Shown here one piece after another: positions 1 through 64,000 of a DNA stretch of 64,000 nt. The stretch spans positions 1,488,001 through 1,552,000 of the forward strand of contig CP088295.1 of the NCBI GenBank assembly GCA_024666565.1, given 5' to 3'. Origin of the DNA: Svornostia abyssi. GTDB taxonomy: Bacteria > Actinomycetota > Thermoleophilia > Solirubrobacterales > Solirubrobacteraceae. The notes beneath the pieces were generated by a model, which saw only the letters and a program-made list of their open reading frames with translations, made no database searches and had not been told where the DNA came from. Every line of letters begins with the position of its first letter. Within the stretch, counting starts at the first letter, position 1. The position numbers were made by a program, and so were the translations under genes.

Positions 1-1
1 G

Positions 2-793
2 GCGCGCAGCCTGCCGCTGGTCCCGGGGGTCGAGGTCGCGGGGATCCGCGAGGACACCGGCGAGCGCGTCGTCGCCATGTGCGGCACCGGCGGCTACGCC
101 GAGTACGCGACGGCCCCCGAGGCGCTCACCGTCCCCATCCCCGACGGCGTCACCGACGAGCAGGCGCTCGCGTCGATCATGCAGGGACTCACCGCGTGGC
201 ACCTGTACATGACGTTCGGCCGGGTCGCCCCCGGCGAGTCGGTCGTCGTGGGCAGCGCGGCAGGCGGCGTCGGCTCGCTCGCCGTGCAACTGGGCAAGGC
301 GCTGGGCGCGAAGGTCATCGCGACCGCGTCGTCGGACGAGAAGCGGGCGCTCGCCCTGGAGCTCGGTGCTCACGCGGCGATCGACAGCGGCCCCGAGAGC
401 CTGACGGATCGCATCGTCGCGGCGAACGACGGCCAGCCCGTCGACGTCGTCTTCGAGCTTGCGGGCGGCGAGGTCTTCGAGGCGTCGTACAACGCGCTCG
501 CGCCGCTCGGGCGGCTCGTGGTCTACGGGATCGCGTCCCGCGAGCAGAACGAGGTCCGGACCGGCAAGCTCATGCGGACCAACCGCCAGGTCATCGGGTT
601 CTGGATCCAGCCGCTGCTCGACCGACCCGAGATGGTCGGCCCGCCGTTGCAGGACCTGTTCGGGCGCATCGCCCGGGAGGAGCTGCGCGTCGTGGTCGGC
701 GCGACGTACCCGCTCGCGCAGGCCGCCGAGGCTCAGCGGGCGCTGGCTGAGCGCCGGACGTCGGGGAAGCTGCTGCTGGACCCGACGGCCTGA
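2..793 (+). CDS. NADPH:quinone oxidoreductase, MDR superfamily (5' truncated)
   Basis: The reading frame is open from the first bases of the window, so the N-terminus, including most of the GroES-like domain, lies outside. About 263 residues are visible. The nucleotide-binding fold carries the GSAAGGVGS loop and the downstream ATASSDEK segment typical of zinc-independent medium-chain dehydrogenases of the quinone oxidoreductase (QorA-like) type. The C-terminal 'TSGKLLLDP' ending is also typical of that family. It probably reduces a quinone or enone with NADPH in the cytoplasm; the substrate cannot be told. Its 3' end overlaps the convergent glycosyltransferase gene by 61 bases. It does not look related to the polysaccharide genes that follow. 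Confidence 0.88.
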   Translation, partial: ARSLPLVPGVEVAGIREDTGERVVAMCGTGGYAEYATAPEALTVPIPDGVTDEQALASIMQGLTAWHLYMTFGRVAPGESVVVGSAAGGVGSLAVQLGKALGAKVIATASSDEKRALALELGAHAAIDSGPESLTDRIVAANDGQPVDVVFELAGGEVFEASYNALAPLGRLVVYGIASREQNEVRTGKLMRTNRQVIGFWIQPLLDRPEMVGPPLQDLFGRIAREELRVVVGATYPLAQAAEAQRALAERRTSGKLLLDPTA

Positions 794-1929
794 GCGGCGA
801 GCGGCTCGGCGGTGCCGGGCAGCGGGGCGACGTTGTCCCCCATCACGCGGTCGATCTCCTCGCGCAGGCGCAGCTGGAACGTCGGCACGGAGAAGTCCTC
901 CGCGCGGGCGCGGATGACGTGCGGATCGAACGCGTCCCAGTCGACCTCGCGCATCGCCTCGGCGAACGCGTCGACGTTGTGCGGCTCGGCGAAGACGCCC
1001 GTCTGGCCCTCGCGGACGATCTCGAGCGCCCCGCCCGCGCCGGCGGCAAGCACCGGGCGCCCGGCGGCGTGCGCCTCGGCGGCGACGATGCCGAACTCCT
1101 CGATGGCGGGCATGACGAACGCCCGGGCGCGTTCATAGACGCGCGCGAGTTCCTCGTCAGAGACCCGGCCGAGGAACTCGGCGTTCGGGTAGTCGCGGCG
1201 CAGCCAGTACTCGTCCGGTCCGGTGCCGACGACCTTGATCGGCACCCCGGCCTGCTCGGCGGCGGCGAGCGCGACGTAGACGTTCTTGTGGCGCACGAGC
1301 TCGCAGACCACGAGGAAGTAGTCGTCGTGGTCGGTGGACGGCGTGAACCGGTCGACGGCGACCGGCGGATGGATGACCGACGAATCGCGTCCGTAGAACT
1401 CGCCGACGCGCTGGCGGGTGAGCTCGGAGTTCGAGATGTAGTGCGTGACGCGCGCGGAGGCGTGACGGTCCCAGTCGCGGACGCGGTCGAGCAGCCGCTC
1501 GCCCCAGCCGCCCGCCCATCCGGGCATCTCGTCGATCGCGCGCTGACGCTCGTGCCAGACGTAGCGAAACGGCGAGTGGCAGTAGCAGATGTGCGCCGCG
1601 TCGCCGGGGGGCTGCAGGCCGTGCGCGAAGGCGCTGGAGCTCGAGACCACGACCTCGGCGTCGGGGACGTGCAGCTTTTCGACGGCGCGCGGGTAGAACG
1701 GCATGAGACGGCGGAACCCGTGCTGACGGACACCGAGCCGCTGCAGGTACGAGGTGTGGATCTGGTGCCCGGAGAAGCGGCCGCCTGTCGCCTCCTCGTC
1801 ATAGAGGAGCGTCGAGATCGGAGCGTCCGGCCAGCACGAAGCCATCGCGTCGAAGACGCGCTCAGCGCCACGCAGAACCAGCAAGTAGTCATGCGCTAGC
1901 GCGACCCCCCTGGTCGCCCTGTCCCTCAT
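733..1929 (-). CDS. glycosyltransferase family 4
   Basis: A 398-residue GT-B glycosyltransferase. The acceptor half begins VALAHDYLL and contains the CYCHSPFRYVWHE segment. The donor half has SDEELARVYERARAFVMPAIEEFG with the EFGIVAAEAHAAGRPV loop that binds the nucleotide sugar. I chose the ATG at 1929 because a -10-like TACCTT (reverse complement of 1939-1944) lies 9 bases upstream. The longer start at 2013 would add 28 residues unlike the family and overlap the upstream gene. It follows another GT4 gene on the same strand and probably adds one sugar to a surface polysaccharide precursor at the inner membrane face. Sugar specificity is unknown. Confidence 0.88.
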   Translation of the reverse strand: MRDRATRGVALAHDYLLVLRGAERVFDAMASCWPDAPISTLLYDEEATGGRFSGHQIHTSYLQRLGVRQHGFRRLMPFYPRAVEKLHVPDAEVVVSSSSAFAHGLQPPGDAAHICYCHSPFRYVWHERQRAIDEMPGWAGGWGERLLDRVRDWDRHASARVTHYISNSELTRQRVGEFYGRDSSVIHPPVAVDRFTPSTDHDDYFLVVCELVRHKNVYVALAAAEQAGVPIKVVGTGPDEYWLRRDYPNAEFLGRVSDEELARVYERARAFVMPAIEEFGIVAAEAHAAGRPVLAAGAGGALEIVREGQTGVFAEPHNVDAFAEAMREVDWDAFDPHVIRARAEDFSVPTFQLRLREEIDRVMGDNVAPLPGTAEPLAAQAVGSSSSFPDVRRSASAR

Positions 1930-1981
1930 CCCGATGGGAAGGTAGCGGAAGCTCGTACCGTTCGCCACCCATTTGGGGGGA

Positions 1982-3142
1982 TCAGCCGGGTTGGGCTGTA
2001 CGTCCATACACATCCCATACTCGTGCGGCAGCCAGTTCTGGCGTAAATCGTGCGACGGCCGACGCGCGCGCCCGCTCGCCGAGCGCCGCGCGTCCCGCGG
2101 GGTCGGTGAGCAGCCCCTCGAGCGCGGCGGCCCACGCCACCGGAGCCTGGGGCGGGGCGAGCAGCCCGTCCTCTCCGTGGGTGACGATCTCCTTCGGCCC
2201 GCCGACGTTGGTGGCGATCACAGGCAGCCGCATCGCCATCCCCTCGACGACGATCCGCCCGAACGCCTCCTTCCACGACGGGACGAGCAGGACGTCGAGG
2301 GCGCGCAGGATGTCGGGCACGTCCTTGCGCTCGCCGAGGAACCGCACGATGTCCTGCGCCCCGAGCTGCTCCGGCAGCGCGTGGAGGCGGTCCGCGTAGG
2401 CCTGGTTGTCGAGCCGCGCGGACTGGAACTTCGCCGAGCCGACGACGAGGAGCCGCAGGTTCGGGTGGCGCTCGCGCAGCTGCGACACGGCGAGGATCGC
2501 CTCCTCCTGCCCCTTCCACGGGGTGAGCTGCGCGACGACCGCGACGGCCAGCTCGTCCTCGGCCAGCCCCAGCGCGGCTCGGGTCTCGGCGCGGTCGATC
2601 CGGTCGGGGTCGAACCGGCGCAGGTCGATCGGGTTGTGGATGACGTGCAGCGGCGTCCGCGCGGGGTGGGGCGGGAACTCGTCGGCGACGAGCTGGGAGA
2701 TGCAGATGAGCGCGCTGGCCCGGGCCCGCGTGTACTGGAGGATCGCGGCGCTCACCTTGCCCTCCGGCGTCCAGTCGCGGACGTGCACGACGGTCGGCTT
2801 CGCGCCCACGCCGGCGAACATGGTCGCGATGAGCCCCGCGCGGGTGGTGTTCGCGTGGACCAGGTCGAACCCGCACCGTCGTGAGAGCCGGGCGATGCGC
2901 GCCCCGTCGGCCGCGATCTCGACCATCGCCTTCGACGTCGTCCGAGGGTGCAGGGCGAGGGTGACGTCGGTGCCGTTGATCGGGTGGACCATCAGCCCGC
3001 GGTCACGCGCGGCGTCTGCGAAGTCTCCGGCCGGGCAGGCGACCTCCGCGTGCACCCGGTCGCGCAGCCCCTCGATGAGCGTGAGCAGGGAATGCTCGGC
3101 GCCGCTCATCTGCGCGGTCTGGTTCACGTACAGCACCTTCAT
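1982..3142 (-). CDS. glycosyltransferase family 4
   Basis: A 386-residue GT4 enzyme. The N-terminal domain starts MKVLYVNQ and has the glycine-containing NQTAQMSGAEHS loop near residue 15. The C-terminal half has VVGSAKF, FLGERKDVPDILRALDVLL and the EAFGRIVVEGMAMRLPV nucleotide-sugar motif. The ATG at 3142 is preferred over the GTG at 3148: TACGCT (reverse complement of 3152-3157) is a -10-like hexamer 9 bases upstream of the ATG. It lies 52 bases upstream of the next GT4 gene on the same strand, suggesting co-transcription. Presumed role: sugar transfer in surface glycan assembly. Confidence 0.87.
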   Translation of the reverse strand: MKVLYVNQTAQMSGAEHSLLTLIEGLRDRVHAEVACPAGDFADAARDRGLMVHPINGTDVTLALHPRTTSKAMVEIAADGARIARLSRRCGFDLVHANTTRAGLIATMFAGVGAKPTVVHVRDWTPEGKVSAAILQYTRARASALICISQLVADEFPPHPARTPLHVIHNPIDLRRFDPDRIDRAETRAALGLAEDELAVAVVAQLTPWKGQEEAILAVSQLRERHPNLRLLVVGSAKFQSARLDNQAYADRLHALPEQLGAQDIVRFLGERKDVPDILRALDVLLVPSWKEAFGRIVVEGMAMRLPVIATNVGGPKEIVTHGEDGLLAPPQAPVAWAAALEGLLTDPAGRAALGERARASAVARFTPELAAARVWDVYGRTAQPG

Positions 3143-3253
3143 GCGCACGGCAGCGTACGGATGCGCCGTCGGGCGTGCAGAAACCTGTCCGTGGATTCAG
3201 TTGCGGACCTGCGAGGTCGCGCGCCGATTCTGCCAGCGGGACGAACGCCCGTG

Positions 3254-3268
3254 GTGAACGCCGTTCAC
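3254..3268. promoter_or_regulatory. GTGAAC-N3-GTTCAC inverted repeat upstream of helicase
   Basis: A perfect 6-base inverted repeat with a 3-base spacer lies about 40 bases upstream of the helicase -10 element, in a 180-base divergent intergenic region. It could be an operator for either gene. A site this short can arise by chance. Confidence 0.3.
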
Positions 3269-3307
3269 AGACCCTCGTGGCGCCCCGCAGCGCTGCGCGC
3301 GACCACC

Positions 3308-3313
3308 TAGAGT
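3308..3313 (+). promoter_or_regulatory. -10 element TAGAGT of DEAD-box helicase
   Basis: TAGAGT matches the actinobacterial TANNNT -10 pattern and ends 9 bases before the ATG at 3323. No Shine-Dalgarno sequence fits in between, so the transcript should be leaderless or nearly so. No clear -35 is seen. Confidence 0.5.
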
Positions 3314-3322
3314 GGTACCCCG

Positions 3323-4744
3323 ATGACGAGCTTCGCCGATCTTGGTCTGTCCGAACCCGTGCTCAAGGCGCTGCAGGACGTCGGGTACGAGAAGCCCTCG
3401 CCCATTCAGGAGCAGGCGATCGCGCCGCTCATGGAGGGTCGCGACATGATCGGTCAGGCGCAGACCGGCTCGGGCAAGACCGCCGCGTTCGGCCTGCCGC
3501 TCATCGAGAACGTCGACCCGGAGATCTCCGAGGTCCAGGCGCTCGTGCTCACCCCGACGCGCGAGCTGTGCATCCAGGTCACGCAGGCGATCCGCTCGTA
3601 CGGCGTGCACAAGGGCGTCGACGTCGTCGCCGTGTTCGGCGGCGCGCCGATCCGCACCCAGCAGGCGCAGCTACGCGCCGGCGGGCACATCGTGGTCGGC
3701 ACGGTCGGCCGCGTGAAGGACCTCATCAGCCGCCACTCGCTCGTGCTGCACGACTGCCGCTACGTCGTGCTCGACGAGGCCGACGAGATGCTCGACCTCG
3801 GCTTCCTCGAGGACGTCGAGAAGATCCTGTCGCTCACGCCCAACGGCCGGCAGACCGCGCTCTTCAGCGCGACGATGCCGCCGCCGATCCGCAAGCTCGC
3901 CGACCGGTACCTCTACGACCCCGCGATCGTGAAGGTCAAGGCGCAGACGCTCACCGTCGACTCGGTCGAGCAGTTCCAGGTCGAGGTCAAGGCGCAGGAC
4001 AAGGCCGAGAAGCTCGTCGACGTGCTCAAGCAGGAGCGCCCCGACCAGGCCATCGTCTTCGTCCGCACGAAGATCCGCTGCGACCAGCTCAACCGCAAGC
4101 TGCGCGACGGCGGGATGAACGTCAAGGCGCTGCACGGCGACATGAGCCAGGGTTCGCGCGACGGCGTCATGCTGAGCTTCAAGGGCGGCCGTGTCCCGGT
4201 GCTCGTCGCGACCGACGTCGCCGCGCGCGGGCTCGACATCTCCACGGTCACGCACGTCGTGAACTTCGACGTCCCGACGTCCCCGGACGTCTACGTGCAC
4301 CGCATCGGCCGCACGGGCCGCGTCGGCCGCTCGGGCCGCGCCGTCACGTTCGTCGAGCCGCGGCAGAAGCGCGAGCTCGAGGCGATCGAGGAGCACATCG
4401 GCACGAAGATCTCGCAGTGGGAGCCCGGCAAGCACGTGGCGCCCGCCAAGGTCGAGGAGCCGCCGCGCCGGCACACCAAGCCGCAGCTGTCGCGCAACGG
4501 CGATGAGGCCTACACCAAGCTGCTGCTCGGCAGCGGCAAGGCCGAGGGCCTGGAGGTCGCCGACGTCGTGCACGCGGTCGTCGAGCACGCCGGCCTCGAC
4601 GGCGAGGCGGTCCGCGACGTGAAGGTCCTCACGCGCTTCTCGTTCCTGTCGGTCCCCGCGTCGGAGGTGGACCGCGTGGTCACCGCCGTCGACGGGCAGG
4701 CCGTCAACGGCGTGACGCTCCGGCTCGCGCCGGCCTCGCGCTGA
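3323..4744 (+). CDS. deaD: DEAD-box ATP-dependent RNA helicase
   Basis: A 473-residue RNA helicase. The Q motif and Walker A AQTGSGKT (46-53) are followed by PTREL (78-82), DEAD (151-154) and SAT (182-184). The second RecA domain has FVRTK, ATDVAARGLD and HRIGRTGR (326-333). Residues from about 395 to the end look like a DbpA-type RNA-binding domain, as in DeaD/CsdA and DbpA. It should unwind RNA duplexes during ribosome assembly or cold adaptation. All catalytic motifs are intact. It is divergent from the glycosyltransferase genes and transcribed from its own promoter, so it is probably a housekeeping gene enclosed by the polysaccharide locus. DeaD versus DbpA assignment is uncertain. Confidence 0.93.
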   Translation: MTSFADLGLSEPVLKALQDVGYEKPSPIQEQAIAPLMEGRDMIGQAQTGSGKTAAFGLPLIENVDPEISEVQALVLTPTRELCIQVTQAIRSYGVHKGVDVVAVFGGAPIRTQQAQLRAGGHIVVGTVGRVKDLISRHSLVLHDCRYVVLDEADEMLDLGFLEDVEKILSLTPNGRQTALFSATMPPPIRKLADRYLYDPAIVKVKAQTLTVDSVEQFQVEVKAQDKAEKLVDVLKQERPDQAIVFVRTKIRCDQLNRKLRDGGMNVKALHGDMSQGSRDGVMLSFKGGRVPVLVATDVAARGLDISTVTHVVNFDVPTSPDVYVHRIGRTGRVGRSGRAVTFVEPRQKRELEAIEEHIGTKISQWEPGKHVAPAKVEEPPRRHTKPQLSRNGDEAYTKLLLGSGKAEGLEVADVVHAVVEHAGLDGEAVRDVKVLTRFSFLSVPASEVDRVVTAVDGQAVNGVTLRLAPASR

Positions 4745-4751
4745 GCTCCGC

Positions 4752-5531
4752 TCAGGCGCGCGCGATGAAGTTCTCGTAGCCCCCGTCGCGGACGAGGCGC
4801 TCGAACTCGCGGCCGTCCAGCGGTCCGCGTCCGTCGAATGCGAACAGGCGGTAGTCGGCCCCGTGCAGGAGGTCGGCCAGTTCGAGGGACGAGACGCCGT
4901 TGCGCGCGGCGGCGAGGGTGTGCTCGAAGACGATGAGCGGCCGCTGCTCGCGCAGCACCTGCTCGGCCCCGCGCAGCGCGGCGAGTTCGGCGCCCTCGAT
5001 GTCCATCTTGATGAGCTGGACCGGCGGGCCGTCGGCGAGCTCCTCGTCGAGGGTCGTGGCCCGGACCTTGAGCGGTTCGGCCTGCGACAGCGTCACCAGC
5101 GGCGTGATGCCGCTGCAGTCGGGATGGTCGGGGAAGTACTGGAAGGTGACGTGTCCCGGGGCGTCTGCCAGCGCCGCTTCGCGAATGTCGACGCTGCCGT
5201 TGAAGCGGCCACGGAGCCGCTCGGCGAGCGCGGGGATGGGCTCGAACGCGACGTGGCGTCCCTCGGGTGCGAGTCGGACGAGGAGGTTGAGGATCTCGCC
5301 CGCGTTCGCGCCCGCGTCAACGCACCGCGCCTGCGGATGCAGGACGGAGGCGAGCAGCGCCGGCAGGACGTCATGGTCGCTTCGCTTGCGTCGCTCGCGC
5401 TCGTCGTCCAGCGCGTGTCTCACTCTGCGCGCCGGAGCGAGCAGGCCAGCCCGCGCTGCCGCCTGCTTGAGCAGGCGCCGCGGCTTCCCCTGGACATATG
5501 CGTTCCCCCAAGAACGTCGTTCGAGCGGCAT
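4752..5531 (-). CDS. FkbM family SAM-dependent methyltransferase
   Basis: A 259-residue FkbM-type methyltransferase. Motif I is CVDAGANAGE, with a conserved acidic residue in VAFEPIPAL. The family core KMDIEGAELAALRGA is present, followed by RPLIVFEHT. FkbM proteins O-methylate sugars or polyketides, and here a glycan methylation role is inferred from the glycosyltransferases around it. The start is uncertain. ATG 5531 removes an arginine-rich extension; ATG 5603 would add 24 residues. Neither has a good ribosome binding site. The gene is divergent from the methyltransferase at 5655, so the two share a short promoter region. Confidence 0.85.
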   Translation of the reverse strand: MPLERRSWGNAYVQGKPRRLLKQAAARAGLLAPARRVRHALDDERERRKRSDHDVLPALLASVLHPQARCVDAGANAGEILNLLVRLAPEGRHVAFEPIPALAERLRGRFNGSVDIREAALADAPGHVTFQYFPDHPDCSGITPLVTLSQAEPLKVRATTLDEELADGPPVQLIKMDIEGAELAALRGAEQVLREQRPLIVFEHTLAAARNGVSSLELADLLHGADYRLFAFDGRGPLDGREFERLVRDGGYENFIARA

Positions 5532-5654
5532 CGTATCGGGCTGGTACCCGCAGCGCCGGCGCGCCACGCGGTGTCTCAATTGGGACGCTTGAACGCGATT
5601 CATACGGAAATCGTTGCCGCGCGCATCCCTTGCCCCCTAGGGTCTCCGCCTCTC

Positions 5655-6563
5655 ATGCTCCTGTCCGAGTCACCTGAACGCGCGTCGGCGCCGCTGCTCG
5701 AGCGCTATCGGCGCCACTACGCCATCCCGAACGACATCCCGCTGACGCTCGACCATCTGCGCCAGCACCTCGTCGTCGAGCTGAGTGTCACGCAGGAGCT
5801 GCTCGCGTCTGACCCCGAGGAGCGCGCCGAAGTCTTCGCCGCCGGCTACGCGCGGATCTATCGCGAGCTGTGGTGGTTCAACGCCTCGGAGGACACGGCG
5901 GCTGCGAACGTCCCGGACATCGCGCCGTGGGTCGCGGCGCTCGGGCCCGCGCCCGCCCGCGTCTACGAGGTGGGGTCCGGTCAGGGCGCCCTGGCCCGCG
6001 CGCTGGGCGCCGCCGGCTACGACGTCGTGGCGACCGACATCAGCCCCGAACGGGGAGGCGACCGCGCCGCCCAGGGCAACGTGCGGTGGGAGCACACCGA
6101 CGGCGTGCATCTCGATCGTCACGCCGAGCCCGGCACGTTCGACGCGGTGATCAGCGACCAGGTCGTCGAGCACCTGCATCCCGACGACTTCGGCGCGCAC
6201 CTGCGCGGCGCGCGTGCGCTCCTGCGCGAGGGCGGGGTCTATGCGTTCCGCACACCGCACGGCCCGAGCGGTCCGTATGACTCGAGCCTCGCCTTCGGGT
6301 TCCCGGTCGCGATCGCGACCCACCTGCGTGAGTACTCCATCGCCGAGCGGGTCGCCGCGCTCCGCGAGGCGGGCTTCCGCAAGGTGCTGGCGGTCCGCCC
6401 GGGCGCCGAACCGCGTCCGAGCGCGGCGTACGCGCGCTACCTGGTGGCGGCCGAGCGGCAGTTGCTGCGGATCCCGGCCGGCCCGCGGCGCGTCGTCATC
6501 AAGCGCGCCCTGCGCGACGGCGTGCTGTTTCACCGCAACGCCATCCTCGTCGGCGTCCGCTGA
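5655..6563 (+). CDS. class I SAM-dependent methyltransferase
   Basis: A 302-residue methyltransferase. Motif I VYEVGSGQG spans about 103-111. The acidic loop residue is in VVATDIS (about 125-130), and a post-motif AVISDQVVEHLHPDDF matches the Methyltransf_11/23 fold. The 100-residue N-terminal helical extension is unassigned. I placed the start at ATG 5655, about 11 bases after a -10-like TAGGGT (5638-5643). The frame stays open far upstream, but that stretch is antisense to the FkbM gene. Context suggests methylation of a sugar or lipid in surface polysaccharide synthesis; the acceptor is not predictable. Confidence 0.85.
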   Translation: MLLSESPERASAPLLERYRRHYAIPNDIPLTLDHLRQHLVVELSVTQELLASDPEERAEVFAAGYARIYRELWWFNASEDTAAANVPDIAPWVAALGPAPARVYEVGSGQGALARALGAAGYDVVATDISPERGGDRAAQGNVRWEHTDGVHLDRHAEPGTFDAVISDQVVEHLHPDDFGAHLRGARALLREGGVYAFRTPHGPSGPYDSSLAFGFPVAIATHLREYSIAERVAALREAGFRKVLAVRPGAEPRPSAAYARYLVAAERQLLRIPAGPRRVVIKRALRDGVLFHRNAILVGVR

Positions 6564-6598
6564 GCGGGCAGGCGCGCCGGGCGACCCTCCCGGTTGGG

Positions 6599-6604
6599 TA
6601 GCCT
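6599..6604 (+). promoter_or_regulatory. -10 element TAGCCT for zinc-ribbon membrane protein
   Basis: TAGCCT ends 7 bases before the GTG at 6612, the spacing expected for a leaderless mRNA. It supports choosing that GTG. Confidence 0.45.
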
Positions 6605-6611
6605 CCGAAGG

Positions 6612-7646
6612 GTGAAGACGCTGCTGCGCAAGCGCCCGCCGACGCCCGACGCGGAGACGCCGACGCCTGAGCCCCCGAGCGCGCAGGCCAACGGCGCCCC
6701 GCCGGCCCCTGCGCCCGAGCCCGCACCCGCGCCGGCCGCCGGGACCTGCCAGTCCTGCGGCGCGGCGATGGTCGCCGGCCAGGACTGGTGCCTGGAGTGC
6801 GGCACCGCGGCGCCCGGCCGGCTGGGCCAGCGCCCGGGCTGGCGCCTCGGCGCGCTCGTCCTCGCACTCACGCTGCTGCTGGTCGGAGGCGCGTCGGTGG
6901 CGGGCTACGCCGCCGTCACCGGCGACGCGGAGCGCCAGACCGCCGCCCAGAACCCCGAGCCCGGCACGCCGGTCCCCGCCCAGGTCCCGGCGCCGCCGGC
7001 GCCCGAGCGCCCCACGAGCGAGCCGCCCGAGCCGGTGGCGGTCGAACCGACGCCGACCCCCGCGCCGGACACGACCACCGACCTCACGTCGCCCGACACC
7101 ACCGTCGACGACAGCGCCACGATCGACCCGGTCACGCCGCTGCCGGACACGAGCACGGACACCACGACGGACACCGACACGACCGGCGGCACCGAGGCCG
7201 AGTTCACGGCGTTCACGATCAAGGACGACGACCTCGAGGTCTACGACCCGTACAAGCGCGCGGGCGCGGAGTTCGGCGACCCGGCGGACGCGCTGAACGC
7301 GAGCGACCCGTTCTTCGACGTCACCGTCCCCGCCGACAACGAGCCGATCGGCGCCGGCCTGAAGGTCGACCTCGGCGCGGTCCGCGACGTGCGCGAGATC
7401 ACGTTCCGGACCACCACGCCGGGCATGGGGCTCCAGGTCTACGGCATCGCGAAGGGCGACCCCGCCGGGCTGAAGTCCGGCTGGCGCCTGATCGCCGAGC
7501 CCGAGCTGGTGGCGGGCGAGCGGGACGTCACGATCACGCTCGACGGTGACGGCACGTCGGCACGCCGGTTGGTGCTGTTCTTCACCACGCCGTCGAACGC
7601 CGACGACCCCCGTGCGTCGATCGGCCGCCTGAAGGTCCTCGGGTAG
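6612..7646 (+). CDS. zinc-ribbon, single-pass membrane protein with discoidin-like C-terminus
   Basis: A 344-residue protein of unknown function. A proline/alanine-rich start leads to a zinc ribbon with cysteines at about 46, 49, 60 and 63 (CQSC...CLEC). A transmembrane helix at about 78-102 follows, then a long Pro/Thr/Asp-rich stretch (about 105-195). The C-terminal domain (about 200-344), with NASDPFF and LGAVRDVREITF, resembles F5/8-type C (discoidin-like) folds seen in actinobacterial kinases and regulators. The topology suggests a cytoplasmic zinc ribbon and an extracytoplasmic carbohydrate-binding-like domain, which would fit a sensor or scaffold for the glycan locus. The start is GTG 6612, supported by TAGCCT 7 bases upstream. 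A similar zinc-ribbon/TM layout recurs at 47167. Confidence 0.75.
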   Translation: MKTLLRKRPPTPDAETPTPEPPSAQANGAPPAPAPEPAPAPAAGTCQSCGAAMVAGQDWCLECGTAAPGRLGQRPGWRLGALVLALTLLLVGGASVAGYAAVTGDAERQTAAQNPEPGTPVPAQVPAPPAPERPTSEPPEPVAVEPTPTPAPDTTTDLTSPDTTVDDSATIDPVTPLPDTSTDTTTDTDTTGGTEAEFTAFTIKDDDLEVYDPYKRAGAEFGDPADALNASDPFFDVTVPADNEPIGAGLKVDLGAVRDVREITFRTTTPGMGLQVYGIAKGDPAGLKSGWRLIAEPELVAGERDVTITLDGDGTSARRLVLFFTTPSNADDPRASIGRLKVLG

Positions 7647-7697
7647 GAACCGCGTAGGGCCGCGGAACGGCGCCTTTCCCGGAGGTTGGCGCGTCGG

Positions 7698-7703
7698 TAC
7701 ACT
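7698..7703 (+). promoter_or_regulatory. -10 element TACACT before SGNH-like gene
   Basis: TACACT ends 8 bases before an ATG at 7712. That ATG opens a 7-codon frame (MRDWGLG) whose stop overlaps the GTG at 7732. The promoter probably drives the SGNH-like gene and perhaps the acyl module behind it. Confidence 0.45.
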
Positions 7704-7731
7704 CCGCCGCCATGAGGGACTGGGGGCTGGG

Positions 7732-8634
7732 GTGAAGGATCGGGCACGGCAGGTCATGAGCACGGCGAAGCGTCTCTTCAAGACGTACCTGTCGCCGTGG
7801 CTGTGGGTCCGCGACCGCGACCGCTGGATGTTCTGGTCGATGCCGGCGCCGGACCGCGAGGCGGGGCCGACGGTCGACATCCTGCGCATCGGCACGTGCG
7901 AGGACCGCGCGATGCCGCACAACCACCAGGCCAACGGGCCGCTCGGGTTCCCGCGCTTCATGCTCGAGGACCTCGCCGCCCAGGGCATCGAGGCGGGCTA
8001 CCAGAACATGTGGGTCTGGATGTTCGAGGAGCTGCCGCAGACCGAGAAGGAACTGCTCAAGCGCCGCCGCAAGAACCGCGGGGCGCCGGACTTCGTCTTC
8101 ATCCAGATCGGGCCGATCTACACGGGCCGGCACTACCTCGGCGGCCACGTGCGGGTCATCGGCCTGCGCGAGAACCTGGGCAAGCGCATCGGGTTCGGGA
8201 TCTACGTCCTGTGGCGGTTCATCGCCAAGGCGCAGCGCATCGCCGCGTTCAAGACGATCGACTACGCCGGCCCCGAGGCGCTCGACACCTTCCTCGAGGT
8301 GGCGCTGAAGACGTGGCCGGACACCGTGATCGCGCTCTACGAGCCGACGACGCCGATCCTCGAGGGCCCGCTCGTCCGCCGCAAGCTCGACGACATCGTG
8401 GCCGAGCTGCACGCCGCGGCAGCCCGTCACGGTGACCGGGTCCAGGTCATGCCGCGCCCTGAGCTCGGCCTCGACTGGCGCTTCCGCATCTCCAACAGCC
8501 TGAACACGAACGAGGCGGGCGCCCGGATCGTCGGCCGCCACTTCGCCGACTACATCGTCGAGCAGGGGCTCGTGCGCCAGCCCCAACGCGCCGAGGACGC
8601 GGGCGCGCCCGAGCAGGTCTCCTCCGCGGTCTGA
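7732..8634 (+). CDS. SGNH-hydrolase-like protein with degenerate catalytic blocks
   Basis: About 300 residues. The fold signals are ILRIGTCEDRAM (block I position, about residue 50), FVFIQIGPIYTG (block III position) and SNSLNTNEAGARIVGRHF near the C-terminus (block V position). In active SGNH esterases/acyltransferases these would be GDS, GxND and DxxH. Here the nucleophile serine and the catalytic histidine are not evident, so it may bind rather than cleave an acyl or sugar ligand. It lies 5 bases upstream of the ketoacyl reductase and leads the acyl module. GTG 7732 overlaps the stop of a 7-codon ATG frame at 7712. One extra G at 7729-7732 would fuse them into MRDWGLGVKDRARQ, so the true start may be 7712. 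Confidence 0.65.
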   Translation: MKDRARQVMSTAKRLFKTYLSPWLWVRDRDRWMFWSMPAPDREAGPTVDILRIGTCEDRAMPHNHQANGPLGFPRFMLEDLAAQGIEAGYQNMWVWMFEELPQTEKELLKRRRKNRGAPDFVFIQIGPIYTGRHYLGGHVRVIGLRENLGKRIGFGIYVLWRFIAKAQRIAAFKTIDYAGPEALDTFLEVALKTWPDTVIALYEPTTPILEGPLVRRKLDDIVAELHAAAARHGDRVQVMPRPELGLDWRFRISNSLNTNEAGARIVGRHFADYIVEQGLVRQPQRAEDAGAPEQVSSAV

Positions 8635-8639
8635 GCGCC

Positions 8640-9437
8640 ATGGCCGGCACGCAGGATCCCCAGCAGGACGGGTGCGCGCTCGTCACCGGCGCCGGCCGTG
8701 GCATCGGCGCGGCGTGCGCGCGGGGTCTGGCGGCCGACGGCTGGCGGGTCGGCGTGCACTTCAACCGCAACGCCGCGGGGGCCGAGGCGGTCGCGCAGGA
8801 GATCCGCGACGCGGGCGGCCAGGCGCTCGCCGTCGGCGGCGACATCACCGACCAGGACGCCGTCGACAGGGTGTTCGCCGCCCTCGAGGACGCGTTCGGC
8901 CCCGTGCTCGTGCTCGTCAACAACGCGGGCGCGTGGTCGCACCGCACGCTGGGGGGCACGAAGGACGAGCACTGGGATCCGGTCATCGACGTGAACCTCA
9001 CGGCGCCGTTTCGCGCGATCCGCCGCGCGGTGCCGAAGATGCTGAAGCTCCGCTGGGGGCGGATCGTGAACGTCAGCTCGTTCTCGGCCGACATGCCCGT
9101 CGCCGGGCAGTCCAGCTACACGGCGTCGAAGGGCGGGCTCGAGGCGCTCACCCGGGCGGTCACCGCAGAGGTCGCGCGGCGCGGCGTCACGGCGAACACC
9201 GTGTCGCCGGGGCTCATCGAGGCCGACTACCACCCGAAGGAATTCCAGGCGCTCGTCGACGCGGCGCCGAAGCTCATCCCCGCGAAACGGGCGGGCACCG
9301 CGGAGGACGTCGCCGCGTGCGTGCGGTTCCTCGCGTCCCCCGGCGCGGCGTACGTCAACGGCACCGTGCTGACGGTGGACGGGGGTCTGTCGGCCTCGCC
9401 GGTTCCACTTGGCATGCTTGCACCGTCCCAACCCTGA
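8640..9437 (+). CDS. 3-oxoacyl-ACP reductase-like SDR
   Basis: A 265-residue short-chain dehydrogenase. The cofactor motif TGAGRGIG is at 16-23 and NNAG at 94-97. The catalytic Ser (146/147), Tyr160 and Lys164 (YTASK) are all present. The C-terminal VNGTVLTVDGGLS is typical of FabG-like enzymes. It probably reduces a beta-ketoacyl group on the carrier protein encoded 17 bases downstream, using NAD(P)H. FabG-like SDRs can also act on sugars, so the acyl role rests on the neighbouring ACP and acyltransferase. It is 5 bases behind the SGNH-like gene and likely in one transcript. Confidence 0.85.
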   Translation: MAGTQDPQQDGCALVTGAGRGIGAACARGLAADGWRVGVHFNRNAAGAEAVAQEIRDAGGQALAVGGDITDQDAVDRVFAALEDAFGPVLVLVNNAGAWSHRTLGGTKDEHWDPVIDVNLTAPFRAIRRAVPKMLKLRWGRIVNVSSFSADMPVAGQSSYTASKGGLEALTRAVTAEVARRGVTANTVSPGLIEADYHPKEFQALVDAAPKLIPAKRAGTAEDVAACVRFLASPGAAYVNGTVLTVDGGLSASPVPLGMLAPSQP

Positions 9438-9442
9438 ACTGC

Positions 9443-9450
9443 AGAAGGAG
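9443..9450 (+). promoter_or_regulatory. Shine-Dalgarno AGAAGGAG deciding the GTG start of the ACP
   Basis: A strong AGAAGGAG lies 4 bases upstream of GTG 9455. The reading frame extends far upstream without a stop, and this site fixes the true start. Confidence 0.7.
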
Positions 9451-9454
9451 CACC

Positions 9455-9706
9455 GTGGCTCACACGAAGGCTGAGATCAAGGCGAAGATCTACGACGCGC
9501 TGGAGAACTTCGGCGCCGACCCGGACGCCATCACCGAGGAGGCGACGCTCGAGGAGATCGACATCGACTCCCTCGACCTCGTCGAGCTGGCGCAGATCCT
9601 CGACGAGGAGATGGGCATCCAGATCGAGCAGGGAGATCTCGGCGAGATCCGCACCGTCGGCGACGCGCTCGAGGGCGTGTACGCCAAGGCGGGCGCGACC
9701 GAGTGA
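9455..9706 (+). CDS. acyl carrier protein
   Basis: An 83-residue acidic protein with the phosphopantetheine attachment motif DIDSL (Ser39) inside the helix DSLDLVELAQILDEE. Its length and charge fit a free-standing ACP. The start is GTG 9455, with a strong Shine-Dalgarno. Position between a ketoacyl reductase and an acyltransferase implies a dedicated carrier for an acyl chain rather than the housekeeping fatty-acid ACP, since no ketosynthase, FabF or FabH lies nearby. It must be activated by a phosphopantetheinyl transferase encoded elsewhere. Confidence 0.9.
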   Translation: MAHTKAEIKAKIYDALENFGADPDAITEEATLEEIDIDSLDLVELAQILDEEMGIQIEQGDLGEIRTVGDALEGVYAKAGATE

Positions 9707-9707
9707 G

Positions 9708-9739
9708 TGGAATGTCTCGCCTAGCGGCTCGCCATTCCA
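9708..9739. repeat. inverted repeat TGGAATG/CATTCCA
   Basis: A perfect 7-base inverted repeat (9708-9714 and 9733-9739) with an 18-base loop starts one base after the ACP stop codon. It may be a weak hairpin that tunes read-through from the ACP into the acyltransferase gene. There is no U tract. Confidence 0.35.
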
Positions 9740-9784
9740 GTGCGAGCACTCGCCTGCGGCTCCTGCTCGCAGCCGGGGTGAATC

Positions 9785-10696
9785 ATGCCTGACGTCACGC
9801 ATGTCGTCCTGTTCCCCGGGCAGGGGAGCGAGATCAGCGAGATGGGGGCGCGGGTGGACGAGTACGTGCCGGAGCTCGGCGCGCTCGCCCGCGAGATCGT
9901 CGCCCCCGATCTGTTCGAGCGGCGGGACACGCTGGGGCTGTTCCAGCCCGCGCTGTTCTGCGCGACGATGGCCGGCTGGGAGCGCATCCAGCGCCTTCAC
10001 GCCGCGGGCAAGCTCGACCTCGGCGACCCCGCCGAGCGGGCGTTCTGCGGCCACTCGCTGGGCGAGTTCGGGGCGATGGCCGCCTCTGGCGCGCTGGCGA
10101 TGGAGGACGCGCTGCGGCTGGTGAAGCTCCGCGGTGAGCTGCTCGAAGAGGTCCGGCAGGTCGACGCGAAGGGCGCGATGATGGCGATGATCGGCCCGGG
10201 CGTGCAGGACTTCGTCGCGGGCGCGGCGGACCAGGGCGTGATGATGGCCAACGACAACTCGCCCGTGCAGGTGGTCGTCGCCGGCAGCCATGAGGCGATG
10301 GACTGGTGCTACACCGCGGGCAAGGAGGCGGGCTTCCGCGTCGTGAAGCTGCCGATGAACGGCGGCGCGGGGCACACGCCCCGCATGGCGCCGGTGGTGC
10401 CGCGGTTCCGCGAGGCGCTCGAGCGGACGACGTTCCGCGAGCCGGCGGGCCAGATCTGGTCGGCGGCCGACGCCGCGCCGTTCACCGATCCGGCCGAGCA
10501 GCTCGCGACGGCCATCATGCGCAACGTCCGCTGGCGCGAGCTGGTGGTCAACCTGCATGCGGCGGGCGCCTGGAAGTTCGTGGAGTCCGGGCCTGGCCAC
10601 GTGCTCGCAGGCCTCGTCCGCAAGACGCTCGGCACCGACGGGATCGAGGCGCACGCGATCCACGACCTCGAGGACGAGGCCGCGGCGGCCTCCTAG
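9785..10696 (+). CDS. malonyl-CoA/acyl-CoA:ACP transacylase (FabD-like)
   Basis: A 303-residue acyltransferase. It has the N-terminal VLFPGQGSE motif, the nucleophile elbow GHSLGEF (Ser91) and the catalytic histidine in GAGHTPRM (about His197). It should load malonyl or another acyl group from CoA onto the ACP encoded just upstream. The sequence around the histidine differs from the usual AFHS/PFHS, so substrate choice may be unusual. It ends exactly where the convergent glycosyltransferase ends. The 78-base gap after the ACP gene contains a small inverted repeat. Confidence 0.85.
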   Translation: MPDVTHVVLFPGQGSEISEMGARVDEYVPELGALAREIVAPDLFERRDTLGLFQPALFCATMAGWERIQRLHAAGKLDLGDPAERAFCGHSLGEFGAMAASGALAMEDALRLVKLRGELLEEVRQVDAKGAMMAMIGPGVQDFVAGAADQGVMMANDNSPVQVVVAGSHEAMDWCYTAGKEAGFRVVKLPMNGGAGHTPRMAPVVPRFREALERTTFREPAGQIWSAADAAPFTDPAEQLATAIMRNVRWRELVVNLHAAGAWKFVESGPGHVLAGLVRKTLGTDGIEAHAIHDLEDEAAAAS

Positions 10697-11971
10697 CTAC
10701 CGCAGGTGCGCTCCGGCCGCCCGGGCGTGCTTGAGGGTCTCCTCGATCTGCCGCTTGGCGCCCGCAGGGTCGATCGGGGTCGGCACCCGGCCGGCCCGGT
10801 AGTCGCCGAACCGCGTGATCGCCTTCTCGATGGCGCCTTCGAGGATCGGCGTGACCGCCTCGGGCGCGTGGTGCCGCAGCACGTGCTGCTGCCCCTGCCC
10901 GGCGATCTGGCGGGTCGATGCGGGGTCCTCGGCGAGCTTGCGCAGCGCGATGGCCAGCCGGCTGGGCGTGTCGGCGATCAGCCCCTCCATCCCCGGGTGG
11001 ACGTCGATGCCCTCGAACGCCTGCGGCGTGCCGACCACCGGCAGGCCCGCAGCCATGAGCGTGAGCGTGGCGGCGCCGTCGCCTCCCGCCCGCCAGAGGG
11101 GGCGGATGGCGATGGTGCAGCGCGCCGTGAGCTCCGCGATCCCGCCGTCGGGGTGGATGGCCTCCGCGCCGGGGAGCGCGCCGGCGGCCGCGAGCTCCGC
11201 GGGCCGGGCGGCGTCGGCGAGCAGGAGCCGTGCGGCGCCGTCGCCCACGAGCGGCCACAGCTCGGCGGCGAGCCGGGCCAGGCCCTCACGGTCGCCGGGA
11301 TCGCGCGTGTCGCCGTACCAGCCGACGGTGAAGGTGTCGTCGGTCGGCGTGTCCGCACCGGCGACGGCGGGGCGGGCGACCGGTGTCGGGACGATGACCG
11401 GGCGCCGGTAGTACAGCCGGTCCATGCGGGCGCGGGTCTGCGTCGACGGCGCGATGACGCCGAAGCCGCGGCCCAGCACGCGGCGCTCCCAGGAGCGGTG
11501 CGGCTGGATCGTCCAGCGGGCGCGGCTGGTCCGCGCCCAGTCCCCGTCGTCCGTGACGCCGCGGATGTGGACGAGGTCCATGAGCGTCGGCACGTCACCG
11601 GACACCGCGGACGCGGCGCCGTGGGCGGGATCGTCGAAGCTGAAGACGAGGTCGACGCTCGGCGCGAGCGCGCGGGCGGTGCGCGCGAGCGGGGTGACGT
11701 ACTCGGCGGCGAGGCGGACGGGGAGCGCCCAGCGCAGCGCCTCGGTGCCGGGCCCGACGCGCTCGGTGCCTGCGGCGGCGGTGACCGGCCCGCCGATGGC
11801 CGCGGCTGCGGCGTCGGCCAGGATCCGGCGGTCGCCGCCGAGCGGCTCGCCGACGACGAGCTGCACCTCATGACCGGCGTCTGCGAGCAGGCGCAGCAGC
11901 GCGAGCGCGCGGGGCGGTCCCGCGGGCGCAGTGGCGTCGGGCAGCGTGCCGATGAGACCGAGGACCCTCAT
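10697..11971 (-). CDS. glycosyltransferase family 4
   Basis: A 424-residue GT-B glycosyltransferase. The N-terminus is MRVLGLIGTLPDAT, with a DLVFSFDDPAHGAASAV segment. The donor domain has TVGWYGDTRDPGDREG, ARCTIAIRPLWRAGGDGA and GLPVVGTPQAFEGIDV. The start is ATG 11971. A good -10, TATCAT (reverse complement of 11983-11988), lies 11 bases upstream and rules out an ORF start inside that hexamer on the other strand. The tail-to-tail junction with the acyltransferase has no spacer. Its architecture resembles the glycosyltransferase at 17676, so the two may be paralogues acting in one pathway. Confidence 0.86.
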   Translation of the reverse strand: MRVLGLIGTLPDATAPAGPPRALALLRLLADAGHEVQLVVGEPLGGDRRILADAAAAAIGGPVTAAAGTERVGPGTEALRWALPVRLAAEYVTPLARTARALAPSVDLVFSFDDPAHGAASAVSGDVPTLMDLVHIRGVTDDGDWARTSRARWTIQPHRSWERRVLGRGFGVIAPSTQTRARMDRLYYRRPVIVPTPVARPAVAGADTPTDDTFTVGWYGDTRDPGDREGLARLAAELWPLVGDGAARLLLADAARPAELAAAGALPGAEAIHPDGGIAELTARCTIAIRPLWRAGGDGAATLTLMAAGLPVVGTPQAFEGIDVHPGMEGLIADTPSRLAIALRKLAEDPASTRQIAGQGQQHVLRHHAPEAVTPILEGAIEKAITRFGDYRAGRVPTPIDPAGAKRQIEETLKHARAAGAHLR

Positions 11972-11982
11972 TCCCGCCGCGG

Positions 11983-11988
11983 ATGATA
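11983..11988 (-). promoter_or_regulatory. -10 element TATCAT of glycosyltransferase
   Basis: Read on the minus strand, TATCAT is close to consensus and ends 11 bases before ATG 11971. The divergent flippase promoter element TACAGT lies at 12034-12039, so both promoters share a 78-base region. Confidence 0.5.
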
Positions 11989-12033
11989 CGCGGACGCGCC
12001 AACAGGCGGGGTGCGCGAAACCCTTCACGTCCG

Positions 12034-12039
12034 TACAGT
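12034..12039 (+). promoter_or_regulatory. -10 element TACAGT of flippase
   Basis: TACAGT ends 10 bases before ATG 12050. This favours 12050 as the true flippase start, even though that frame is broken shortly afterwards in a run of seven G. Confidence 0.5.
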
Positions 12040-12049
12040 TCCCGGGCCG

Positions 12050-13533
12050 ATGACGGAACGGGAGCGGGGGGGACCGAGGCGCCGGACGCGCCCACCGCGG
12101 CCAACGCCGAGCTGACGGACAAGGCCGTCAAGGGCATGGCCGCCATGGGCGCGCGTGCGGTCGTCGTGCGCGTGCTCGGCCTGGCGGGCAACCTCGTCAT
12201 CGCGCCGCTGCTCGGCCCGGCCGGCTACGGCGTCATCGCCATCGGCATGATCTTCATGGTCGTCGGCCGCTTCATCGCCGACGGCGGCCTGAACGCCGCG
12301 TTCCTCGGCCGCGAGCAGCCGCCCAGCCACCGCGAGCTGCGGGCCATCGCGGGCTTCCAGATCATGGTCACCGGCGCGATCAGCGCGGCGGTCTTCGGCA
12401 TCGTGCCGTTCTTCGGCGACGACGGTCTCGCGATTGCCTTGATGGCGTCGTCGATGCTGCTCACCGTGCCGCGCGTGCCGACGGCGATCGTCTGCGAGCG
12501 CGACCTGCAGTACGGCCTCATCGTCCGCGCGGACATCGCCGAGGCGATCTTCTACAACGTGCTCGCGATCGGGCTGGTCATCGCCGGGCTCGGGCCGCTG
12601 GGTGTCGGCATCGCGACGGCGCTGAAGGCGCTGGTCGGCACGTCGATCCTCGTCTTCGGCGGCCCGGTCGGCTTCGTCCGGCCGACGTGGCGGCTCGGCC
12701 CGCTGCGGTCCACGATCCGCTTCGGCATCTTCTTCCAGCTCTCCTGGGTCCTGACGCTCGTGCGCGACGAGGGGCTTGGCATCCTCATCGCCGTGATCGG
12801 CGGCACCGCGGCGCTCGGCGCCTGGTCGCTGGCGCGGCGCCTGCTCATCGTCCTGACCACGGTGTTCGAGACCGCATGGCGCGTCGCGCTGCCCGGCATG
12901 GCGCGGCTCACCGAGGCAGGCGAGAGCACGAAGAAGATCATGGAGCAGGGGCTCGCGTTCGCCGCGGTCGGCACCGGGATCCCGGTCGTCGGGCTGATCT
13001 CGACCGTCCCCGCGCTCGTCCCCGCGCTGTTCGGCGACCAGTGGGGCGACACCGTCGACGTCGTCCCGTGGATGGCCGGCGGCATGATGCTCGGCGTCCC
13101 CGTGGGCACGGTCCTCGTGACGCTCCTCTGGGTGCAGGACAGCGCCGACCGGGTGCTCTACATCGGCATCCCGTCCGTGATCCTGTCGCTCGCCGTCGGG
13201 GCGGCGCTGCTGCCCGCGTGGGGGGTCGAGGGCGCAGGCGTCGGCTACTTCGTCGGGCAGGCGACGTTCTTCGTCGTGTGCTTCCTCAGCTCGCGCGACC
13301 TGTTCACGAAGCGGGCGGTCTGGGGCGGGCTTGCGCCCACGATCTCGGCGGCGATCGCGTCGTTCATCGGCTACGAGATCGCGGCACGGACGGCGAACGA
13401 GTGGGTGGCGATCGGCGCGTCGCTCGCGGCCGGGCTCGGCCTGTACTTTGCGCTCATGATCGTGCTGGACTTCCCGAGCCTGCGGCGGCTGGGCCGGTTC
13501 GCCGGGCGCGGCGTGGGAGTCTCGCCGACGTGA
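12050..13533 (+). CDS. polysaccharide flippase (Wzx-like, MOP superfamily), probable frameshift near start
   Basis: About 490 residues with roughly 12-14 hydrophobic helices, from AVVVRVLGLAGNLVIAPLLG to the C-terminal LGLYFALMIVLDF. The pattern fits O-antigen/teichoic-acid flippases that move lipid-linked sugar units across the membrane. ATG 12050 gives MTERERGG and then leaves frame at the G run 12066-12072. One extra G would join it to TEAPDAPTAANAELTDK and the rest of the protein. Without correction the first in-frame methionine of the long frame is at 12136. The stop overlaps the next GTG (GTGA at 13530), so translation is coupled to the following glycosyltransferase. The G run could also be a phase-variable tract. 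Confidence 0.85.
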
Positions 13534-14714
13534 CCGTCCACTACGTCGTGCGGACGTTCCCGCGGCTGTCGGAGACCTTCGTGCAGCGGGAGGTCGCCGA
13601 GCTCGTCCGCCGGGGCGTGCCGCTCACGGTGTGGAACCTCATCCCCGCGGAGGCCGACGAGGAGGTCGTCCTCACGCCCGAGGTGCGGGCCGTGGTGCGG
13701 GACGTGCCCGGGCTGCGGACGCTGGTCGGCGCCGCGGTGCGCGAGGCGTTCGCGCGGCCGGTGCGGTTCGCGCGCGCGGCCGGGTGGTGCGCGGCGTGGG
13801 CCGTGCGCGAGCGCGATCCTCGGCACCTCGCCGCCGTGCCGTACGCCGCGTGCCTCGCCCGCCGGGTCCCGGCCGGCGCCCACGTGCACGCGCACTTCGC
13901 GAACACGCCCACGACGGTCGCGCTCGCGCTGGGCATCCTCGGCGGCCAGCAGGTGTCGTTCACCGGCCATGCGAGGGACCTGTTCGCCGTGACCTCGCCG
14001 GCGTTCCTCGCGGACAAGGTGGCCCGCGGCACGTTCCTGGCGGTCGGCACCGAGTACTCCGTGTCGCGGATCCGGCCGATGGTGGCGCCCGCGGACGCCG
14101 GGAAGGTCGTCGTGGTGCGCAACGGGCTCGCCGCCGCGCCCGACGTTGAGCGCGCGCCCGAAGACGGGCTGGTCGTCACCGTCGCGCGGCTCGTGCCGAA
14201 GAAGGGCCTGCCGACGCTGCTGCGCGCGCTCGCGCTGCTGCGCGAACGGGGTGTCGGCGCCCGGGTGGAGATCGTCGGCGGCGGGCCACAAGAGGACGAG
14301 CTGCGCGCGCTGGCGGCCGAGCTCGGCCTGGGCGACGCCCTCCGGCTCGCCGGGCCGCAGGGCCGCGACGGGGTCGACGACGCCCTCGGCCGCGCGCAGG
14401 TCTTCGCCCTCCCGTGCCGGCGCGAGGACGACGGCGACGAGGACAACCTGCCCGTGGCGATCCTCGAGGCCATGCAGCTCGGCATCCCCGTCGTCACCAC
14501 GCCGATCGCCGGGATCCCCGAAGCGGTCATCGACGGCCGGTCGGGGCTCGTCGTGGCCCAGGACGACGCCGCGGCACTGGCCGACGCGATCGAGCGCCTG
14601 CTCGGCGACGCGGCGCTGCGCGAGCAGCTCGCCGCGGGCGCGCGCGAGGTCATCGCCGAGCGGTTCGACGTCGAGCGCAACGTCGGCGGCCTCCTTGCCC
14701 GCATGCGGGACTGA
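13530..14714 (+). CDS. glycosyltransferase family 4
   Basis: A 394-residue GT4 enzyme starting MTVHYVVRTFPRLSETF, typical of colanic-acid/exopolysaccharide WcaL-like transferases. It has HVHAHFANTPTTVAL, the SFTGHARDLF acceptor-side motif, RLVPKKGLPTLL and the donor motif EDNLPVAILEAMQLGIPVV. GTG 13530 overlaps the flippase stop by four bases (GTGA). It lies 5 bases ahead of another GT4 gene, so flippase and both transferases form one operon. Role: addition of a sugar to the lipid-linked repeat unit; sugar unknown. Confidence 0.9.
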   Translation: MTVHYVVRTFPRLSETFVQREVAELVRRGVPLTVWNLIPAEADEEVVLTPEVRAVVRDVPGLRTLVGAAVREAFARPVRFARAAGWCAAWAVRERDPRHLAAVPYAACLARRVPAGAHVHAHFANTPTTVALALGILGGQQVSFTGHARDLFAVTSPAFLADKVARGTFLAVGTEYSVSRIRPMVAPADAGKVVVVRNGLAAAPDVERAPEDGLVVTVARLVPKKGLPTLLRALALLRERGVGARVEIVGGGPQEDELRALAAELGLGDALRLAGPQGRDGVDDALGRAQVFALPCRREDDGDEDNLPVAILEAMQLGIPVVTTPIAGIPEAVIDGRSGLVVAQDDAAALADAIERLLGDAALREQLAAGAREVIAERFDVERNVGGLLARMRD

Positions 14715-14719
14715 CCGCC

Positions 14720-15808
14720 ATGGTCGTCGGGATCGACGGCCGGTCGCTGCAGAGCGCGCGCGGCGTGTGGCGGTACCTCGCGCCGACCCTCGGCGCGCTG
14801 GCCGCCGCGATGCCCGACGACGAGCTGCGGATCCTCGCACCAGGCGACGCGCCCCTGACCGGGGTGCCCCAGGCGCCGAACGTCACGCTCGTCCGCCCGC
14901 CGGCGAACTCTCGTGCGTTCTACGCCCGCTCGGCGCTCCTGCGCCGCCCGCGGATCGACCGCTGCCTCGGCGCGCCCGACGTCTTCTGGCTGCCCGCCAA
15001 CCACCCGTCCACGGTGAGCGACGGCGTGCCGCTCGTGCTGACGATCCACGACCTGAGCTTCGACGTGCGCCCGCGCGACTTCACCTGGTCGGACCGGCTG
15101 AATCACCGCATCACGAACGCGCGGGCCCAGGCGCGCCGGGCCGATCGCATCCTCGTCACGACGTGCGCGGTGCGCGACGAGGTCGTGGCCGCGTACGGGG
15201 TCGACGCCGGGCGGATCGACGTCGTCGCGCCCGGTATCAGCCGCCCAGCGCAGCCGCTGGAGGCCGACGCGATCGCCGCTGCGCGGGCGCGGTACGGGCT
15301 CCCCGAGCGCTACGTCCTGCAGGTCGGTGCGCTCGAGCCGCGCAAGCAACCCGACCTCCTGGCGCGCGCGGCCGCCCGCGCGGGACTGCCCGCGGTGTTC
15401 GCCGGGGAGGGGCGGCTCGTGGCGGTGCTCGCCGGTCCCGGTGTCCACCTCCTCGGCCACGTGCCCGACGACGACCTCGACCTGCTCTACGCCGGCGCGC
15501 TCGTCCTCGCCTATCCGAGCCTGCTGGAGGGCTACGGCTTCCCACCGCAGGAGGCGGCCCTCCGCGGCACGGCCGCCGTCGTGAGCGATCTCCCGGCGCT
15601 GCGTGAGGTCCTCGGCGACGGCGCGCGGTTCGTGCCGCCCGGCGACGAGGACGCGCTGGCGGCGGCGCTCGCCGAGCTGGAAGCGGACGACGCCGCCCGC
15701 GCTGACCTCGCCGCGCGGGCGTACGCACACGCCGCGCCCCGGACCTGGGCGGCCGCGGGCGCGGGCGTCGCGGCCACGCTCCGCCGCGCCGCCCCCGCCC
15801 CGGCCTGA
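14720..15808 (+). CDS. glycosyltransferase family 4
   Basis: A 362-residue GT4 enzyme. Markers are MVVGIDGRSLQSARGVWRY, LVLTIHDLSFDVRPRDFTW, YVLQVGALEPRKQPDLL and the donor motif SLLEGYGFPPQEAALRG. The IHDLSF and LEPRKN-like motifs place it near mannosyl- or rhamnosyl-transferases, but specificity is not certain. It is 5 bases downstream of the previous transferase and ends 12 bases before the FkbM methyltransferase, which has its own -10 element at 15809. Confidence 0.9.
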   Translation: MVVGIDGRSLQSARGVWRYLAPTLGALAAAMPDDELRILAPGDAPLTGVPQAPNVTLVRPPANSRAFYARSALLRRPRIDRCLGAPDVFWLPANHPSTVSDGVPLVLTIHDLSFDVRPRDFTWSDRLNHRITNARAQARRADRILVTTCAVRDEVVAAYGVDAGRIDVVAPGISRPAQPLEADAIAAARARYGLPERYVLQVGALEPRKQPDLLARAAARAGLPAVFAGEGRLVAVLAGPGVHLLGHVPDDDLDLLYAGALVLAYPSLLEGYGFPPQEAALRGTAAVVSDLPALREVLGDGARFVPPGDEDALAAALAELEADDAARADLAARAYAHAAPRTWAAAGAGVAATLRRAAPAPA

Positions 15809-15814
15809 TTGAAT
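15809..15814 (+). promoter_or_regulatory. -10 element TTGAAT of FkbM methyltransferase
   Basis: TTGAAT directly follows the upstream stop codon and ends 6 bases before GTG 15821. It indicates a leaderless transcript and argues against a TTG start at 15809. Confidence 0.4.
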
Positions 15815-15820
15815 GCGCGC

Positions 15821-16798
15821 GTGATCAAGAAGGAGAAGCCGGACTTCCGCAGCGACCCGGTCGGGAACCTGCGCTACCACGCGGGGGTCGTCAAGGCGTA
15901 TGCCGACGGCCCGGCGGACCGCCGCAAGAAGATGCGCAGCGAGGCGAAGCTCGATCTCGCGCAGCGGCTCTCGCCGATCATGGCGGTCGACGACGGCGAC
16001 ATCCGCTACCTCGTCGACACGTCGGACCGGGGCCCGATCACCGTCGGTCTCGTCGGCGAGGGCACGTGGGACGAGCCGCTCATGCGCAAGACGTCAGACC
16101 TCCTGGCGAAGCTCCTCGACCGCCCCGAGCCGCTGAAGGACCGCGTCTTCCTCGACGTCGGCGGGAACATCGGCACGGCGACGCTGTGCGCGCTCAAGCG
16201 CTTCGACGCCGGCCGCGCCGTGGCGTTCGAGCCCGAGCCGCGCAACTACAAGTTCCTGAAACTCAACCTCATCGCCAACGACCTCGAGGACCGCGCGCTG
16301 CCCGTGCAGGCGGCGATCTCCGACCAGCCCGGCGAGCTGGTGCTGGAGATCGCGCCGGAGAACGTGGGCGACCACCGCATCCGCACCGGCGACGAGGCGA
16401 CGGGCGGCGACCTCGGCGAGGACCGTCGCGAGACGGTCACCGTGCAGGCCATGACGCTGGACGGCGCACTCGAGCGCGCCCAGGTCGCAGCGCAGGACGT
16501 CGGCCTCGTGTGGATCGACGTCCAGGGCCACGAGCCGCAGGTGCTCGCGGGCGCGAGCGACGTGCTCGCCTCCGGCGCGCCCGTCCTGCTCGAGTACTGG
16601 CCGTACGGGCTCGGCCGCGCGGGCGGGCTCGACACCATGCACGAGCAGCTGCGCACGCAGTTCAGCGAGGCATGGGAGGTCGGCGAGGAGCGCGACGCCG
16701 GCCCGCCGACGCGCGTGGACCTCGATGACCTCGACGCGTTCGCGGCCCGGTTCCCGCATCCGTACGACTCCACGAACCTCCTGCTCCTGAAGCGCTGA
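15821..16798 (+). CDS. FkbM family SAM-dependent methyltransferase
   Basis: A 325-residue FkbM-type methyltransferase. Motif I is VFLDVGGNIGTATLCAL (about 105-121), followed by AVAFEPEPRNYKFLKLN. The core motif is VWIDVQGHEPQVLAGA. It is longer than the family core, with about 90 extra N-terminal residues. The second FkbM gene of this locus; it likely O-methylates a sugar hydroxyl in the glycan. GTG 15821 is chosen because of the -10 element 6 bases upstream. It is followed after 44 bases by a lipoprotein hydrolase. Confidence 0.87.
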   Translation: MIKKEKPDFRSDPVGNLRYHAGVVKAYADGPADRRKKMRSEAKLDLAQRLSPIMAVDDGDIRYLVDTSDRGPITVGLVGEGTWDEPLMRKTSDLLAKLLDRPEPLKDRVFLDVGGNIGTATLCALKRFDAGRAVAFEPEPRNYKFLKLNLIANDLEDRALPVQAAISDQPGELVLEIAPENVGDHRIRTGDEATGGDLGEDRRETVTVQAMTLDGALERAQVAAQDVGLVWIDVQGHEPQVLAGASDVLASGAPVLLEYWPYGLGRAGGLDTMHEQLRTQFSEAWEVGEERDAGPPTRVDLDDLDAFAARFPHPYDSTNLLLLKR

Positions 16799-16829
16799 GC
16801 CGGCGTCCAGGGCGACGTCGGCGACCCTG

Positions 16830-16835
16830 CATACT
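16830..16835 (+). promoter_or_regulatory. -10 element CATACT of lipoprotein hydrolase
   Basis: CATACT ends 7 bases before ATG 16843, consistent with a leaderless mRNA. The GAAGGG between them is too close to the ATG to act as a Shine-Dalgarno. Confidence 0.4.
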
Positions 16836-16842
16836 TGAAGGG

Positions 16843-17727
16843 ATGCCCCGCTCCCGCTGCGGACTGCTGCTGCTCGTCGCCGCCTGCCTGCTCGCGCTCG
16901 GCGGCTGCGGCAGCCTGAGCTCGAGTTACTCGGTGCCGGGCCAACCGGTGGGCGAGGAGGCGCCGCCCTCGATCCCGGGCATGGAGCCCGTCACGGTCAA
17001 CGAGCGGCTGCTCATGCCGAAGTCCGTCGCGATGGGCCGCGTGGGCGAAGGGGCGAACGCGGTGTTCGTCATGCGCCAGGTCAACGCGCCGCCGGACCAG
17101 CCGCTGCTGATCTGGATGCACGGCTACGGGACCGCGAGCGTCAGCAGCCAGGAGAAGTGGCTGCTGCACATGACGCGGCGCGCGACCGTCGTGTTCCCCG
17201 TCTACACGCAGCCGCCGTTCCCCGTCGGCCCGCGGTTCGGGCAGATCGCGTGGCCGATCATCGCGCGGGCGCTGCGCCGGACCCTGCCCAAGCTGCAGTA
17301 CGACCCGCAGAAGGTGGTCGTCGGCGGCTACTCGCTCGGGGGCGCGCTCGCCAACGACTACGCCTTCAACTGGAAGGCTGAGGGGCTGCCGATGCCCTAC
17401 GGGCTGTTCGCCGCGTTCTCCGGGCGCCGCCTGAAGGACGGCGACGTCTACCTGCCGCGCCAGAAGGGGAAGCTGTCAGCGAAGACCGACGTGGTGCAGA
17501 TGGCCAGCGTCAACGACCTCCTGGCGGGCACGCGCGAGGCGAGCTTCATGATCTCCCAGTCGCCGAAGAGCGCGCCCCGCCGGCTCATCATCATCCGCGA
17601 GTACGAGTTCGGCGACCACTTCGCGCCGACGCGCACCACCCGGAAGGAGCGCAAGCTCTTCTGGGTCCCGCTCGATCAGCTCATCGACCGCGTGAACCGG
17701 CGGGCCGAGGCCAGCGCGTCGTCGTAG
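16843..17727 (+). CDS. lipoprotein, alpha/beta-hydrolase fold
   Basis: A 294-residue protein with a lipoprotein signal peptide ending in the lipobox LGGC (Cys22). The hydrolase core has LLIWMHGYGT (oxyanion-side loop), the nucleophile elbow GGYSLGG (Ser164) and a possible late histidine in EFGDHFAPT. It resembles extracellular esterases/lipases of the alpha/beta-hydrolase superfamily; the substrate is unknown. Anchored outside the membrane in a polysaccharide locus, it could deacylate or trim the exported glycan. Its 3' end overlaps the convergent glycosyltransferase by 52 bases. Confidence 0.83.
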   Translation: MPRSRCGLLLLVAACLLALGGCGSLSSSYSVPGQPVGEEAPPSIPGMEPVTVNERLLMPKSVAMGRVGEGANAVFVMRQVNAPPDQPLLIWMHGYGTASVSSQEKWLLHMTRRATVVFPVYTQPPFPVGPRFGQIAWPIIARALRRTLPKLQYDPQKVVVGGYSLGGALANDYAFNWKAEGLPMPYGLFAAFSGRRLKDGDVYLPRQKGKLSAKTDVVQMASVNDLLAGTREASFMISQSPKSAPRRLIIIREYEFGDHFAPTRTTRKERKLFWVPLDQLIDRVNRRAEASASS

Positions 17728-18875
17728 CGGCCGATGATGTGCTCCCACGTGTGCTCGCGGACGATCCGCTCGTGGGCGGCGTGACCCACCGCGGCGGCCT
17801 GCGCCGGATCGTCGAGCACCTCGGCGAGCGCGGCGCCCAGGCGGGCGGGGTCGTCGGCGACGAGCCCGTCGACGCCGTGCTGGACGGCGATGCCCTCGAA
17901 CGCGACGGCGGTGCCCGCGACGGGCAGGCCCGCCCCCATGAGCTCGAGGGTCTTCATCTTGATCCCCGCGCCCTCCCACACCGGGGCGACCGCCGCGCGG
18001 CAGCGGGCGAGCAGCGCGGCGAGGTCGTCGACGAAGCCGAGGATCTCGACCCCAGGCAGGTCGGCGAGCCCGCGGACCGCGTCTGACGGCTCGCGCCCGG
18101 CGATGAGCAGGCGCGCGCCCGTCTCGCCCAGCGGCGCCCACGCCTCGCGGGCGAAGCGCAGCAGGCCGTCGGTGTTCGGCGCGTACCGGTGGTCGCCGAG
18201 CCAGACGACGTCGCGCGGCGCCGCGGCCGGGTCGGCGACGCGCGCGGGCGGTGGGATCGCCGATGGCACGACGAACGGCTCCCGGCCGTAGAGCTCCTGA
18301 AACCGCCGCGCCTCGTCCTCGGACGTCACGACGGTCGCGCCCGCCAGGCTGACGGTGCGCCGCTCCCAGCCGGCCACGAGCCAGTGCTCGAGCCGGCGCT
18401 GCGGCTGCACCCCGCCGTGGACCCGGCGCGACCAGGCCAGGACGTTGTGCTTGTCGATGACGAAGGGGACGAGGTCACCGACGCGCTCGACGTACGTGTG
18501 CGCGGTGTCGTCCAGCGTGATCGCTGCGTCGAAGGACGGCGCGAGTGCGCGGGCGCGTGCGACGAGCGGGGCGCTCACGGAGCGCTCGGTCCACGACGGC
18601 TTGCGGTCGCGGATCGAGCGCGCCCAGCGCTGGGCGGTCGGGATCTTCCGCGTGTCCCAGGTCGGCGAGCGCGCGGGGAACGCCTCGACGGGCGCGCCGC
18701 CGAGCCGGTCGCTGAGCTCCGCGACGAGCGCCGCGGGCGTGTCCTGCTCACGCTGCCGGGCGAGGAGGTGCAGCTCGTGCCGGCCCGAGAGCGCCTCGAG
18801 CAGCCCGAGCTGCCGGCGCACGCCTCCCGCGTTCACCGGAAGGGCGAACTCGTTCGTCAGCAGGAGGAGCTTCAC
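17676..18875 (-). CDS. glycosyltransferase family 4
   Basis: A 399-residue GT-B enzyme: MKLLLLTNEFALPVNAGGVRRQ at the acceptor side, with FVIDKHNVLAWSRRVHGG and DVVWLGDHRYAPNTDGLL. The donor side has CRAAVAPVWEGAGIKMKTLELMGAGLPVAGT. This layout matches family-4 transferases found with Wzx/Wzy systems. GTG 18875 overlaps the stop of the ligase gene (GTGA), so translation is coupled. It forms an operon with the ligase/polymerase-like and Wzz-like genes upstream. Confidence 0.87.
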   Translation of the reverse strand: MKLLLLTNEFALPVNAGGVRRQLGLLEALSGRHELHLLARQREQDTPAALVAELSDRLGGAPVEAFPARSPTWDTRKIPTAQRWARSIRDRKPSWTERSVSAPLVARARALAPSFDAAITLDDTAHTYVERVGDLVPFVIDKHNVLAWSRRVHGGVQPQRRLEHWLVAGWERRTVSLAGATVVTSEDEARRFQELYGREPFVVPSAIPPPARVADPAAAPRDVVWLGDHRYAPNTDGLLRFAREAWAPLGETGARLLIAGREPSDAVRGLADLPGVEILGFVDDLAALLARCRAAVAPVWEGAGIKMKTLELMGAGLPVAGTAVAFEGIAVQHGVDGLVADDPARLGAALAEVLDDPAQAAAVGHAAHERIVREHTWEHIIGRYDDALASARRFTRSMS

Positions 18876-20449
18876 GCGACGGGTGCAGGCTCACGCGGGG
18901 GCGGCGCGGGCGCGGGCGCGCGGGTGGCCCCGTAGGTCACGGCCTCCTCGGCGGCCGCCTGCTTCCGCCGCTTGCCCTCGCGGATCGCTTCGCACTCGGG
19001 GTCCTCCGACGACGCCATGAGCGCGCCGAGGCTGTACCAGAGGATCACGGCGGCCAGGCCGAAGAGCGTGTCCGCGGCGGCGGACTGCACCCCCGTGACG
19101 ATCACGATCGCCACGAACGGGAAGCGCTCTTTTCGCTTGTACGAGTTCAGTTGTCTGGCGCCGTAGATCGTGCCGGCGAGGATGCCGCCGAAGATGAGGA
19201 GGAACCCGAGCAGCCCGGTCTGCCACATGATCAGGAGGTAGCCGTTGTCGGCGAAGGGCGGCTCGCCCTTGCTGCTCAGACGCGACGCCTGGCTCACCGA
19301 GCCCAGGCCGTCGCCGATCGGCTGGACGAGCGCCTTGGGGCCGAACTCCGTGATGGCCTGGATGCGCTCGTTGGTCGAGTGGTCGCCGCCAGAGCTGGCG
19401 TCCCCGACGCTGGCGGCGCGGTCGACGACCGCCTGACCCGCCGTGCTGCCGCCCGCGAAGACGTACATGCCGCCGAGGATGACGAGCAGGACCGCGACAC
19501 GGCCCAGGATCCCACCGCGCGAGACCGGGATCAGCGCGACCATCGCCACGGCCATCGCGATCCACGCCGAGCGGACCTGGGTGAACAGCAGCGCCGCCAT
19601 GGTCAGGCCGCCTGCGGCCAGCCGCCACGGGGTGAGCCGCGGGCCGACGAGCAGCATGAGGGCGAAGAGCGCGAGGACGCCCGCGAGCATGCCCGGGGAG
19701 TTCAGCGTGCTGAACGCGCGGAACGTGCCCTGCTCCTTCGTGCCGATCGAGATCGGCGCTTCGAACTTCAGCCACAGCGCGTCCCAGGGCGGCAGGAACG
19801 GCGTGATGAACTGGTAGATCGCGTACGCGGCGACGATCGGGATGATGAACAGCAGGAGCTTCTCGAGCACGATCGTGCCGCGCTTCCAGTCGTGGTAGCC
19901 CAGCAGGAGCCCCACGGTCGCCGCGATGTAGGAGAAGATCGCGAACATCAGCGGGAACGGGTCGTCGAGCCCGGCCGGCGTGCCCCACAGGAAGCCCGCC
20001 CACACGGCGAACATCACGATGAGGACGGCCTTGCTCGGCTTCTGGCGCCGGTAGGCGAGCACCCCGATGACGAGCGTGGCGAAGAACGGCGCCAGGGACA
20101 GGATGTCCGGGCCCTGCTTGGACTCCACGAAGTAGTCGAGGAGACGCCGGATCAAGGGCGCGATGATCCACAGGATCACCACGAGGGCGAGCCCGACGGT
20201 CGGCCAGCGCATGTACAGCGAGCCGGCCGAGACGACGAAGACGATCAGCAGGACGTACTGCCACTGCTCGGCCGCGACGCCGGGAGCGAGCAGCAGGCCG
20301 ACGAGCACGACCCACGGCACGAAGCGGAGGTCCGAGCGCACGAGGCGCTCGTACTGGATCCGCAGCGTGGGCCAGATCCGCGCAACCCGCCGGTTGGGCG
20401 CGGGCAGGAAGTGGCCTCCCGCCCGCCCGCCGTGCTCGGGCGTCGCCAC
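18872..20449 (-). CDS. O-antigen ligase/polymerase-like membrane protein
   Basis: A 525-residue protein with about 10-12 transmembrane helices, a cytoplasmic start (MATPEHGG) and a long hydrophilic loop at about residues 330-400 (AGQAVVDRAASVGDASSG to DGLGSVSQAS). That late extracytoplasmic loop is the hallmark of the WaaL/Wzy superfamily. The C-terminal tail is charged and Ala/Pro-rich. It probably polymerises or ligates lipid-linked repeat units on the outer face of the membrane. It starts 3 bases after the Wzz-like gene ends and overlaps the glycosyltransferase start, so all three are co-translated. Whether it is a polymerase or ligase cannot be told from sequence alone. Confidence 0.82.
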   Translation of the reverse strand: MATPEHGGRAGGHFLPAPNRRVARIWPTLRIQYERLVRSDLRFVPWVVLVGLLLAPGVAAEQWQYVLLIVFVVSAGSLYMRWPTVGLALVVILWIIAPLIRRLLDYFVESKQGPDILSLAPFFATLVIGVLAYRRQKPSKAVLIVMFAVWAGFLWGTPAGLDDPFPLMFAIFSYIAATVGLLLGYHDWKRGTIVLEKLLLFIIPIVAAYAIYQFITPFLPPWDALWLKFEAPISIGTKEQGTFRAFSTLNSPGMLAGVLALFALMLLVGPRLTPWRLAAGGLTMAALLFTQVRSAWIAMAVAMVALIPVSRGGILGRVAVLLVILGGMYVFAGGSTAGQAVVDRAASVGDASSGGDHSTNERIQAITEFGPKALVQPIGDGLGSVSQASRLSSKGEPPFADNGYLLIMWQTGLLGFLLIFGGILAGTIYGARQLNSYKRKERFPFVAIVIVTGVQSAAADTLFGLAAVILWYSLGALMASSEDPECEAIREGKRRKQAAAEEAVTYGATRAPAPAPPPREPAPVA

Positions 20450-20452
20450 CGG

Positions 20453-21959
20453 CTACCCCCGGAAGCCCACCGCGACGACGCCGAGGAGCGGAGTGCCGAC
20501 GCTGGCGAGCTCGTCGCGCGCGTCGCGCAGGACGTTCTGGTCCGCCCCGCCGTGGCGGTAGACGAGGACCGCGCCCTGGGCCTGGCGCACGAACGGCACC
20601 GCGTCGGCGTCCGTCACGGGCGGGGCGTCGATGAGCACGAGGTCATGGGCCGAGTTGGCCTGGCTGATGAGCTCGCGGACCCGCTCGCCGCCGCCGAGGT
20701 GCGCGCCGCCGTTGCGCACGCCCGGGGAGACGATGTCCACGGCGTGCCGATCGTCGGCGGCGACGTGGAAGATCACCTCGTCGAGCGAGTTGCGTGACGC
20801 GAGCACGTCGGTGAGGCCTGCAGGCCGGCCGCCGTTGCCATTGCCGTTCCCGTTGCCGTTGTCCACGGCGCTGGGACGGTCGTGGTCGGTCTCGAGCAGC
20901 AGCACGCGGGTGCCGGCGGCCGCGGCGGTGGCCGCGAGGTACCAGGAGACGCTGCCGCTGGCGCCGTCGTCCTCGACGGACGCGATGACGACGGTCTCCA
21001 TGTGCTCGGCGCCCGCGGAGTTGCGCAGCTTGGCGAACAACAGGCGGAACGGCTCGAGCTCCTTGCGCGAGAGCGTGTCCAGCGGTTTGCGGGCCCGCAG
21101 GAGGCCGCGCTTGTTGATCGACGCGAGGACGGGCGCCCCGAGCGTGCGCTCGAGCTGCTTGCGGCTGTGGATGCGCTTGTCGGACTGCTCGCGCAGCGCG
21201 ATCATCGCCCCGCCGAGCGCTGCGCCGATGACGAAGCCGAGGATGCCGATCATCCACGGCTTGATGCCCGCGGGGCCTTCCGGCAGCTCGGCCGGCTTGG
21301 CGATGGTGACGGCGTCGGTGTTGATGCGTTCGGCGAGCTGGAGCGACTCGATCTGCTCGCGGACGGACTGCACCCCGGAGATGTCGGCGTTCCCGCCGGC
21401 CGCCCGGGCCTCCCGCCGTACCTGCGCGACGCGGGTCTTCTCGATCTTCTGCAGCTCCCTGCGCGCGGCGACCAGCCGGGCCTTCTCCCGCGCGCGGCGG
21501 ATGTCCACGTACGCGCGCGCGGTCGCGTTGGCGATGCGCTGCGCCTCACGTGGTGTGCGGCCCTTGGCGGAGATGACGATGAGGCCGGTCTGCTGGTCGG
21601 CCTTCACGTCGACGGCCTTCAGGAGGTCGTTCGGGCTCGCGAAGGGCTTGAGCTGCAGGTACTCGACCGTGCGCTCGGCCACGCGGTACTGGAGGATCTC
21701 GCCCGCGGTCTCGCCGATGACGTTGAGGATCGGCTTCTGCGACCCGGGCAGATTGAGGATCGCGCGGTCGATCGGACCGCTGTCGACACGGAGGTAGACG
21801 AGGGCGTCGTAGGTCTTCTCGCGGCTGTTCAGGAAGTAGAACGCCGCGCCGCCAACGATGACGCCGCAGAGCAGGGGGAATCCACACACGCCGGAGCAGC
21901 ATGCGGAGCACCCCCCGCCCGTCGCCCCCCGCCGGGACATCTTGGGGCTGGTTACTCAT
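20453..21959 (-). CDS. Wzz/BY-kinase-like chain-length protein, Walker A lost; probable frameshift
   Basis: About 500 residues: an N-terminal Wzz-type helix (PLLCGVIVGGAAFYFL), a periplasmic coiled-coil region with PKP-like GPAGIKPWMIGILGFVIGAAL before helix 2, then a CpsD-like P-loop domain. In that domain the expected Walker A lysine is absent (IASVEDDGASGSVSWYLA). A Walker A'-like LLLETDHDRPS and Walker B DLVLIDAPPV remain. The usual tyrosine-rich tail is missing, so kinase activity is unlikely. The protein probably regulates chain length. ATG 21959 gives MSNQPQDVPAGGDGRGVL and LRRVWIP; one surplus C (G run 21874-21878 on the plus strand) breaks this from the rest. An Asn-Gly repeat sits in the linker. 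Confidence 0.83.
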
Positions 21960-22091
21960 TACCTGAATCGTGACAGATGGGCCAAGTCGGGGGGAGAATC
22001 AGACGTCAGTCCATCCGGAATCATCCGAAACAGGTGATCGGCCGTCCGTCGACGAACTTGAGCGCCGCTCGTGTCGTTGCACGCGAGCGAC

Positions 22092-22097
22092 GAGGAG
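22092..22097 (+). promoter_or_regulatory. Shine-Dalgarno GAGGAG deciding ATG 22104
   Basis: GAGGAG lies 6 bases upstream of ATG 22104, which opens a clear signal peptide. It excludes the upstream start at 22071. Confidence 0.6.
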
Positions 22098-22103
22098 TCC
22101 TGC

Positions 22104-23640
22104 ATGCGCTCCACGCTCTCGGTCGGCGTTGCCCTGCTTGGCAGCCTCGTCCTCTCCGCCCCTGCTTCGGCTGCCACCGAGACAGCCCGAACGACGAATG
22201 CGTTCGTCGACACCGTCGGCGTCAACATCCACAGTTCGTACAACACGACGCCCTACGACAAGCACGACCAGGTGCTCGCCGCGCTGCGCGATCTGGGGAT
22301 CCGCCACGTCCGCGACAACTTCATGCCCCCGACGGAGTCCGCGGCGCGACAGACGCGCCAGCGTGCCTTCCGCAAGGCCCTGGCCGAGCACGGGATCCGC
22401 ACCACGGTGCTGCTCGGGGAGCCGGGTGAGGACCCGGCGGCGTACATCGCCTCGGCGCGGCTCGACGAGCCGGGCGTGATCGCCGCGCTGGAAGGGCCCA
22501 ACGAGCACGACCTCTCCAAGCGCCCGAACTGGGTCGCGGAGGTCCGCGACTACCAGCAGCGTCTGTTCGCCGCGGCGAAGGCCGATCCGAAGGTCCGCGA
22601 CCTGCCGCTGCTCGGCCCCAGCGTCGGCAACCCGAACAACGCCGCCGCGTTCGGCGACGTCTCCGCGTGGTCGGACCGCGCGAACATCCACGCCTACCCG
22701 GGCGGCAAGGCGCCGGGAACCTTCACCGACGTCGTCGGGTCACAGGCCGCGTCGCTGTTCGGCGGCAAGACCGCGGTGGTGACCGAGACCGGGTACCACA
22801 ACGCCGGGAGCACCTGGGGCGGTCACCCGTACGTGCCCGAGGCGGTGTCCGCGACGTACCTGCCGAAGCTGTTCCTCGACAACTTCCGGCGCGGCATCGA
22901 GCGGACCTTCAGCTACGAGCTCGTCAACACGTACAGCGACCCGCAGGGGTGGAATCCCGAGGCGCACTTCGGCCTGCTGCGCCAGGACTTCTCGATGAAG
23001 CCTGCCGCGGAGCGGATGCGCAACCTCCTGCGTCTCGTCGACCCCGCCGCGACGGCGGGAGCTCCGGCTGCGCTGGACTACACGCTGCAGGGCGACGTCA
23101 CCGGGGTCGAGCGGGTGCTCCTGCGGCGCGCCGACGGCACCTTCGTCCTCGCGATCTGGCAGAAGGCCCGGGTCTACGACGAGTACGCCCGTCGCGAGAT
23201 CGGCGTGCCGGCCCGCGCGCTGACGTTGCGCACGGCGGCCCCGATGGCGGTGGCGGTCGGTCGCACGGCGCAGGGGGCCCGACGCGACGCCCGCCGCCGC
23301 GTCCACGCAGACGACCAGCCTGACGATCCCCGGCGACGACGTCGTGGTCGTGCAGCTGCGCCCGACCGGCGCGCCGCCGGCGCCCACGGCCCCGGCCGAC
23401 CCGCCGCCCGCATCCGGCGGCGGTGGCGACCAGGCCGAGCCCGAGATCCCGGTGCAGCAGCAGCCAACACCGGCCCCGGCGCCCGCGCCGCGCCCGTCGG
23501 TCCAGGAGCAGTGGCGCCGGGCCATCGCGAACCTCAAGCGCCGTCTCGGCCTGCGCACCACCGCGCAGTCGGCCAAGCGCAAGGCGGCGGCGAAGCGCAA
23601 GACCGCGGCGAAGCGCACGCAGGCCGCCGCGCGCCGCTGA
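22104..23640 (+). CDS. secreted clan GH-A-like glycoside hydrolase with basic tail, frameshifted
   Basis: A signal peptide (MRSTLSVGVALLGSLVLSAP, then ASAA) is followed by a TIM-barrel-like domain. It has the acid/base candidate Glu134 in GPNEHD and the nucleophile candidate Glu228 in VVTETGYHN, as in clan GH-A. After about residue 390 the frame breaks at the G run 23273-23277. Removing one G gives TAQGPDATPAAASTQ and a beta-sandwich end (LTIPGDDVVVVQL). A Pro/Gly linker and a Lys/Arg/Ala-rich tail (AKRKAAAKRKTAAKRTQ) follow. It probably cleaves or edits the exported polysaccharide; the tail could hold it on the anionic surface. It is divergent from the Wzz operon. Confidence 0.82.
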
Positions 23641-23646
23641 CAGCGG

Positions 23647-24573
23647 TCAGCGGCGTGGGAACAGGTCCCGCACCTGGCGGGACCGGTCGCGCAGCCCCGG
23701 GTGGTCGAGCAGGAAGAGCAGCGCGAGGCGGCGTGGGCGCTGCGCGGTCGGGTCGAGCTCGGCCGCGCGCACCAGGTCCGCGCGGGCAGCCTCGGCGTCG
23801 CCCTCGCGCGCGCTCAGTCCCGCGCGCGAGATGAGCTGGCGCGCGAGACGGTGGCGGCGGGCCGCTTCGTCGACGGGGTCGTCGAACGCGTAGACGTCGA
23901 AGACCTGCACGAGGCCGTCACGGAAGCGCTTGGCGTGCGCCTCGCTCTGGTTGCCCTCGTGCATGCGGTAGCGGACGAGGGGCTCGTCGATCCAGACCAT
24001 CGCCCAGTCCGTGCGCGCCGCCTCGATGTACAGGATGACGTCGCCGACGGGCAGGTCCGGAAGCTCGCGCTCGGCGGCGTCCCACACCTCGCGGCGCATG
24101 ACCGTGGAGGACGGGATGAACGTCGCGTGCTGCATGAGCACCGGCATCCAGTGCTCGTAGCGGCCGGGCGCGGGGCGGCTCCGTCGTTCCCACGCGCCGC
24201 CCTTGTCGATCCACACGTCGCCGCACACGATCCCCACGCTCGGGTCGCGCTGCAGCGCCTCGACGTACGTGGAGAGGTACCCCGGCAGCCACTCGTCGTC
24301 GTCGTGCAGGAAGGCGATGAGCTCGCCCTGGGCGCGCTCCACGGCGATCGTGTGGTTGCCGCCGAGTCCAAGCTGGCGCTCGTTGGCGAAGTACCGGATC
24401 CGCGGGTCGGCGAGCTCCTCGGCCGCGGCGCGCAGTCCGCCGCCGGAGTCGTCGGAGATGATGAGCTCGAGGTCGGTGAAGTCCTGGTCGAGGACGCTGC
24501 GCGCGGCGGCGCGGAGCTGCTCGGAGTCCCGGTGCGCGGGCATGCAGACTGAGACCATGGGCCGCGCGTTCAC
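23647..24573 (-). CDS. glycosyltransferase family 2
   Basis: A 308-residue GT-A enzyme. The fold markers are MVSVCMPAHRDSEQL, DLELIISDDSGGGL and the metal-binding DxD region FLHDDDEWLPGYL. The acceptor region has TFIPSSTVMRREVWDAAE. The C-terminal 60 residues are helical and charged. GTG 24573 is preferred because CAGAAT (reverse complement of 24581-24586) lies 7 bases upstream. The alternative ATG is 24558. The last glycosyltransferase of the polysaccharide locus. Confidence 0.88.
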   Translation of the reverse strand: MNARPMVSVCMPAHRDSEQLRAAARSVLDQDFTDLELIISDDSGGGLRAAAEELADPRIRYFANERQLGLGGNHTIAVERAQGELIAFLHDDDEWLPGYLSTYVEALQRDPSVGIVCGDVWIDKGGAWERRSRPAPGRYEHWMPVLMQHATFIPSSTVMRREVWDAAERELPDLPVGDVILYIEAARTDWAMVWIDEPLVRYRMHEGNQSEAHAKRFRDGLVQVFDVYAFDDPVDEAARRHRLARQLISRAGLSAREGDAEAARADLVRAAELDPTAQRPRRLALLFLLDHPGLRDRSRQVRDLFPRR

Positions 24574-24642
24574 CGCGGCGATTCTGCCACAGGCGGTCAA
24601 ACCGGCGTCCACGCCCTGATCCCGCTTTGGCTGGCTGGCCAG

Positions 24643-24674
24643 TACAGTCTCCGGGACTGGTCGATCCGGAGGAG
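24643..24674 (+). promoter_or_regulatory. promoter and ribosome binding site of aldehyde dehydrogenase
   Basis: A -10-like TACAGT is at 24643-24648 and a strong Shine-Dalgarno GGAGGAG at 24668-24674, 7 bases before ATG 24682. Unlike most genes here, this one has a true leader. Confidence 0.55.
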
Positions 24675-24681
24675 ACCGAGC

Positions 24682-26247
24682 ATGGCGAGCGCCGATACCA
24701 CCGCAGTCCCCCCGAGCGCGAACGGGAGCGCGACCGCCAACGGCGGCCAGCGTCCCGGCATCGCGGTCGAGAACCCCGCGACGGGCGAGGTCATCGCGCA
24801 CGTCCCGGACCGGTCACCGGATGAGGTCCGCGCGATGGTCGCGCGCGCCCGCGCCGCGCAGCCCGGATGGGAGGCGATCGGCTTCACCGGCCGCGGGCAG
24901 GTCATGCGGCGCATGCAGAAGTGGATGCTCGACCACGTCGAAGAGGTCATCAACACCATCCAGTCGGAGACGGGCAAGACGTACGAGGACGCCTTCTCCG
25001 CCGAGGTCAGCTACGGCGCCGCCGCGTTCGGCTTCTGGGCCGACGAGGCCGAGAAGTACCTCGCTCCCGAGAAGGTCAAGGCGGGCTCGCCGATGCTCAT
25101 GGGCCGCCGGATGGAGCTGCGCTTCCGGCCGCTCGGCGTCATCGGCGTCATCGGCCCGTGGAACTACCCCTTCACGAACTCGCTCGGCGACGCGATCCCG
25201 GCGCTCATGGCCGGCAACACGGTCGTCCTGAAGCCGAGCGAGGTCACGCCGCTGACGTCGCTGCTCATCGAGAAGGCCATGCACGAATGCGGCATGCCCG
25301 AGGACGTCCTCATCGTCGCGACGGGCCGCGGTGACACCGGCGCGGCGCTCATCGACGAGGTGGACATGATCATGTTCACGGGCTCGACGGCGACCGGCAA
25401 GAAGGTCATGGCGAAGGCCGCCGAGACGCTCACACCCGTCTCGCTGGAGCTGGGCGGCAAGGACCCGATGATCGTGCTCGCCGACGCGAACATCGAGCGC
25501 GCGGCGAACGCCGCGGTCTTCTTCTCGATGTTCAACGGCGGGCAGACGTGCATCAGCATCGAGCGCGTCTACGTCGAGGCGCCGGTGTACGACGAGTTCG
25601 TCGCGAAGGTCGTCGAGAAGACGAAGGCGCTGCGTCAGGGCGACCCGTCGAAGGGCCCCGGCTCGGTCGACGTCGGCGCGATCACGTTCCCCAACCAGAT
25701 GGGGATCATCGAGCGCCACGTTCGCGACGCGGTCGACAAGGGCGCCCGCGCGCTGACCGGCGGCCGCCGCGGCAGCGGGCCCGGCGACTTCTTCGAGCCG
25801 ACGATCCTCGTCGACGTCGACCACACGATGTCGGCGATGACCGAGGAGACGTTCGGCCCGACGCTGCCGATCATGAAGGTCGCCGACGCCGAGGAGGCGC
25901 TGCGGCTCGTCAACGACTCGCCGTACGGTCTCGGCGCGTCGGTCTTCAGCGGTGACACGGTGCGCGGCGAGCAGATCGCGCGCCGGGTCGAGGCGGGCGC
26001 GGTGTGCGTCAACGACGCGCTCGTGAACTACTACGCGCTCGAGTTGCCGATGGGCGGCTGGAAGACGTCGGGCGTCGGCTCACGCCACGGCGCGGGCGGC
26101 ATCCGCAAGTACGCGCGCCAGCAGGCGATCGTCGTGAACAAGTATCCGTTGAAGAAGGACCTGTACATGTTCCCGCACGGCAAGCTCAAGACGGGCATGC
26201 TTCGCCGTATGACGAACGTGATCTACGGGCGCGGGAAGCGCGACTGA
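24682..26247 (+). CDS. NAD(P)-dependent aldehyde dehydrogenase
   Basis: A 521-residue ALDH superfamily enzyme. Catalytic Glu256 is in SLELGGKDP and the nucleophile Cys290 in GGQTC. The cofactor loop FTGSTATG is at about 232-239 and the IGPWNYPF segment at about 157-164. The family oxidises aldehydes to acids; the sequence fits the succinate-semialdehyde/benzaldehyde-type branch, but the substrate is not certain. A 25-residue Ser/Ala/Gly-rich N-terminus precedes the core, and the C-terminal 30 residues are basic. The next gene starts within its stop codon region. Confidence 0.92.
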   Translation: MASADTTAVPPSANGSATANGGQRPGIAVENPATGEVIAHVPDRSPDEVRAMVARARAAQPGWEAIGFTGRGQVMRRMQKWMLDHVEEVINTIQSETGKTYEDAFSAEVSYGAAAFGFWADEAEKYLAPEKVKAGSPMLMGRRMELRFRPLGVIGVIGPWNYPFTNSLGDAIPALMAGNTVVLKPSEVTPLTSLLIEKAMHECGMPEDVLIVATGRGDTGAALIDEVDMIMFTGSTATGKKVMAKAAETLTPVSLELGGKDPMIVLADANIERAANAAVFFSMFNGGQTCISIERVYVEAPVYDEFVAKVVEKTKALRQGDPSKGPGSVDVGAITFPNQMGIIERHVRDAVDKGARALTGGRRGSGPGDFFEPTILVDVDHTMSAMTEETFGPTLPIMKVADAEEALRLVNDSPYGLGASVFSGDTVRGEQIARRVEAGAVCVNDALVNYYALELPMGGWKTSGVGSRHGAGGIRKYARQQAIVVNKYPLKKDLYMFPHGKLKTGMLRRMTNVIYGRGKRD

Positions 26248-27101
26248 TCGCCATCGCACTCGCCCTCGGCTCGTCGGTCTGCTGGGGCGCTTCGGATTTT
26301 CTCGGCGGCCTGAAGAGCCGCAGCGTCGCCGTGCCCGTGGTGCTGGCCGGGTCCTACACCACGGGCCTGGTCCTCATGGCGGTCGCGGTGGTGCTGATCG
26401 GGGAGTCGTTCCCGTCGGCGGGCGCCGCCGCGTACGGCGCGGCGGCCGGCCTGGCGGGCATCGTCGGCCTCGGCGCGTTCTATCGCGCGCTGGCGATCGG
26501 CACGATGTCGATCGTCGCGCCGATCTCGGCCACCGGCGTCGCGATCCCGGTGATCGTCGGCCTCGCGCAGGGTGAGGACCCGTCGACGGTGACGTCGGCG
26601 GGGCTCGCGCTCGCGGTGGTCGGCGTCGTGCTGGCCTCGCGGGAGTCGCGGCCCGAGGACGCGCCGGAGATCGACGAGGGCGCGCGGCGGCAGTCCATCC
26701 TGCTCGCGCTCGTCGCGGGCGCGGCGTTCGGGACGTACTTCACGTTCGCCGACATCGCGTCCGAGGAGTCGGTGACGTGGGCGCTGTTCCTCAGCCGGGC
26801 GGTGTCGACGCCGGTGCTCCTCGTCGTGGTCCTGCTCGTCGTGGGCGCGGCCGCCGTCCCGCGCACCGCGCCCGCGCTGGCCCCGCTGGTCCTCATCGGC
26901 GTCCTGGACCTGATCGCCAACGCGCTCTACAACGTCGCGACGACGAAGGGCGCGCTGTCCGGGGTCGCCGTCGCGGCGGCGCTGTACCCCGTCGTGACCG
27001 TGCTGCTCGCGGCCGCGATCCTGCACGAGCGGGTGCGGGGCAGTCAGGCGCTCGGCGTCGTCGCGGCACTGACGGGCGTCGTCCTGATCGCCGCGGGCTG
27101 A
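26244..27101 (+). CDS. EamA/DMT-family transporter, apparent CTG start
   Basis: About 285 residues with ten hydrophobic helices in two EamA repeats. It begins LIAIALALGSSVCWGASDFLGG, and the second repeat begins near LLALVAGAAFGTYFTFADIA. DMT proteins export amino acids, nucleotide precursors or similar small molecules. No ATG, GTG or TTG occurs in frame at a sensible place. CTG 26244 overlaps the dehydrogenase stop (CTGA), mimicking the usual ATGA coupling. The start may be a rare CTG, or a base may be miscalled. Its 3' end overlaps the convergent asparagine-synthase-like gene by 58 bases. Confidence 0.82.
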   Translation: MIAIALALGSSVCWGASDFLGGLKSRSVAVPVVLAGSYTTGLVLMAVAVVLIGESFPSAGAAAYGAAAGLAGIVGLGAFYRALAIGTMSIVAPISATGVAIPVIVGLAQGEDPSTVTSAGLALAVVGVVLASRESRPEDAPEIDEGARRQSILLALVAGAAFGTYFTFADIASEESVTWALFLSRAVSTPVLLVVVLLVVGAAAVPRTAPALAPLVLIGVLDLIANALYNVATTKGALSGVAVAAALYPVVTVLLAAAILHERVRGSQALGVVAALTGVVLIAAG

Positions 27102-28636
27102 GCGCGCGAGGGCGCCGGCCGCCGGGTCTGCGCCGCAGCCTCGGCGGCGGCGTGCAGGGTGAGCATGAGCTCCATGCCGGCCCGGTCGTGCCCGGTCACC
27201 ATCGTGTCGCGCTCGGTGGCGGGAGCGAACCGGGTGAGGTGCGGCGAGCGGCGGATGGTCTCCAGGGTGCCAGGGTCGGCGAGCACGCGCGCGAACGGGC
27301 TCGTGCCGACGTCGTGGGCGCGGCGCAGCCACCCGCCGCGCGGCGCGGTCGGCCGCAGGTGCGCCTCGGCGCCGGAGGGGTGGCGCAGCAACTGCGGCGC
27401 GAGCCACGCGATGGTGGCGCGGTGCAGCGCCCCGCCGACCTTGCGGCGCCGGGGCAGGGCGGCCGCGGCGAGCGCCCACCGCGCGTCGAGGAACGGCCCG
27501 GCGACCGGGAGGTCGGCGTCGGACAGGCACACGCCCATGCCGACGAACCCGCGGACGCGCTGCAGCGCGTAGAAGTGGTCGAGCCGGTCGAGCGGGCGAC
27601 GCGGGGCGCGGCAGGTCTGCGCGAGGAGCTCGGGCAGCCAGGGTGCGCTGTCGCCACCGCGGGCGGGGTCCAGGAAGGACGGCGTCCGCGCGTACGCGGC
27701 GCGGCCGCGACGCACCGTGATCGCCAGACGGGTGCGGGCGGCACGCGCGGGCCCGTGGTCGGCCAGCCGTGCGACCGTGCCGGCGTCCGCGTAGAACGAT
27801 CGGGCGAGCTCGCCGTTGGAGCCCTTCAGGACGACCGGGCAGCCCAGGTCGGCGGCGCCCGCGAAGAGCATGCGCGAATGCCAGTCCCCGGCCGGATAGG
27901 CGCCGCCGGTCCGCCGGGTGATGTCCGCGGCGTGCTGCGGCCAGTCGCGCGGGTCGAGCGCCACCGTGTGGTGCTCGAGGCCGGTGTCGCGGGCGATGGC
28001 TGCGGCGACCTGCACGTCGGTGCTCTCCGGCGGTCCCGCGGTCCACAGGACGGGCCGCCGCCCGAGGTGCAGCAGCGCCGCGAGCAGCGCCCGGCTGTCG
28101 AGCCCCGCGGTGAGCGCGAGCAGCGGCCGGTCGGGCAGCTCGGCGACGACCTCCAGCAGGGCTGCGATCGCGTCGTCGTCCGTGCCGTCGTCGCCGGCGA
28201 GCGCCGGGGTGAGCGCGTCGTGGCGGGTGATCATCACCGCGCCGCCCTGCGCCTCGAGCAGCGCGCCGGCGGGGACGCGGCGCACGTCGCGGTGCAGCGT
28301 CTGATCGTCGACGAGGTGGCGGATGAGCGCGAGGGTGCGGACCGCGTCGTCGTTCCAGCGCCAGGGCAGCCCTGCCCGGCGCACGACATCGAACAGGCTC
28401 GTGCCGTGCACGATCACGCCGCCCTCGGGCGGGCGCGTCCAGTAGTACGGCCGGCACGAGAGCAGCGAAGTCGCGATCGTCGTCTCGTGCCGCCCGTCGC
28501 GCAGCCGGTCCTGGGCGACGACGAAGTCGCCGGGCAGGTCCTCCGGCGCGGCGCCGGCGCGGGCCCGGGCCATGAGCTGCGTTGCGGGCTGCGGGGACCA
28601 GCCGACCATGCTGACGGCTGAGGACATCTCCTCCAT
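27044..28636 (-). CDS. asparagine-synthase-like protein lacking the glutaminase cysteine
   Basis: A 530-residue homologue of asparagine synthetase B. The ATP-pyrophosphatase signature is LLALTAGLDSRALLAALL (SGGxDS replaced by TAGLDS). The N-terminal half keeps pieces of the class II amidotransferase fold (GTSLFDVVRRAGLPW, VRRVPAGALLE). The catalytic N-terminal cysteine after Met is absent, so it cannot hydrolyse glutamine by itself. Such proteins amidate unusual substrates, for example sugar acids or peptides, using ammonia or another donor. Start 28636 follows TTACTT by 6 bases. The C-terminal 40 residues are low-complexity Ala/Pro/Thr. The true substrate is unknown. Confidence 0.78.
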   Translation of the reverse strand: MEEMSSAVSMVGWSPQPATQLMARARAGAAPEDLPGDFVVAQDRLRDGRHETTIATSLLSCRPYYWTRPPEGGVIVHGTSLFDVVRRAGLPWRWNDDAVRTLALIRHLVDDQTLHRDVRRVPAGALLEAQGGAVMITRHDALTPALAGDDGTDDDAIAALLEVVAELPDRPLLALTAGLDSRALLAALLHLGRRPVLWTAGPPESTDVQVAAAIARDTGLEHHTVALDPRDWPQHAADITRRTGGAYPAGDWHSRMLFAGAADLGCPVVLKGSNGELARSFYADAGTVARLADHGPARAARTRLAITVRRGRAAYARTPSFLDPARGGDSAPWLPELLAQTCRAPRRPLDRLDHFYALQRVRGFVGMGVCLSDADLPVAGPFLDARWALAAAALPRRRKVGGALHRATIAWLAPQLLRHPSGAEAHLRPTAPRGGWLRRAHDVGTSPFARVLADPGTLETIRRSPHLTRFAPATERDTMVTGHDRAGMELMLTLHAAAEAAAQTRRPAPSRAQPAAIRTTPVSAATTPSA

Positions 28637-28709
28637 GCGTTCAAGTAATGCACGTGATCGCATGAACGATGCTCAGTTCTCTATGAATGCGGTTCACTTT
28701 CACCTCGGG

Positions 28710-28715
28710 TACCCT
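28710..28715 (+). promoter_or_regulatory. -10 element TACCCT of CtaG-like gene
   Basis: TACCCT ends 7 bases before GTG 28723, fixing the start and implying a leaderless mRNA. Confidence 0.45.
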
Positions 28716-28722
28716 CCGGCGG

Positions 28723-29610
28723 GTGGTGATCGCGCACGTCGGAGGGCCGCAGGTCGACGTCCTGCAGCTCGCGCCGCTCGTCGTGGCGGCGGTGATGTAC
28801 GGGCTGCGGGCGCGCACGCTCGCCGCGGAGTCCCGGCCGGTCCCCGCGCTCCGCCAGGTCTCCTGGTACGCGGGGCTCGCGCTCATCGGCCTGACGCTGT
28901 CCTCGCCGCTCGGGCACATGGCGAGCGAGCTGTTCGTCGCCCACATGAGCGAGCACCTGCTCATCGCCGAGCTGGGGGCGCTGCTGCTCGTCCTCGGCCT
29001 CACGGGCCCGGTGCTCGTTCCCGTGCTGCGGGTGCGCGAGCTGCGCTGGCTCGAGCGGCTGGCTCAGCCCGGTCCCGCGCTCGTGCTGTGGACGCTCAAC
29101 CTCGTCTTCTGGCACGTCCCCGGCCCGCACGAGGCCGCACTGCGCAGCGAGCCGATCCACGCGCTCCAGCACATGCTGTTCGTCGGCTGCGCCTTCAACG
29201 CCTGGATGGCGCTGCTGGGCCCGCTGCCCAAGCCCGCGTGGTTCGGGACGTGGGCGAAGCTCGGCTACGTCATCGCGCTGCGGCTCATCAGCACGGTCGT
29301 GGCGAACGTGTTCGTCTGGTCGGGCACGCCGCTGTATGACGCCTACCGGCCGGGCGAGCGCGAGTGGGGAATCAGCCCGCTCTCCGACCAGGTGGCGGCG
29401 GGCAGCGTGATGATGGTCGAGGGCTCGATCGTCACGATCTGCGTGCTGTGCTGGCTGTTCCTGCGGGCCGGCCGGGAGGACGACGAGGCCCTGGCGCTCG
29501 ACGAGCTGGCCGCGGCACGTGGGGTCGCGCTGCCCGAGGGGCGCGCCGCGCGGGCGGTCGCGGCCGGGCGCGGCGCCGAGCTGCGCGCGCGCATCGAGCG
29601 CGGCGGCTGA
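28723..29610 (+). CDS. CtaG-like cytochrome c oxidase assembly/membrane protein
   Basis: A 295-residue protein with about seven transmembrane helices. Conserved histidines occur in LGHMASELFVAHMSEHLL, VFWHVPGPHEAAL and IHALQHMLFVG, as in the caa3-type CtaG family (PF09678-like) linked to copper delivery to cytochrome oxidase. The C-terminal 50 residues are cytoplasmic, charged and Ala-rich. No oxidase genes are nearby, so the assembly role is by family only. GTG 28723 is preferred over the upstream ATG at 28687. Confidence 0.83.
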   Translation: MVIAHVGGPQVDVLQLAPLVVAAVMYGLRARTLAAESRPVPALRQVSWYAGLALIGLTLSSPLGHMASELFVAHMSEHLLIAELGALLLVLGLTGPVLVPVLRVRELRWLERLAQPGPALVLWTLNLVFWHVPGPHEAALRSEPIHALQHMLFVGCAFNAWMALLGPLPKPAWFGTWAKLGYVIALRLISTVVANVFVWSGTPLYDAYRPGEREWGISPLSDQVAAGSVMMVEGSIVTICVLCWLFLRAGREDDEALALDELAAARGVALPEGRAARAVAAGRGAELRARIERGG

Positions 29611-29650
29611 GACCGCAACCTCGGCCTCCTCTACGGTGTCTTCCTTCCTG

Positions 29651-31042
29651 ATGCCCTCGTTGCGCCCTGTCCTGCTCGTCTGCGCCGCCCTGGTGGCCGC
29701 CCTGCTCGGCCTCGCCGCGCCGGCCGCTCACGCGCGCCCAGACCAGGCGATGACGTTCGAGGCGCCGCGCGACCTGCTCGATCCTGAGCGCCGCGAGGCC
29801 GCGCTGGCCGAACTCGACGCGCTCGGCGTCACGAGCCTGCGCGTGATCCTGCGCTGGCGTGACGTCGCGCCGAACGGCGACAGCTCGACGCGCCCCGCGT
29901 TCGACGCGACGGACCCGAACGCGTACGGCTGGGGGCAGTACGACGCGCTGCTCGCTGCGGCGCAGGCACGCGGCTGGTCGGTGATCCTGACGATCTCCAG
30001 CCCGGTCCCGAAGTGGGCGACGAGCGCGAAGCGCGACAGCGTCACGCGCCCGAGCCCCGCGGAATTCCGCCGGTTCACCACCGCGGTCGGGCGGCGGTAC
30101 GGCGACCAGATCTCGACGTGGTCGATGTGGAACGAGCCGAACCTGCCGCAGTTCCTGCGCCCGCAGATCTCCCGTGGCAAGCCGGTCGGCCCGACGCTGT
30201 ACCGGGAGCTGTACCTCGCCGGTCGCGCGGGTCTGCTCGACGCCGGCCAGACGGGGGACCGCATCCTCTTCGGGGAGACCGCGCCGAAGGGCAGCACGAA
30301 CCGCCTGGCGCCCCTGGACTTCATCCGCCGGGCCCTGTGCCTGGACGCGAAGTACCGCAAGCGCGCGAGCTGCGCGCGCCTGGAGACCGAGGGCGTCGCC
30401 CACCACGCGTACACCACGCGGCAGGGCCCGTCGTTCGTCCCGGCCAATAAGGACGACGTCACGATCAAGGTCGTCTCGCGGCTCTCCAGTGCGCTCGACA
30501 AGGCGGCGAGGGCGGGCGCGATCACGCCGGACCTCCCGCTGTACCTCACGGAGTTCGGCATCCAGTCCGTGCCCGACACGCTCTTCGGCGTCAGCCTGCT
30601 CCAGCAGAACGAGTTCCGCGCGATCAGCGAGCGGATCGCGGCGGACAACCCGCGGGTCGTCGCCTTCTCGCAGTACCTCCTGCGCGACGACGACGCGACC
30701 GGCGAGAACAGCTACGGCGGCTTTGAGACCGGGCTGCGCTTCGCCAACGGGAAGGCCAAGCCGGCGCTGGCCGGGTTCCGCCTCCCGCTGGCCGCGCGCA
30801 AGCGCACGGACGGTCGCGTCAGCCTGTGGGGGCTGGTGCGCCCGGCGCGCGGGGTCACGACGGTCGACCTGGAGGTCAGCACCGGCGACGGGTTCCGCCT
30901 GCTCCGGCGCTTGACGACCGACCAGCGCGGGACGTTCAGGCTGACGTCTGCGGGCGGCGGCAACCGCCGCTGGCGCCTGCGGTGGTCGGCGCCCGACGGC
31001 ACGGTGTACACGTCGCCGGCCGTGCGCGCGTACGCAGGCTGA
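29651..31042 (+). CDS. secreted clan GH-A-like glycoside hydrolase
   Basis: A 463-residue exported enzyme. The signal peptide ends near AAHA (about residue 28). The barrel domain has the acid/base Glu162 in WNEPN and the nucleophile Glu301 in YLTEFG, matching clan GH-A (GH5/GH39-like). A C-terminal beta domain (about 385-463, from RVSLWGLVRP to YTSPAVRAYAG) may bind carbohydrate. It likely degrades or trims an extracellular polysaccharide. TACGGT (29632-29637) ends 13 bases before ATG 29651, giving a leader of a few bases. A related secreted enzyme lies at 22104. Confidence 0.85.
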   Translation: MPSLRPVLLVCAALVAALLGLAAPAAHARPDQAMTFEAPRDLLDPERREAALAELDALGVTSLRVILRWRDVAPNGDSSTRPAFDATDPNAYGWGQYDALLAAAQARGWSVILTISSPVPKWATSAKRDSVTRPSPAEFRRFTTAVGRRYGDQISTWSMWNEPNLPQFLRPQISRGKPVGPTLYRELYLAGRAGLLDAGQTGDRILFGETAPKGSTNRLAPLDFIRRALCLDAKYRKRASCARLETEGVAHHAYTTRQGPSFVPANKDDVTIKVVSRLSSALDKAARAGAITPDLPLYLTEFGIQSVPDTLFGVSLLQQNEFRAISERIAADNPRVVAFSQYLLRDDDATGENSYGGFETGLRFANGKAKPALAGFRLPLAARKRTDGRVSLWGLVRPARGVTTVDLEVSTGDGFRLLRRLTTDQRGTFRLTSAGGGNRRWRLRWSAPDGTVYTSPAVRAYAG

Positions 31043-31052
31043 CGCAGTGCTC

Positions 31053-31058
31053 TACCGT
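31053..31058 (+). promoter_or_regulatory. -10 element TACCGT of sixA
   Basis: TACCGT ends 8 bases before ATG 31067 and lies just after the stop of the glycoside hydrolase. It implies a separate leaderless transcript. Confidence 0.45.
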
Positions 31059-31066
31059 TCCGAGTC

Positions 31067-31555
31067 ATGTCCCACCAGGTCTGGCTCCTGCGCCATGGCG
31101 AGGCAGAACCGCATGACGCGCGCCCGGACGCCGAACGGCGCCTGACCGAGCGCGGCGAGGAGCAGGCCGCGGCCGCGGGTCGTGCGCTCGTCGCCCTCGA
31201 GCTGCCGTTCCAGCACGTCTTCACGAGCCCGAAGGTCCGGGCGGCCGAGACGGCGCGGCTGGCGTGCGAGGCGATCGGCCTCGCCCCGGAGGTGCACGCG
31301 CCGCTCGCGTCGGAGTTCGGCATCGACGGGCTGCGCGAGCTGCTGCACATCGTCGGGCACGACCGCCGGATCCTGCTGGTGGGCCACAACCCGGACTTCA
31401 CGCAGCTCGTCGGTGACCTGACGGGCGCGAACGTGCGGCTGAAGAAGGGGTCCGTCGCCGGGGTGCGGTGCCACGGCGGCCGTGGCGAGCTGCTGACGCT
31501 CCTGCAGCCGCGGGAGCTCGCGCGGATCAGCGCGCGCGTCGCCGCGGGCGCGTAG
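31067..31555 (+). CDS. sixA: phosphohistidine phosphatase SixA
   Basis: A 162-residue histidine phosphatase. The phosphohistidine motif is LLRHGEAEP (His10) and the second catalytic histidine is in LLVGHNPDF. The compact size is normal for SixA, which removes phosphate from histidine phosphotransfer proteins. Other small RHG phosphatases share this form, so the substrate is by family. The leaderless promoter is at 31053. It is convergent with the FAD reductase gene, with 3 bases between stops. Confidence 0.88.
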   Translation: MSHQVWLLRHGEAEPHDARPDAERRLTERGEEQAAAAGRALVALELPFQHVFTSPKVRAAETARLACEAIGLAPEVHAPLASEFGIDGLRELLHIVGHDRRILLVGHNPDFTQLVGDLTGANVRLKKGSVAGVRCHGGRGELLTLLQPRELARISARVAAGA

Positions 31556-31558
31556 GCC

Positions 31559-32269
31559 TCAGGTCGGGCCGAACCGCTCGGTGAGGATCTGGTCGGCCGG
31601 GTAGCCGGCCGCGAGCAGCAGGTCGGCGGCGCGATCGACGAACCCCGTGGGCCCGCACACGTAGGCCGGCCCCTCGTCGAAGGCTGCGGCCGCGATGTCC
31701 TCGGGGCGCAGCCGGCGCGGCGGCTCGGCCCACCCGGGCGGCCCGGCGCGGGTGTAGATCAGCCGGGCGTCGTCGCCGAGCTCGCCCGAGTACAGGAGGT
31801 CGCCCGGTGTGCGCACGCTCGCGATCATGCGGACCGGGGCGTCAGGCGCGGTGCGGCGCAGGTGGCGCAGGATGCTCATGAGCGGCACGAGCCCCGAGCC
31901 GCCGCCGACGAGGAGCACCGGTCGTTCGCCACGCCAGACGAAGTAGCCGCCGATCGGCCCGCGCAGCTCGATCTGGTCGCCGACCTCGAGGACGTCGCAC
32001 AGGTATGGCGAGACCTCGCCGTCGGCGAGGCGCTGGATGGTCAGCTCGATGGACCCCTCGTCGGCGGGGGACGACCCGATGGAGTACGAGCGCTGTGCCT
32101 GGTAGCCGTCGGGCGCGGTGAGGCGCACGTCGACGTGCTGGCCGGGCAGGTACGTCCACGGCTCGGGCAGGTGGAGGCGCAGCGTGCGCGCGGTCGAGGA
32201 TTCGGCCCAGGCGGCGACGACGTCGGCGACCTGCCAGGTGATCGCGCCGGGCGGAGTCGCGTCAGTCAC
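31559..32269 (-). CDS. FAD/NAD(P)-binding ferredoxin reductase-type oxidoreductase
   Basis: A 236-residue flavoprotein without an iron-sulfur domain. FAD is bound by RSYS (60-63), and NAD(P) by VGGGSGLVPL (about 121-130) plus YVCGPTGFVD near the C-terminus. It shuttles electrons between NAD(P)H and a partner. Its start overlaps the stop of the molybdopterin oxidoreductase gene by 8 bases, so the partner is probably that enzyme. This pairing of a SUOX-fold enzyme with an FNR-type reductase is the main clue to function. Confidence 0.88.
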   Translation of the reverse strand: MTDATPPGAITWQVADVVAAWAESSTARTLRLHLPEPWTYLPGQHVDVRLTAPDGYQAQRSYSIGSSPADEGSIELTIQRLADGEVSPYLCDVLEVGDQIELRGPIGGYFVWRGERPVLLVGGGSGLVPLMSILRHLRRTAPDAPVRMIASVRTPGDLLYSGELGDDARLIYTRAGPPGWAEPPRRLRPEDIAAAAFDEGPAYVCGPTGFVDRAADLLLAAGYPADQILTERFGPT

Positions 32270-32875
32270 CGGTGTAGCGCTGCTCCTGCCAGGGGTCGCC
32301 GCGGTGGTGGTAGCCGTTGCGCTCCCAGAAGCCCCACTCGTCCTCGGCCAGCAGCCGCAGCTGCGCGATCCACTTCGCGCTCTTCCAGAAGTACAGGTGC
32401 GGCACGAGCAGCCGGGCGGGGCCGCCGTGCTCGCGCGGCAGCGGCTGGTCCTCGTGGGTGTCGGCGATCCACGCCTTGCCGTCGACGAGGTCGGCGAGCG
32501 GCAGGTTCGTGGTGTACCCGCCGACGCTCGTCGCGAGGACGTACTTCGCCTCGGGCTTGGGCTGGGCGAGCGCGAGCAGCTCGTCGACGGAGACGCCGCT
32601 GAAGCTCGTGCCGAGCTTGCTCCACTTCGTCACGCAGTGGATGTCGCCTTCGAACGTCGACCGGGGCAGCGCCTTGAACGCGTTCCAGTCCCATTCGATC
32701 GCGTGCTCGACGAGGCCGTCGACGCGCAGGTTCCAGGCGGCGGTCTCGACCTTCGGTGTCGGGCCGACGGTGAGCGTCGGGAACCCGGACTCGTAGTACT
32801 GGCCCGGGGGAGGCGGCCCTCCATGCCCTCGGGCGGGCGTCGCTTGCCGAAGAATCCGCGGGAGACGAAGCTCAT
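32262..32875 (-). CDS. molybdopterin-dependent oxidoreductase (sulfite oxidase/YedY fold), frameshifted
   Basis: About 204 residues of the sulfite-oxidase fold. The molybdenum-ligand cysteine is in DIHCVTKWS, with VGGYTTNLPLADL, REHGGPARLLVPHLYFWKSAKW and GFWERNGYHHRGDPW following. There is no Tat signal, so it is cytoplasmic. The N-terminus MSFVSRGFFGKRRPPEGMEG starts at 32875 in another frame. One extra C in the run 32806-32810 would join it as RLPPGQYYESGF. ATG 32875 overlaps the epimerase stop (ATGA). It may oxidise sulfite or reduce an S- or N-oxide with electrons exchanged through the FAD reductase; direction and substrate are open. Confidence 0.84.
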
Positions 32876-33762
32876 GACGGGATCGTAGGCGGGGCGTCAA
32901 CGGTGATCGAGAACGTCGCGAGGAACGTGCCGCCGGGCGCGACGGTCTGCAGGCCCTCGCGGGTGACCAGCGCGTTCGTCGGGGCGGTCATCGGCTCGAT
33001 CGCGAGGAGGCCCTGGCCGGGCGGGTGGTAGAGCTGCGCGACGGGGTAGCCGTGGTCGAAGGTCACGGTGACACGGCGCTCGGGCCGGACCAGGGTGAAC
33101 GCCGGCGGGTGCGCCAGGCCGGTGTAGAGGTCGTCGAGCTCCGCGTCCGCGAGCGCGATGGTCCGCGCCGGCTGTGCCTCGGTCGCTCCCGTCGGCAGGC
33201 CGCGGTCGTCGAGCGCCACGTGCGTGCACGCGGGAACCTCGAGCCGGTCGGCGTCCGTGGTCGCGAGGTACGGGTGGTAGCCGAAGCTGACGGGCACTGC
33301 TGCCTCGCCGGTCGCGCGGACCATGGTGGCGATCGACAGCGTCGCCGCGGTGAGGTGGACGTGCTGCTCGAGCGCGTGGGGGAAGGGGAACCCCGCGAGG
33401 TCGGTCAGGTCGGCGCGGGCGCGCAGGCGATCATCGGTGTGCTCGAGGACCTGCCAGTCGGGCCACGCGTGCAGCAGGCCGTGGATGGGCAGGCCGTTGG
33501 GGTCGAGCCGGACCCGCGGCGCATCGGTGAGGTCCACGTCGCCGTAGCGGGTGCCGCTCAGCCGGTTCGCCCACGGGTACAGCAGCGGGATGCCGAACGT
33601 GGAGCCGCGCTCGACGTAGGCCTCCACGCCGCCGCGCTGCCCGAGCAGCTCGTCGCCGCGGTGCGTCAGCGACGCACCGACCATCCCGGCACCCGGGATG
33701 AACGCGGCAGCGAGGTCGCCCGCCGCGATGGTGAGTGGGGCGAGGTCGGCGATGCCGGCCAC
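32872..33762 (-). CDS. aldose 1-epimerase family protein
   Basis: A 296-residue galactose-mutarotase-like protein. Motifs are GIPLLYPWANRLSGTRY, GLPIHGLLHAWPDW (first catalytic His region), VPVSFGYHPYL (second His) and LLAIEPMTAPTNAL (Glu base). It should interconvert anomers of an aldose or act on a phosphosugar. GTG 33762 is preferred over GTG 33777 by homology (MAGIADLAPLTI); 33777 would start inside the large hairpin. Its stop overlaps the downstream ATG. The sugar enzyme sits oddly between cysteine dioxygenase and the molybdoenzyme. Confidence 0.85.
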   Translation of the reverse strand: MAGIADLAPLTIAAGDLAAAFIPGAGMVGASLTHRGDELLGQRGGVEAYVERGSTFGIPLLYPWANRLSGTRYGDVDLTDAPRVRLDPNGLPIHGLLHAWPDWQVLEHTDDRLRARADLTDLAGFPFPHALEQHVHLTAATLSIATMVRATGEAAVPVSFGYHPYLATTDADRLEVPACTHVALDDRGLPTGATEAQPARTIALADAELDDLYTGLAHPPAFTLVRPERRVTVTFDHGYPVAQLYHPPGQGLLAIEPMTAPTNALVTREGLQTVAPGGTFLATFSITVDAPPTIPS

Positions 33763-33776
33763 GCTACCGCCCCCCA

Positions 33777-33834
33777 CGCGCCGAACGGCAGATATGTGTC
33801 GCTATGTGGCGACGTCGATCTGCCGTTCGGCGCG
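33777..33834. repeat. 17-bp perfect inverted repeat with nested stem
   Basis: CGCGCCGAACGGCAGAT (33777-33793) pairs perfectly with 33818-33834. A second 5-bp stem, GTCGC/GCGAC (33798-33802 and 33809-33813), lies inside the 24-base loop. Flanking bases nearly extend the stem outward with one bulge. It starts 10 bases after the cysteine dioxygenase stop and runs to the epimerase start. It could be a strong terminator or attenuator, or a dyad operator overlapping the epimerase promoter. No U tract is present. Confidence 0.75.
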
Positions 33835-33844
33835 GGTGGGGCGG

Positions 33845-34342
33845 CTACGCGGCCGCGAGGTCCGCGCGCAGCTCGGTGTCCTCGTCCAGCGCGTGGCGCA
33901 GCAGCTGGCCGTCGTCGTCGGCGACGTACTGGCCCATACGCCGCAGCACGGGCGAGTAGGCGTGCACGGTCACGGCCGGACGGCGGCCCGCGTGGACGAC
34001 GCGGTGGATCTCCGCGCCGTCGAACGTGAACGACGCGCCCGCGCCGTGCACCCCGCTGATCGGGTCGCCGAGCAGCCGCAGCCGCTCCTCGCGCACCGCG
34101 CCGTCGAGCACCGCGACCGCGCCGCTCGAGCCGTCGTGGTCGTGGAAGCCCGTGTCGTGCCCCGGCATCCAACAGATCAGCCACACGCTCACGAAGTCGT
34201 CCTGGTGCAGCCGGGTGAACATCCGCTGCTCGGGGTCGTGTTCGACGTGGGGCAGCCACAGCGCGCGCTGCGCGGCGATGCCCTGCACGAGCTCCTGGAG
34301 CTCACGCGTCTCCAGGTCGCGGTCGTGCGGCTGGGTGATCAT
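33845..34342 (-). CDS. cysteine dioxygenase-family cupin
   Basis: A 165-residue cupin. The iron-binding histidines are His67 and His69 (TGFHDHDGSSG) and His113 (EIHRVVHAG), the CDO pattern. It oxidises cysteine, or a related thiol such as 3-mercaptopropionate, to the sulfinic acid with O2. The ATG overlaps the amidohydrolase stop (ATGA). Bacterial CDO is usually about 165-200 residues, so it is full length. A sulfite-oxidase-fold enzyme follows two genes later, which fits a route from cysteine sulfinate to sulfite and sulfate. Confidence 0.88.
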   Translation of the reverse strand: MITQPHDRDLETRELQELVQGIAAQRALWLPHVEHDPEQRMFTRLHQDDFVSVWLICWMPGHDTGFHDHDGSSGAVAVLDGAVREERLRLLGDPISGVHGAGASFTFDGAEIHRVVHAGRRPAVTVHAYSPVLRRMGQYVADDDGQLLRHALDEDTELRADLAAA

Positions 34343-35289
34343 GCCGGGATCTCCTGCGGGGTCGTGGCGCGGGCGAAGAGCCGCGCCGGGTTGTCGGTGG
34401 ACAGCTGGCGGCCGCGTTCGCCGTCGAGGACGTGCGGCGCGGCGTAGGGGGCGTCGGAGCCGAAGACGAGCTGCTGGGCGCCCACGGCGCCGGCGACGGC
34501 GGCCAGGGCGAGGGAGCCGTAGCTCGACGTCTCGTAGAAGACGCGGGGGTCCTCGGCGGCGGAGGCGGCCAGCCCCGGGCCGGCGCGCTGCGCCAGGCGC
34601 TCGAGGTGCAGCGGCGCGCCGCCGGCCAGGGCGGCGAAGACCACGCGCAGTGTCGGGTGCGCGTCGCGGCCCGCCGCCATCCACGCGTGCCAGGCGGCGT
34701 TCAGCGATGCGGTGTAGTCGACGAGTGCCGGCCACCACGACCGCGTGTTCACGCCGCTGAGCGGCCGCGCCGCCGGTCCCCACGGCGCCGGGCCGGGATG
34801 GACGAACAGCGGTGCGTCGCGCTGGGCCAGTCGTTCGAGGACGGGACCGACCCGCTCCAACGCCTCCAGCGTGGCGAGCGCGCCCGACGGGAGGCAGAGG
34901 CCCACGCGGCCTCGGGCGAGTGCGACGTCGACGTCGACGGGATCGATCTCGCGCAACGGCACCGTTCCCCACGCGGCGAAGCGCAGCGGGTCGAGCTCGT
35001 CGACGCCGCGGTCATAGGCGTCGATGAGCTCGCGCGCCTTGTCGGGCGGAAGGCCTTCGATGCCCAGCGGGCTGGAGGGGGCGATGACGATGCGGTCGAT
35101 GCCGTCGGCGTGGGCCTGGTCGACGCGGGCGTCGGCGTCGTCGGGGAGCTGCAGCACGCAGCGCGGCTCCCCGGGGAGGGCGAGGACCCACTCGGTGTCC
35201 ACCCGGCGCAGGCGCGGCGGCGATGCGCGCTTGGTCAGCGCGGCGACGAAGGGTTCGGTCCAGAGGTGCTGGTGCAGGTCGAGGGCCAT
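34339..35289 (-). CDS. amidohydrolase family protein (TIM-barrel metal hydrolase)
   Basis: A 316-residue amidohydrolase_2-type protein. The HxH metal motif is DLHQHLW near residue 5. PLFVHPGPAPWG holds a further histidine, and QLVFGSDAPYAAPHVL near the C-terminus carries the conserved aspartate. These are usual for decarboxylating or hydrolytic members such as ACMSD-like enzymes; the substrate is unknown. TAGATT (reverse complement of 35299-35304) is a -10-like element 9 bases upstream, so this is the first gene of the minus-strand sulfur cluster. Confidence 0.82.
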   Translation of the reverse strand: MALDLHQHLWTEPFVAALTKRASPPRLRRVDTEWVLALPGEPRCVLQLPDDADARVDQAHADGIDRIVIAPSSPLGIEGLPPDKARELIDAYDRGVDELDPLRFAAWGTVPLREIDPVDVDVALARGRVGLCLPSGALATLEALERVGPVLERLAQRDAPLFVHPGPAPWGPAARPLSGVNTRSWWPALVDYTASLNAAWHAWMAAGRDAHPTLRVVFAALAGGAPLHLERLAQRAGPGLAASAAEDPRVFYETSSYGSLALAAVAGAVGAQQLVFGSDAPYAAPHVLDGERGRQLSTDNPARLFARATTPQEIPA

Positions 35290-35298
35290 CGTCCCTCT

Positions 35299-35304
35299 AA
35301 TCTA
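35299..35304 (-). promoter_or_regulatory. -10 element TAGATT of amidohydrolase-CDO transcript
   Basis: TAGATT on the minus strand ends 9 bases before ATG 35289. It lies in an A/T-richer patch (35296-35335) that stands out from the surroundings. Confidence 0.45.
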
Positions 35305-35360
35305 CACAACAGCGATCGACTTTAGGCAGATTCCACGGTTGTACGAAGCCGCGCGCGGGG

Positions 35361-36516
35361 TCAGGCGGCGCGGAGAGCGCGCGCGGTCCCCGCCACAGGG
35401 GCCGGCGCGGCGGTGCCGTCGAGCCGGACCTGATCGCCGCCGCCCGCGCGGGCCGCGGCCTGCGCGGCGACCGCGCGGCGGTTGAGTTCGGCGAGCTCGA
35501 AGCTGCCCGGTGGGGCCGACGCCACCCCCACGGATGCGGAGAGCGTCAGTGCGCCGGCGGATGCCGCCGCGGTCGACGCGCGGATCCGCTCGGCGACGGC
35601 GAACGCGCGGCGCGCGTCGTCGCCGACGAGCACGGTGGTGAAGGCGTCGGCGCCCGTCCGATAGGCGGGCGCCTGCTCGCCGACGCGGCGCGCGACCTCG
35701 CGCAGCACGTCGCTCAGGGCGGACGCGCCGAAGCGTTCGCCCAGGGCGGCGGAGCCGTCGAGGTCGGTCACGATGAGGGCGACTGCCACGCCGTTCTGGG
35801 CCGACCGCTGCGCGAGCTCCGCGGCGTGCCAGGCCAGGGCGTCGGCACTCAGCGCGCCCGTGGGCGCGTCGGCGACCTCGTGTGGCGGAGTCGCCGTGCT
35901 CGGGTTCGGCGGCGTGGGGACGGGCGCGGCGGCCGGCTCCGGGTCGGAGCGCGTGAGCACCGACCACCACGAGGGCGGGGCGAAGGTGACGTCGGCGTTC
36001 GGCGCCGTGAGCTTGCGCGGGCCGAAGCGCTCCTCGTCGGGGGTGACGAGCCCGCGTTCGTCCGAGACCGCGGCGTTGCCACCGGCGCGGCGGGCGCGCG
36101 CGAGGGCGCTGCGCACGCGGTCGGTCAGGCCGTGGTCGTTCCAGCTGCCGGCCGACGCGACGCCGACGGACACGCGCACCGGGAGCCCGGCGATGGGGCG
36201 GATGGCCACGGAGGCGCGGAGGATCTCCGCCAACTCGGCGCCCGGCTGCGGCGTCGCCACCCGTCAGCGGCACCACGAAGTCGTCGTCCCCGGTCCGGTA
36301 CGGCCAGCAGCGATGGCGCTCGCGCAGCCGTTCGGCGACCCCGCGGCGGACGTCCTCGAGCCGTGCGGACCCGTAGGCGCTGACGATGTCGGCGGTCCCG
36401 TCGATCTCCAGCGCGAGCAGCGCGACGGGGCCGTGCAGGGCGTGGCGCTCGGCGGCCAAGCGGGCGTCGAGCGCGGCGTGGCTGAAGGCGCCGGTGGCGT
36501 CGAGGATCTCGGGCAT
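35361..36516 (-). CDS. tandem degenerate GGDEF-domain protein, frameshifted
   Basis: About 385 residues with two GGDEF-like (nucleotidyl cyclase) domains joined by a Pro/Thr-rich linker. The first starts MPEILDATGAF, reaches YRTGDDDFVVPL where GGDEF is expected, and continues with VRVSVGVASAGSW. The second has ALIVTDLDGSAALGERFG, then YRTGADAFTTVLVG and LSASVGVASAPPG. Both signatures lost the GG and E residues needed for cyclic-di-GMP synthesis, so it may bind nucleotide or act as a scaffold. The frame breaks at 36258-36260, where one more G in the coding strand would give PLTGVATPQPG. No transmembrane or sensor domain is visible. Confidence 0.78.
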
Positions 36517-36594
36517 CCCGATCAAGATCGTCCGACCGGCGGTGCCGGTCGACTCGGCGGGGCGGATCGTGGACGAACTGCGGGGGCGGTCTGC

Positions 36595-36993
36595 TCAGCG
36601 GATCAGCGTGACGTCGACACCGAGGTCGACATCGGACCACGATCGGTCGGCGGTCAGCGCCGGGCGCCCCGCGCGGTGTGCGAGCGCCAGGCAGGCGCGG
36701 TCGGCGAGCGAGAGGCAGAGGGCGCGCGTCGGCTCTCTCCACGCGGCCGTCAGCTCCGCGTCGGCCACCGAGAAGGGGACGATCTCGAGTCCGGCGTCGA
36801 TCAGGTCGTCGCGCGCGTGATGGGGGTCACGGGCTCCGAGTCGGATGACGTGCTGAACGACCTCGGCCCAGTTGACGGTGGATATCGCCGCTCGGCTCAG
36901 GACCGCTGCGGTGGGGTCCGCGCCAGGCTCGTCGAAGAGGAACGCGAGCAGCGCCGACGCGTCGAGCACGGCGAGGACTCGATCAGTCGGCAT
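36595..36993 (-). CDS. vapC: VapC-type PIN-domain toxin
   Basis: A 132-residue PIN-domain ribonuclease. The acidic residues are in VLAVLDASALLAFL (Asp11), STVNWAEVVQHV (Glu), SLADRACLAL (Asp) and LTADRSW (Asp). It should cleave a specific RNA when freed from its antitoxin. Its ATG overlaps the 3' end of the AbrB-type antitoxin gene by 11 bases, so the two are co-translated. All four acidic positions appear present. Confidence 0.87.
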   Translation of the reverse strand: MPTDRVLAVLDASALLAFLFDEPGADPTAAVLSRAAISTVNWAEVVQHVIRLGARDPHHARDDLIDAGLEIVPFSVADAELTAAWREPTRALCLSLADRACLALAHRAGRPALTADRSWSDVDLGVDVTLIR

Positions 36994-37249
36994 CCTCGCG
37001 ACGCGCCTCCTCACGCCGCTCGGCGATGAGCTCGTCGACCACGCCGCCGGCCGGAGCGAGGTCGCGGAACATGCCGCGGAGGGGTTCGACCTTTGCGCGG
37101 TCCGGCGCAAGGACGAGCCGGCCTCGTTCCACGCGGAGGGTGAGACGGTCGCCCTCGTGCAGGCCGAGTTCGCCGCGGACGGTGGCCGGGATCACGAGGC
37201 GCCCCTGCCGCCCGATCGTCACGCTGTGTCCACCTGTCTCCTGTGCCAT
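36983..37249 (-). CDS. AbrB/MazE-type antitoxin
   Basis: An 88-residue SpoVT/AbrB swapped-hairpin protein: SVTIGRQGRLVIPATVRGELGL and GDRLTLRVERGRLVL form the DNA-binding barrel. The C-terminal 30 residues (VVDELIAERREEARRED) would wrap the PIN toxin. ATG 37249 follows a -10-like CACACT by 7 bases. AbrB-type antitoxins repress their own operon. Pairing of AbrB with VapC is common in actinomycetes. Confidence 0.87.
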   Translation of the reverse strand: MAQETGGHSVTIGRQGRLVIPATVRGELGLHEGDRLTLRVERGRLVLAPDRAKVEPLRGMFRDLAPAGGVVDELIAERREEARREDAD

Positions 37250-37330
37250 ACATGAGAGTGTGGCACACCGGGCTACGTGCCACAGCAAGTCGTCCGAAGC
37301 TGGATCGTCCGCCAGCAGACCGATCTCCGG

Positions 37331-37336
37331 TACCCT
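37331..37336 (+). promoter_or_regulatory. -10 element TACCCT of marR
   Basis: TACCCT ends 6 bases before ATG 37343, giving a leaderless start. The TGGAGG within the gap is only 2 bases from the ATG and is unlikely to serve as a Shine-Dalgarno. Confidence 0.45.
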
Positions 37337-37342
37337 GGAGGC

Positions 37343-37834
37343 ATGGCCGCGCCCGCCACGACCCCGCCGTCGGTCCTCACTGAGGATCTGGCGTGGCTGC
37401 TCGGCCGCGCCAGCCACAACCTCAACACGGAGATCACGGCGGCGCTGGAGGGCATCGGCCTGCAGCCCCGCGCCCACTGTGTGCTCAAGGGCGCGATGGA
37501 CGGCGACTACACGCAGATCGAACTCGCGCGGCTCGCCGGCCTGGACAAGACCACGATGGTCACCCTGCTCGACGATCTGGAGTCCGCCGGCCTGGCCGAG
37601 CGGCGCCCCGCCCCCGACGACCGGCGCAAGCGCGTCATCGCGGTCACGGCGGCGGGGAAGAAGAAGGTCCGCGAGGCGGACGAGGTCGTCGCGCGCATCC
37701 GCGACGACGTCCTCGGCGTGCTGCCTGCGACCGAGCGCGAGACCTTCATGCGGCAGCTCGCGCGGCTGACCTGCGACCGGCTGAACGAGCCGACCGCGTG
37801 CCAGGCCGCGCCGCGTCGTCCGCGCGCCGGGTAA
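37343..37834 (+). CDS. MarR family transcriptional regulator
   Basis: A 163-residue winged-helix repressor. The recognition region is YTQIELARLAGLDKTTMVTLLDDLESAGL, followed by the wing RRPAPDDRRKRVIAVTAAG. It lies 55 bases upstream of an MFS drug exporter with a 9-bp palindrome between them. By analogy with MarR/MFS pairs it should bind that palindrome and release it when a toxic ligand binds. The same palindrome is about 500 bases from its own promoter, so autoregulation would have to use another site. Confidence 0.88.
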   Translation: MAAPATTPPSVLTEDLAWLLGRASHNLNTEITAALEGIGLQPRAHCVLKGAMDGDYTQIELARLAGLDKTTMVTLLDDLESAGLAERRPAPDDRRKRVIAVTAAGKKKVREADEVVARIRDDVLGVLPATERETFMRQLARLTCDRLNEPTACQAAPRRPRAG

Positions 37835-37850
37835 CAGCTCGGTTACAAAT

Positions 37851-37874
37851 AGATCGTCTACTAGCAGACGATCT
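37851..37874. promoter_or_regulatory. probable MarR operator AGATCGTCT-N6-AGACGATCT
   Basis: A perfect 9-base inverted repeat ends 2 bases before the MFS -10 element TACGGT (37877-37882) and covers the -35 region. A bound repressor would block RNA polymerase. The neighbouring MarR gene is the obvious partner. Confidence 0.75.
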
Positions 37875-37876
37875 GC

Positions 37877-37882
37877 TACGGT
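37877..37882 (+). promoter_or_regulatory. -10 element TACGGT of MFS exporter
   Basis: TACGGT ends 7 bases before ATG 37890, implying a leaderless mRNA under control of the adjacent palindrome. Confidence 0.55.
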
Positions 37883-37889
37883 CTCGCCC

Positions 37890-39359
37890 ATGTCCGAGAC
37901 CGCCCCTCCCCTCACCGACCGCCAGCGCTGGACCGCCCTGGTGGTCCTCTGCGTCGGGATGCTCATGATCATCCTCGACTCCACCGTGGTGAACGTGGCG
38001 CTCCCGTCGATCCAGAGCGACCTCGACTTCACGCAGTCGAGCCTCGCCTGGGTCGTCAACGCGTACCTCATCGCCTTCGGCGGGCTGCTGCTCCTCGCCG
38101 GTCGCCTCGGCGACCTCATCGGCCAGAAGCGGATCTTCCTCGCCGGCCTGACGATCTTCACCGTCGCCTCGCTGCTCTGCGGCTTCGCCCAGAGCCAGGA
38201 GGTCCTGATCGGCGCCCGCTTCGTGCAGGGCGTCGGTGGCGCCCTGACCTCGGCGGTCATCCTCGGGATGATCGTGCGCATGTTCCCCGAGCCCGGGGAG
38301 CAGGCAAAGGCCATCGGCGTCTACAGCTTCGTCGTGTCCGCGGGCGCGTCGATCGGCCTGCTGCTCGGCGGCGTGCTGACCCAGGCCATCAGCTGGCACT
38401 GGATCTTCTTCATCAACGTCCCGATCGGGATCGCAGCGGGCGTCGTGGCGCTCCGGCTGCTCCGTCACGAGGAGGGCATCGGCCTGAAGCAGGGCGCCGA
38501 CCTCCCCGGCGCGGTGTTCATCGTCAGCGCGCTCATGCTCGGCGTTTACACGATCGTCGAGGCGGCCGAGGTCGGCTGGGGCGCCACGCAGACGCTGCTC
38601 CTCGGCGCGGTCTCGCTCGCGCTGCTCGCGGCGTTCGTCGTCCGTGAGTCCCGCGCGAAGCACCCGCTCATGCCGCTGCGGATCTTCTCGTCGCGCAACG
38701 TGTCGGTCGCCAACGGCGTGCAGATCCTCATGGTCGCCGGCCTGTTCGGCGTGTTCTTCCTCGGCGCGCTGTACCTCCAGCAGATCCTGGGCTACGACGC
38801 CGTCGAGGTCGGGCTTGCGTTCCTGCCGATCGCGCTGGGCATCGGCGTCCTGTCGGTCGGGTTCTCGGCGCGGCTGATCATGCGCAACGGCGCGCGGGCC
38901 ACGCTGCTGCCCGGCCTGCTGCTCGTCGCCCTTGGCCTCGGCTGGTTCAGCCGCGCGCCGATCGACGGCCAGTACTGGGTCGACCTGTTCCCCGCGATGC
39001 TCGCGATCGGCGTGGGCGCCGGCCTGGCGTTCCCGTCGCTCATGACGCTCGCGATGTCGGGTGCCACGCCGGAGGACTCCGGCCTGGCGTCGGGCCTGGT
39101 GAACACCACGCAGCAGGTCGGCGGGGCGCTCGGCCTCGCGGTGCTGGCGACCCTCTCGACCACGCACACCGACGGCCTGCTGGCCGACGGGGTCGCGCGC
39201 GCCGAGGCCCTCACGGACGGCTACCGGCTCGCGTTCATCATCGCGGCGGGGATCGTGGGCGCGGCGCTCGTCGCGGCCGCGGCCCTGCTGCGCCCCGAGC
39301 CCCAGCTGGCCACGGCGCCCGGCGGTGGAGGCGCACGCGGGAGAGCCCGCGTTCGCTGA
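37890..39359 (+). CDS. MFS transporter, DHA2 (EmrB/QacA) family
   Basis: A 489-residue exporter with 14 predicted helices. Family motifs are LDSTVVNVALPSI in helix 1, AGRLGDLIGQKRIFL after helix 2 and the proline-rich SWHWIFFINVPIG in helix 5. DHA2 pumps export hydrophobic drugs and dyes with proton influx. It is expressed from a MarR-type regulated promoter and ends at a strong bidirectional terminator (39379-39418). Confidence 0.92.
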   Translation: MSETAPPLTDRQRWTALVVLCVGMLMIILDSTVVNVALPSIQSDLDFTQSSLAWVVNAYLIAFGGLLLLAGRLGDLIGQKRIFLAGLTIFTVASLLCGFAQSQEVLIGARFVQGVGGALTSAVILGMIVRMFPEPGEQAKAIGVYSFVVSAGASIGLLLGGVLTQAISWHWIFFINVPIGIAAGVVALRLLRHEEGIGLKQGADLPGAVFIVSALMLGVYTIVEAAEVGWGATQTLLLGAVSLALLAAFVVRESRAKHPLMPLRIFSSRNVSVANGVQILMVAGLFGVFFLGALYLQQILGYDAVEVGLAFLPIALGIGVLSVGFSARLIMRNGARATLLPGLLLVALGLGWFSRAPIDGQYWVDLFPAMLAIGVGAGLAFPSLMTLAMSGATPEDSGLASGLVNTTQQVGGALGLAVLATLSTTHTDGLLADGVARAEALTDGYRLAFIIAAGIVGAALVAAAALLRPEPQLATAPGGGGARGRARVR

Positions 39360-39378
39360 CGAACCCGCCTGAGCGCCT

Positions 39379-39418
39379 GCCGGGGGTGTGGCCTTCACCG
39401 CGAGGCCACACCCCCGGC
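39379..39418. terminator. bidirectional terminator, 16-bp perfect stem
   Basis: GCCGGGGGTGTGGCCT (39379-39394) pairs perfectly with 39403-39418 around an 8-base loop. It lies between the convergent MFS and VOC genes, 20 bases after the first stop and 10 bases before the other. There is no U tract, as is common in actinomycetes. Confidence 0.8.
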
Positions 39419-39428
39419 GCAGCACCGA

Positions 39429-39779
39429 TCAGCTCGCGGCGAACAGGTACAGGGCGTTGCCCTCGCTGTCGCCGACGAGCGCGAAGTGGCCCAGGCCGGG
39501 CCGCTCGTTCGGCGCCTCGATCACGCGCCCGCCGTGGGCGACGACTGCGTCCACGGCGACGCCGAGGTCCTCGACGGCGAAGTAGGGCAGCGCGCCGTCG
39601 GGGGAGGGGACGAACCCCTCGGTGCGGTTCAGGGACACGGACGGCGTGCCCTCGATGATCGCGATCGACCGCGTCTCCTGCGCGTCGACCGGTGGTGCGT
39701 CGTGGCCGAACACCGCGGCGTAGAAGCGGTTGGCCCGCTCCAGGTCGGTGGCCGGGATCTCGATCCAGATGGACTGCAT
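39429..39779 (-). CDS. VOC (glyoxalase/bleomycin resistance-like) protein
   Basis: A 116-residue single-domain vicinal-oxygen-chelate protein: SIWIEIPATDLERANRFYAAVFG at the start, then ALPYFAVEDLGVAVDAVVAHGG and GHFALVGDSEGNALYLF. Such proteins bind a metal or ligand as dimers; the function is unassigned. It is 26 bases downstream of the SDR gene on the same strand and likely in one operon, both possibly controlled by the divergent XRE regulator. Confidence 0.83.
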   Translation of the reverse strand: MQSIWIEIPATDLERANRFYAAVFGHDAPPVDAQETRSIAIIEGTPSVSLNRTEGFVPSPDGALPYFAVEDLGVAVDAVVAHGGRVIEAPNERPGLGHFALVGDSEGNALYLFAAS

Positions 39780-39805
39780 GGTGTGGCCTTTCGTTGGGAG
39801 GTGTG

Positions 39806-40522
39806 TCAGGTCAGGCGGGCGCCGGCATCGACGTGCAGCACCTCGCCGGTGATTCCGGGGTTGGCGAGCAGGAGCAGGACGGCTGCGGCGACGTCGTCGG
39901 CCGCGACGATCTGGCCGGTGAGGTGCTTGGCGACCGCGTCACCGACCACGGCGTCGCGCTGGTCGCCGAGCACGCGGTCCCACAGCGGGGTGTCGGTCCA
40001 GCCCGGTGCGACGGCGTTGACGCGGATCGGCGCGAGCTCGACGGCCAGCACGCGGGCGAGCTGTTCGGCGGCGGCCGTGCTCACGTTCGGGCCCCACGCC
40101 CCGGCGACGGGGCGGTCGGTCGACACGCCGCCGGTCAGGACGATCGAGCCGCCGGGCCGGAGCGTCGGATGGGAAGCGCGGACGACGTGCACCGAGCCGA
40201 GCAGCCGCGTCTGCAGGGCGAGCAGCGGTGCATCGATCCCCTCGTCGAGGATCGAGCCGAGCGTCACCCCGCCCGCGGCGTTGTAGACGTGGTCAACCGG
40301 CCCGGCGGCGGCGAACGCGTCCCGCAGGGCGCCGGGGTCGAGCACGTCGGCGACGGCGGTGTGCAGGCCCGGCGTGGCCGCCGCGGCGGCGGCCAGCCCC
40401 GCGGGGTCGCGGGCGATGGCGGTGACGGTCGCGCCGGCGGCGAGCGCTGCGCGGGCGGTGGCGAGCCCGATCCCGGAGCTGCCGCCGACGACGATGAGGT
40501 GCTGGTCTTCGAGCGTGAGCAT
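39806..40522 (-). CDS. SDR-family protein lacking the YxxxK catalytic pair
   Basis: A 238-residue short-chain dehydrogenase fold. The cofactor motif VVGGSSGIG (about 11-19) and YNAAGG are present, with a serine candidate in LTGGVS. The segment that should carry YxxxK reads GPNVSTAAAEQL. The C-terminal IRVNAVAPGWTDTPLW and GEVLHVDAGARL are normal. Catalysis by the classical mechanism is doubtful. Start ATG 40522 is chosen because the upstream frame overlaps the divergent regulator's promoter region. The XRE regulator starts 104 bases away. Confidence 0.82.
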   Translation of the reverse strand: MLTLEDQHLIVVGGSSGIGLATARAALAAGATVTAIARDPAGLAAAAAATPGLHTAVADVLDPGALRDAFAAAGPVDHVYNAAGGVTLGSILDEGIDAPLLALQTRLLGSVHVVRASHPTLRPGGSIVLTGGVSTDRPVAGAWGPNVSTAAAEQLARVLAVELAPIRVNAVAPGWTDTPLWDRVLGDQRDAVVGDAVAKHLTGQIVAADDVAAAVLLLLANPGITGEVLHVDAGARLT

Positions 40523-40626
40523 GCCGATGACGGTCGGCGATCGCGCGGTTCCCGTGAAGGCCCGCTGAAGCCCCGCCCTCGCAGGGCCAGGATCCGCGGC
40601 GGACGGTGCGCCATGCTGTGCAGGCG

Positions 40627-41472
40627 ATGTCCGATCCCGCGGCACTCGGTCAGTTCCTCCAGGCGCGGCGCGCCGAGCGCACTCCCGCGGCCGCCGGTCT
40701 GCCCGCGTGGGGGCGGCGCCGCACGCCGGGCCTGCGCCGCGAGGAGCTCGCCGCGCTGGCGGGCGTCTCGATCGACTACCTCACGCGCCTCGAGCAGGGG
40801 CGCCATGCGCAGCCCTCGCCCGATGTCCTCTCGGCGCTGGCCTCCGCCCTGGGGCTGACCGACGCCGCACGCGCCCATCTCTTCCTCCTCGCGGGCCGGC
40901 CGGACCCGGGCCCGGTCGTGCTCGCGCGCGACGACGTGCCGGGGCCGGTGCGCCGACTGGTCGAGCGCGCCGACCCGTTCCCGGCCTGGGTCCTCAACCG
41001 CCGCCGCGACCTGCTGGTGTGGAACGAGGGCGCGACGGCGCTGCTCGGCGATCTCGCGGCGATGGACGCAGAGCAGCGCAATCAGCTGCGCCTGGTGTTC
41101 ACGACACCCGCGGCCAGGGCGCTGTGGGCCGACTGGCCGCTCGTGGCCCAGGACACCGTCGCGCAGCTGCGCGCCGTGACCGGCCCGGCGGGAGCGGACC
41201 CCGAGGTCGCGGCGCTCGTCGCCGATCTCTCCGCCGCGTCGCCGGAGTTCGCCGAGCTGTGGGCGCGTCACGACGTGGCGCCGGCGTGCAGCCCGCTGCG
41301 CGCGGCCCACCACCCGGAGGCGGGTGAGCTGCGCTTCGATCTCGGGCTCTTCGATGCGGCCGGCGGTGACCTTCAGGTCGTCGTCGCCGAGCCGCACGAC
41401 GACGCGACGCAGTCGCGGTGGACGGCGTTCATGCGCGGGCGCCTCGAGGCGGGCCGGCTGCACGCGCTGTAG
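40627..41472 (+). CDS. XRE-family regulator with MmyB-like ligand-binding domain
   Basis: A 281-residue regulator. The helix-turn-helix spans about 25-75 (LRREELAALAGVSIDYLTRLEQGR). The C-terminal MmyB-like domain has PAWVLNRRRDLLVWNEGATALLG, FTTPAARALWADW and LLRAAHHPEAGEL-like elements. These regulators sense small hydrophobic molecules and often control a neighbouring SDR oxidoreductase, as here on the divergent strand. ATG 40627 lies 9 bases after a -10-like CATGCT. Confidence 0.88.
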   Translation: MSDPAALGQFLQARRAERTPAAAGLPAWGRRRTPGLRREELAALAGVSIDYLTRLEQGRHAQPSPDVLSALASALGLTDAARAHLFLLAGRPDPGPVVLARDDVPGPVRRLVERADPFPAWVLNRRRDLLVWNEGATALLGDLAAMDAEQRNQLRLVFTTPAARALWADWPLVAQDTVAQLRAVTGPAGADPEVAALVADLSAASPEFAELWARHDVAPACSPLRAAHHPEAGELRFDLGLFDAAGGDLQVVVAEPHDDATQSRWTAFMRGRLEAGRLHAL

Positions 41473-41473
41473 G

Positions 41474-41521
41474 TCGGCCCCCGGCGCCGCGAGCGTCACG
41501 GCGGCGTTCCCCCGGGGCCGA
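41474..41521. terminator. terminator-like hairpin after XRE regulator
   Basis: TCGGCCCC (41474-41481) pairs with 41514-41521, and inside it CGCCGC (41485-41490) pairs with 41501-41506. The compound G+C-rich stem begins one base after the regulator's stop and would isolate the pst-like operon from upstream transcription. Confidence 0.5.
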
Positions 41522-41546
41522 GGCACCGGGATCGGGGATGCGTGTG

Positions 41547-41552
41547 TATATT
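41547..41552 (+). promoter_or_regulatory. -10 element TATATT of the pst-like operon
   Basis: TATATT is an unusually good -10 in this DNA. It implies a leader of about 60 bases before ATG 41621 with AGGAG at 41606-41610. No PHO box (GTTCACC repeats) is visible upstream. Confidence 0.5.
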
Positions 41553-41555
41553 CCC

Positions 41556-41593
41556 GACAATCTTGGTCGACAAACAGACCTTTGCAGATTGTC
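41556..41593. promoter_or_regulatory. GACAATCT/AGATTGTC inverted repeat in pst-operon leader
   Basis: A perfect 8-base inverted repeat (41556-41563 and 41586-41593) with a 22-base loop lies right after the -10 element. It could be an operator at the transcription start or a leader hairpin close to the Shine-Dalgarno. Confidence 0.5.
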
Positions 41594-41620
41594 CAGAAGA
41601 ACCACAGGAGACACGCACGC

Positions 41621-42670
41621 ATGACCGACACCAACCGTGGAGGCCGCATCGCCGCGGCGGCAATCGCCGCCGCTCTGGTGTTCCCGGCGGCCGCGGACGC
41701 CGCGCCGTCGGTGTTCAGCACCACGGCCAAGGTCGTGCCGGCGGGGCAGACCCCGGACGGCACGTGGACGCAGGGCAACCTCAGCGATGAGGAGCGGTAC
41801 CTCCTCAACGTCGGAGGCTTCCCCCTGGCGCTGAGCGAGAGCAACGGCAAGACCACGGGCGGCGTCGTCGGCTACGACGTGCTGCCCCCGCTGTACCGCA
41901 ACCTGTTCGGGAAGCCGCGCTGGCTCACCGAGGGGACCACCGGCGCGCAGCCGCACGCCACCTGCGACGTTGCGGCGCTGAACGCCGACGCCGCCATCCT
42001 CGGCTGGCAGGGCGACGAGCCGGCATACGGATACGTCCTGTTCCAGGCGACCGCCGCCGGGCTCGGCGACGATCCCGCCAAGTGGCTGCCGAAGGTCAAG
42101 GAGCTCACGGGTCTCTCGCTGGCCAGCACCACGAACCTCACCACCGCGTGCACCTCGATCGGCGGGACGTTCGTTCCGGCCGACACGGTCGTTGCGAAGT
42201 CGTCCGATCTCGCGAGCGGGCTCACGGCGCCGCTGGAGACGAAGGTCGCCGACCTCACGAAGGCGAAGGACACCGCCGACACCAAGGTCGCCGACCTCAC
42301 GAAGGCCAAGGCCGCGGCCGACGCCGAGGTCAAGCGCCTGACGCTCGAGGCGACCCCGTTCAAGGTCGCGGTGCCGAGCTCCGCCACCCTCCAGCGTGGT
42401 CTCGACGTCAACGTCACGGGCCCGCCGAACCGGCCGGTGTTCATCCGGGCGCTCGTCACGGAGAAGCAGCGCCGCGAGCTGAAGATCCCGGTCAAGACCC
42501 TGGGAACCGGCACCGGATTCACCGACGCCAAGGGCAAGGCCAAGGTCATCGTCCAGCCGCGGAAGGACTCCGCGCCTGTGCTGCTCCGCTGGCAGGTCGC
42601 CATTCCGGTGCAGATCGCCGCCGTGTCCGGCGACCGCCAGAACACGCTGGTCGTGTCCCTCGGCGCCTGA
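41621..42670 (+). CDS. secreted coiled-coil protein heading the pst-like operon
   Basis: A 349-residue exported protein of unknown function. The signal peptide is about residues 1-27 (AAAAIAAALVFPAAADAA). The middle has DVLPPLYRNLFGKPRWL and cysteine-containing segments. A coiled coil at about 205-245 is built from two near-identical 14-residue units (KVADLTKAKDTADT and KVADLTKAKAAADA). The C-terminal 100 residues look like a beta-sandwich. The AGGAG Shine-Dalgarno is 10 bases upstream. Its gene is 65 bases before the PstS-like gene. It might organise the binding protein or touch the cell wall; no family is recognised. Confidence 0.8.
   Translation: MTDTNRGGRIAAAAIAAALVFPAAADAAPSVFSTTAKVVPAGQTPDGTWTQGNLSDEERYLLNVGGFPLALSESNGKTTGGVVGYDVLPPLYRNLFGKPRWLTEGTTGAQPHATCDVAALNADAAILGWQGDEPAYGYVLFQATAAGLGDDPAKWLPKVKELTGLSLASTTNLTTACTSIGGTFVPADTVVAKSSDLASGLTAPLETKVADLTKAKDTADTKVADLTKAKAAADAEVKRLTLEATPFKVAVPSSATLQRGLDVNVTGPPNRPVFIRALVTEKQRRELKIPVKTLGTGTGFTDAKGKAKVIVQPRKDSAPVLLRWQVAIPVQIAAVSGDRQNTLVVSLGA
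42242..42306 (+). repeat. 23-bp direct repeat coding coiled-coil units
   Basis: The same 23 bases occur at 42242-42264 and 42284-42306, 42 bases apart (14 codons, two heptads). The near-identity at DNA level suggests recent duplication of a coiled-coil unit. Confidence 0.7.
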
Positions 42671-42700
42671 GCGCCTTCCGGGCCTTCGCGGCTCATTTTC

Positions 42701-42729
42701 TATATAAATTCGATCAACAAAAACGAGGA
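42701..42729 (+). promoter_or_regulatory. A/T-rich promoter and ribosome binding site of pstS-like gene
   Basis: TATATAAAT at 42701-42709 is one of the most A/T-rich stretches in the window and offers a near-consensus -10. GAGGA at 42725-42729 is the Shine-Dalgarno for ATG 42736. A separate strong promoter for the binding protein is common in pst operons. Confidence 0.55.
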
Positions 42730-42735
42730 ACTGGA

Positions 42736-43584
42736 ATGAAGACGCACACCAGAGGGCTCGCAGCCGTCGCGGCCCTGACGGCGGTCGCTGCCGTCCCGGC
42801 CACTGCGAACGCCGCAACCATCGCCGGGTCCGGGTCGAGCGCCAGCACGCCCTATGTCGAGGCGCTGTTCAAGGCCTACAAGAAGGTCGACAAGAAGAAC
42901 ACGTTCACGTACTCCGCGAACAACGGCAACGCCGGTGCGAAGGACGTGCAGGCGGGCCGCAGCGCGTTTGCGATCCAGACGCGTCCGCCGCTGCCCTCCG
43001 ACTCGGGCCTCGTGTACTCGAAGCTGTTCCTCGACGCGCTCACCGTCTCGGTGAACCCGGCGAACAAGCTCAACGACCTCCAGGTCAGCCAGGTCAAGGA
43101 CATCTTCACCGGCAAGGTCACCGAGTGGTCGGCGTTCTCCGGCTCGGGCTTCTCCCAGCCGATCTCGGCCTTCGGCCGGGTGTCCACCGCGGGGCTGTAC
43201 ACGTTCTTCACGAGCGCGGTCCTCGACGGTGAGGCGCACGGCACGAACGTGACGCCGCTCGACAAGGACGGCGAGGTCGCGGTGGCGCTCTCGAAGAACC
43301 CGCAGGGCATCGGCTACGTCGGTCTGGCGAACTCCCGCGCGGGCAGCGGCGTCAAGCGCCTGGCGCTCAACGGCGTGCCGCCCACGCCCGCGACGATCAA
43401 GAGCCTGAAGTACCCGCTGTCGCGGTACGCGTGGCTCGTGACGTCGTCCACGAAGCCGAACCAGGCCGCCCTGAAGTTCGGTGACTGGATCCGCTCCAGC
43501 TACGAGGCCGGCGTCATCATCGACAAGCTCGGCGCGGTGCCCGCGTTCAACGCGACGAAGCCCAAGAAGAAGAAGAAGAAGTAG
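42736..43584 (+). CDS. pstS: PstS-like phosphate-type substrate-binding protein
   Basis: A 282-residue periplasmic-type binding protein, shorter than typical PstS (about 320-370). The signal peptide ends near ANAA (about residue 27). Domain 1 begins TIAGSGSSASTPYVEALF, matching the first anion-binding loop. AFAIQTRPPLP and VKDIFTGKVTEWSAF are recognisable PstS blocks. The third loop, usually R-x-SGSGT, reads FGRVSTAG, so the ligand may be bound differently or may not be phosphate. The C-terminus ends KPKKKKKK. No lipobox is seen. It is followed after 12 bases by the permease genes. Confidence 0.85.
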   Translation: MKTHTRGLAAVAALTAVAAVPATANAATIAGSGSSASTPYVEALFKAYKKVDKKNTFTYSANNGNAGAKDVQAGRSAFAIQTRPPLPSDSGLVYSKLFLDALTVSVNPANKLNDLQVSQVKDIFTGKVTEWSAFSGSGFSQPISAFGRVSTAGLYTFFTSAVLDGEAHGTNVTPLDKDGEVAVALSKNPQGIGYVGLANSRAGSGVKRLALNGVPPTPATIKSLKYPLSRYAWLVTSSTKPNQAALKFGDWIRSSYEAGVIIDKLGAVPAFNATKPKKKKKK

Positions 43585-43596
43585 GTCACGCCGCCG

Positions 43597-44598
43597 ATGG
43601 CCACCCAGGTCCATGACGACCCTGGCGCCCGCGCGCTGCGGGCCGACCGGCGCGCCGAGCTCATGCTCGGCGCGCTGGTCCTCGGCGTGCTCGGATTCGT
43701 GCTGCTGCTCATCGTCTTCGTGTTCCGCGAAGCGTGGCCGTCCTTCGCCAACAACGGCCTGCTCTGGTTCGCGAACGGCGACGACTTCGACCGGGAGATC
43801 GAGGAGATCTTCATGTCGGCCAACCTCCTTCAGGAGCCGGTCTACGACTTCCGCGCGTGGCCGATCCTGTGGAGCACGATCGTCATCACGACCCTGTCGG
43901 TTGTCATCAGCTTCATCGCCGCGCTCTTCGTCTCGGTGTTCGTCGTGGAGTTCGCGCCCGAGTGGATGCGGCGCATCCTCGAGCCGGTCATCCGGCTGCT
44001 CGCCAGCGTGCCCTCCGTGATCCTCGGCCTGCTCGGCGTGCTCATCCTCGTCCCCTTCATCGGTGAGCAGCTCATCACCGACGACCAGCGCCGCGAGGTC
44101 TCCTACGTCGTCTCGCTGAGCGGCTACAGCCTCCTCGCCGGCGTCCTGATCCTCAGCCTCATGATCGCGCCGCTCATGATCGCCGTGTTCGTCGACGGCC
44201 TGCGCTCCGTGCCGCGTGGCTGGCTGGAGGGCGCGCTGGGCCTCGGCGTGAACCGGTGGCGGACGTTCTGGAAGATCGGCGTGCGGACTGCCCGCCCCGC
44301 GCTCGTCGCCGGCACGGTCCTCGCGACCGCACGCGCGATCGGGGAGTCGATCATGCTCGCGATGGTCTGCGGCGGCGTCGGCTTCGCGCCGAACCCGGCT
44401 GACGGGCTCATCTTCTTCCTGGAGCCCGCGAAGCCGATTCCCGCCGCGATCCTCCAGGCGTCCGAGGAGCTCACGTCGCCGCCGATGCGGGACACGATCT
44501 TCGCGATGGCGTCGATCCTGCTGTTCTCGTCGCTCGTCCTCTCCCTCGCCGGCTGGGCCGTCAAGCAGCCGATGAAGAAGTACGGGGTGCGCAGTTGA
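43597..44598 (+). CDS. pstC: phosphate ABC transporter permease PstC
   Basis: A 333-residue permease with about six helices. The first helix is LVLGVLGFVLLLIVFVFREAW. The cytoplasmic coupling loop lies in GWLEGALGLGVNRWRTFWKIGVR, followed by ARAIGESIMLAMVCGG. The FVVEFAPEWMRRILEPVIRLLASVPSVILG-type core is characteristic of PstC. It pairs with PstA to form the membrane pore. Its stop overlaps the TTG start of pstA. Confidence 0.9.
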   Translation: MATQVHDDPGARALRADRRAELMLGALVLGVLGFVLLLIVFVFREAWPSFANNGLLWFANGDDFDREIEEIFMSANLLQEPVYDFRAWPILWSTIVITTLSVVISFIAALFVSVFVVEFAPEWMRRILEPVIRLLASVPSVILGLLGVLILVPFIGEQLITDDQRREVSYVVSLSGYSLLAGVLILSLMIAPLMIAVFVDGLRSVPRGWLEGALGLGVNRWRTFWKIGVRTARPALVAGTVLATARAIGESIMLAMVCGGVGFAPNPADGLIFFLEPAKPIPAAILQASEELTSPPMRDTIFAMASILLFSSLVLSLAGWAVKQPMKKYGVRS

Positions 44599-45554
44599 GC
44601 GTCGCAACGCCGCCCGCCCCCAAGGAACGCCGTTCGGCGCGCGACTCGAGCGCGTCGTGGCGCTGGACCGACCGGCTCGGCCTCGCGTTCGCGTGGGTGC
44701 TCGGCGTGATGTTCCTCCTCATCACCGTGGGCATCGTCATCTACCTCATGGTCCAGGGGATCCGGTTCGTCAAGCCGGAGTACTTCGTCACGTCGCCGTC
44801 CGCCGGGTTCTCGGAGAGCGAGACCGGTGGCTTCCTCGACCCCCTCGTCGGGACGATCGTCGTCGCGTCGCTCGCGATGGCGATCGCGTTCCCCGTGGGG
44901 CTCGGAGTCGGTGTGTGGCTGAGCGAGTACGGCCGGCCCACCTGGCTCGCGCGGATCACCGAGTCGACCGTCGAGATGCTCGCCGGCACGCCGTCGATCG
45001 TCTTCGCGCTCTTCGGCGTGCTGCTCTTCCAGCACCCGGCGCTGGGGCTCTTCAGCCAGTCCACGGACGGCGTCGTGTACGGCCGGTCGTTCTTTGCCGC
45101 GGCCGCCATGCTCGCGCTCATCGCGCTGCCGCTCGTCGTGGCCAACGTGCGTGAGGGCCTGCAGGCGATTCCCGGCCACGTGCGAGAGGCGTCGTACGCC
45201 GTCGGCAAGACGAAGATCGCCACCACGCGCCGCGTGCTGCTGCCCGCCGCCCGTCCGTCGGTCGTGACCGGCGCGATGCTCGGTGTCGGCCGGGTCATCG
45301 GGGACACCGCGGTGATCATCCTGCTCCTCGGCGCGACCCTGAAGATCGTGCCCGCCGAGGGGCCGGTCGGCGAGCTGCGCGGCACCGGCAGCACGCTGAC
45401 GAGCTTCGTGTTTCAGAACGCCCCCACGGGCGAGGCCAACCAGCCGGAGAAGGCCTTCGCGGCGGCATTCGTGCTGCTCGCGATGGTGCTGATCCTGAAC
45501 TTCGCCATGGACGTCGTCGTCCGTCGAGGAAGGAGACTCACATGGGGTTCCTGA
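44595..45554 (+). CDS. pstA: phosphate ABC transporter permease PstA
   Basis: A 319-residue permease. The core includes GVWLSEYGRPTWLARI, TVEMLAGTPSIVFALFG, the coupling segment REASYAVGKTKIATTRRVLLP and GRVIGDTAVIILLLGATL. The start is TTG 44595, which overlaps the pstC stop (TTGA). The end overlaps pstB by 13 bases. It is the second half of the transport channel. Confidence 0.9.
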   Translation: MSVATPPAPKERRSARDSSASWRWTDRLGLAFAWVLGVMFLLITVGIVIYLMVQGIRFVKPEYFVTSPSAGFSESETGGFLDPLVGTIVVASLAMAIAFPVGLGVGVWLSEYGRPTWLARITESTVEMLAGTPSIVFALFGVLLFQHPALGLFSQSTDGVVYGRSFFAAAAMLALIALPLVVANVREGLQAIPGHVREASYAVGKTKIATTRRVLLPAARPSVVTGAMLGVGRVIGDTAVIILLLGATLKIVPAEGPVGELRGTGSTLTSFVFQNAPTGEANQPEKAFAAAFVLLAMVLILNFAMDVVVRRGRRLTWGS

Positions 45555-46435
45555 GCCCGCCGCCGGTCCGCAAGCTGCCGCTCGCCGGTGAGGACACGGC
45601 CCGGGTCGTCGAGCCAAACGGAAACGGCGCGTCGAGCTTCGTCTCGTCGGGTCGTCGCGCGGTCGCGTCGACCTCGCTGGCGGTCGACCGGATGCAGGTC
45701 GAGGAGCTCTCGATCGCGTACGGATCGAAGCTCGCCGTCGACTCGGTGTCGCTGCCCATCAGGCAGGGCGAGGTGCTCGCGCTCATCGGCCCTTCGGGCT
45801 GCGGGAAGACGACGCTCCTGCGGTCGCTGAACCGCCTGACTGAGCTCACGAAGACGGCGTCGCTGAAGGGGCGCATCACGCTTGACGGCGACGACACCGC
45901 GACGTTCGAGCCCACGTCGCTGCGCCGCCGCGTCACGATGGTCTTCCAGCAGCCAAACCCGTTCCCGATGAGCGTGTTCGACAACGTGGCGTTCGTGCTG
46001 CGCGAGCAGGCGTCGCGCCGGCCCCGCAAGCGCGAGCTGAAGGGCGCCGTGGAGGACGCCCTGCGCCGCGCGGGCCTGTGGGACGAGGTCAAGCACGACC
46101 TCGCGCACCCGGCGCTGCGGCTGTCCGGCGGCCAGCAGCAGCGGCTGTGCATCGCCCGGGCGCTCGCCGCGAATCCCGAGGTGCTGCTGCTCGACGAGCC
46201 GTGCTCGGCGCTCGACCCGCAGTCCACCCAGGTCATCGAGGACCTCATCGTGCAGCTGCGCGAGGAGGTCGCCGTGGTGATCGTGACGCACAACCTCCAG
46301 CAGGCCTACCGGATCGCCGACTACGTCGCCTTCATGTACCTCGGCGAGCTCGTCGAGTACGGGCCGGCGGAGCAGGTGTTCGGGGCGCCCAAGCAGGAGC
46401 GGACCAGGGAGTACGTCAGCGGTGCGTTCGGCTAG
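45542..46435 (+). CDS. pstB: phosphate ABC transporter ATP-binding protein PstB
   Basis: A 297-residue ATPase. Walker A is GPSGCGKTT, the Q loop is VFQQPNPFPMSVFDNV, the signature is LSGGQQQRL, Walker B is LLLDEPCSALDP and the switch histidine is in VIVTHNLQQA. The PNPFPMSV motif is diagnostic of PstB. A 50-residue N-terminal extension before the ABC core is unusual. No phoU gene follows. Instead the operon runs on into a lipoprotein and zinc-ribbon genes. Confidence 0.93.
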   Translation: MGFLSPPPVRKLPLAGEDTARVVEPNGNGASSFVSSGRRAVASTSLAVDRMQVEELSIAYGSKLAVDSVSLPIRQGEVLALIGPSGCGKTTLLRSLNRLTELTKTASLKGRITLDGDDTATFEPTSLRRRVTMVFQQPNPFPMSVFDNVAFVLREQASRRPRKRELKGAVEDALRRAGLWDEVKHDLAHPALRLSGGQQQRLCIARALAANPEVLLLDEPCSALDPQSTQVIEDLIVQLREEVAVVIVTHNLQQAYRIADYVAFMYLGELVEYGPAEQVFGAPKQERTREYVSGAFG

Positions 46436-47154
46436 GCCCTTCATGGCGGTGCTCGCCCTCACCATCCCCGTGCTCGCCGGGCTGCGATTCGACGCAGGAC
46501 AAGAACGAGCGCGCAAAGCTCGCGGCACAGCGCGAGATCGCCAGCCGCGAGCCGTTGCGCGTGGGCGCGGTCAATCCGGACATCGCGATCGACGACGTCG
46601 CGCTGGTCCGCGACGCGCGGTCGACGGCGGTGGTCGTCGAGCTGCGCAGCCGGGCGGCACGACCGCTCACCGATGTCCCGATCTCTGTGGGCGTCCGGCG
46701 CGGCGGGCGCATGGTGTACCTCAACGCGGGCCGCGAACTGGGGTGGTTTCGGACGCACGTCCCGGCGATCCCCGCCCGAGGCGCCGCCACCTGGGTGTTC
46801 CGCGTCCCGCCCGGGCGCCGCACCCGCGCCGGCGACGTGCCGTTCGCGCGGGTCGGCATCCCGGGCGCGCCGGTCGTCAGCTCGGCGAGTGCGCTGCCCG
46901 AGATCCAGGCGGCGCCCGCCGGCGGCGTCACGCGCGGCCGCGCGCGCGTTGCTGTGGAGAACAGGTCCGACATCCCGCAGTTCGGCCTGCAGGTCTACGC
47001 GTACGCCCGCGAGGGCGGCCGTTACGTGACCGCGGGGGCCACCACCGTCAAACGGCTCAAGCGCGATGAGCGCAGCGTCGTGCAGGTCCCGCTGACCGGC
47101 CGGACGCAGGCTGGGCGCCTGCAGATCGTGGCCGTCCCGACGATCTTTCAATGA
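46422..47154 (+). CDS. lipoprotein of the pst-like operon, frameshifted in signal peptide
   Basis: About 243 residues after correction. The start (GTG 46422, or ATG 46443) encodes a signal peptide MAVLALTIPVLAG, and the frame then breaks at the GGG at 46479-46481. Removing one G gives the perfect lipobox LAGC followed by DSTQDKNERAKLAAQREI. The mature part contains two beta-rich repeats that look like FxLYD/DUF-type sandwich domains (VAVVELRSRAARPLTDVPI-like and RVAVENRSDIPQFGLQVY). It overlaps pstB by 14 bases. It probably sits outside the membrane next to the transporter; the function is unknown. Confidence 0.75.
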
Positions 47155-47166
47155 GGAGCGAGTGAC

Positions 47167-47820
47167 ATGAGCTTCACCGACGAGCGCATCGCAGCACCCG
47201 CGCCGATCGCACGCGCGCCGTGGGAGCAGTGCGACAGCTGCCAGGCGCCGGTCGACGACACCCAGCGCTACTGCGTCGCGTGCGGGGCCCACCAGCGGCG
47301 CAGCAACGACCCGGCCGCGCGGTTCTTCGCTGACGCGCGCCGCCCGAAGACCCCGGCGGTGCCCGCGCCGGAGGCGGGAAGCCGGCGGACGGTCCCGACC
47401 ATCGTCGCCGCGGGGCTCATCGCGCTGCTGCCCGTCGCGGCGGGCATCGGCATCCTCGTGGGCCGCGGGGCGTCGAGCAACGACGACGTGCTCGTCGAGG
47501 CGCTGAAGGCGCAGAAGGTCGAAGTCGTGCAGGTCGGCGGCGGCGCGGCGGGCGCGACGGGGGACGCCGCGGCCACGGGAGATGAGGAGGCGTCGGCCGA
47601 CGCGTCCGCGTCGGACAAGGACGAGACCTCGACGAGCAGCAAGCCGGCGAAGATCCTTGCCACGGGCCCGGCCGGCAGCGCCCGTCAGCTCGCGGGGACG
47701 AAACCGACGAAGAAGGACGTCGAGGAGAGCAAGAAGGCCGTCGAGCGCATCAACAGCACGAAGGGCGACGAGTACGTGGATTCGCAGAGGGACCTGCCCG
47801 ACCAGATCGTCGTTCCATGA
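47167..47820 (+). CDS. zinc-ribbon single-pass membrane protein
   Basis: A 217-residue protein. The zinc ribbon CDSC...CVAC is at about 22-39 (EQCDSCQAPVDDTQRYCVAC), with a transmembrane helix at about 76-99 (TIVAAGLIALLPVAAGIGIL). A Ser/Asp/Glu/Ala-rich region and a basic C-terminal helix (TKKDVEESKKAVERI) follow. It has a strong GAGGAG Shine-Dalgarno 8 bases from ATG 47167. Its stop overlaps the next ATG (ATGA). The layout matches the zinc-ribbon membrane protein at 6612. It may couple the transporter to a cytoplasmic partner. Confidence 0.78.
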   Translation: MSFTDERIAAPAPIARAPWEQCDSCQAPVDDTQRYCVACGAHQRRSNDPAARFFADARRPKTPAVPAPEAGSRRTVPTIVAAGLIALLPVAAGIGILVGRGASSNDDVLVEALKAQKVEVVQVGGGAAGATGDAAATGDEEASADASASDKDETSTSSKPAKILATGPAGSARQLAGTKPTKKDVEESKKAVERINSTKGDEYVDSQRDLPDQIVVP

Positions 47821-48266
47821 GGTCGCGCGACAAGGCCCCCGAGGGCATGGTCCCGGCGGAGCAGATCGCCGCGCAGGCGCGTAAGGAGGCTGCGTCCGCG
47901 CCGCCTCCCGCGCCGCAAGACCAGGATCTTGTCGCCCGCCGCGACAAGCTCATCGAGCAGTTCACGGTGCAGCAGGCCGAGCTCGGGGGCGTCTTCTACG
48001 AGATGGCGATCCGCGACCATATCCGTCTGGACGTCCTGACGCAGAAGGCCGCGGCGCTGCAGCGGGTCGATCACGAACTCGCGGAGGTCGAGCGCGCCCT
48101 GCGCGGCGACGAGGGCCCAGTTGCGGGGAACTGCCCGTCGTGCGGGGCACGCCACGCGGCCGAGGCGCGGTTCTGCTCGCGCTGCGGGTACGTCCTGCAA
48201 CTCGCGGAGACGCCCCCGCCCACCGCGCCCGTGGTGAACGGCAACGGGAACGGCGCCGCGCCGTGA
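47817..48266 (+). CDS. coiled-coil protein with C-terminal zinc ribbon
   Basis: A 149-residue soluble protein. A helical, coiled-coil-prone region spans about 35-95 (DLVARRDKLIEQFTVQQAEL to VDHELAEVERAL). A zinc ribbon follows with CPSC...CSRC (about 105-122). An Asn-Gly repeat (NGNGNG) is near the end. ATG 47817 and the next GTG both overlap neighbouring stops, so three genes are translationally coupled. Together with the preceding membrane zinc-ribbon protein it suggests a zinc-stabilised cytoplasmic complex. No known function. Confidence 0.78.
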   Translation: MRSRDKAPEGMVPAEQIAAQARKEAASAPPPAPQDQDLVARRDKLIEQFTVQQAELGGVFYEMAIRDHIRLDVLTQKAAALQRVDHELAEVERALRGDEGPVAGNCPSCGARHAAEARFCSRCGYVLQLAETPPPTAPVVNGNGNGAAP

Positions 48267-49614
48267 CGCGTCTGCAACTCCTCGGCGTCGCCATGCTGTC
48301 CGTGCTCTCCACGGCCGGCGTGCTCGTCGGCGCCGTCGGGGCCAGCCCGGATCTCGGCGCGCTCGGCGACCTCACCCGACAGGTGCGGGTCGCGACCGGC
48401 GTGAGCACCGAGGAGCCGGCGGCGGAGGCGGCGACGGACGAAGAGAGCGCGGATGCCGGCGCGGAGGAGGAGGTCGTGACGGAGGAGGCCGCCGCCGAAC
48501 CCGCCGCGACCGTCGACACGGCGACGGCGGACGAGGTCGACATCTCCGACGTCGACGTGGGCGAGTTTGATGACACCGCCGGGGACGAGTCGGGCGACGG
48601 CCCGGTGACCGCGGCTGACCAGGTCCCCAAGCCGTCACGCATCAAGCACATCTTCGTCATCACCCTCGCCGGGCACGGCGTCGACGCCGCGTTCGGATCG
48701 GGCTCCGCTGCGCCGTACCTCGCCGGCGAGCTCCGGCCCAAGGGCACGCTGCTCACCGGGTTCTCCTCGTTGGGCCGCGCCGACCTGCCGGATCGCCTGG
48801 CGCTGATCAGCGGCCAGCCACCGAACGCCGCGACGAAGGGCAACTGCGCGACGTACCAGGAGATCCCCGCGTCGACGAAGCCCAACAGCGCGCGGGGGAG
48901 GTCACGGTCGACGGCTGCGTGTTCCCGAACACGGTCACGACGCTGGCCGATCAGGTCACGAGCGCCGGGCAGACGTGGAAGGCGTACGCGCAGGACATGG
49001 AGAAGGGCCCGAAGGGCGCGATCCTCTGCCGCCGCCCGCCGTCGAACGGGCTGGACGACACACAGCAGCCGCGGCCGGGCGACACGTACGCCGCGCGCAA
49101 CAACCCCTTCGTCTACTTCCACTCGCTGCTGGACCTCAGCGACTGCGACGCGAACGCCGGGCCGCTGACGAAGCTCGAGGGCGACCTCGCGTCGGCGAAG
49201 AAGACGCCGAACGTCAGCTACATCGCCCCGGGGCTCTGCAGCGACGGCTCGGTGACCGCGTGCGCCGACGGCACGCCCGCCGGCCTCGCTGCGGCCGACG
49301 CGTTCCTGAAGACGTGGGTGCCGAAGATCTTCGCGTCACCCGCGTACAAGGAGGACGGCCTGCTCGTGATCACGTTCGCGGGCGGGGCCGGCGCGCCGGC
49401 GGGCGCGGACGGGCCGGTGCGCAACGGCACGCTGCTGATCTCGCGATATGCGAAGCCGGGGGGCGTCGACGAGACCGAGCTCGATCCGTACGCCCTGTTG
49501 CGCACCTTCGAGGATCTCCTCGGGTACAAGGCACTCGCCCGGGCGAAGACGGCGCCGTCGCTGACCCCGACGGTACTGGCGACAGCGCGGGTCATCGAGC
49601 CGGGCGACGACTGA
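48263..49614 (+). CDS. phosphoesterase/alkaline-phosphatase-superfamily-like protein, frameshifted
   Basis: About 450 residues after correction. The N-terminal helix (LQLLGVAMLSVLSTAGVLVG) acts as a signal or anchor, followed by a Glu/Asp/Ala-rich linker. The domain from about 120 starts IKHIFVITLAGHGVDAAFG, the position of the metal-site aspartate in phosphoesterase-family (PLC/AcpA-like) proteins, where VIxxMENxS is usual. The frame breaks in the G run 48894-48898; one extra G gives ARGEVTVDGCVFPNTV. The rest includes YFHSLLDLSDCDANAGPL and LLVITFAGGAG. Key acidic metal ligands seem changed, so activity is uncertain. It fits a phosphate-release partner for the transporter. Confidence 0.75.
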
Positions 49615-49710
49615 TCCGGCGGCCCATATGGGAAGATGTCTCTGAGTTCTGATCAGATATCGGTACCCCCATCAGGGCAGCCCCGTTCGCACCGGGAAGG
49701 ACACCAACAG

Positions 49711-49739
49711 ACCCGGCGCGACGAGATGCCGCGCCGGGT
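49711..49739. terminator. bidirectional terminator, 10-bp perfect stem
   Basis: ACCCGGCGCG (49711-49720) pairs perfectly with 49730-49739 around a 9-base loop. It lies between the convergent pst-operon end (49614) and the response regulator end (49751). Confidence 0.78.
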
Positions 49740-49750
49740 GTTCGTGTCTG

Positions 49751-50408
49751 TCACAGGATGCCCAGGACCTCGGGCGCGCGCTGCGTCGCCTCGGTCCGGT
49801 TGCGCACGCCGAGCTTGCGGTACAGCGACGACGCGTGCTTCTTCACGCTGTCGGGCCCCACGTGGAGCTGGGCGGCGATCTCGCGGTTCGTCGCGCCGGT
49901 GGCGAGCAGCTGGAGCACCTCGCGCTCACGCGCGCTGAGCCGGATCCCCTGGGCCGCGTCCTGCGGTGGCGCAGGGACGGCCGCGACCGGGGCGTCCTCG
50001 AACACCGCGGTGCGCACGGCCTCGACCACCACGGAGCCCGGGGTGCCCGGGGGCAGGAAGCCCGGCGGCCCCCGCCTGGCGTACGGGGACGGCCGCGGAC
50101 TGCGCGCAGCGCGACGTGAGCACGAGTTGCAGCGGGGCGTGCTCCGCGCGCAGGGCCGCGGCGAGCGTGCCGACGAACGGCCCGAGGTTCGAGATGTCCA
50201 CCACCGCGACGTGTGGCCGGAACCGACGGGTGAGCTCGGTGGCTCGTTCCTGCCCGCCGGCGAGGTAACAGCGCTCCACCCAGGACTGGCGCTGCAGCAG
50301 GAGCGCAAGCCCGAGCCGCGTGGGCTCGTGCGCGTCGATGACGAGGATGCGGACGGCGTGCTCGATGTCGTGGTCGGGGGGCTGATTCGTGCCCGGGTGG
50401 GTACTCAT
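49751..50408 (-). CDS. LuxR-family response regulator, frameshifted
   Basis: About 218 residues after correction. The receiver domain starts VRILVIDAHEPTRLGLALLL (acidic Asp25) with the phosphorylation candidate Asp71 in VAVVDIS. The output domain has the LuxR helix-turn-helix LSAREREVLQLLATGATNREI...KKHASSLYRKLGV. The frame breaks at 50061-50063 (CCC on the plus strand); removing one base restores AAGFLPPGTPG. The conserved receiver lysine is not clear. TAGAGT lies 7 bases upstream of ATG 50408 inside a small palindrome, suggesting autoregulation. No sensor kinase is adjacent. Confidence 0.82.
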
Positions 50409-50415
50409 GGCATAA

Positions 50416-50435
50416 ACTCTACAAAGTCAGTAGAG
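50416..50435 (-). promoter_or_regulatory. promoter -10 TAGAGT within CTCTAC-N7-GTAGAG palindrome
   Basis: The -10 element of the response regulator (reverse complement of 50416-50421) overlaps the left arm of a 6-base inverted repeat (50417-50422 and 50430-50435). Binding there would block initiation. Confidence 0.5.
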
Positions 50436-50477
50436 AATTGGTAGTTTGGCTCGTGCGGGTGTGGCGTTGTGGCCCTT

Positions 50478-50510
50478 GGTGGCTGGTCGACCGGCTGTCG
50501 ACCAGCCACC
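50478..50510. repeat. 13-bp perfect inverted repeat in divergent intergenic region
   Basis: GGTGGCTGGTCGA (50478-50490) pairs perfectly with 50498-50510 around a 7-base loop. It lies between the divergent response regulator and peptidase genes, so it is not an end-of-gene terminator. It may be an operator or an attenuator upstream of the peptidase. Confidence 0.65.
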
Positions 50511-50549
50511 GCCCGGCCTGCGGCTGCGCTGACCCGTCACCATGCCGGC

Positions 50550-51260
50550 ATGCGTGTGGCTGCCTGGACCGTCGTGCTCGCGTTGGCGGGCACCCCCGTA
50601 GCCGCGCACGCAGCTGGCGGGCCGCCGCTCCGCGGCGAGGTCATCGGCCGGTCGGTGCAGGACCGCCCGATCCGCGTCGTGCGGGTCGGTGACCCCGACG
50701 CGCCGCGCAAGGTGCTCGTCGTCGGCTGCATCCACGGCACGGAGCCCGCGGGGCTGGCGATCACGCGGGCGTTGCGCCGGGTTGTCCCGCCGGACGGCGT
50801 GCAGCTTCTGGTCCTGGACCGCATCAACCCCGACGGCTGCGCGGCGGGCACCCGCGGCAACGCACGCGGCGTGGACCTCAACCGCAACTTCCCGCGCGCG
50901 TGGCGCCCGCTGGGCGGGGTGTTCGATTCCGGCCCGCGCGCTCTCTCCGAGCCCGAGTCCCGCGCCGCCCGAGCGCTCATCCGGCGCGAGCGGCCGAGCG
51001 TGTCGATCTGGTACCACCAGGCGCTGAACTGGGTCGACCTGCAGCCCGGGTCCAACCTCCGGCTCATGCGGATGTACGCGCGGGTGTCGGGGATGCGCGC
51101 CGCGGTCACGCCGCCGCTGCCCGGCACCGTCGTGCGCTGGACGGCCCACACCTACCCGGGGCGCACGGCGTTCGTCGTCGAGCTGCCCGCGGGGCGGCTG
51201 AGCAGCGCCGCGGTCTTCCGTCACCGGCGCGCGGTGCTGGCACTCGCGAGCGAGCTCTAA
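50550..51260 (+). CDS. secreted M14-family zinc carboxypeptidase
   Basis: A 236-residue exported peptidase. The signal peptide ends near AHAA (about residue 22). The zinc ligands are His62 and Glu65 (GCIHGTEP) and His156 (WYHQALN). GVDLNRNFP is the substrate-binding motif, and Glu211 in FVVELPAG is the catalytic glutamate. The small size resembles MpaA-type murein peptide amidases, so it may trim cell-wall peptides. ATG 50550 is chosen for the signal peptide. The stop overlaps the convergent surface-protein gene by 3 bases. Confidence 0.88.
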   Translation: MRVAAWTVVLALAGTPVAAHAAGGPPLRGEVIGRSVQDRPIRVVRVGDPDAPRKVLVVGCIHGTEPAGLAITRALRRVVPPDGVQLLVLDRINPDGCAAGTRGNARGVDLNRNFPRAWRPLGGVFDSGPRALSEPESRAARALIRRERPSVSIWYHQALNWVDLQPGSNLRLMRMYARVSGMRAAVTPPLPGTVVRWTAHTYPGRTAFVVELPAGRLSSAAVFRHRRAVLALASEL

Positions 51261-54200
51261 GCCAGCCAGCGTCGTGCCGCGGCGGCCTGCGCCACGCGGC
51301 GGCGGTGCCCCACGACGCCGCCGGCCAGCCCGGCGGTGAGCAGGAGCCCGGTGCCGCCGAGGATCAGGCCGGGCTCGAGCCCGGTGTCCTGCGGTGCGTA
51401 GATCGCGGCGTGGTGCATGGCGCCCTCCCGCGCCAGCTCCTGCTGGCGCTGGGCCTGCCGGGCGGGCGACAGCTGCGCCTGCGGTGCCTGGGCGGGCTGG
51501 GACACCATGCCGTTCGGCGGCGCAGGCGGGACCGTCGGCGCGGGCTTCGGGTTGGGGGCGACGGGCGGGGACGCGCCGCCCGTCGCGGCGACGGACGCGA
51601 TCGCGGCGGGGAACACCACCAGCGGTGGCGCGGGCGCGGGCTGTGGTGGGGCGGGTGCGGGTGGGGCCGGAGTCGGGACCGGCTGCGGCGCCGGTGGTGC
51701 CGGCGGAGCGACGGGGACCGGCTGCTTCAGCGGGGCAGGCGACGGCTGAGGTGACGGCGCGGCCGCGGGTGGAGCGGGCGCTGGACTTCGCGTGATCTCT
51801 CCGCCGATGAAGGCGCACGGCGCACCGCCGGCGACGGGCCGCCCGGACATGGACTCGCGGACGGTCAGCGGGTACGAGGCCGTCCGGCCCGAGGTCGTCA
51901 CCGTGATCGTGGTCCGCCCCGGGCGCAGCGGGCAGAGCACCGGGGACGCCGCGTCCACGACCGGGTTGCGTCGCTCGTCCACGACGATCTCCGGCGCCTC
52001 GCTGCCGCGCCTGCGCGGGCGCGCCCGCACGAACACGGCGATGGCGGGGTCCGCAACCTCGTACGTCGCATCAGTGGGCAGGATGCCGCGGCACACGCTC
52101 TCGGCGCCGAACAGGCCGCACGCCAGGCCCCCGGCGTACACGTACGGCCACGTCCGGGATTCCACGGGCGGGTTCGTGGGCTGGGCGGGGTCCGTCCAGA
52201 GGAATCCGGTCCCGGGACCGCCGTCGCCGACGATCTGCAGGAAGTCTGCGCGGCCACGCTCCGCGGAGATCGAGCCGGGCAGCAGGTGGGAGAACACCGG
52301 CACCGTGGTTGCGCTGGAGACTCCGTCAACGACCTGGATGCCCAACATCGAGGGTCCGTCCCACCCGGGCTCGCGCTCAGGATCGTCAGGTCCCTCGACG
52401 TTGTTCAGGAACGTGGCGAACGGCGTCTCGTGGCTGAGCGCCGCGGTGTGGTGCAGGTTCATCGGCAGGTTGCCGACGGTCGTCGAGGTCGTCACGGTCC
52501 GGTTGCCGAACAAGGCGGCGTTCGTGTCGTCCACTCCGTCCGTCGACACGTAGGTGCGAACCCCGTGGGCGGCGAGCAGCTCGAGCTGCGCGGTCCTGTC
52601 GGTTGCGGCCCGCGGTTGGTCGTCCAGCCGCGCGGCCCCGACAGCGACGACGGGGATCCCGTTCTGCGCGGCGTCGGCGAGCACCGCCTGCAACCACTGC
52701 GCCTGCGGGCCGGCCGGCCCGCCGCGCAGGCTTCCGCCCGCGTTGTCGATCACGACGACGCGCGCCGCCGCGGGCGCCCCGGCGTGGGGAACGTCGAATG
52801 CGTAGGCGATGACGTCGGATGCGGGGTCGTCGACCGGGGCGGGCGGGCTCAGGACGGGCTGGACCGCGCCCGGACCGCCCGGCTGCCGGTGGAAGAACGG
52901 GGTGAGGGCCGCCCGGAACGCGCGACGTCCGTCGGCGGTCTGGGCGTCGCCGGTGCCGATGGCCGCGGCGACGGTCACCGATGGCTGGGACCTCAGCAGC
53001 TCGGCGTACCGGCGGGCGCCGGCGTCCGTCAGGGGCGTGCCACCGGTGCTCGCCCGCCCGCCGCCGATCACGACGACCGTCGGTCCGTCGGCCGGGCTTG
53101 CGAGGTCGGCCGCGGTTCGCAGCGCGTCGGTCAGTGCGACGTCCGCGGCGACGCCCTGGTCGCCGCGCCCCGCGCACTCGTCGAGGCACGCGGGGTGTCC
53201 GCCGACGAACATCCTCAGCGGTCCGCCCGCCGGCGGTGGCCTGCGGACGTCCGGCGGCGTCACGTCGAACGGGGCGCCGCCCAGCGGCAGTTCGAAGGAC
53301 ATCGGCGCGGAGTTCGTCCGGGTGGCGGTGGCCTGCACGAAGTTGCCGATCCCGCCCGCTGCCCATCCGACCCCGCGCTCGTCCACCGAGAGGGTGCTGA
53401 CCGGCGGCGACCATGCGGCGAGGTCGCGGCCGGCCGACCGTGTCAGGGGAACGCCGAGGCGGTCGACCCACCCGTCGCGGCCCAGGATGGCGAGCCTCCC
53501 ATCCCCCGGGAGCGCGGCGCCCTCGACCTGGAACGACCCGCCGGACCCGCCGGGGTCGTCGAAGTCGATGTTCACGTCCGCTCCGTACACCGGCCGGCCG
53601 ACGTCCGCGACCGACGCGGCGATCGCGAGCGGCACGTTGGTCGCCGGCAGGCCCTGGGCTGGCGCGAGTTCCACGCCGCCGCCGTCCTCGCGCCAGAGCG
53701 CGACCTCGATCACGTCGCCCTCGGCGGGTGAGGCCAGGCGGCGCCACGGGCCGCCCGGGCCCTCGCGCAGGTAGCGCGCGTCCACGACCGCGGTGCCGTC
53801 AGGGAGCCCGGCGACGGCCGACGCGGCGACCGGTCGGCCGTCTTCCTGCATCAGCGTGGCGAGGGCGGTGTCGAGTTCCAGCGGCCCGGTCGGCGAGGCC
53901 ACGAGCAGGCCGCGGTCCGAGGCCACGAGCGCTTGCTCGCCGGCGTAGGCGACGCGCCGCATGTGGGCGCCCGCCAGCGGGCCGGTCAGGGTCACCCGGG
54001 TCCACGACCCGTCGGTGCGCCGGGCCGCCACGCCGGCCCGGCCCACCGCCCACGCGTCATCGTCGCGCGCGGCGATGTCCATCACGTCGAGCCCCGGGCC
54101 GGCCGCGTCAGGGGGAACGGGCTTGATAACCGGGACGTCCGGCTCGTCGCCGCTGACCACGCTGACGATGTCCGGCAGGGACGTCTCGGCGAGCAGCCCG

Positions 54201-55945
54201 CCGCGTCCGCCGATGATCATGCTGGTCGGTCCATCCCAGGCCAGCGCGGTGAGCGCGCCGGCGCCTGCGGTGTCGTTGCCGTCCTCCGGCGTCGAGTCCA
54301 GGCGCACCGCCGCCCACGGCTCGTTGCCGCGCTGGCGCATCAGCATCCCCGAGGTGCTCAGGAGGACCGATCCCGCCTCACCGGCGGGGGTGCCGGGCGG
54401 GGAGAGGGCGACGTCGACCGTCGCGTCGAGGCCAGTTGGGGAGGTCACGTCGAAGACGCCGAAGGCGGTCGTGCGCGTCGGCATCGTCCGTCCAACCGTG
54501 CGGGCGCCTCCGATCACGGCGAATCCGCCGGGCGCAAACGCCGCGGCCTGGGTGCCGGCGTTCCCGTCGTCGCCCACGCCGGAGCGCAGGGCGAACGTCT
54601 CGCCGTCAAGCTCGAGGTAGCCGCCGGAGGCCGACGCCTCCCGCGCGGTGGTGTCTCCCGGTGCTTCGGGGATGACGGGGCTGGTGATCGAGCGCCGGCC
54701 GAAGGGACGTGCGGCGGCGTCGTCGTCGGCGAATGCCTGGGACCGGTACCCGCGCGTGGTGGCGAACCGGAACCGCAGATCGCGGGTGCAGCCGCTCCCG
54801 TCGGGCAGCGTGGGCGAGCACCACGTGCCGGTCGCCTCCGCGGGTTCGGCTGCTGTCGCACCAGGCCGGAGGTGCACGGTCGTGCTGACGGCGACGCCGT
54901 CGTCGCGCGTGACGATGAGGTCGAGCCACCAGTGCCCGTCGGCGACGGTGAGCGGCTGGCCGGGCGCGGCGACGGGCCGGATCGCGGTCGTGCCCGCGGG
55001 CAGCGCGCCGGTGAGCAGCGGGGAACCCGTGAGCGTGACCGGCCGGAACGCGGCCTCGTCCTTGTCGCGGCGCGCGAGGGTCACGCGGTCGGCGGTGGGT
55101 CCGGTGGCGTCGCCGTCGAACAGCGCGACGGCGTCGCCCGCGGGCGTGGCGTCGAGGGCCAGCGGGGTGCGCGGGCCCAGCGCGGCGCCCGTCTCGTCCT
55201 CCCACGGCTCGGCGGTCCAGGTCGAGCCGTCCCAGCGCAGGACGCCCGCCGCGCCTGCGGGCGCGAGGAGCACGCCGGTGCGGCCCTCCGCGGCGGGGAC
55301 GTCGAAGACCGCCATCGGCGTGACGGCCCCGGTCGGCGCGGCGAACGGGTCGGCGGCGGGTGGGGTCGGCAGCTCGCGGAAGCGACCGTCCTCCCCGCGG
55401 GCGAGCACGGCGCCGCGCGGTGCACCGCCACCGCCGTCACGGATGCGGACGAGCAGTGCGGCGGCGCCGGCCGGGGTCGCCGCGCCGGCGTGCAGCGCGT
55501 CCCCGCCCGAGGTGGCGTCGGTGCTCGTGCTCGCCGTGCCGTTGTCCAGGCGCCACGCCCCGTCGGGGATCGCGTCGCCGTTGACGTCGAGCGGGGCCGC
55601 GGCGCGCCGCCACGCGGTGGCGCGGTCGTCCCCGGTGATCGTGCCCTGCAGCAGCACCGTCTGCGCAGGCGCGCCGGGGGCGGGCGGGACGACATCCCGG
55701 CCGACGATCGTCGAGCTCGGTCGCGTCCGGCCGGTGGCCCACACCGTGCGCGTCGTCCCCTCCGCGGACAATCCGAACGGCACGACGTGGCGCGCCGCAC
55801 TGACGTGCTCGGCGACCACGACCGGCGTTCCGCTCACCTGTCGCACGCTCGCCTGGTCGCCGGCCGCGAGCGCCGCGAGCGGCACCGCCACCGGCAGCAG
55901 CAGGAGCGCGAGCCCGGCCCGCCGGCGACGGGGCCGCGCGGTCAC
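51257..55945 (-). CDS. giant secreted, membrane-anchored surface protein
   Basis: A 1562-residue protein. A signal peptide (RRRRAGLALLLLPVAVPLAA) starts at GTG 55945, whose GTGA overlaps the ftsH stop. The first ~900 residues hold repeated beta-propeller-like strands (VWATGRTRPSS, AVGRAGVAARRTDGSW, GWAAGGIGNFVQ). A later region at about 950-1200 resembles a metallophosphoesterase fold with its metal ligands changed (VVVIDNAGGSLRGGPAGPQ, PVVAVGAARLDD). A Big2-like segment (TTITVTTSGRTASYPLTV) precedes a long proline-rich stalk. It ends with a transmembrane helix and an Arg-rich tail. It probably projects from the cell surface. The function is unknown. Confidence 0.8.
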   Translation of the reverse strand: MTARPRRRRAGLALLLLPVAVPLAALAAGDQASVRQVSGTPVVVAEHVSAARHVVPFGLSAEGTTRTVWATGRTRPSSTIVGRDVVPPAPGAPAQTVLLQGTITGDDRATAWRRAAAPLDVNGDAIPDGAWRLDNGTASTSTDATSGGDALHAGAATPAGAAALLVRIRDGGGGAPRGAVLARGEDGRFRELPTPPAADPFAAPTGAVTPMAVFDVPAAEGRTGVLLAPAGAAGVLRWDGSTWTAEPWEDETGAALGPRTPLALDATPAGDAVALFDGDATGPTADRVTLARRDKDEAAFRPVTLTGSPLLTGALPAGTTAIRPVAAPGQPLTVADGHWWLDLIVTRDDGVAVSTTVHLRPGATAAEPAEATGTWCSPTLPDGSGCTRDLRFRFATTRGYRSQAFADDDAAARPFGRRSITSPVIPEAPGDTTAREASASGGYLELDGETFALRSGVGDDGNAGTQAAAFAPGGFAVIGGARTVGRTMPTRTTAFGVFDVTSPTGLDATVDVALSPPGTPAGEAGSVLLSTSGMLMRQRGNEPWAAVRLDSTPEDGNDTAGAGALTALAWDGPTSMIIGGRGGLLAETSLPDIVSVVSGDEPDVPVIKPVPPDAAGPGLDVMDIAARDDDAWAVGRAGVAARRTDGSWTRVTLTGPLAGAHMRRVAYAGEQALVASDRGLLVASPTGPLELDTALATLMQEDGRPVAASAVAGLPDGTAVVDARYLREGPGGPWRRLASPAEGDVIEVALWREDGGGVELAPAQGLPATNVPLAIAASVADVGRPVYGADVNIDFDDPGGSGGSFQVEGAALPGDGRLAILGRDGWVDRLGVPLTRSAGRDLAAWSPPVSTLSVDERGVGWAAGGIGNFVQATATRTNSAPMSFELPLGGAPFDVTPPDVRRPPPAGGPLRMFVGGHPACLDECAGRGDQGVAADVALTDALRTAADLASPADGPTVVVIGGGRASTGGTPLTDAGARRYAELLRSQPSVTVAAAIGTGDAQTADGRRAFRAALTPFFHRQPGGPGAVQPVLSPPAPVDDPASDVIAYAFDVPHAGAPAAARVVVIDNAGGSLRGGPAGPQAQWLQAVLADAAQNGIPVVAVGAARLDDQPRAATDRTAQLELLAAHGVRTYVSTDGVDDTNAALFGNRTVTTSTTVGNLPMNLHHTAALSHETPFATFLNNVEGPDDPEREPGWDGPSMLGIQVVDGVSSATTVPVFSHLLPGSISAERGRADFLQIVGDGGPGTGFLWTDPAQPTNPPVESRTWPYVYAGGLACGLFGAESVCRGILPTDATYEVADPAIAVFVRARPRRRGSEAPEIVVDERRNPVVDAASPVLCPLRPGRTTITVTTSGRTASYPLTVRESMSGRPVAGGAPCAFIGGEITRSPAPAPPAAAPSPQPSPAPLKQPVPVAPPAPPAPQPVPTPAPPAPAPPQPAPAPPLVVFPAAIASVAATGGASPPVAPNPKPAPTVPPAPPNGMVSQPAQAPQAQLSPARQAQRQQELAREGAMHHAAIYAPQDTGLEPGLILGGTGLLLTAGLAGGVVGHRRRVAQAAAARRWLA

Positions 55946-57810
55946 GTCTCGGCGAGGATCGGGATCGGGATGGGGGCCAGCAGGTCGGCGAGCTCGTCCT
56001 CGCTGAGCGTCTCGCGTTGGGCGAGCCGGCTGGCGATCTCCTGCACGACGGGCCAGTGCTCGCGCAGCGCGTGGGTCGCGATCTCCTCGGCGCGTTCGAC
56101 GATGCGGCGGGTCTGCGCGTCGATGGTGTCGAGCGTCGTCTGCCCGACACCGCCGAGTTCCTGCAGCGACGCGCCGAGGAACACCTCGGTGCTGCGCTCG
56201 CCGATCGTGATCGGGCCCAGGTCGGACATGCCGTACGAGGTGACCATCGAGCGCGCCAGCGCGGTGGCGGCGTGCAGGTCGTCGTGGACGGCGGTGGACA
56301 GCTCGCCGAACGCCAATCGTTCCCCGGCGGTGCCGGCCATCGTGGTGGCGAGCTGGCGTGCGAGGTCCGATTCGCGCAGCACGAGCCGTTCGCGGTCGGC
56401 GTGCACGATCGCGGCCGCGCCGAGCCGCCGCCCGCGCGCGACGATCGAGAGCCGCCGCGTGCCGTCCCCGCCGAGCGCGCGGGCGACGACGGCATGCGAC
56501 GCCTCGTGCGTGGCGATCGAGCGCAACTCGTTGGGCGTCAGGCGGTGGGCGGTCGCCCGTGGGCCGTTGAGCACCCGTTCGATCGCCTCCTCGAGGTCCG
56601 CTTCGCTCACGGCCTCGCGCCGCCCGCGGGCGGCGAGCAACGACGCCTCGTTCACCACGTTCTCCAGCTCCGCGCCCGTGTAGCCCGGGCAGAGCGCCGC
56701 GATGCTCGCGGGCTCGACGTCGTCGGCCACCGGCCGTCCCTGCAGGTACAGCTTCAGGATCTGCGTGCGCCCGTGGATGTCCGGCGCGTCGACGGTGACC
56801 TGGCGGTCGAAGCGCCCGGGCCGCAGCAGCGCGGGGTCGAGGATGTCCGGCCGGTTCGTCGCGGCCAGGACGATGATCCCGGTGCCGGCGTCGAACCCGT
56901 CGATCTCCACGAGCAGCTGGTTGAGCGTCTGCTCGCGCTCGTCGTTGCCCTGGCCGACACCCGCGCCGCGCTTGCGCCCGACGGCGTCGAGCTCGTCGAT
57001 GAAGACGATCGCGGGCGCCGCGTCGCGCGCCTGGCTGAACAGGTCGCGGATGCGGGCGGCGCCGACGCCGACGAGCGACTCGACGAACTCGGCACCCGAC
57101 ACGGAGAAGAAGCTCGCCCCGGCCTCGCCGGCAGTGGCACGCGCAAGGAGCGTCTTGCCGGTGCCCGGCGGGCCGACGAGCAGCGCGCCGCGCGGCGCTC
57201 GCGCCCCGAGCACGGCGTACCGGCCCGGTTCGCGCAGCAGGTCGCACAGCTCCTGCAGTTCGGCGACCGCGGTGGGCGCCCCCGCGACGTCGGCGAAGGT
57301 GGTCGGAGACGTGGGCGGTGCGACGTTGCGCTTGCGCCAGCGCGAGAAGCGGCCGACGTCGTCAGGGCCCCGTTGCGTGAGGCGTGCCAGGAGCGTGAAC
57401 AGCAGCACGAGAATGAGCACCGGGAGCAGCACCTGCACGACCAGCCGTCGCGCCTGCTTGCCGCTCTGCGGGTCGTAGCGCAGCGGGATCCCCGCGCGTG
57501 TGAAGGTGTTCTGCAGCGACGCGTTGCTGGACCCGCTCGCCGGGAGCCCCGCCCACAGCTCCTCGCCCTCCGTCGTGGTGACGAGGATGATGTGGTCGTA
57601 GTCGAGGATCGTGCCTTCGGTGAGCCGCTGTTCCTTGGCGAGCGTCTGGACGTCGGTGATCGACGTCTCCTTGCCCACCGGCTCGGGCGTCGTGGAGTTC
57701 AGCAGCAGGACGAACGCGAGCGCGAGAACGACGACGATGCCCGCCAGCGCCGCGCTGATGGGATCGACCGTGAAGGTGCGCAGGGCGCGCGGGCTGGCGG
57801 AGAGCTTCAT
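55942..57810 (-). CDS. ftsH: FtsH-like membrane AAA+ zinc protease
   Basis: A 622-residue protease. Two N-terminal helices (about 17-37 and 122-143) flank an extracytoplasmic domain. The AAA+ domain has Walker A GPPGTGKT (213-220), Walker [11 protein letters not shown] and the second-region-of-homology [19 protein letters not shown]. The zinc site is HEASH (435-439), with the third ligand in [16 protein letters not shown] (about Asp511). All catalytic elements are present although HEAGH became HEASH. It is shorter at the C-terminus than housekeeping FtsH and is coupled by GTGA overlap to the giant surface protein. It may be a specialised paralogue. Confidence 0.9.
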
Positions 57811-57885
57811 GCTCGGCTATGTGGCTGGGACAGTTCGAGGTCGGTTTGGTGGGAAGGGGTTGATTGTACGGGACGGTGAACGGGT

Positions 57886-57900
57886 GGCGGACGAGCCGCC
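57886..57900. terminator. weak hairpin GGCGG/CCGCC after VOC gene
   Basis: A 5-bp stem with a 5-base loop lies just beyond the VOC stop (57907, minus strand). The 96-base gap to ftsH holds little else. Weak evidence. Confidence 0.25.
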
Positions 57901-57906
57901 GTGGGC

Positions 57907-58305
57907 TCAGGCCTGCTGGGGCTCGACCACCGCGATGTTGTTGCCGTCCGGGTCGCGCAGCATGAACAGCAGCGGGGCGCCGTCGCCTTCCATCGGCGGG
58001 TCGGCCTCGACGCCGAGCGCGGTCAGCCGCGCGTACTCGCCGCGCACGTCGTGGGTCTCGACGCCGATCCCGCCGCCGCCGGGCTCGTCGTTCATCGGCG
58101 AGTTCAGCGCCAGCCGCGCGGTCGAGCCGGGCGGGGCGACCTCGACCCAGCGGTACTCGCCGTTCGGGCCGAACGGCACGTCGGCGCGCAGCTCGAAGCC
58201 CATCGTGCCCGTGTACCAGGCGATGGCGGCGTCCTGATCGGCGACGGTGAACATCGCGACGCCGAGGTTGTTGATGGTGGTGGAAGCCTGCGTGTTGGTG
58301 CTCAT
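57907..58305 (-). CDS. VOC (glyoxalase-like) protein
   Basis: A 132-residue single-domain protein: NNLGVAMFTVADQDAAIAWYTGTMGFELRAD, then RWVEVAPPGSTARLAL, and a second beta-alpha unit ending LLFMLRDPDGNNIAVVEP. These match the glyoxalase/dioxygenase superfamily, with Glu near the C-terminus as a possible metal ligand. ATG 58305 is chosen over 58338. It lies 36 bases downstream of kup. Its function is not predictable. Confidence 0.83.
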   Translation of the reverse strand: MSTNTQASTTINNLGVAMFTVADQDAAIAWYTGTMGFELRADVPFGPNGEYRWVEVAPPGSTARLALNSPMNDEPGGGGIGVETHDVRGEYARLTALGVEADPPMEGDGAPLLFMLRDPDGNNIAVVEPQQA

Positions 58306-58341
58306 GCCGGGTAGACGGCCGTCCCGGCTGGAACTCATCGG

Positions 58342-60261
58342 TCAGATGCTCACGCGCGACCCCAGCGCCACGACGCGCTCGGGCGGCAGGCGGAAGTAGT
58401 CGGCCGGGCTCGCCGCGTTGCGCGCCATCACGAGGAACAGACGCTTGCGCCAGCGGGGCATGCCGTCACGGCGGTCGTCGCCGATCGTGATGTGCGACAG
58501 GAAGTACGTCGCGTGGTACGGGTTGAAGTCGGTCGGCAATCCGCGCTGCCGGGTGCGCGCGCGGGCCAGGGTGCCCGGCACGTCGGGCACGTCCATGAAG
58601 CCGAATCGCAGCGTGAAGTGGCTGAACCCGTCGTCTTCGTAGCCGAGGTGGTCGAACGTCACCCGCTGTGCATCGGGCACGTGCGGGCTGTTGGTCGTGA
58701 TGACGGTGACGATCACCGCGAGCTCGGGGATCGCGCGGATCCGCTCGGCCGCGACGCGCAGCGCGATCGGCGTGGTCTCCGCGCTCGGGTTGAGGTAGAC
58801 GCCGGTGCCCTGCAGCCGCGGGATCGGCGGCACGCGGCGGTGCATTCGTTCGATGAATTCGGCGAGCGGGCCCTCGGCCTCCTCACGGGCCGAGGTGACG
58901 TCCTCGCGCCCGCGGTCCCACGTCGACAGGACGATGAAGACGAGCGCGCCGACGGCGAGCGGGAACCAGCCTCCGTGGTGGATCTTCGTGAGGTTCGCGC
59001 TGAGGAACAGCAGGTCGACGGTGACGAACCCGGCGATGCCGGCGGCGACCATCCACCGGGGCTTGTGCCACAGGAACCGCACGACGACGAGGAAGAGGAT
59101 TGAGTCGATGAGCAGCGTGCCGGTCACCGCGACCCCGTACGCGGTCGCGAGCTTGGCGGATGAGCCGAAGCCGAGCACGAGCACGACGACGGCGGCGAAC
59201 AGCGACCAGTTGATGACCGGGACGTAGACCTGCCCGATCTCGGTCTCGGACGTGTGGCGGATGACCACGCGCGGCAGGAAGCCGAGCTGCACCGCCTGCC
59301 GGGTGACGGAGAACGCCCCGGAGATCACGGCCTGCGATGCGATGAGGGTCGCGGCGGTGGCCAGCGCGATCATCGGGATGCGCGCCCAGTCGGGGAACAG
59401 GAGGTAGAAGGGGCTGGAGATCGCCTCGGCGTCGGAGAGGATCAGCGAGCCCTGACCCATGTAGTTCAGGGTCAGCGCCGGGAAGACGACGAAGAACCAC
59501 GCGCGGCTGATCGGCGGCCGGCCGAAGTGCCCCATGTCGGCGTACAGCGCCTCCGCGCCCGTGACCGTGAGCACCACGGCGCCGAGGGAGATGAACGCGA
59601 CCAGCGGGTGGTCGACGAAGAACAGCAGCGCGTAGTGCGGCGAGAGCGCCCGGAGGATGTCCGGGCTCTCGACCAGTCGCGCGATCCCACCGGCGGCGAG
59701 CGCGCCGAACCACAGGACCATCACGGGGCCGAACAGCCGGCCGATCGCGTGCGTGCCGTGGCGCTGGATGAGGAACAGGCCGGCGAGCACGCCGAGCGTG
59801 GCCGGCAGGATCACGTCCTTCAGTTCGGGCGCGGCGACCTCGATGCCCTCCACGGCCGACAGGACCGAGATCGCGGGCGTGATCATCCCGTCGCCGTAGA
59901 AGAGGGCGACGCCGAACAGCCCGAGCATCACGAGCGCGGCCGAGAACTTCGGATGTTGCAGGTTCGCACGCCGGATCAGCGCGACGAGCGCCATGATCCC
60001 GCCCTCGCCGTCGTTGTCGGCGCGCATCACGAACGTGACGAACTTGATCGAGACGACGAGCGTGATCGACCACACGACGAGCGAGATCACGCCGTAGACG
60101 TCGCTCTCGACCGGCTTGATCGCCCCGTTGTCCTCCGCGAACACCGCCTGGAGCGCGTAGAGCGGGCTCGTCCCGATGTCCCCGAAGACGATGCCGAGCG
60201 CGCCGAGGAGGAGCGCAGCGCCGCCTGTGCGCTTGATGGCGGTCTCTTGCGGGCGCGGCAT
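58342..60261 (-). CDS. kup: Kup-family potassium uptake protein
   Basis: A 639-residue transporter. About 12 helices begin with ALLLGALGIVFGDIGTSPLYAL, the KUP signature, and continue through RADNDGEGGIMALVALIRR and ALFYGDGMITPAISVLSAVEG. A cytoplasmic C-terminal domain (about 470-639) has TGVYLNPSAETTPIAL and FMDVPDVP. KUP proteins import K+ with protons. ATG 60261 follows a TACGGT by 10 bases; ATG 60294 would add 11 residues. Full length compared with family members. Confidence 0.92.
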   Translation of the reverse strand: MPRPQETAIKRTGGAALLLGALGIVFGDIGTSPLYALQAVFAEDNGAIKPVESDVYGVISLVVWSITLVVSIKFVTFVMRADNDGEGGIMALVALIRRANLQHPKFSAALVMLGLFGVALFYGDGMITPAISVLSAVEGIEVAAPELKDVILPATLGVLAGLFLIQRHGTHAIGRLFGPVMVLWFGALAAGGIARLVESPDILRALSPHYALLFFVDHPLVAFISLGAVVLTVTGAEALYADMGHFGRPPISRAWFFVVFPALTLNYMGQGSLILSDAEAISSPFYLLFPDWARIPMIALATAATLIASQAVISGAFSVTRQAVQLGFLPRVVIRHTSETEIGQVYVPVINWSLFAAVVVLVLGFGSSAKLATAYGVAVTGTLLIDSILFLVVVRFLWHKPRWMVAAGIAGFVTVDLLFLSANLTKIHHGGWFPLAVGALVFIVLSTWDRGREDVTSAREEAEGPLAEFIERMHRRVPPIPRLQGTGVYLNPSAETTPIALRVAAERIRAIPELAVIVTVITTNSPHVPDAQRVTFDHLGYEDDGFSHFTLRFGFMDVPDVPGTLARARTRQRGLPTDFNPYHATYFLSHITIGDDRRDGMPRWRKRLFLVMARNAASPADYFRLPPERVVALGSRVSI

Positions 60262-60321
60262 GTGGCGCGTGACCGTACCGCCTTGGCGGGTCATACCGCG
60301 TCCTGCGACCGAGCGGCCGTC

Positions 60322-61128
60322 CTACTCGCCGGTCGCGGCCGGGAGGTCCGCCCGGTTGCTCCACTGCGACCACGACCCCGGGTACAGCGCGGCGTCGTAT
60401 CCCGCGATCTCCAGCGCGGCGATCTCGTGCGTCGCGTTCACGCCGGATCCGCAGTAGACCCCGACCCGCTCGCCGGCGCCGAGTGCCTCGAACCGTGCGC
60501 GGAGCTCGTCGGCCGGGAGGAACCGGCCGGCGTCGTCGACGTTCTCGCTGGTGGGCGCGCTGACCGCACCGGGGATGTGCCCGGCGCGTGGGTCGACGGG
60601 TTCGACGCTTCCGCGGAAGCGCTCAGCGGCGCGCGCGTCGAGCAGCGTGGCGTTGCGCGCGAACGCGGCGACGTCGTCGATCTCCAGCGTGGGGAGCGCG
60701 CCCGGTCGCAGCATCACGTCGCCCGGGGCCGCGTGTTCGTCCCCGGTCGCCAGCTCGCCGTCCCACGCCGCGAGCCCGCCGTCGAGCAGCCGCACGTCGG
60801 CGATGCCCGCCCAGCGCAGGAGCCACCACGCCCGCGCTGCGGCGAGGTTCGCTGTGGCGTCATAGACCACGACCGGCCGGCCCTCGCGCACGCCCCAGCG
60901 CCGTGCGGCGGTCTGGAGGTCGGCCGGGTCCGGGAGGGGATGGCGTCCTTCTGCGGCACTGGGCGGCGCCGCCAGCTCGGTGTCGAGGTCCACGAACACT
61001 GCGCCCGGGATGTGGCCGGCGCGGTAGTCGTCGCGGCCCGGTGGGCCGGCCAGGCTCCACCGGACGTCGAGCAGTGTCACGTCGGGCAGCGACGTGCGCA
61101 GCTCCGCGGCGGTGATGAGCACGGCCAT
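60322..61128 (-). CDS. thiosulfate/3-mercaptopyruvate sulfurtransferase (tandem rhodanese)
   Basis: A 268-residue two-domain rhodanese. The inactive N-terminal domain has TLLDVRWSLAGPPGRDDY and AGHIPGAVFVDLDTEL; the active C-terminal domain has the catalytic loop YCGSGV (Cys226). The CGSGV loop favours mercaptopyruvate or thiosulfate sulfurtransferase. A leaderless promoter element TAGGCT (reverse complement of 61137-61142) ends 8 bases before ATG 61128. It may be linked functionally to the sulfur genes at 32-34 kb, but there is no physical link. Confidence 0.92.
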   Translation of the reverse strand: MAVLITAAELRTSLPDVTLLDVRWSLAGPPGRDDYRAGHIPGAVFVDLDTELAAPPSAAEGRHPLPDPADLQTAARRWGVREGRPVVVYDATANLAAARAWWLLRWAGIADVRLLDGGLAAWDGELATGDEHAAPGDVMLRPGALPTLEIDDVAAFARNATLLDARAAERFRGSVEPVDPRAGHIPGAVSAPTSENVDDAGRFLPADELRARFEALGAGERVGVYCGSGVNATHEIAALEIAGYDAALYPGSWSQWSNRADLPAATGE

Positions 61129-61136
61129 TGGCGCGC

Positions 61137-61142
61137 AGCCTA
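61137..61142 (-). promoter_or_regulatory. -10 element TAGGCT of sulfurtransferase
   Basis: TAGGCT on the minus strand ends 8 bases before ATG 61128, implying a leaderless mRNA. The divergent gene at 61169 shares this 40-base region. Confidence 0.45.
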
Positions 61143-61168
61143 CGTCGTGACTCAGTCATGCTCTCCGT

Positions 61169-62036
61169 ATGCCTGATCGTTCCGAGCCGTTCCTCGCCGA
61201 GCGGGTGTGGGCCCACCCGACGGGCCTGACGTCCGACTCGATCACCACCACCACCGAGGTCGACGACGCCGGCCGCCCGGTGCGGACGACCTACTCGGAC
61301 GGCGGCAGCGAGACCTACACGTACGACGACGAAGGCCGCCTCATCGAGATCGACGAGCACAAGTCGCTGTGGGCGACGGTCGACGGGTTCGTCCAGCGCT
61401 GGCACTCGGGCGGGCGCCTGCGGATCGAGCATGACGACGACGGCCCCGTGCGCATCCTCGGCCCGGGCGAGGTCGTCTGGGAGCGCTGCGAGGAGCCGTG
61501 GCCCGACCTGCTGCGCCGCGGCGTGGACTCGCTGGTCGAACGGTGCATCGCCGCCGTCGAGCTGGCCACAGCCGAGGAGACCCCCGAGGTCTTCTGCCTG
61601 GCGATCACGTACGTGCTGGACGGCGAACTCGGTGGGCTGACGGTCAACCTCGGGCTCGAGGAGGACAGGCAGGAAGCCCTGGAGGAGGACGACCCGGAAG
61701 AGCTGCCGCAGGCGCTCTGGTCCCCCGAGTCCGCGGAGTTCGGCTTGCTGGAGGTCGAGCCCGACGACGACCTCGACCACCTGCTCCTGCGCGAGGCTGC
61801 GCTCAACGACCCGAGCGAGGCGCAGCGCCACGTGCTGACCGAGGTCGCCCGCCCGGCTCGCCGTCCACGAGTGGGACGGCCTGTTCGAGCCCACCGAGGA
61901 CTTCGTGGTGTTCGTCGCCGAGCACGACGACGGCTACGCCGCGAAGGACGCGTCGGTCCGCGAGGTCAACCCGCCCGAGCGCGTTGCCGCGTGGGATGAC
62001 GCGTGGCCGCCGAGCGCGCCGCGGGAGGACGACTGA
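61169..62036 (+). CDS. YD-repeat-like acidic cytoplasmic protein, frameshifted
   Basis: About 288 residues after correction. Near the start, TTTTEVDDAGRPVRTTYSDG and ETYTYDDEGRLIEIDEH resemble YD/RHS repeats, but only one or two units exist and no signal peptide is present. The middle is a helical, acidic region (LVERCIAAVELATAEETPEV). The frame breaks near 61846-61855 in GCCCGCCC; removing one C gives AARLAVHEWDGLFEP and a tail ending PPSAPREDD. ATG 61169 is preceded by a weak CATGCT. Function unknown. Confidence 0.72.
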
Positions 62037-62038
62037 CC

Positions 62039-62416
62039 ATGCGCCGCCTCCCGCTCGCCGTCGCCCTGCTGGTGGTCGCCGCCGTCCTGATCGGGCCGGC
62101 CACCGCCGCCGCGGCACCGACCCGCACCTGCAAGTCCGCCGACATGCGCTACCCGTTCGAACCCGGCGGGCCGAAGACGTTCGGCGTCTTCAAGCTGCGC
62201 ATCACCGGCGGCACGTGCACGACCGCCCGCCGCGTCGCGAAGGCGTGGATGGAGGAGTTCGAAGCGAACCTCCGCAAGGGCAAGGTCAAGCTTCCGCGCT
62301 CGGTCGAGGGCTTCGCCTTCACGACGCTGCCCGCGACCGAACCGCAGACGTACAACGAGCGGGGCCGCAAGGGGAAGACGACGATCCGCTTCGCGTACGT
62401 CGTCCCCAACGGCTGA
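62039..62416 (+). CDS. small secreted protein
   Basis: A 125-residue exported protein. The signal peptide (RRLPLAVALLVVAAVLIGP, then ATAAAA) is followed by about 85 residues with two cysteines (RTCKSADM and GGTCTTARRVAKAW) that may form a disulfide. ATG 62039 is 2 bases after the preceding stop, with GGAGGAC upstream as Shine-Dalgarno, so it is in one operon with the YD-like gene. No family recognised. Confidence 0.75.
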   Translation: MRRLPLAVALLVVAAVLIGPATAAAAPTRTCKSADMRYPFEPGGPKTFGVFKLRITGGTCTTARRVAKAWMEEFEANLRKGKVKLPRSVEGFAFTTLPATEPQTYNERGRKGKTTIRFAYVVPNG

Positions 62417-62483
62417 CGGCGGCGACACGCGTGGCCTGCCGGGTGCTGGGCATGTGCGGGTAGATCGGGGCGGGTGGTGGAAC

Positions 62484-62879
62484 TCATCGGTGGGTGTGCA
62501 GCTCGACCACCGCGTTGTGGCCGGGCGCACGCGCCAGGGCGCCGTCGCACGTCACGAGTGGGACGGCGAGCGCTTCGGCCAGGGCGACGAAGGTCGCGTC
62601 GTACGCGGTGAGGTTGGTGCGCAGCTCCCACACGCGATCGCTCAGCGGCTCGTGCGGATAGCGGACGATGGCAAGGTCTGCGACGTCGCTGCGGATGTCG
62701 GCCGCCTTGTCCTCCGTGATGGCGCCGGTCCGCACGAGTCGCCGCAGCGCGTGGAGGATCTCGGTGTCGAGGAGATGCGGCGCGTGCAGGTCGCTGTCCT
62801 CGGCGAGACGCGCAAGGAGCGTCGGCGGTGCGCCTCCGGCCAGCGCCGCGAGAACGGCGGACGTGTCGACAACCAGCAC
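62484..62879 (-). CDS. vapC: VapC-type PIN-domain toxin
   Basis: A 131-residue PIN ribonuclease. Acidic residues: MLVVDTSAVLAAL (Asp5), HLLDTEILHALRRL (Glu), LTAYDATFVALAEAL (Asp) and LVTCDGALA (Asp). The catalytic set is complete. It lies 6 bases downstream of a VapB-like antitoxin. It should cleave tRNA or rRNA, as in mycobacterial VapC. The second of three PIN toxins in this window. Confidence 0.9.
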   Translation of the reverse strand: MLVVDTSAVLAALAGGAPPTLLARLAEDSDLHAPHLLDTEILHALRRLVRTGAITEDKAADIRSDVADLAIVRYPHEPLSDRVWELRTNLTAYDATFVALAEALAVPLVTCDGALARAPGHNAVVELHTHR

Positions 62880-62885
62880 GCGGGG

Positions 62886-63113
62886 TCAGCCGCGATCGCG
62901 GCCTTCGCGCACGGCGTCGACGATCGCCGCGGTCTCGACCCGGCCCGCGCGCGCGTTGGCGCGGGCGAGGAGCTCGGCGACGGCGGGGCGGCGCGCGACT
63001 CGCTCGAGTTCGGCCAGCGCGTAGTCCGACAGGGAGATGCCAGCCGCCGCAGCGCGAGTGCGCAGCTCGCGGTGAACGTCGTCGGGAACGTTGCGGACCT
63101 GGATGACCTTCAT
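62886..63113 (-). CDS. vapB: VapB/FitA-like ribbon-helix-helix antitoxin
   Basis: A 75-residue antitoxin. The ribbon-helix-helix is MKVIQVRNVPDDVHRELRTRAAAAGISLSDYAL (the FitA/VapB type), and the C-terminal 30 residues bind the toxin. TAGTCT (reverse complement of 63120-63125) ends 6 bases before ATG 63113, so it is leaderless. It likely represses its own promoter. Confidence 0.9.
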   Translation of the reverse strand: MKVIQVRNVPDDVHRELRTRAAAAGISLSDYALAELERVARRPAVAELLARANARAGRVETAAIVDAVREGRDRG

Positions 63114-63119
63114 CGCCGT

Positions 63120-63125
63120 AGACTA
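63120..63125 (-). promoter_or_regulatory. -10 element TAGTCT of vapBC
   Basis: TAGTCT on the minus strand ends 6 bases before ATG 63113. It supports this start and a leaderless toxin-antitoxin mRNA. Confidence 0.5.
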
Positions 63126-63194
63126 CCAACTGAGGTGTCTTGCACCCAAATCACACCCACGGTTTCCCGAGCCTGTCGCAATGCCCTCGCTCGC

Positions 63195-63617
63195 TCAGGC
63201 AGCGAGTGGGTTGGCAACGTGGAGCCGGTGCCGCGCGGCCGCTGTGCAGAGCGCCGTGTCGGCACTGGTCAGGATCGTCGCGTTGATGGTGAGCGCGGCG
63301 GCGAGGTGCACCGCGTCGTAGCCCCGGAGCGCCTCGCGCTCTGCGAGGTCGGCGGCCTCAGCGATGAGCCGTTCGGAGACCGGAACGAGCGTCAGCTCGT
63401 CGACCAGCTCTGCAAGTTCGTCCTTTGCCCTGCGGTGCTGGGCTGCGCTGAGTCGTGTCGCGCGTTTCGCCGCCGCCAGCGCGGCGCGCGCTTCCACGAC
63501 GATCATGGCGGCCGATGCCACGACGTCGGCCGCGTCCCAGATCAGTCCGACGCTGTCGCTGCCCTCCTCTTCGATGATCAGCTTCAGGAGCGACGAGGTG
63601 TCGACGTAGGTGATCAC
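63195..63617 (-). CDS. vapC: VapC-type PIN-domain toxin
   Basis: A 140-residue PIN ribonuclease of a branch different from the one at 62484. Acidic residues: MITYVDTSSLLKLI (Asp6), MIVVEARAAL (Glu), LRGYDAVHLAAAL (Asp) and LTSADTAL (Asp). GTG 63617 overlaps the antitoxin stop (GTGA), giving coupled translation. Pairing with a Phd/YefM antitoxin is common for this branch. Confidence 0.9.
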   Translation of the reverse strand: MITYVDTSSLLKLIIEEEGSDSVGLIWDAADVVASAAMIVVEARAALAAAKRATRLSAAQHRRAKDELAELVDELTLVPVSERLIAEAADLAEREALRGYDAVHLAAALTINATILTSADTALCTAAARHRLHVANPLAA

Positions 63618-63895
63618 CGGCGCTGGTCGGCGACGAGATCGCTCACTGGCCCGCTGGGCTTGATGCGGCGGGCGGGGCGGCTCCGGCTCGCGCGCTTCGG
63701 TGGCTGAACGACACCCGCGGCGATCAGGGTGGCGAGCTCGTCGGTCGACTGGTCGAGCGCGGCGAGACGCGCGACCGGCCGGCCGCGGTCGGTCACGATG
63801 ACCTCTTCCCCGGCTCGGACGCGGCCGAGGTACTGGCTGAGGTTGTTCTTCAGCTCGCGGACGCCGACCTCAACGCGCGTTGTGGCTACAGGCAT
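63614..63895 (-). CDS. Phd/YefM-family antitoxin
   Basis: A 93-residue antitoxin: VEVGVRELKNNLSQYLGRVRAGEEVIVTDRGRPVARL is the Phd/YefM DNA-binding domain. The C-terminal tail is basic and disordered-looking and should fold on the toxin. ATG 63895 follows TACAAT by 6 bases. A 12-base inverted repeat overlaps this promoter and codons 2-6, a likely self-repression site. Confidence 0.9.
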   Translation of the reverse strand: MPVATTRVEVGVRELKNNLSQYLGRVRAGEEVIVTDRGRPVARLAALDQSTDELATLIAAGVVQPPKRASRSRPARRIKPSGPVSDLVADQRR

Positions 63896-63915
63896 GATGA
63901 CATTGTAGCCACAAC
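63879..63915. promoter_or_regulatory. antitoxin operator: 12-bp perfect inverted repeat over the promoter
   Basis: GTTGTGGCTACA (63879-63890) and its exact complement at 63904-63915 flank 13 bases that include the ATG. The -10 element TACAAT (reverse complement of 63902-63907) is inside the right arm. The Phd/YefM antitoxin probably binds here and represses the module. Confidence 0.75.
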
Positions 63916-64000
63916 CGAGCGGCTTGGCCGCGTCCGACGTTCGTCCGCTGCGCCGAACCACGGCGCGCCCCTGTCGACTCACACGCCCATGGCGCTGCCT

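Follow-up and report, generated by a model that had tools for sequence, protein, structure and literature searches.

A 64,000-nucleotide stretch of the Svornostia abyssi genome (hereafter the window) carries an operon in which a Pst-type importer is joined to a conserved, lineage-specific module of accessory proteins. There is a real operon here with a conserved core, and the arrangement recurs in many genomes, beyond chance; the genomic case for viewing it as a conserved Pst importer variant is solid. We tentatively favour, at somewhat less than even confidence, a reading in which the module would act as a sensor of an external phosphorus ligand, regulating the importer at the place usually held by PhoU.

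Gene content and conservation of the locus

Nine genes span positions 41621–49614 on the plus strand, encoding a secreted coiled-coil protein (cc1), PstS, PstC, PstA, PstB, a lipoprotein, two zinc-ribbon proteins (ZR1 and ZR2) and a protein with a pseudo-phosphoesterase ectodomain (PE). An earlier, sequence-only reading had listed these same nine genes while giving their total as eight. The overlapping junctions it described are found at pstC/pstA, pstA/pstB, ZR1/ZR2 and ZR2/PE, whereas a short gap separates the lipoprotein and ZR1 genes. The gene set is thus present as described, but frame changes near 46480 in the lipoprotein gene and near 48890 in the PE gene had been overlooked, so that neither is a single open frame in the assembly.

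Frame changes in two of nine genes could mean that the window copy is decaying and non-working, whatever the family does. The cluster is not a single oddity, as the genome has a second copy at 2678–2684 kb, adjoining canonical pst and phoU genes, and the pstC of that copy is split too, as decay would predict. We nevertheless consider decay quite unlikely: the remaining window genes keep open frames and have been conserved, and the pieces of the broken genes share 46–63% identity with the relative L069, compared with 38–63% for ZR1 and ZR2, which are intact. Sequencing error, too, gives slips in G runs, and the assembly, one contig of 5.06 Mb, has a completeness of 93.5%. PE lies in one frame in the relatives L069 and L037, as does the lipoprotein in L069; in L037, the lipoprotein profile covered the first part alone.

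A scan of positions 41201–42800 for the actinobacterial PhoP repeat motif gave no match on the plus strand and two on the minus strand, each with four mismatches. A terminator-like site lies 3′ of cc1 (42680–42694), such sites being within chance expectation (4 found, 2.8 expected). The cc1 gene itself (41621–42670, an open frame with a signal-peptide-like start) is accessory. We rejected it as a core component, since a relative was found at only one of the 100 relative loci, that of Conexibacter sp. CPCC 206217 (L069; 33% identity over 323 columns).

To follow the module across genomes, contigs were scanned with ZR2 alone as bait, and the best 80 of 120 relatives were kept; since these loci were selected by ZR2, the shares given here are not population figures. 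A pst gene lies within 6 kb of ZR2 in 69 of the 80 loci, so in relatives pst and the accessory genes are kept together, the test that the earlier reading had itself proposed. ZR1 lies within 1.5 kb of ZR2 in 75 of the 80, and PE within 6.5 kb in only 48, a share that counts against the sensing reading. In eight of the other 11 loci, the contig breaks off within 2 kb of ZR2, and in one (L121) pst genes are present and the ZR2 match was masked by an overlap filter; the other two, L082 and L122, have full flanks with pst absent within 6 kb of ZR2. By title, the 80 loci belong mostly to Solirubrobacterales, Patulibacter, Conexibacter, Paraconexibacter, Solirubrobacter and unclassified actinobacteria, apart from a few odd titles.

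Counting weak zinc-ribbon matches, ZR2 is matched (E ≤ 1e-3) in 79/121 genomes of the order and in 61/83 of its better assemblies; at E 1e-8, matches occur in 15 of 296 genomes of the phylum, all of the same class. Linkage throughout that class was considered and rejected: of the weak ZR2 relatives outside the order, the three that we checked (L176–L178, 16–17 kb each) show no match to pst, PE or phoU; six more genomes of the class have weak matches. Within Solirubrobacterales, the module spans three PstS classes, termed canonical, type A and type B. With types A and B, it stands in line after pstB, often with the lipoprotein between; canonical units have ZR1-ZR2 facing pstB convergently, outside the pst transcript. 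We found no description of this gene set in the available portions of the open-licence literature.

The importer and its binding protein

All four window Pst proteins exceed their Pfam cut-offs and fall into the PstS, PstC, PstA and PstB families as one unit: PstS (42736–43584; PF12849, 95.6 bits, cut-off 27), PstC (43597–44598; PF00528, 72.8 bits), PstA (44595–45554; PF00528, 71.9 bits) and PstB (45542–46435; PF00005, 117.3 bits). A binding protein, two permeases and an ATPase in the usual order are what the unit shares with PstSCAB-PhoU systems, from which it differs in lacking phoU, with the lipoprotein, ZR1, ZR2 and PE instead, and in its type B PstS loops. Also, three of the four window proteins stay below the NCBIfam cut-offs, although their best matches are to Pst: only PstA reaches its threshold (TIGR00974, 200.1 bits against 193.45), PstB narrowly misses (TIGR00972, 335.8 against 343.2), and PstC (TIGR02138, 182.3 against 196.45) and PstS (130.2 against 206.6) fall short. 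Window PstB has all four ATPase motifs (GPSGCGKTT, LSGGQ, LLLDEP and THN), as have 53 of 69 related PstB sequences by pattern; 15 of the others miss the strict Walker B pattern alone and one misses the signature pattern.

The three PstS classes adjoining ZR2 are split by the sequence of their phosphate-contact loops, aligned to solved PstS structures. Canonical PstS has GSG, ASDAP and DGSGDTYAF, and type A has SGSTS, GGSD, SSRD and ASGT; both keep the phosphate loops. In type B, the class of the window, the loops read GNAG, QTRPPLPSD-like and STAG- or TNGG-like, and the usual phosphate-contact loops, sought in window PstS, are absent and replaced. GNAG, PLPSD, [QN][TAS]R and GR are common to all 17 distinct type B sequences, so the pocket has been changed yet kept. 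Window PstS may still bind an anion, with phosphate as a putative substrate only. A fourth loop pattern occurs in the PhoU units L036 and L055. The type-A-like PstS of L040, L052 and L123 also has altered loops, which weighs against the sensing reading and could reflect relaxed constraint.

The kept ATPase motifs of PstB, together with the intact phosphate loops of type A and canonical PstS, are what would be expected of an additional but otherwise ordinary phosphate-type importer. Its accessory proteins would then only stabilise it or keep it in place within a thick envelope, a structural role with no sensing or gating. The lipoprotein (46422–47154, in two frames) would suit such a scaffold as well, with its two predicted Ig-like domains, as would a non-catalytic PE ectodomain. 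The lipoprotein body (46489–47151) was modelled at a pLDDT of 93.5, and fold comparison gave generic β-sandwich matches only, among the matches listed. Its profile matches 41 loci, with a lipobox-type cysteine in 41/41 relatives, and some type B units, L062 among them, form a group that lacks it. This structural explanation is possible, though we think it rather unlikely: zinc-ribbon parts expected inside the cell, and units free of phoU, indirectly suggest more than an outer scaffold.

PE and the zinc-ribbon proteins

The PE gene (48263–49614) encodes a hydrophobic N-terminal segment followed by the ectodomain, and its C-terminal piece matches PF04185 with 38.8 bits (cut-off 23), a family matched by 35 of 40 members of set A2. 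PF04185 membership and gene order would fit organophosphate scavenging, with PE cutting phosphate esters and the importer taking up the phosphate; the sequence-only reading had suggested a transporter-linked release complex with a hydrolase as one possibility. The catalytic positions tell otherwise. Where the family has EN, HS, HD and DE, window PE has AG, RD, SV and AG; among 64 PE rows (58 distinct), 61 keep none of the four catalytic motifs, three keep one, and none keeps more than one. Gaps were scored as not intact in these rows (10 at EN, 7 at H-S, 7 at HD and 2 at DE), and an EN pair one residue later (L118, L133, L098 and L102) was scored as lost. In the 49 rows aligned at all eight positions, the result is alike, with 46 keeping none and three keeping one.

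All four motifs are kept in 5/5 close paralogs from the family search, drawn from PF04185 matches, deemed active by motif alone and counted without three wrong-strand frames of the same loci. Two of seven FAR rows also have all four; the other five, aligned over the later half only, have HD and DE, and their EN and H-S were seen by eye. With profile and fold kept and motifs lost, PE belongs to the family by descent and, judged by its motifs, is a conserved pseudoenzyme and not an active enzyme. Release or hydrolysis by PE is therefore unlikely and was set aside on the motif count, leaving scavenging highly improbable. For five of the 64 PE rows, pst genes are absent within 8 kb as far as the available stretch extends, which, like the pst-free loci L082 and L122, counts against the sensing reading. 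The three rows that keep DE (L051, L081 and L082, of which L051 and L082 are one place) are among these five.

Because a sequence search for solved relatives from one PE copy gave no convincing match, folds were compared instead. A PE relative, modelled at a pLDDT of 92.6, has the alkaline-phosphatase-superfamily fold. PE thus shares fold and family profile with the PF04185 phosphoesterases (AcpA acid phosphatase and the phospholipase C group), from which it differs in its lost catalytic motifs and in the hydrophobic segment ahead of the ectodomain, present in 63 of 64 frames. In 31 of the 64 copies, a zinc ribbon stands before this membrane segment in the same open frame.

Separate zinc-ribbon proteins are encoded just before PE. 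ZR1 (47167–47820) consists of a zinc ribbon, a hydrophobic segment and a short tail, its Zn_Ribbon_1 match of 19.7 bits lying below the cut-off of 25; zinc-ribbon pattern and hydrophobic stretch recur in 113/113 ZR1-type matches, a set that includes the zinc ribbons of PE proteins. ZR2 (47817–48266) is soluble, with a predicted-helical part and a C-terminal zinc ribbon (PF13240, 30.2 bits, cut-off 25), and CxxC pairs are found in 99 of 100 matches.

YejM is not known to be catalytic. Together with LapB and FtsH, this protein (also PbgA or LapC) controls LPS in enterobacteria, as described in two reports (PMC9356133, PMC7157816). The likeness to the present module is in outline only: an alkaline-phosphatase-superfamily ectodomain on a membrane protein (6vat_D in the fold comparison) and an inner partner with a rubredoxin-like domain (PMC7157816). 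Unlike that inner partner, which combines TPR with the rubredoxin-like domain, ZR1 and ZR2 have no TPR family among their Pfam matches.

FtsEX positions or licenses peptidoglycan remodelling, and a somewhat FtsEX-like, wall-linked complex, in which the importer or its partners do the same, is a further reading of the module. Like FtsEX, the window encodes an ABC-type membrane machine that adjoins genes acting on the wall in some loci. In 7 of 100 loci (six genomes, L055 and L134 being one place), the module has a lytic transglycosylase gene nearby, with M23-like matches in L036 and L044, and weak SPOR matches, below the Pfam cut-off in both cases, occur in ZR1 of L036 and L054. However, the transglycosylase loci are of type A, a minority and not the class of the window, and PstC and PstA are import-type permeases (PF00528, with no match to the FtsX family) that work with a binding protein. 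We regard a wall-linked role as decidedly unlikely.

PhoU and a possible sensing role

No phoU lies in the pst unit of the window, as the sequence-only reading had stated; the PhoU matches of the genome, two repeats in one frame at 2692.7–2693.3 kb, adjoin another pst unit. We compared the 80 pstB units that have 3 kb or more of sequence downstream; 74 of them are distinct by sequence. ZR2 is present and phoU absent in 67 of the 74. Five have phoU (L041, L055, L085, L105 and L110), with ZR2 upstream beyond pstS, a layout that assigns it to a neighbouring unit or to a cut contig; two have neither (L112 and L121, the latter with ZR2 masked by the filter). ZR2 and PhoU are thus exclusive by unit, not by genome. 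PhoU occurs in 110 of 121 genomes of the order, and ZR2 as a genome-wide PhoU replacement was rejected on this count. That persistence, and the convergent orientation of ZR1-ZR2 to pst in canonical units, also speak against the sensing reading. PF01895 (PhoU) is not among the 16 families matched by ZR2 at E up to 1, with which a PhoU-like role of ZR2 would still be compatible.

A sensing complex at the membrane was among the possibilities raised by the sequence-only reading. In the sensing reading that we, too, tentatively prefer, the PE ectodomain would bind a phosphate ester, a wall polymer or PstS outside the cell without cutting it, and the membrane segment of PE would relay the signal to ZR1 and ZR2 inside. 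ZR2 would then bind to PstB and control its activity, with the lipoprotein keeping the outer components together, and in the window class the ligand of the binding protein would be something other than plain phosphate. The full form of this proposal, a PhoU-free phosphorus sensor in which a dead, membrane-anchored PE reads phosphate esters or wall phosphopolymers, zinc-ribbon proteins set the Pst ATPase and window-class PstS has a new ligand, is one that we consider possible but doubtful.

Control of the Pst importer is known mainly from PhoU systems. One order of soil actinobacteria keeps other partners, including a conserved pseudoenzyme, beside many of its pst genes, which makes it testable whether other proteins can take the role of PhoU. 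The ligand of type B PstS calls for measurement, not for annotation as phosphate, and PE may be a further example of control by a dead protein of phosphatase fold. If true, the sensing reading would represent a new way of wiring nutrient uptake.

The second module copy and its neighbours

The source genome carries a second copy of the module within G000:C1:2678000-2694000 (loci L036 and L141 of our ZR2-baited genome scans), which has a type A PstS and adjoins a canonical pstSCAB-phoU. The two pst units have a PhoU_div gene between them, and a gene for an FtsH-type protease is divergent from the pstS of this copy. Across the two copies a frame change is present in three core genes, namely the lipoprotein and PE genes of the window (near 46480 and near 48890, respectively) and the pstC of L036, which may reflect assembly error or decay. 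Elsewhere in the window, an open frame of 1996 aa occupies the minus strand at 51257-57247, its start possibly being placed too early; the later part of its product has the look of a large surface protein whose tail is rich in proline.

A lytic transglycosylase gene is found close to the module in seven loci from six genomes (L036, L044, L055, L093, L125, L132 and L134). It follows ZR2 immediately in L036 (L036:4174-6405), L044 and L093, and in L036 and L044 the gene carries M23-like matches.

ZR2 away from pst genes

No pst gene was detected within 6 kb of ZR2 in L082 and L122, both of which have 10 kb present on either side; L082 does contain ZR1 and a PE-type gene. No pst gene was found near L176, L177 and L178, weak ZR2 relatives that belong to the same class though not to the order; there is a broader ZR2-like family. 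Four loci (L093, L104, L108 and L112) bear contig titles naming Bifidobacterium breve or Chlamydiae, which look misassigned, since their gene content matches that of Solirubrobacterales loci.

An additional importer upstream of type B pstS

The type B pstS, the class found in the window, is preceded in one family by genes for another ABC importer (L062:40-3570, with similar loci including L048, L056-L063, L065 and L070). The importer in L062 has matches to the CysP-type, CysT, CysW and CysA families of sulfate importers, and the same upstream position in the similar loci gave only weak permease and ATPase matches. This upstream importer may offer a hint to the ligand of type B PstS.
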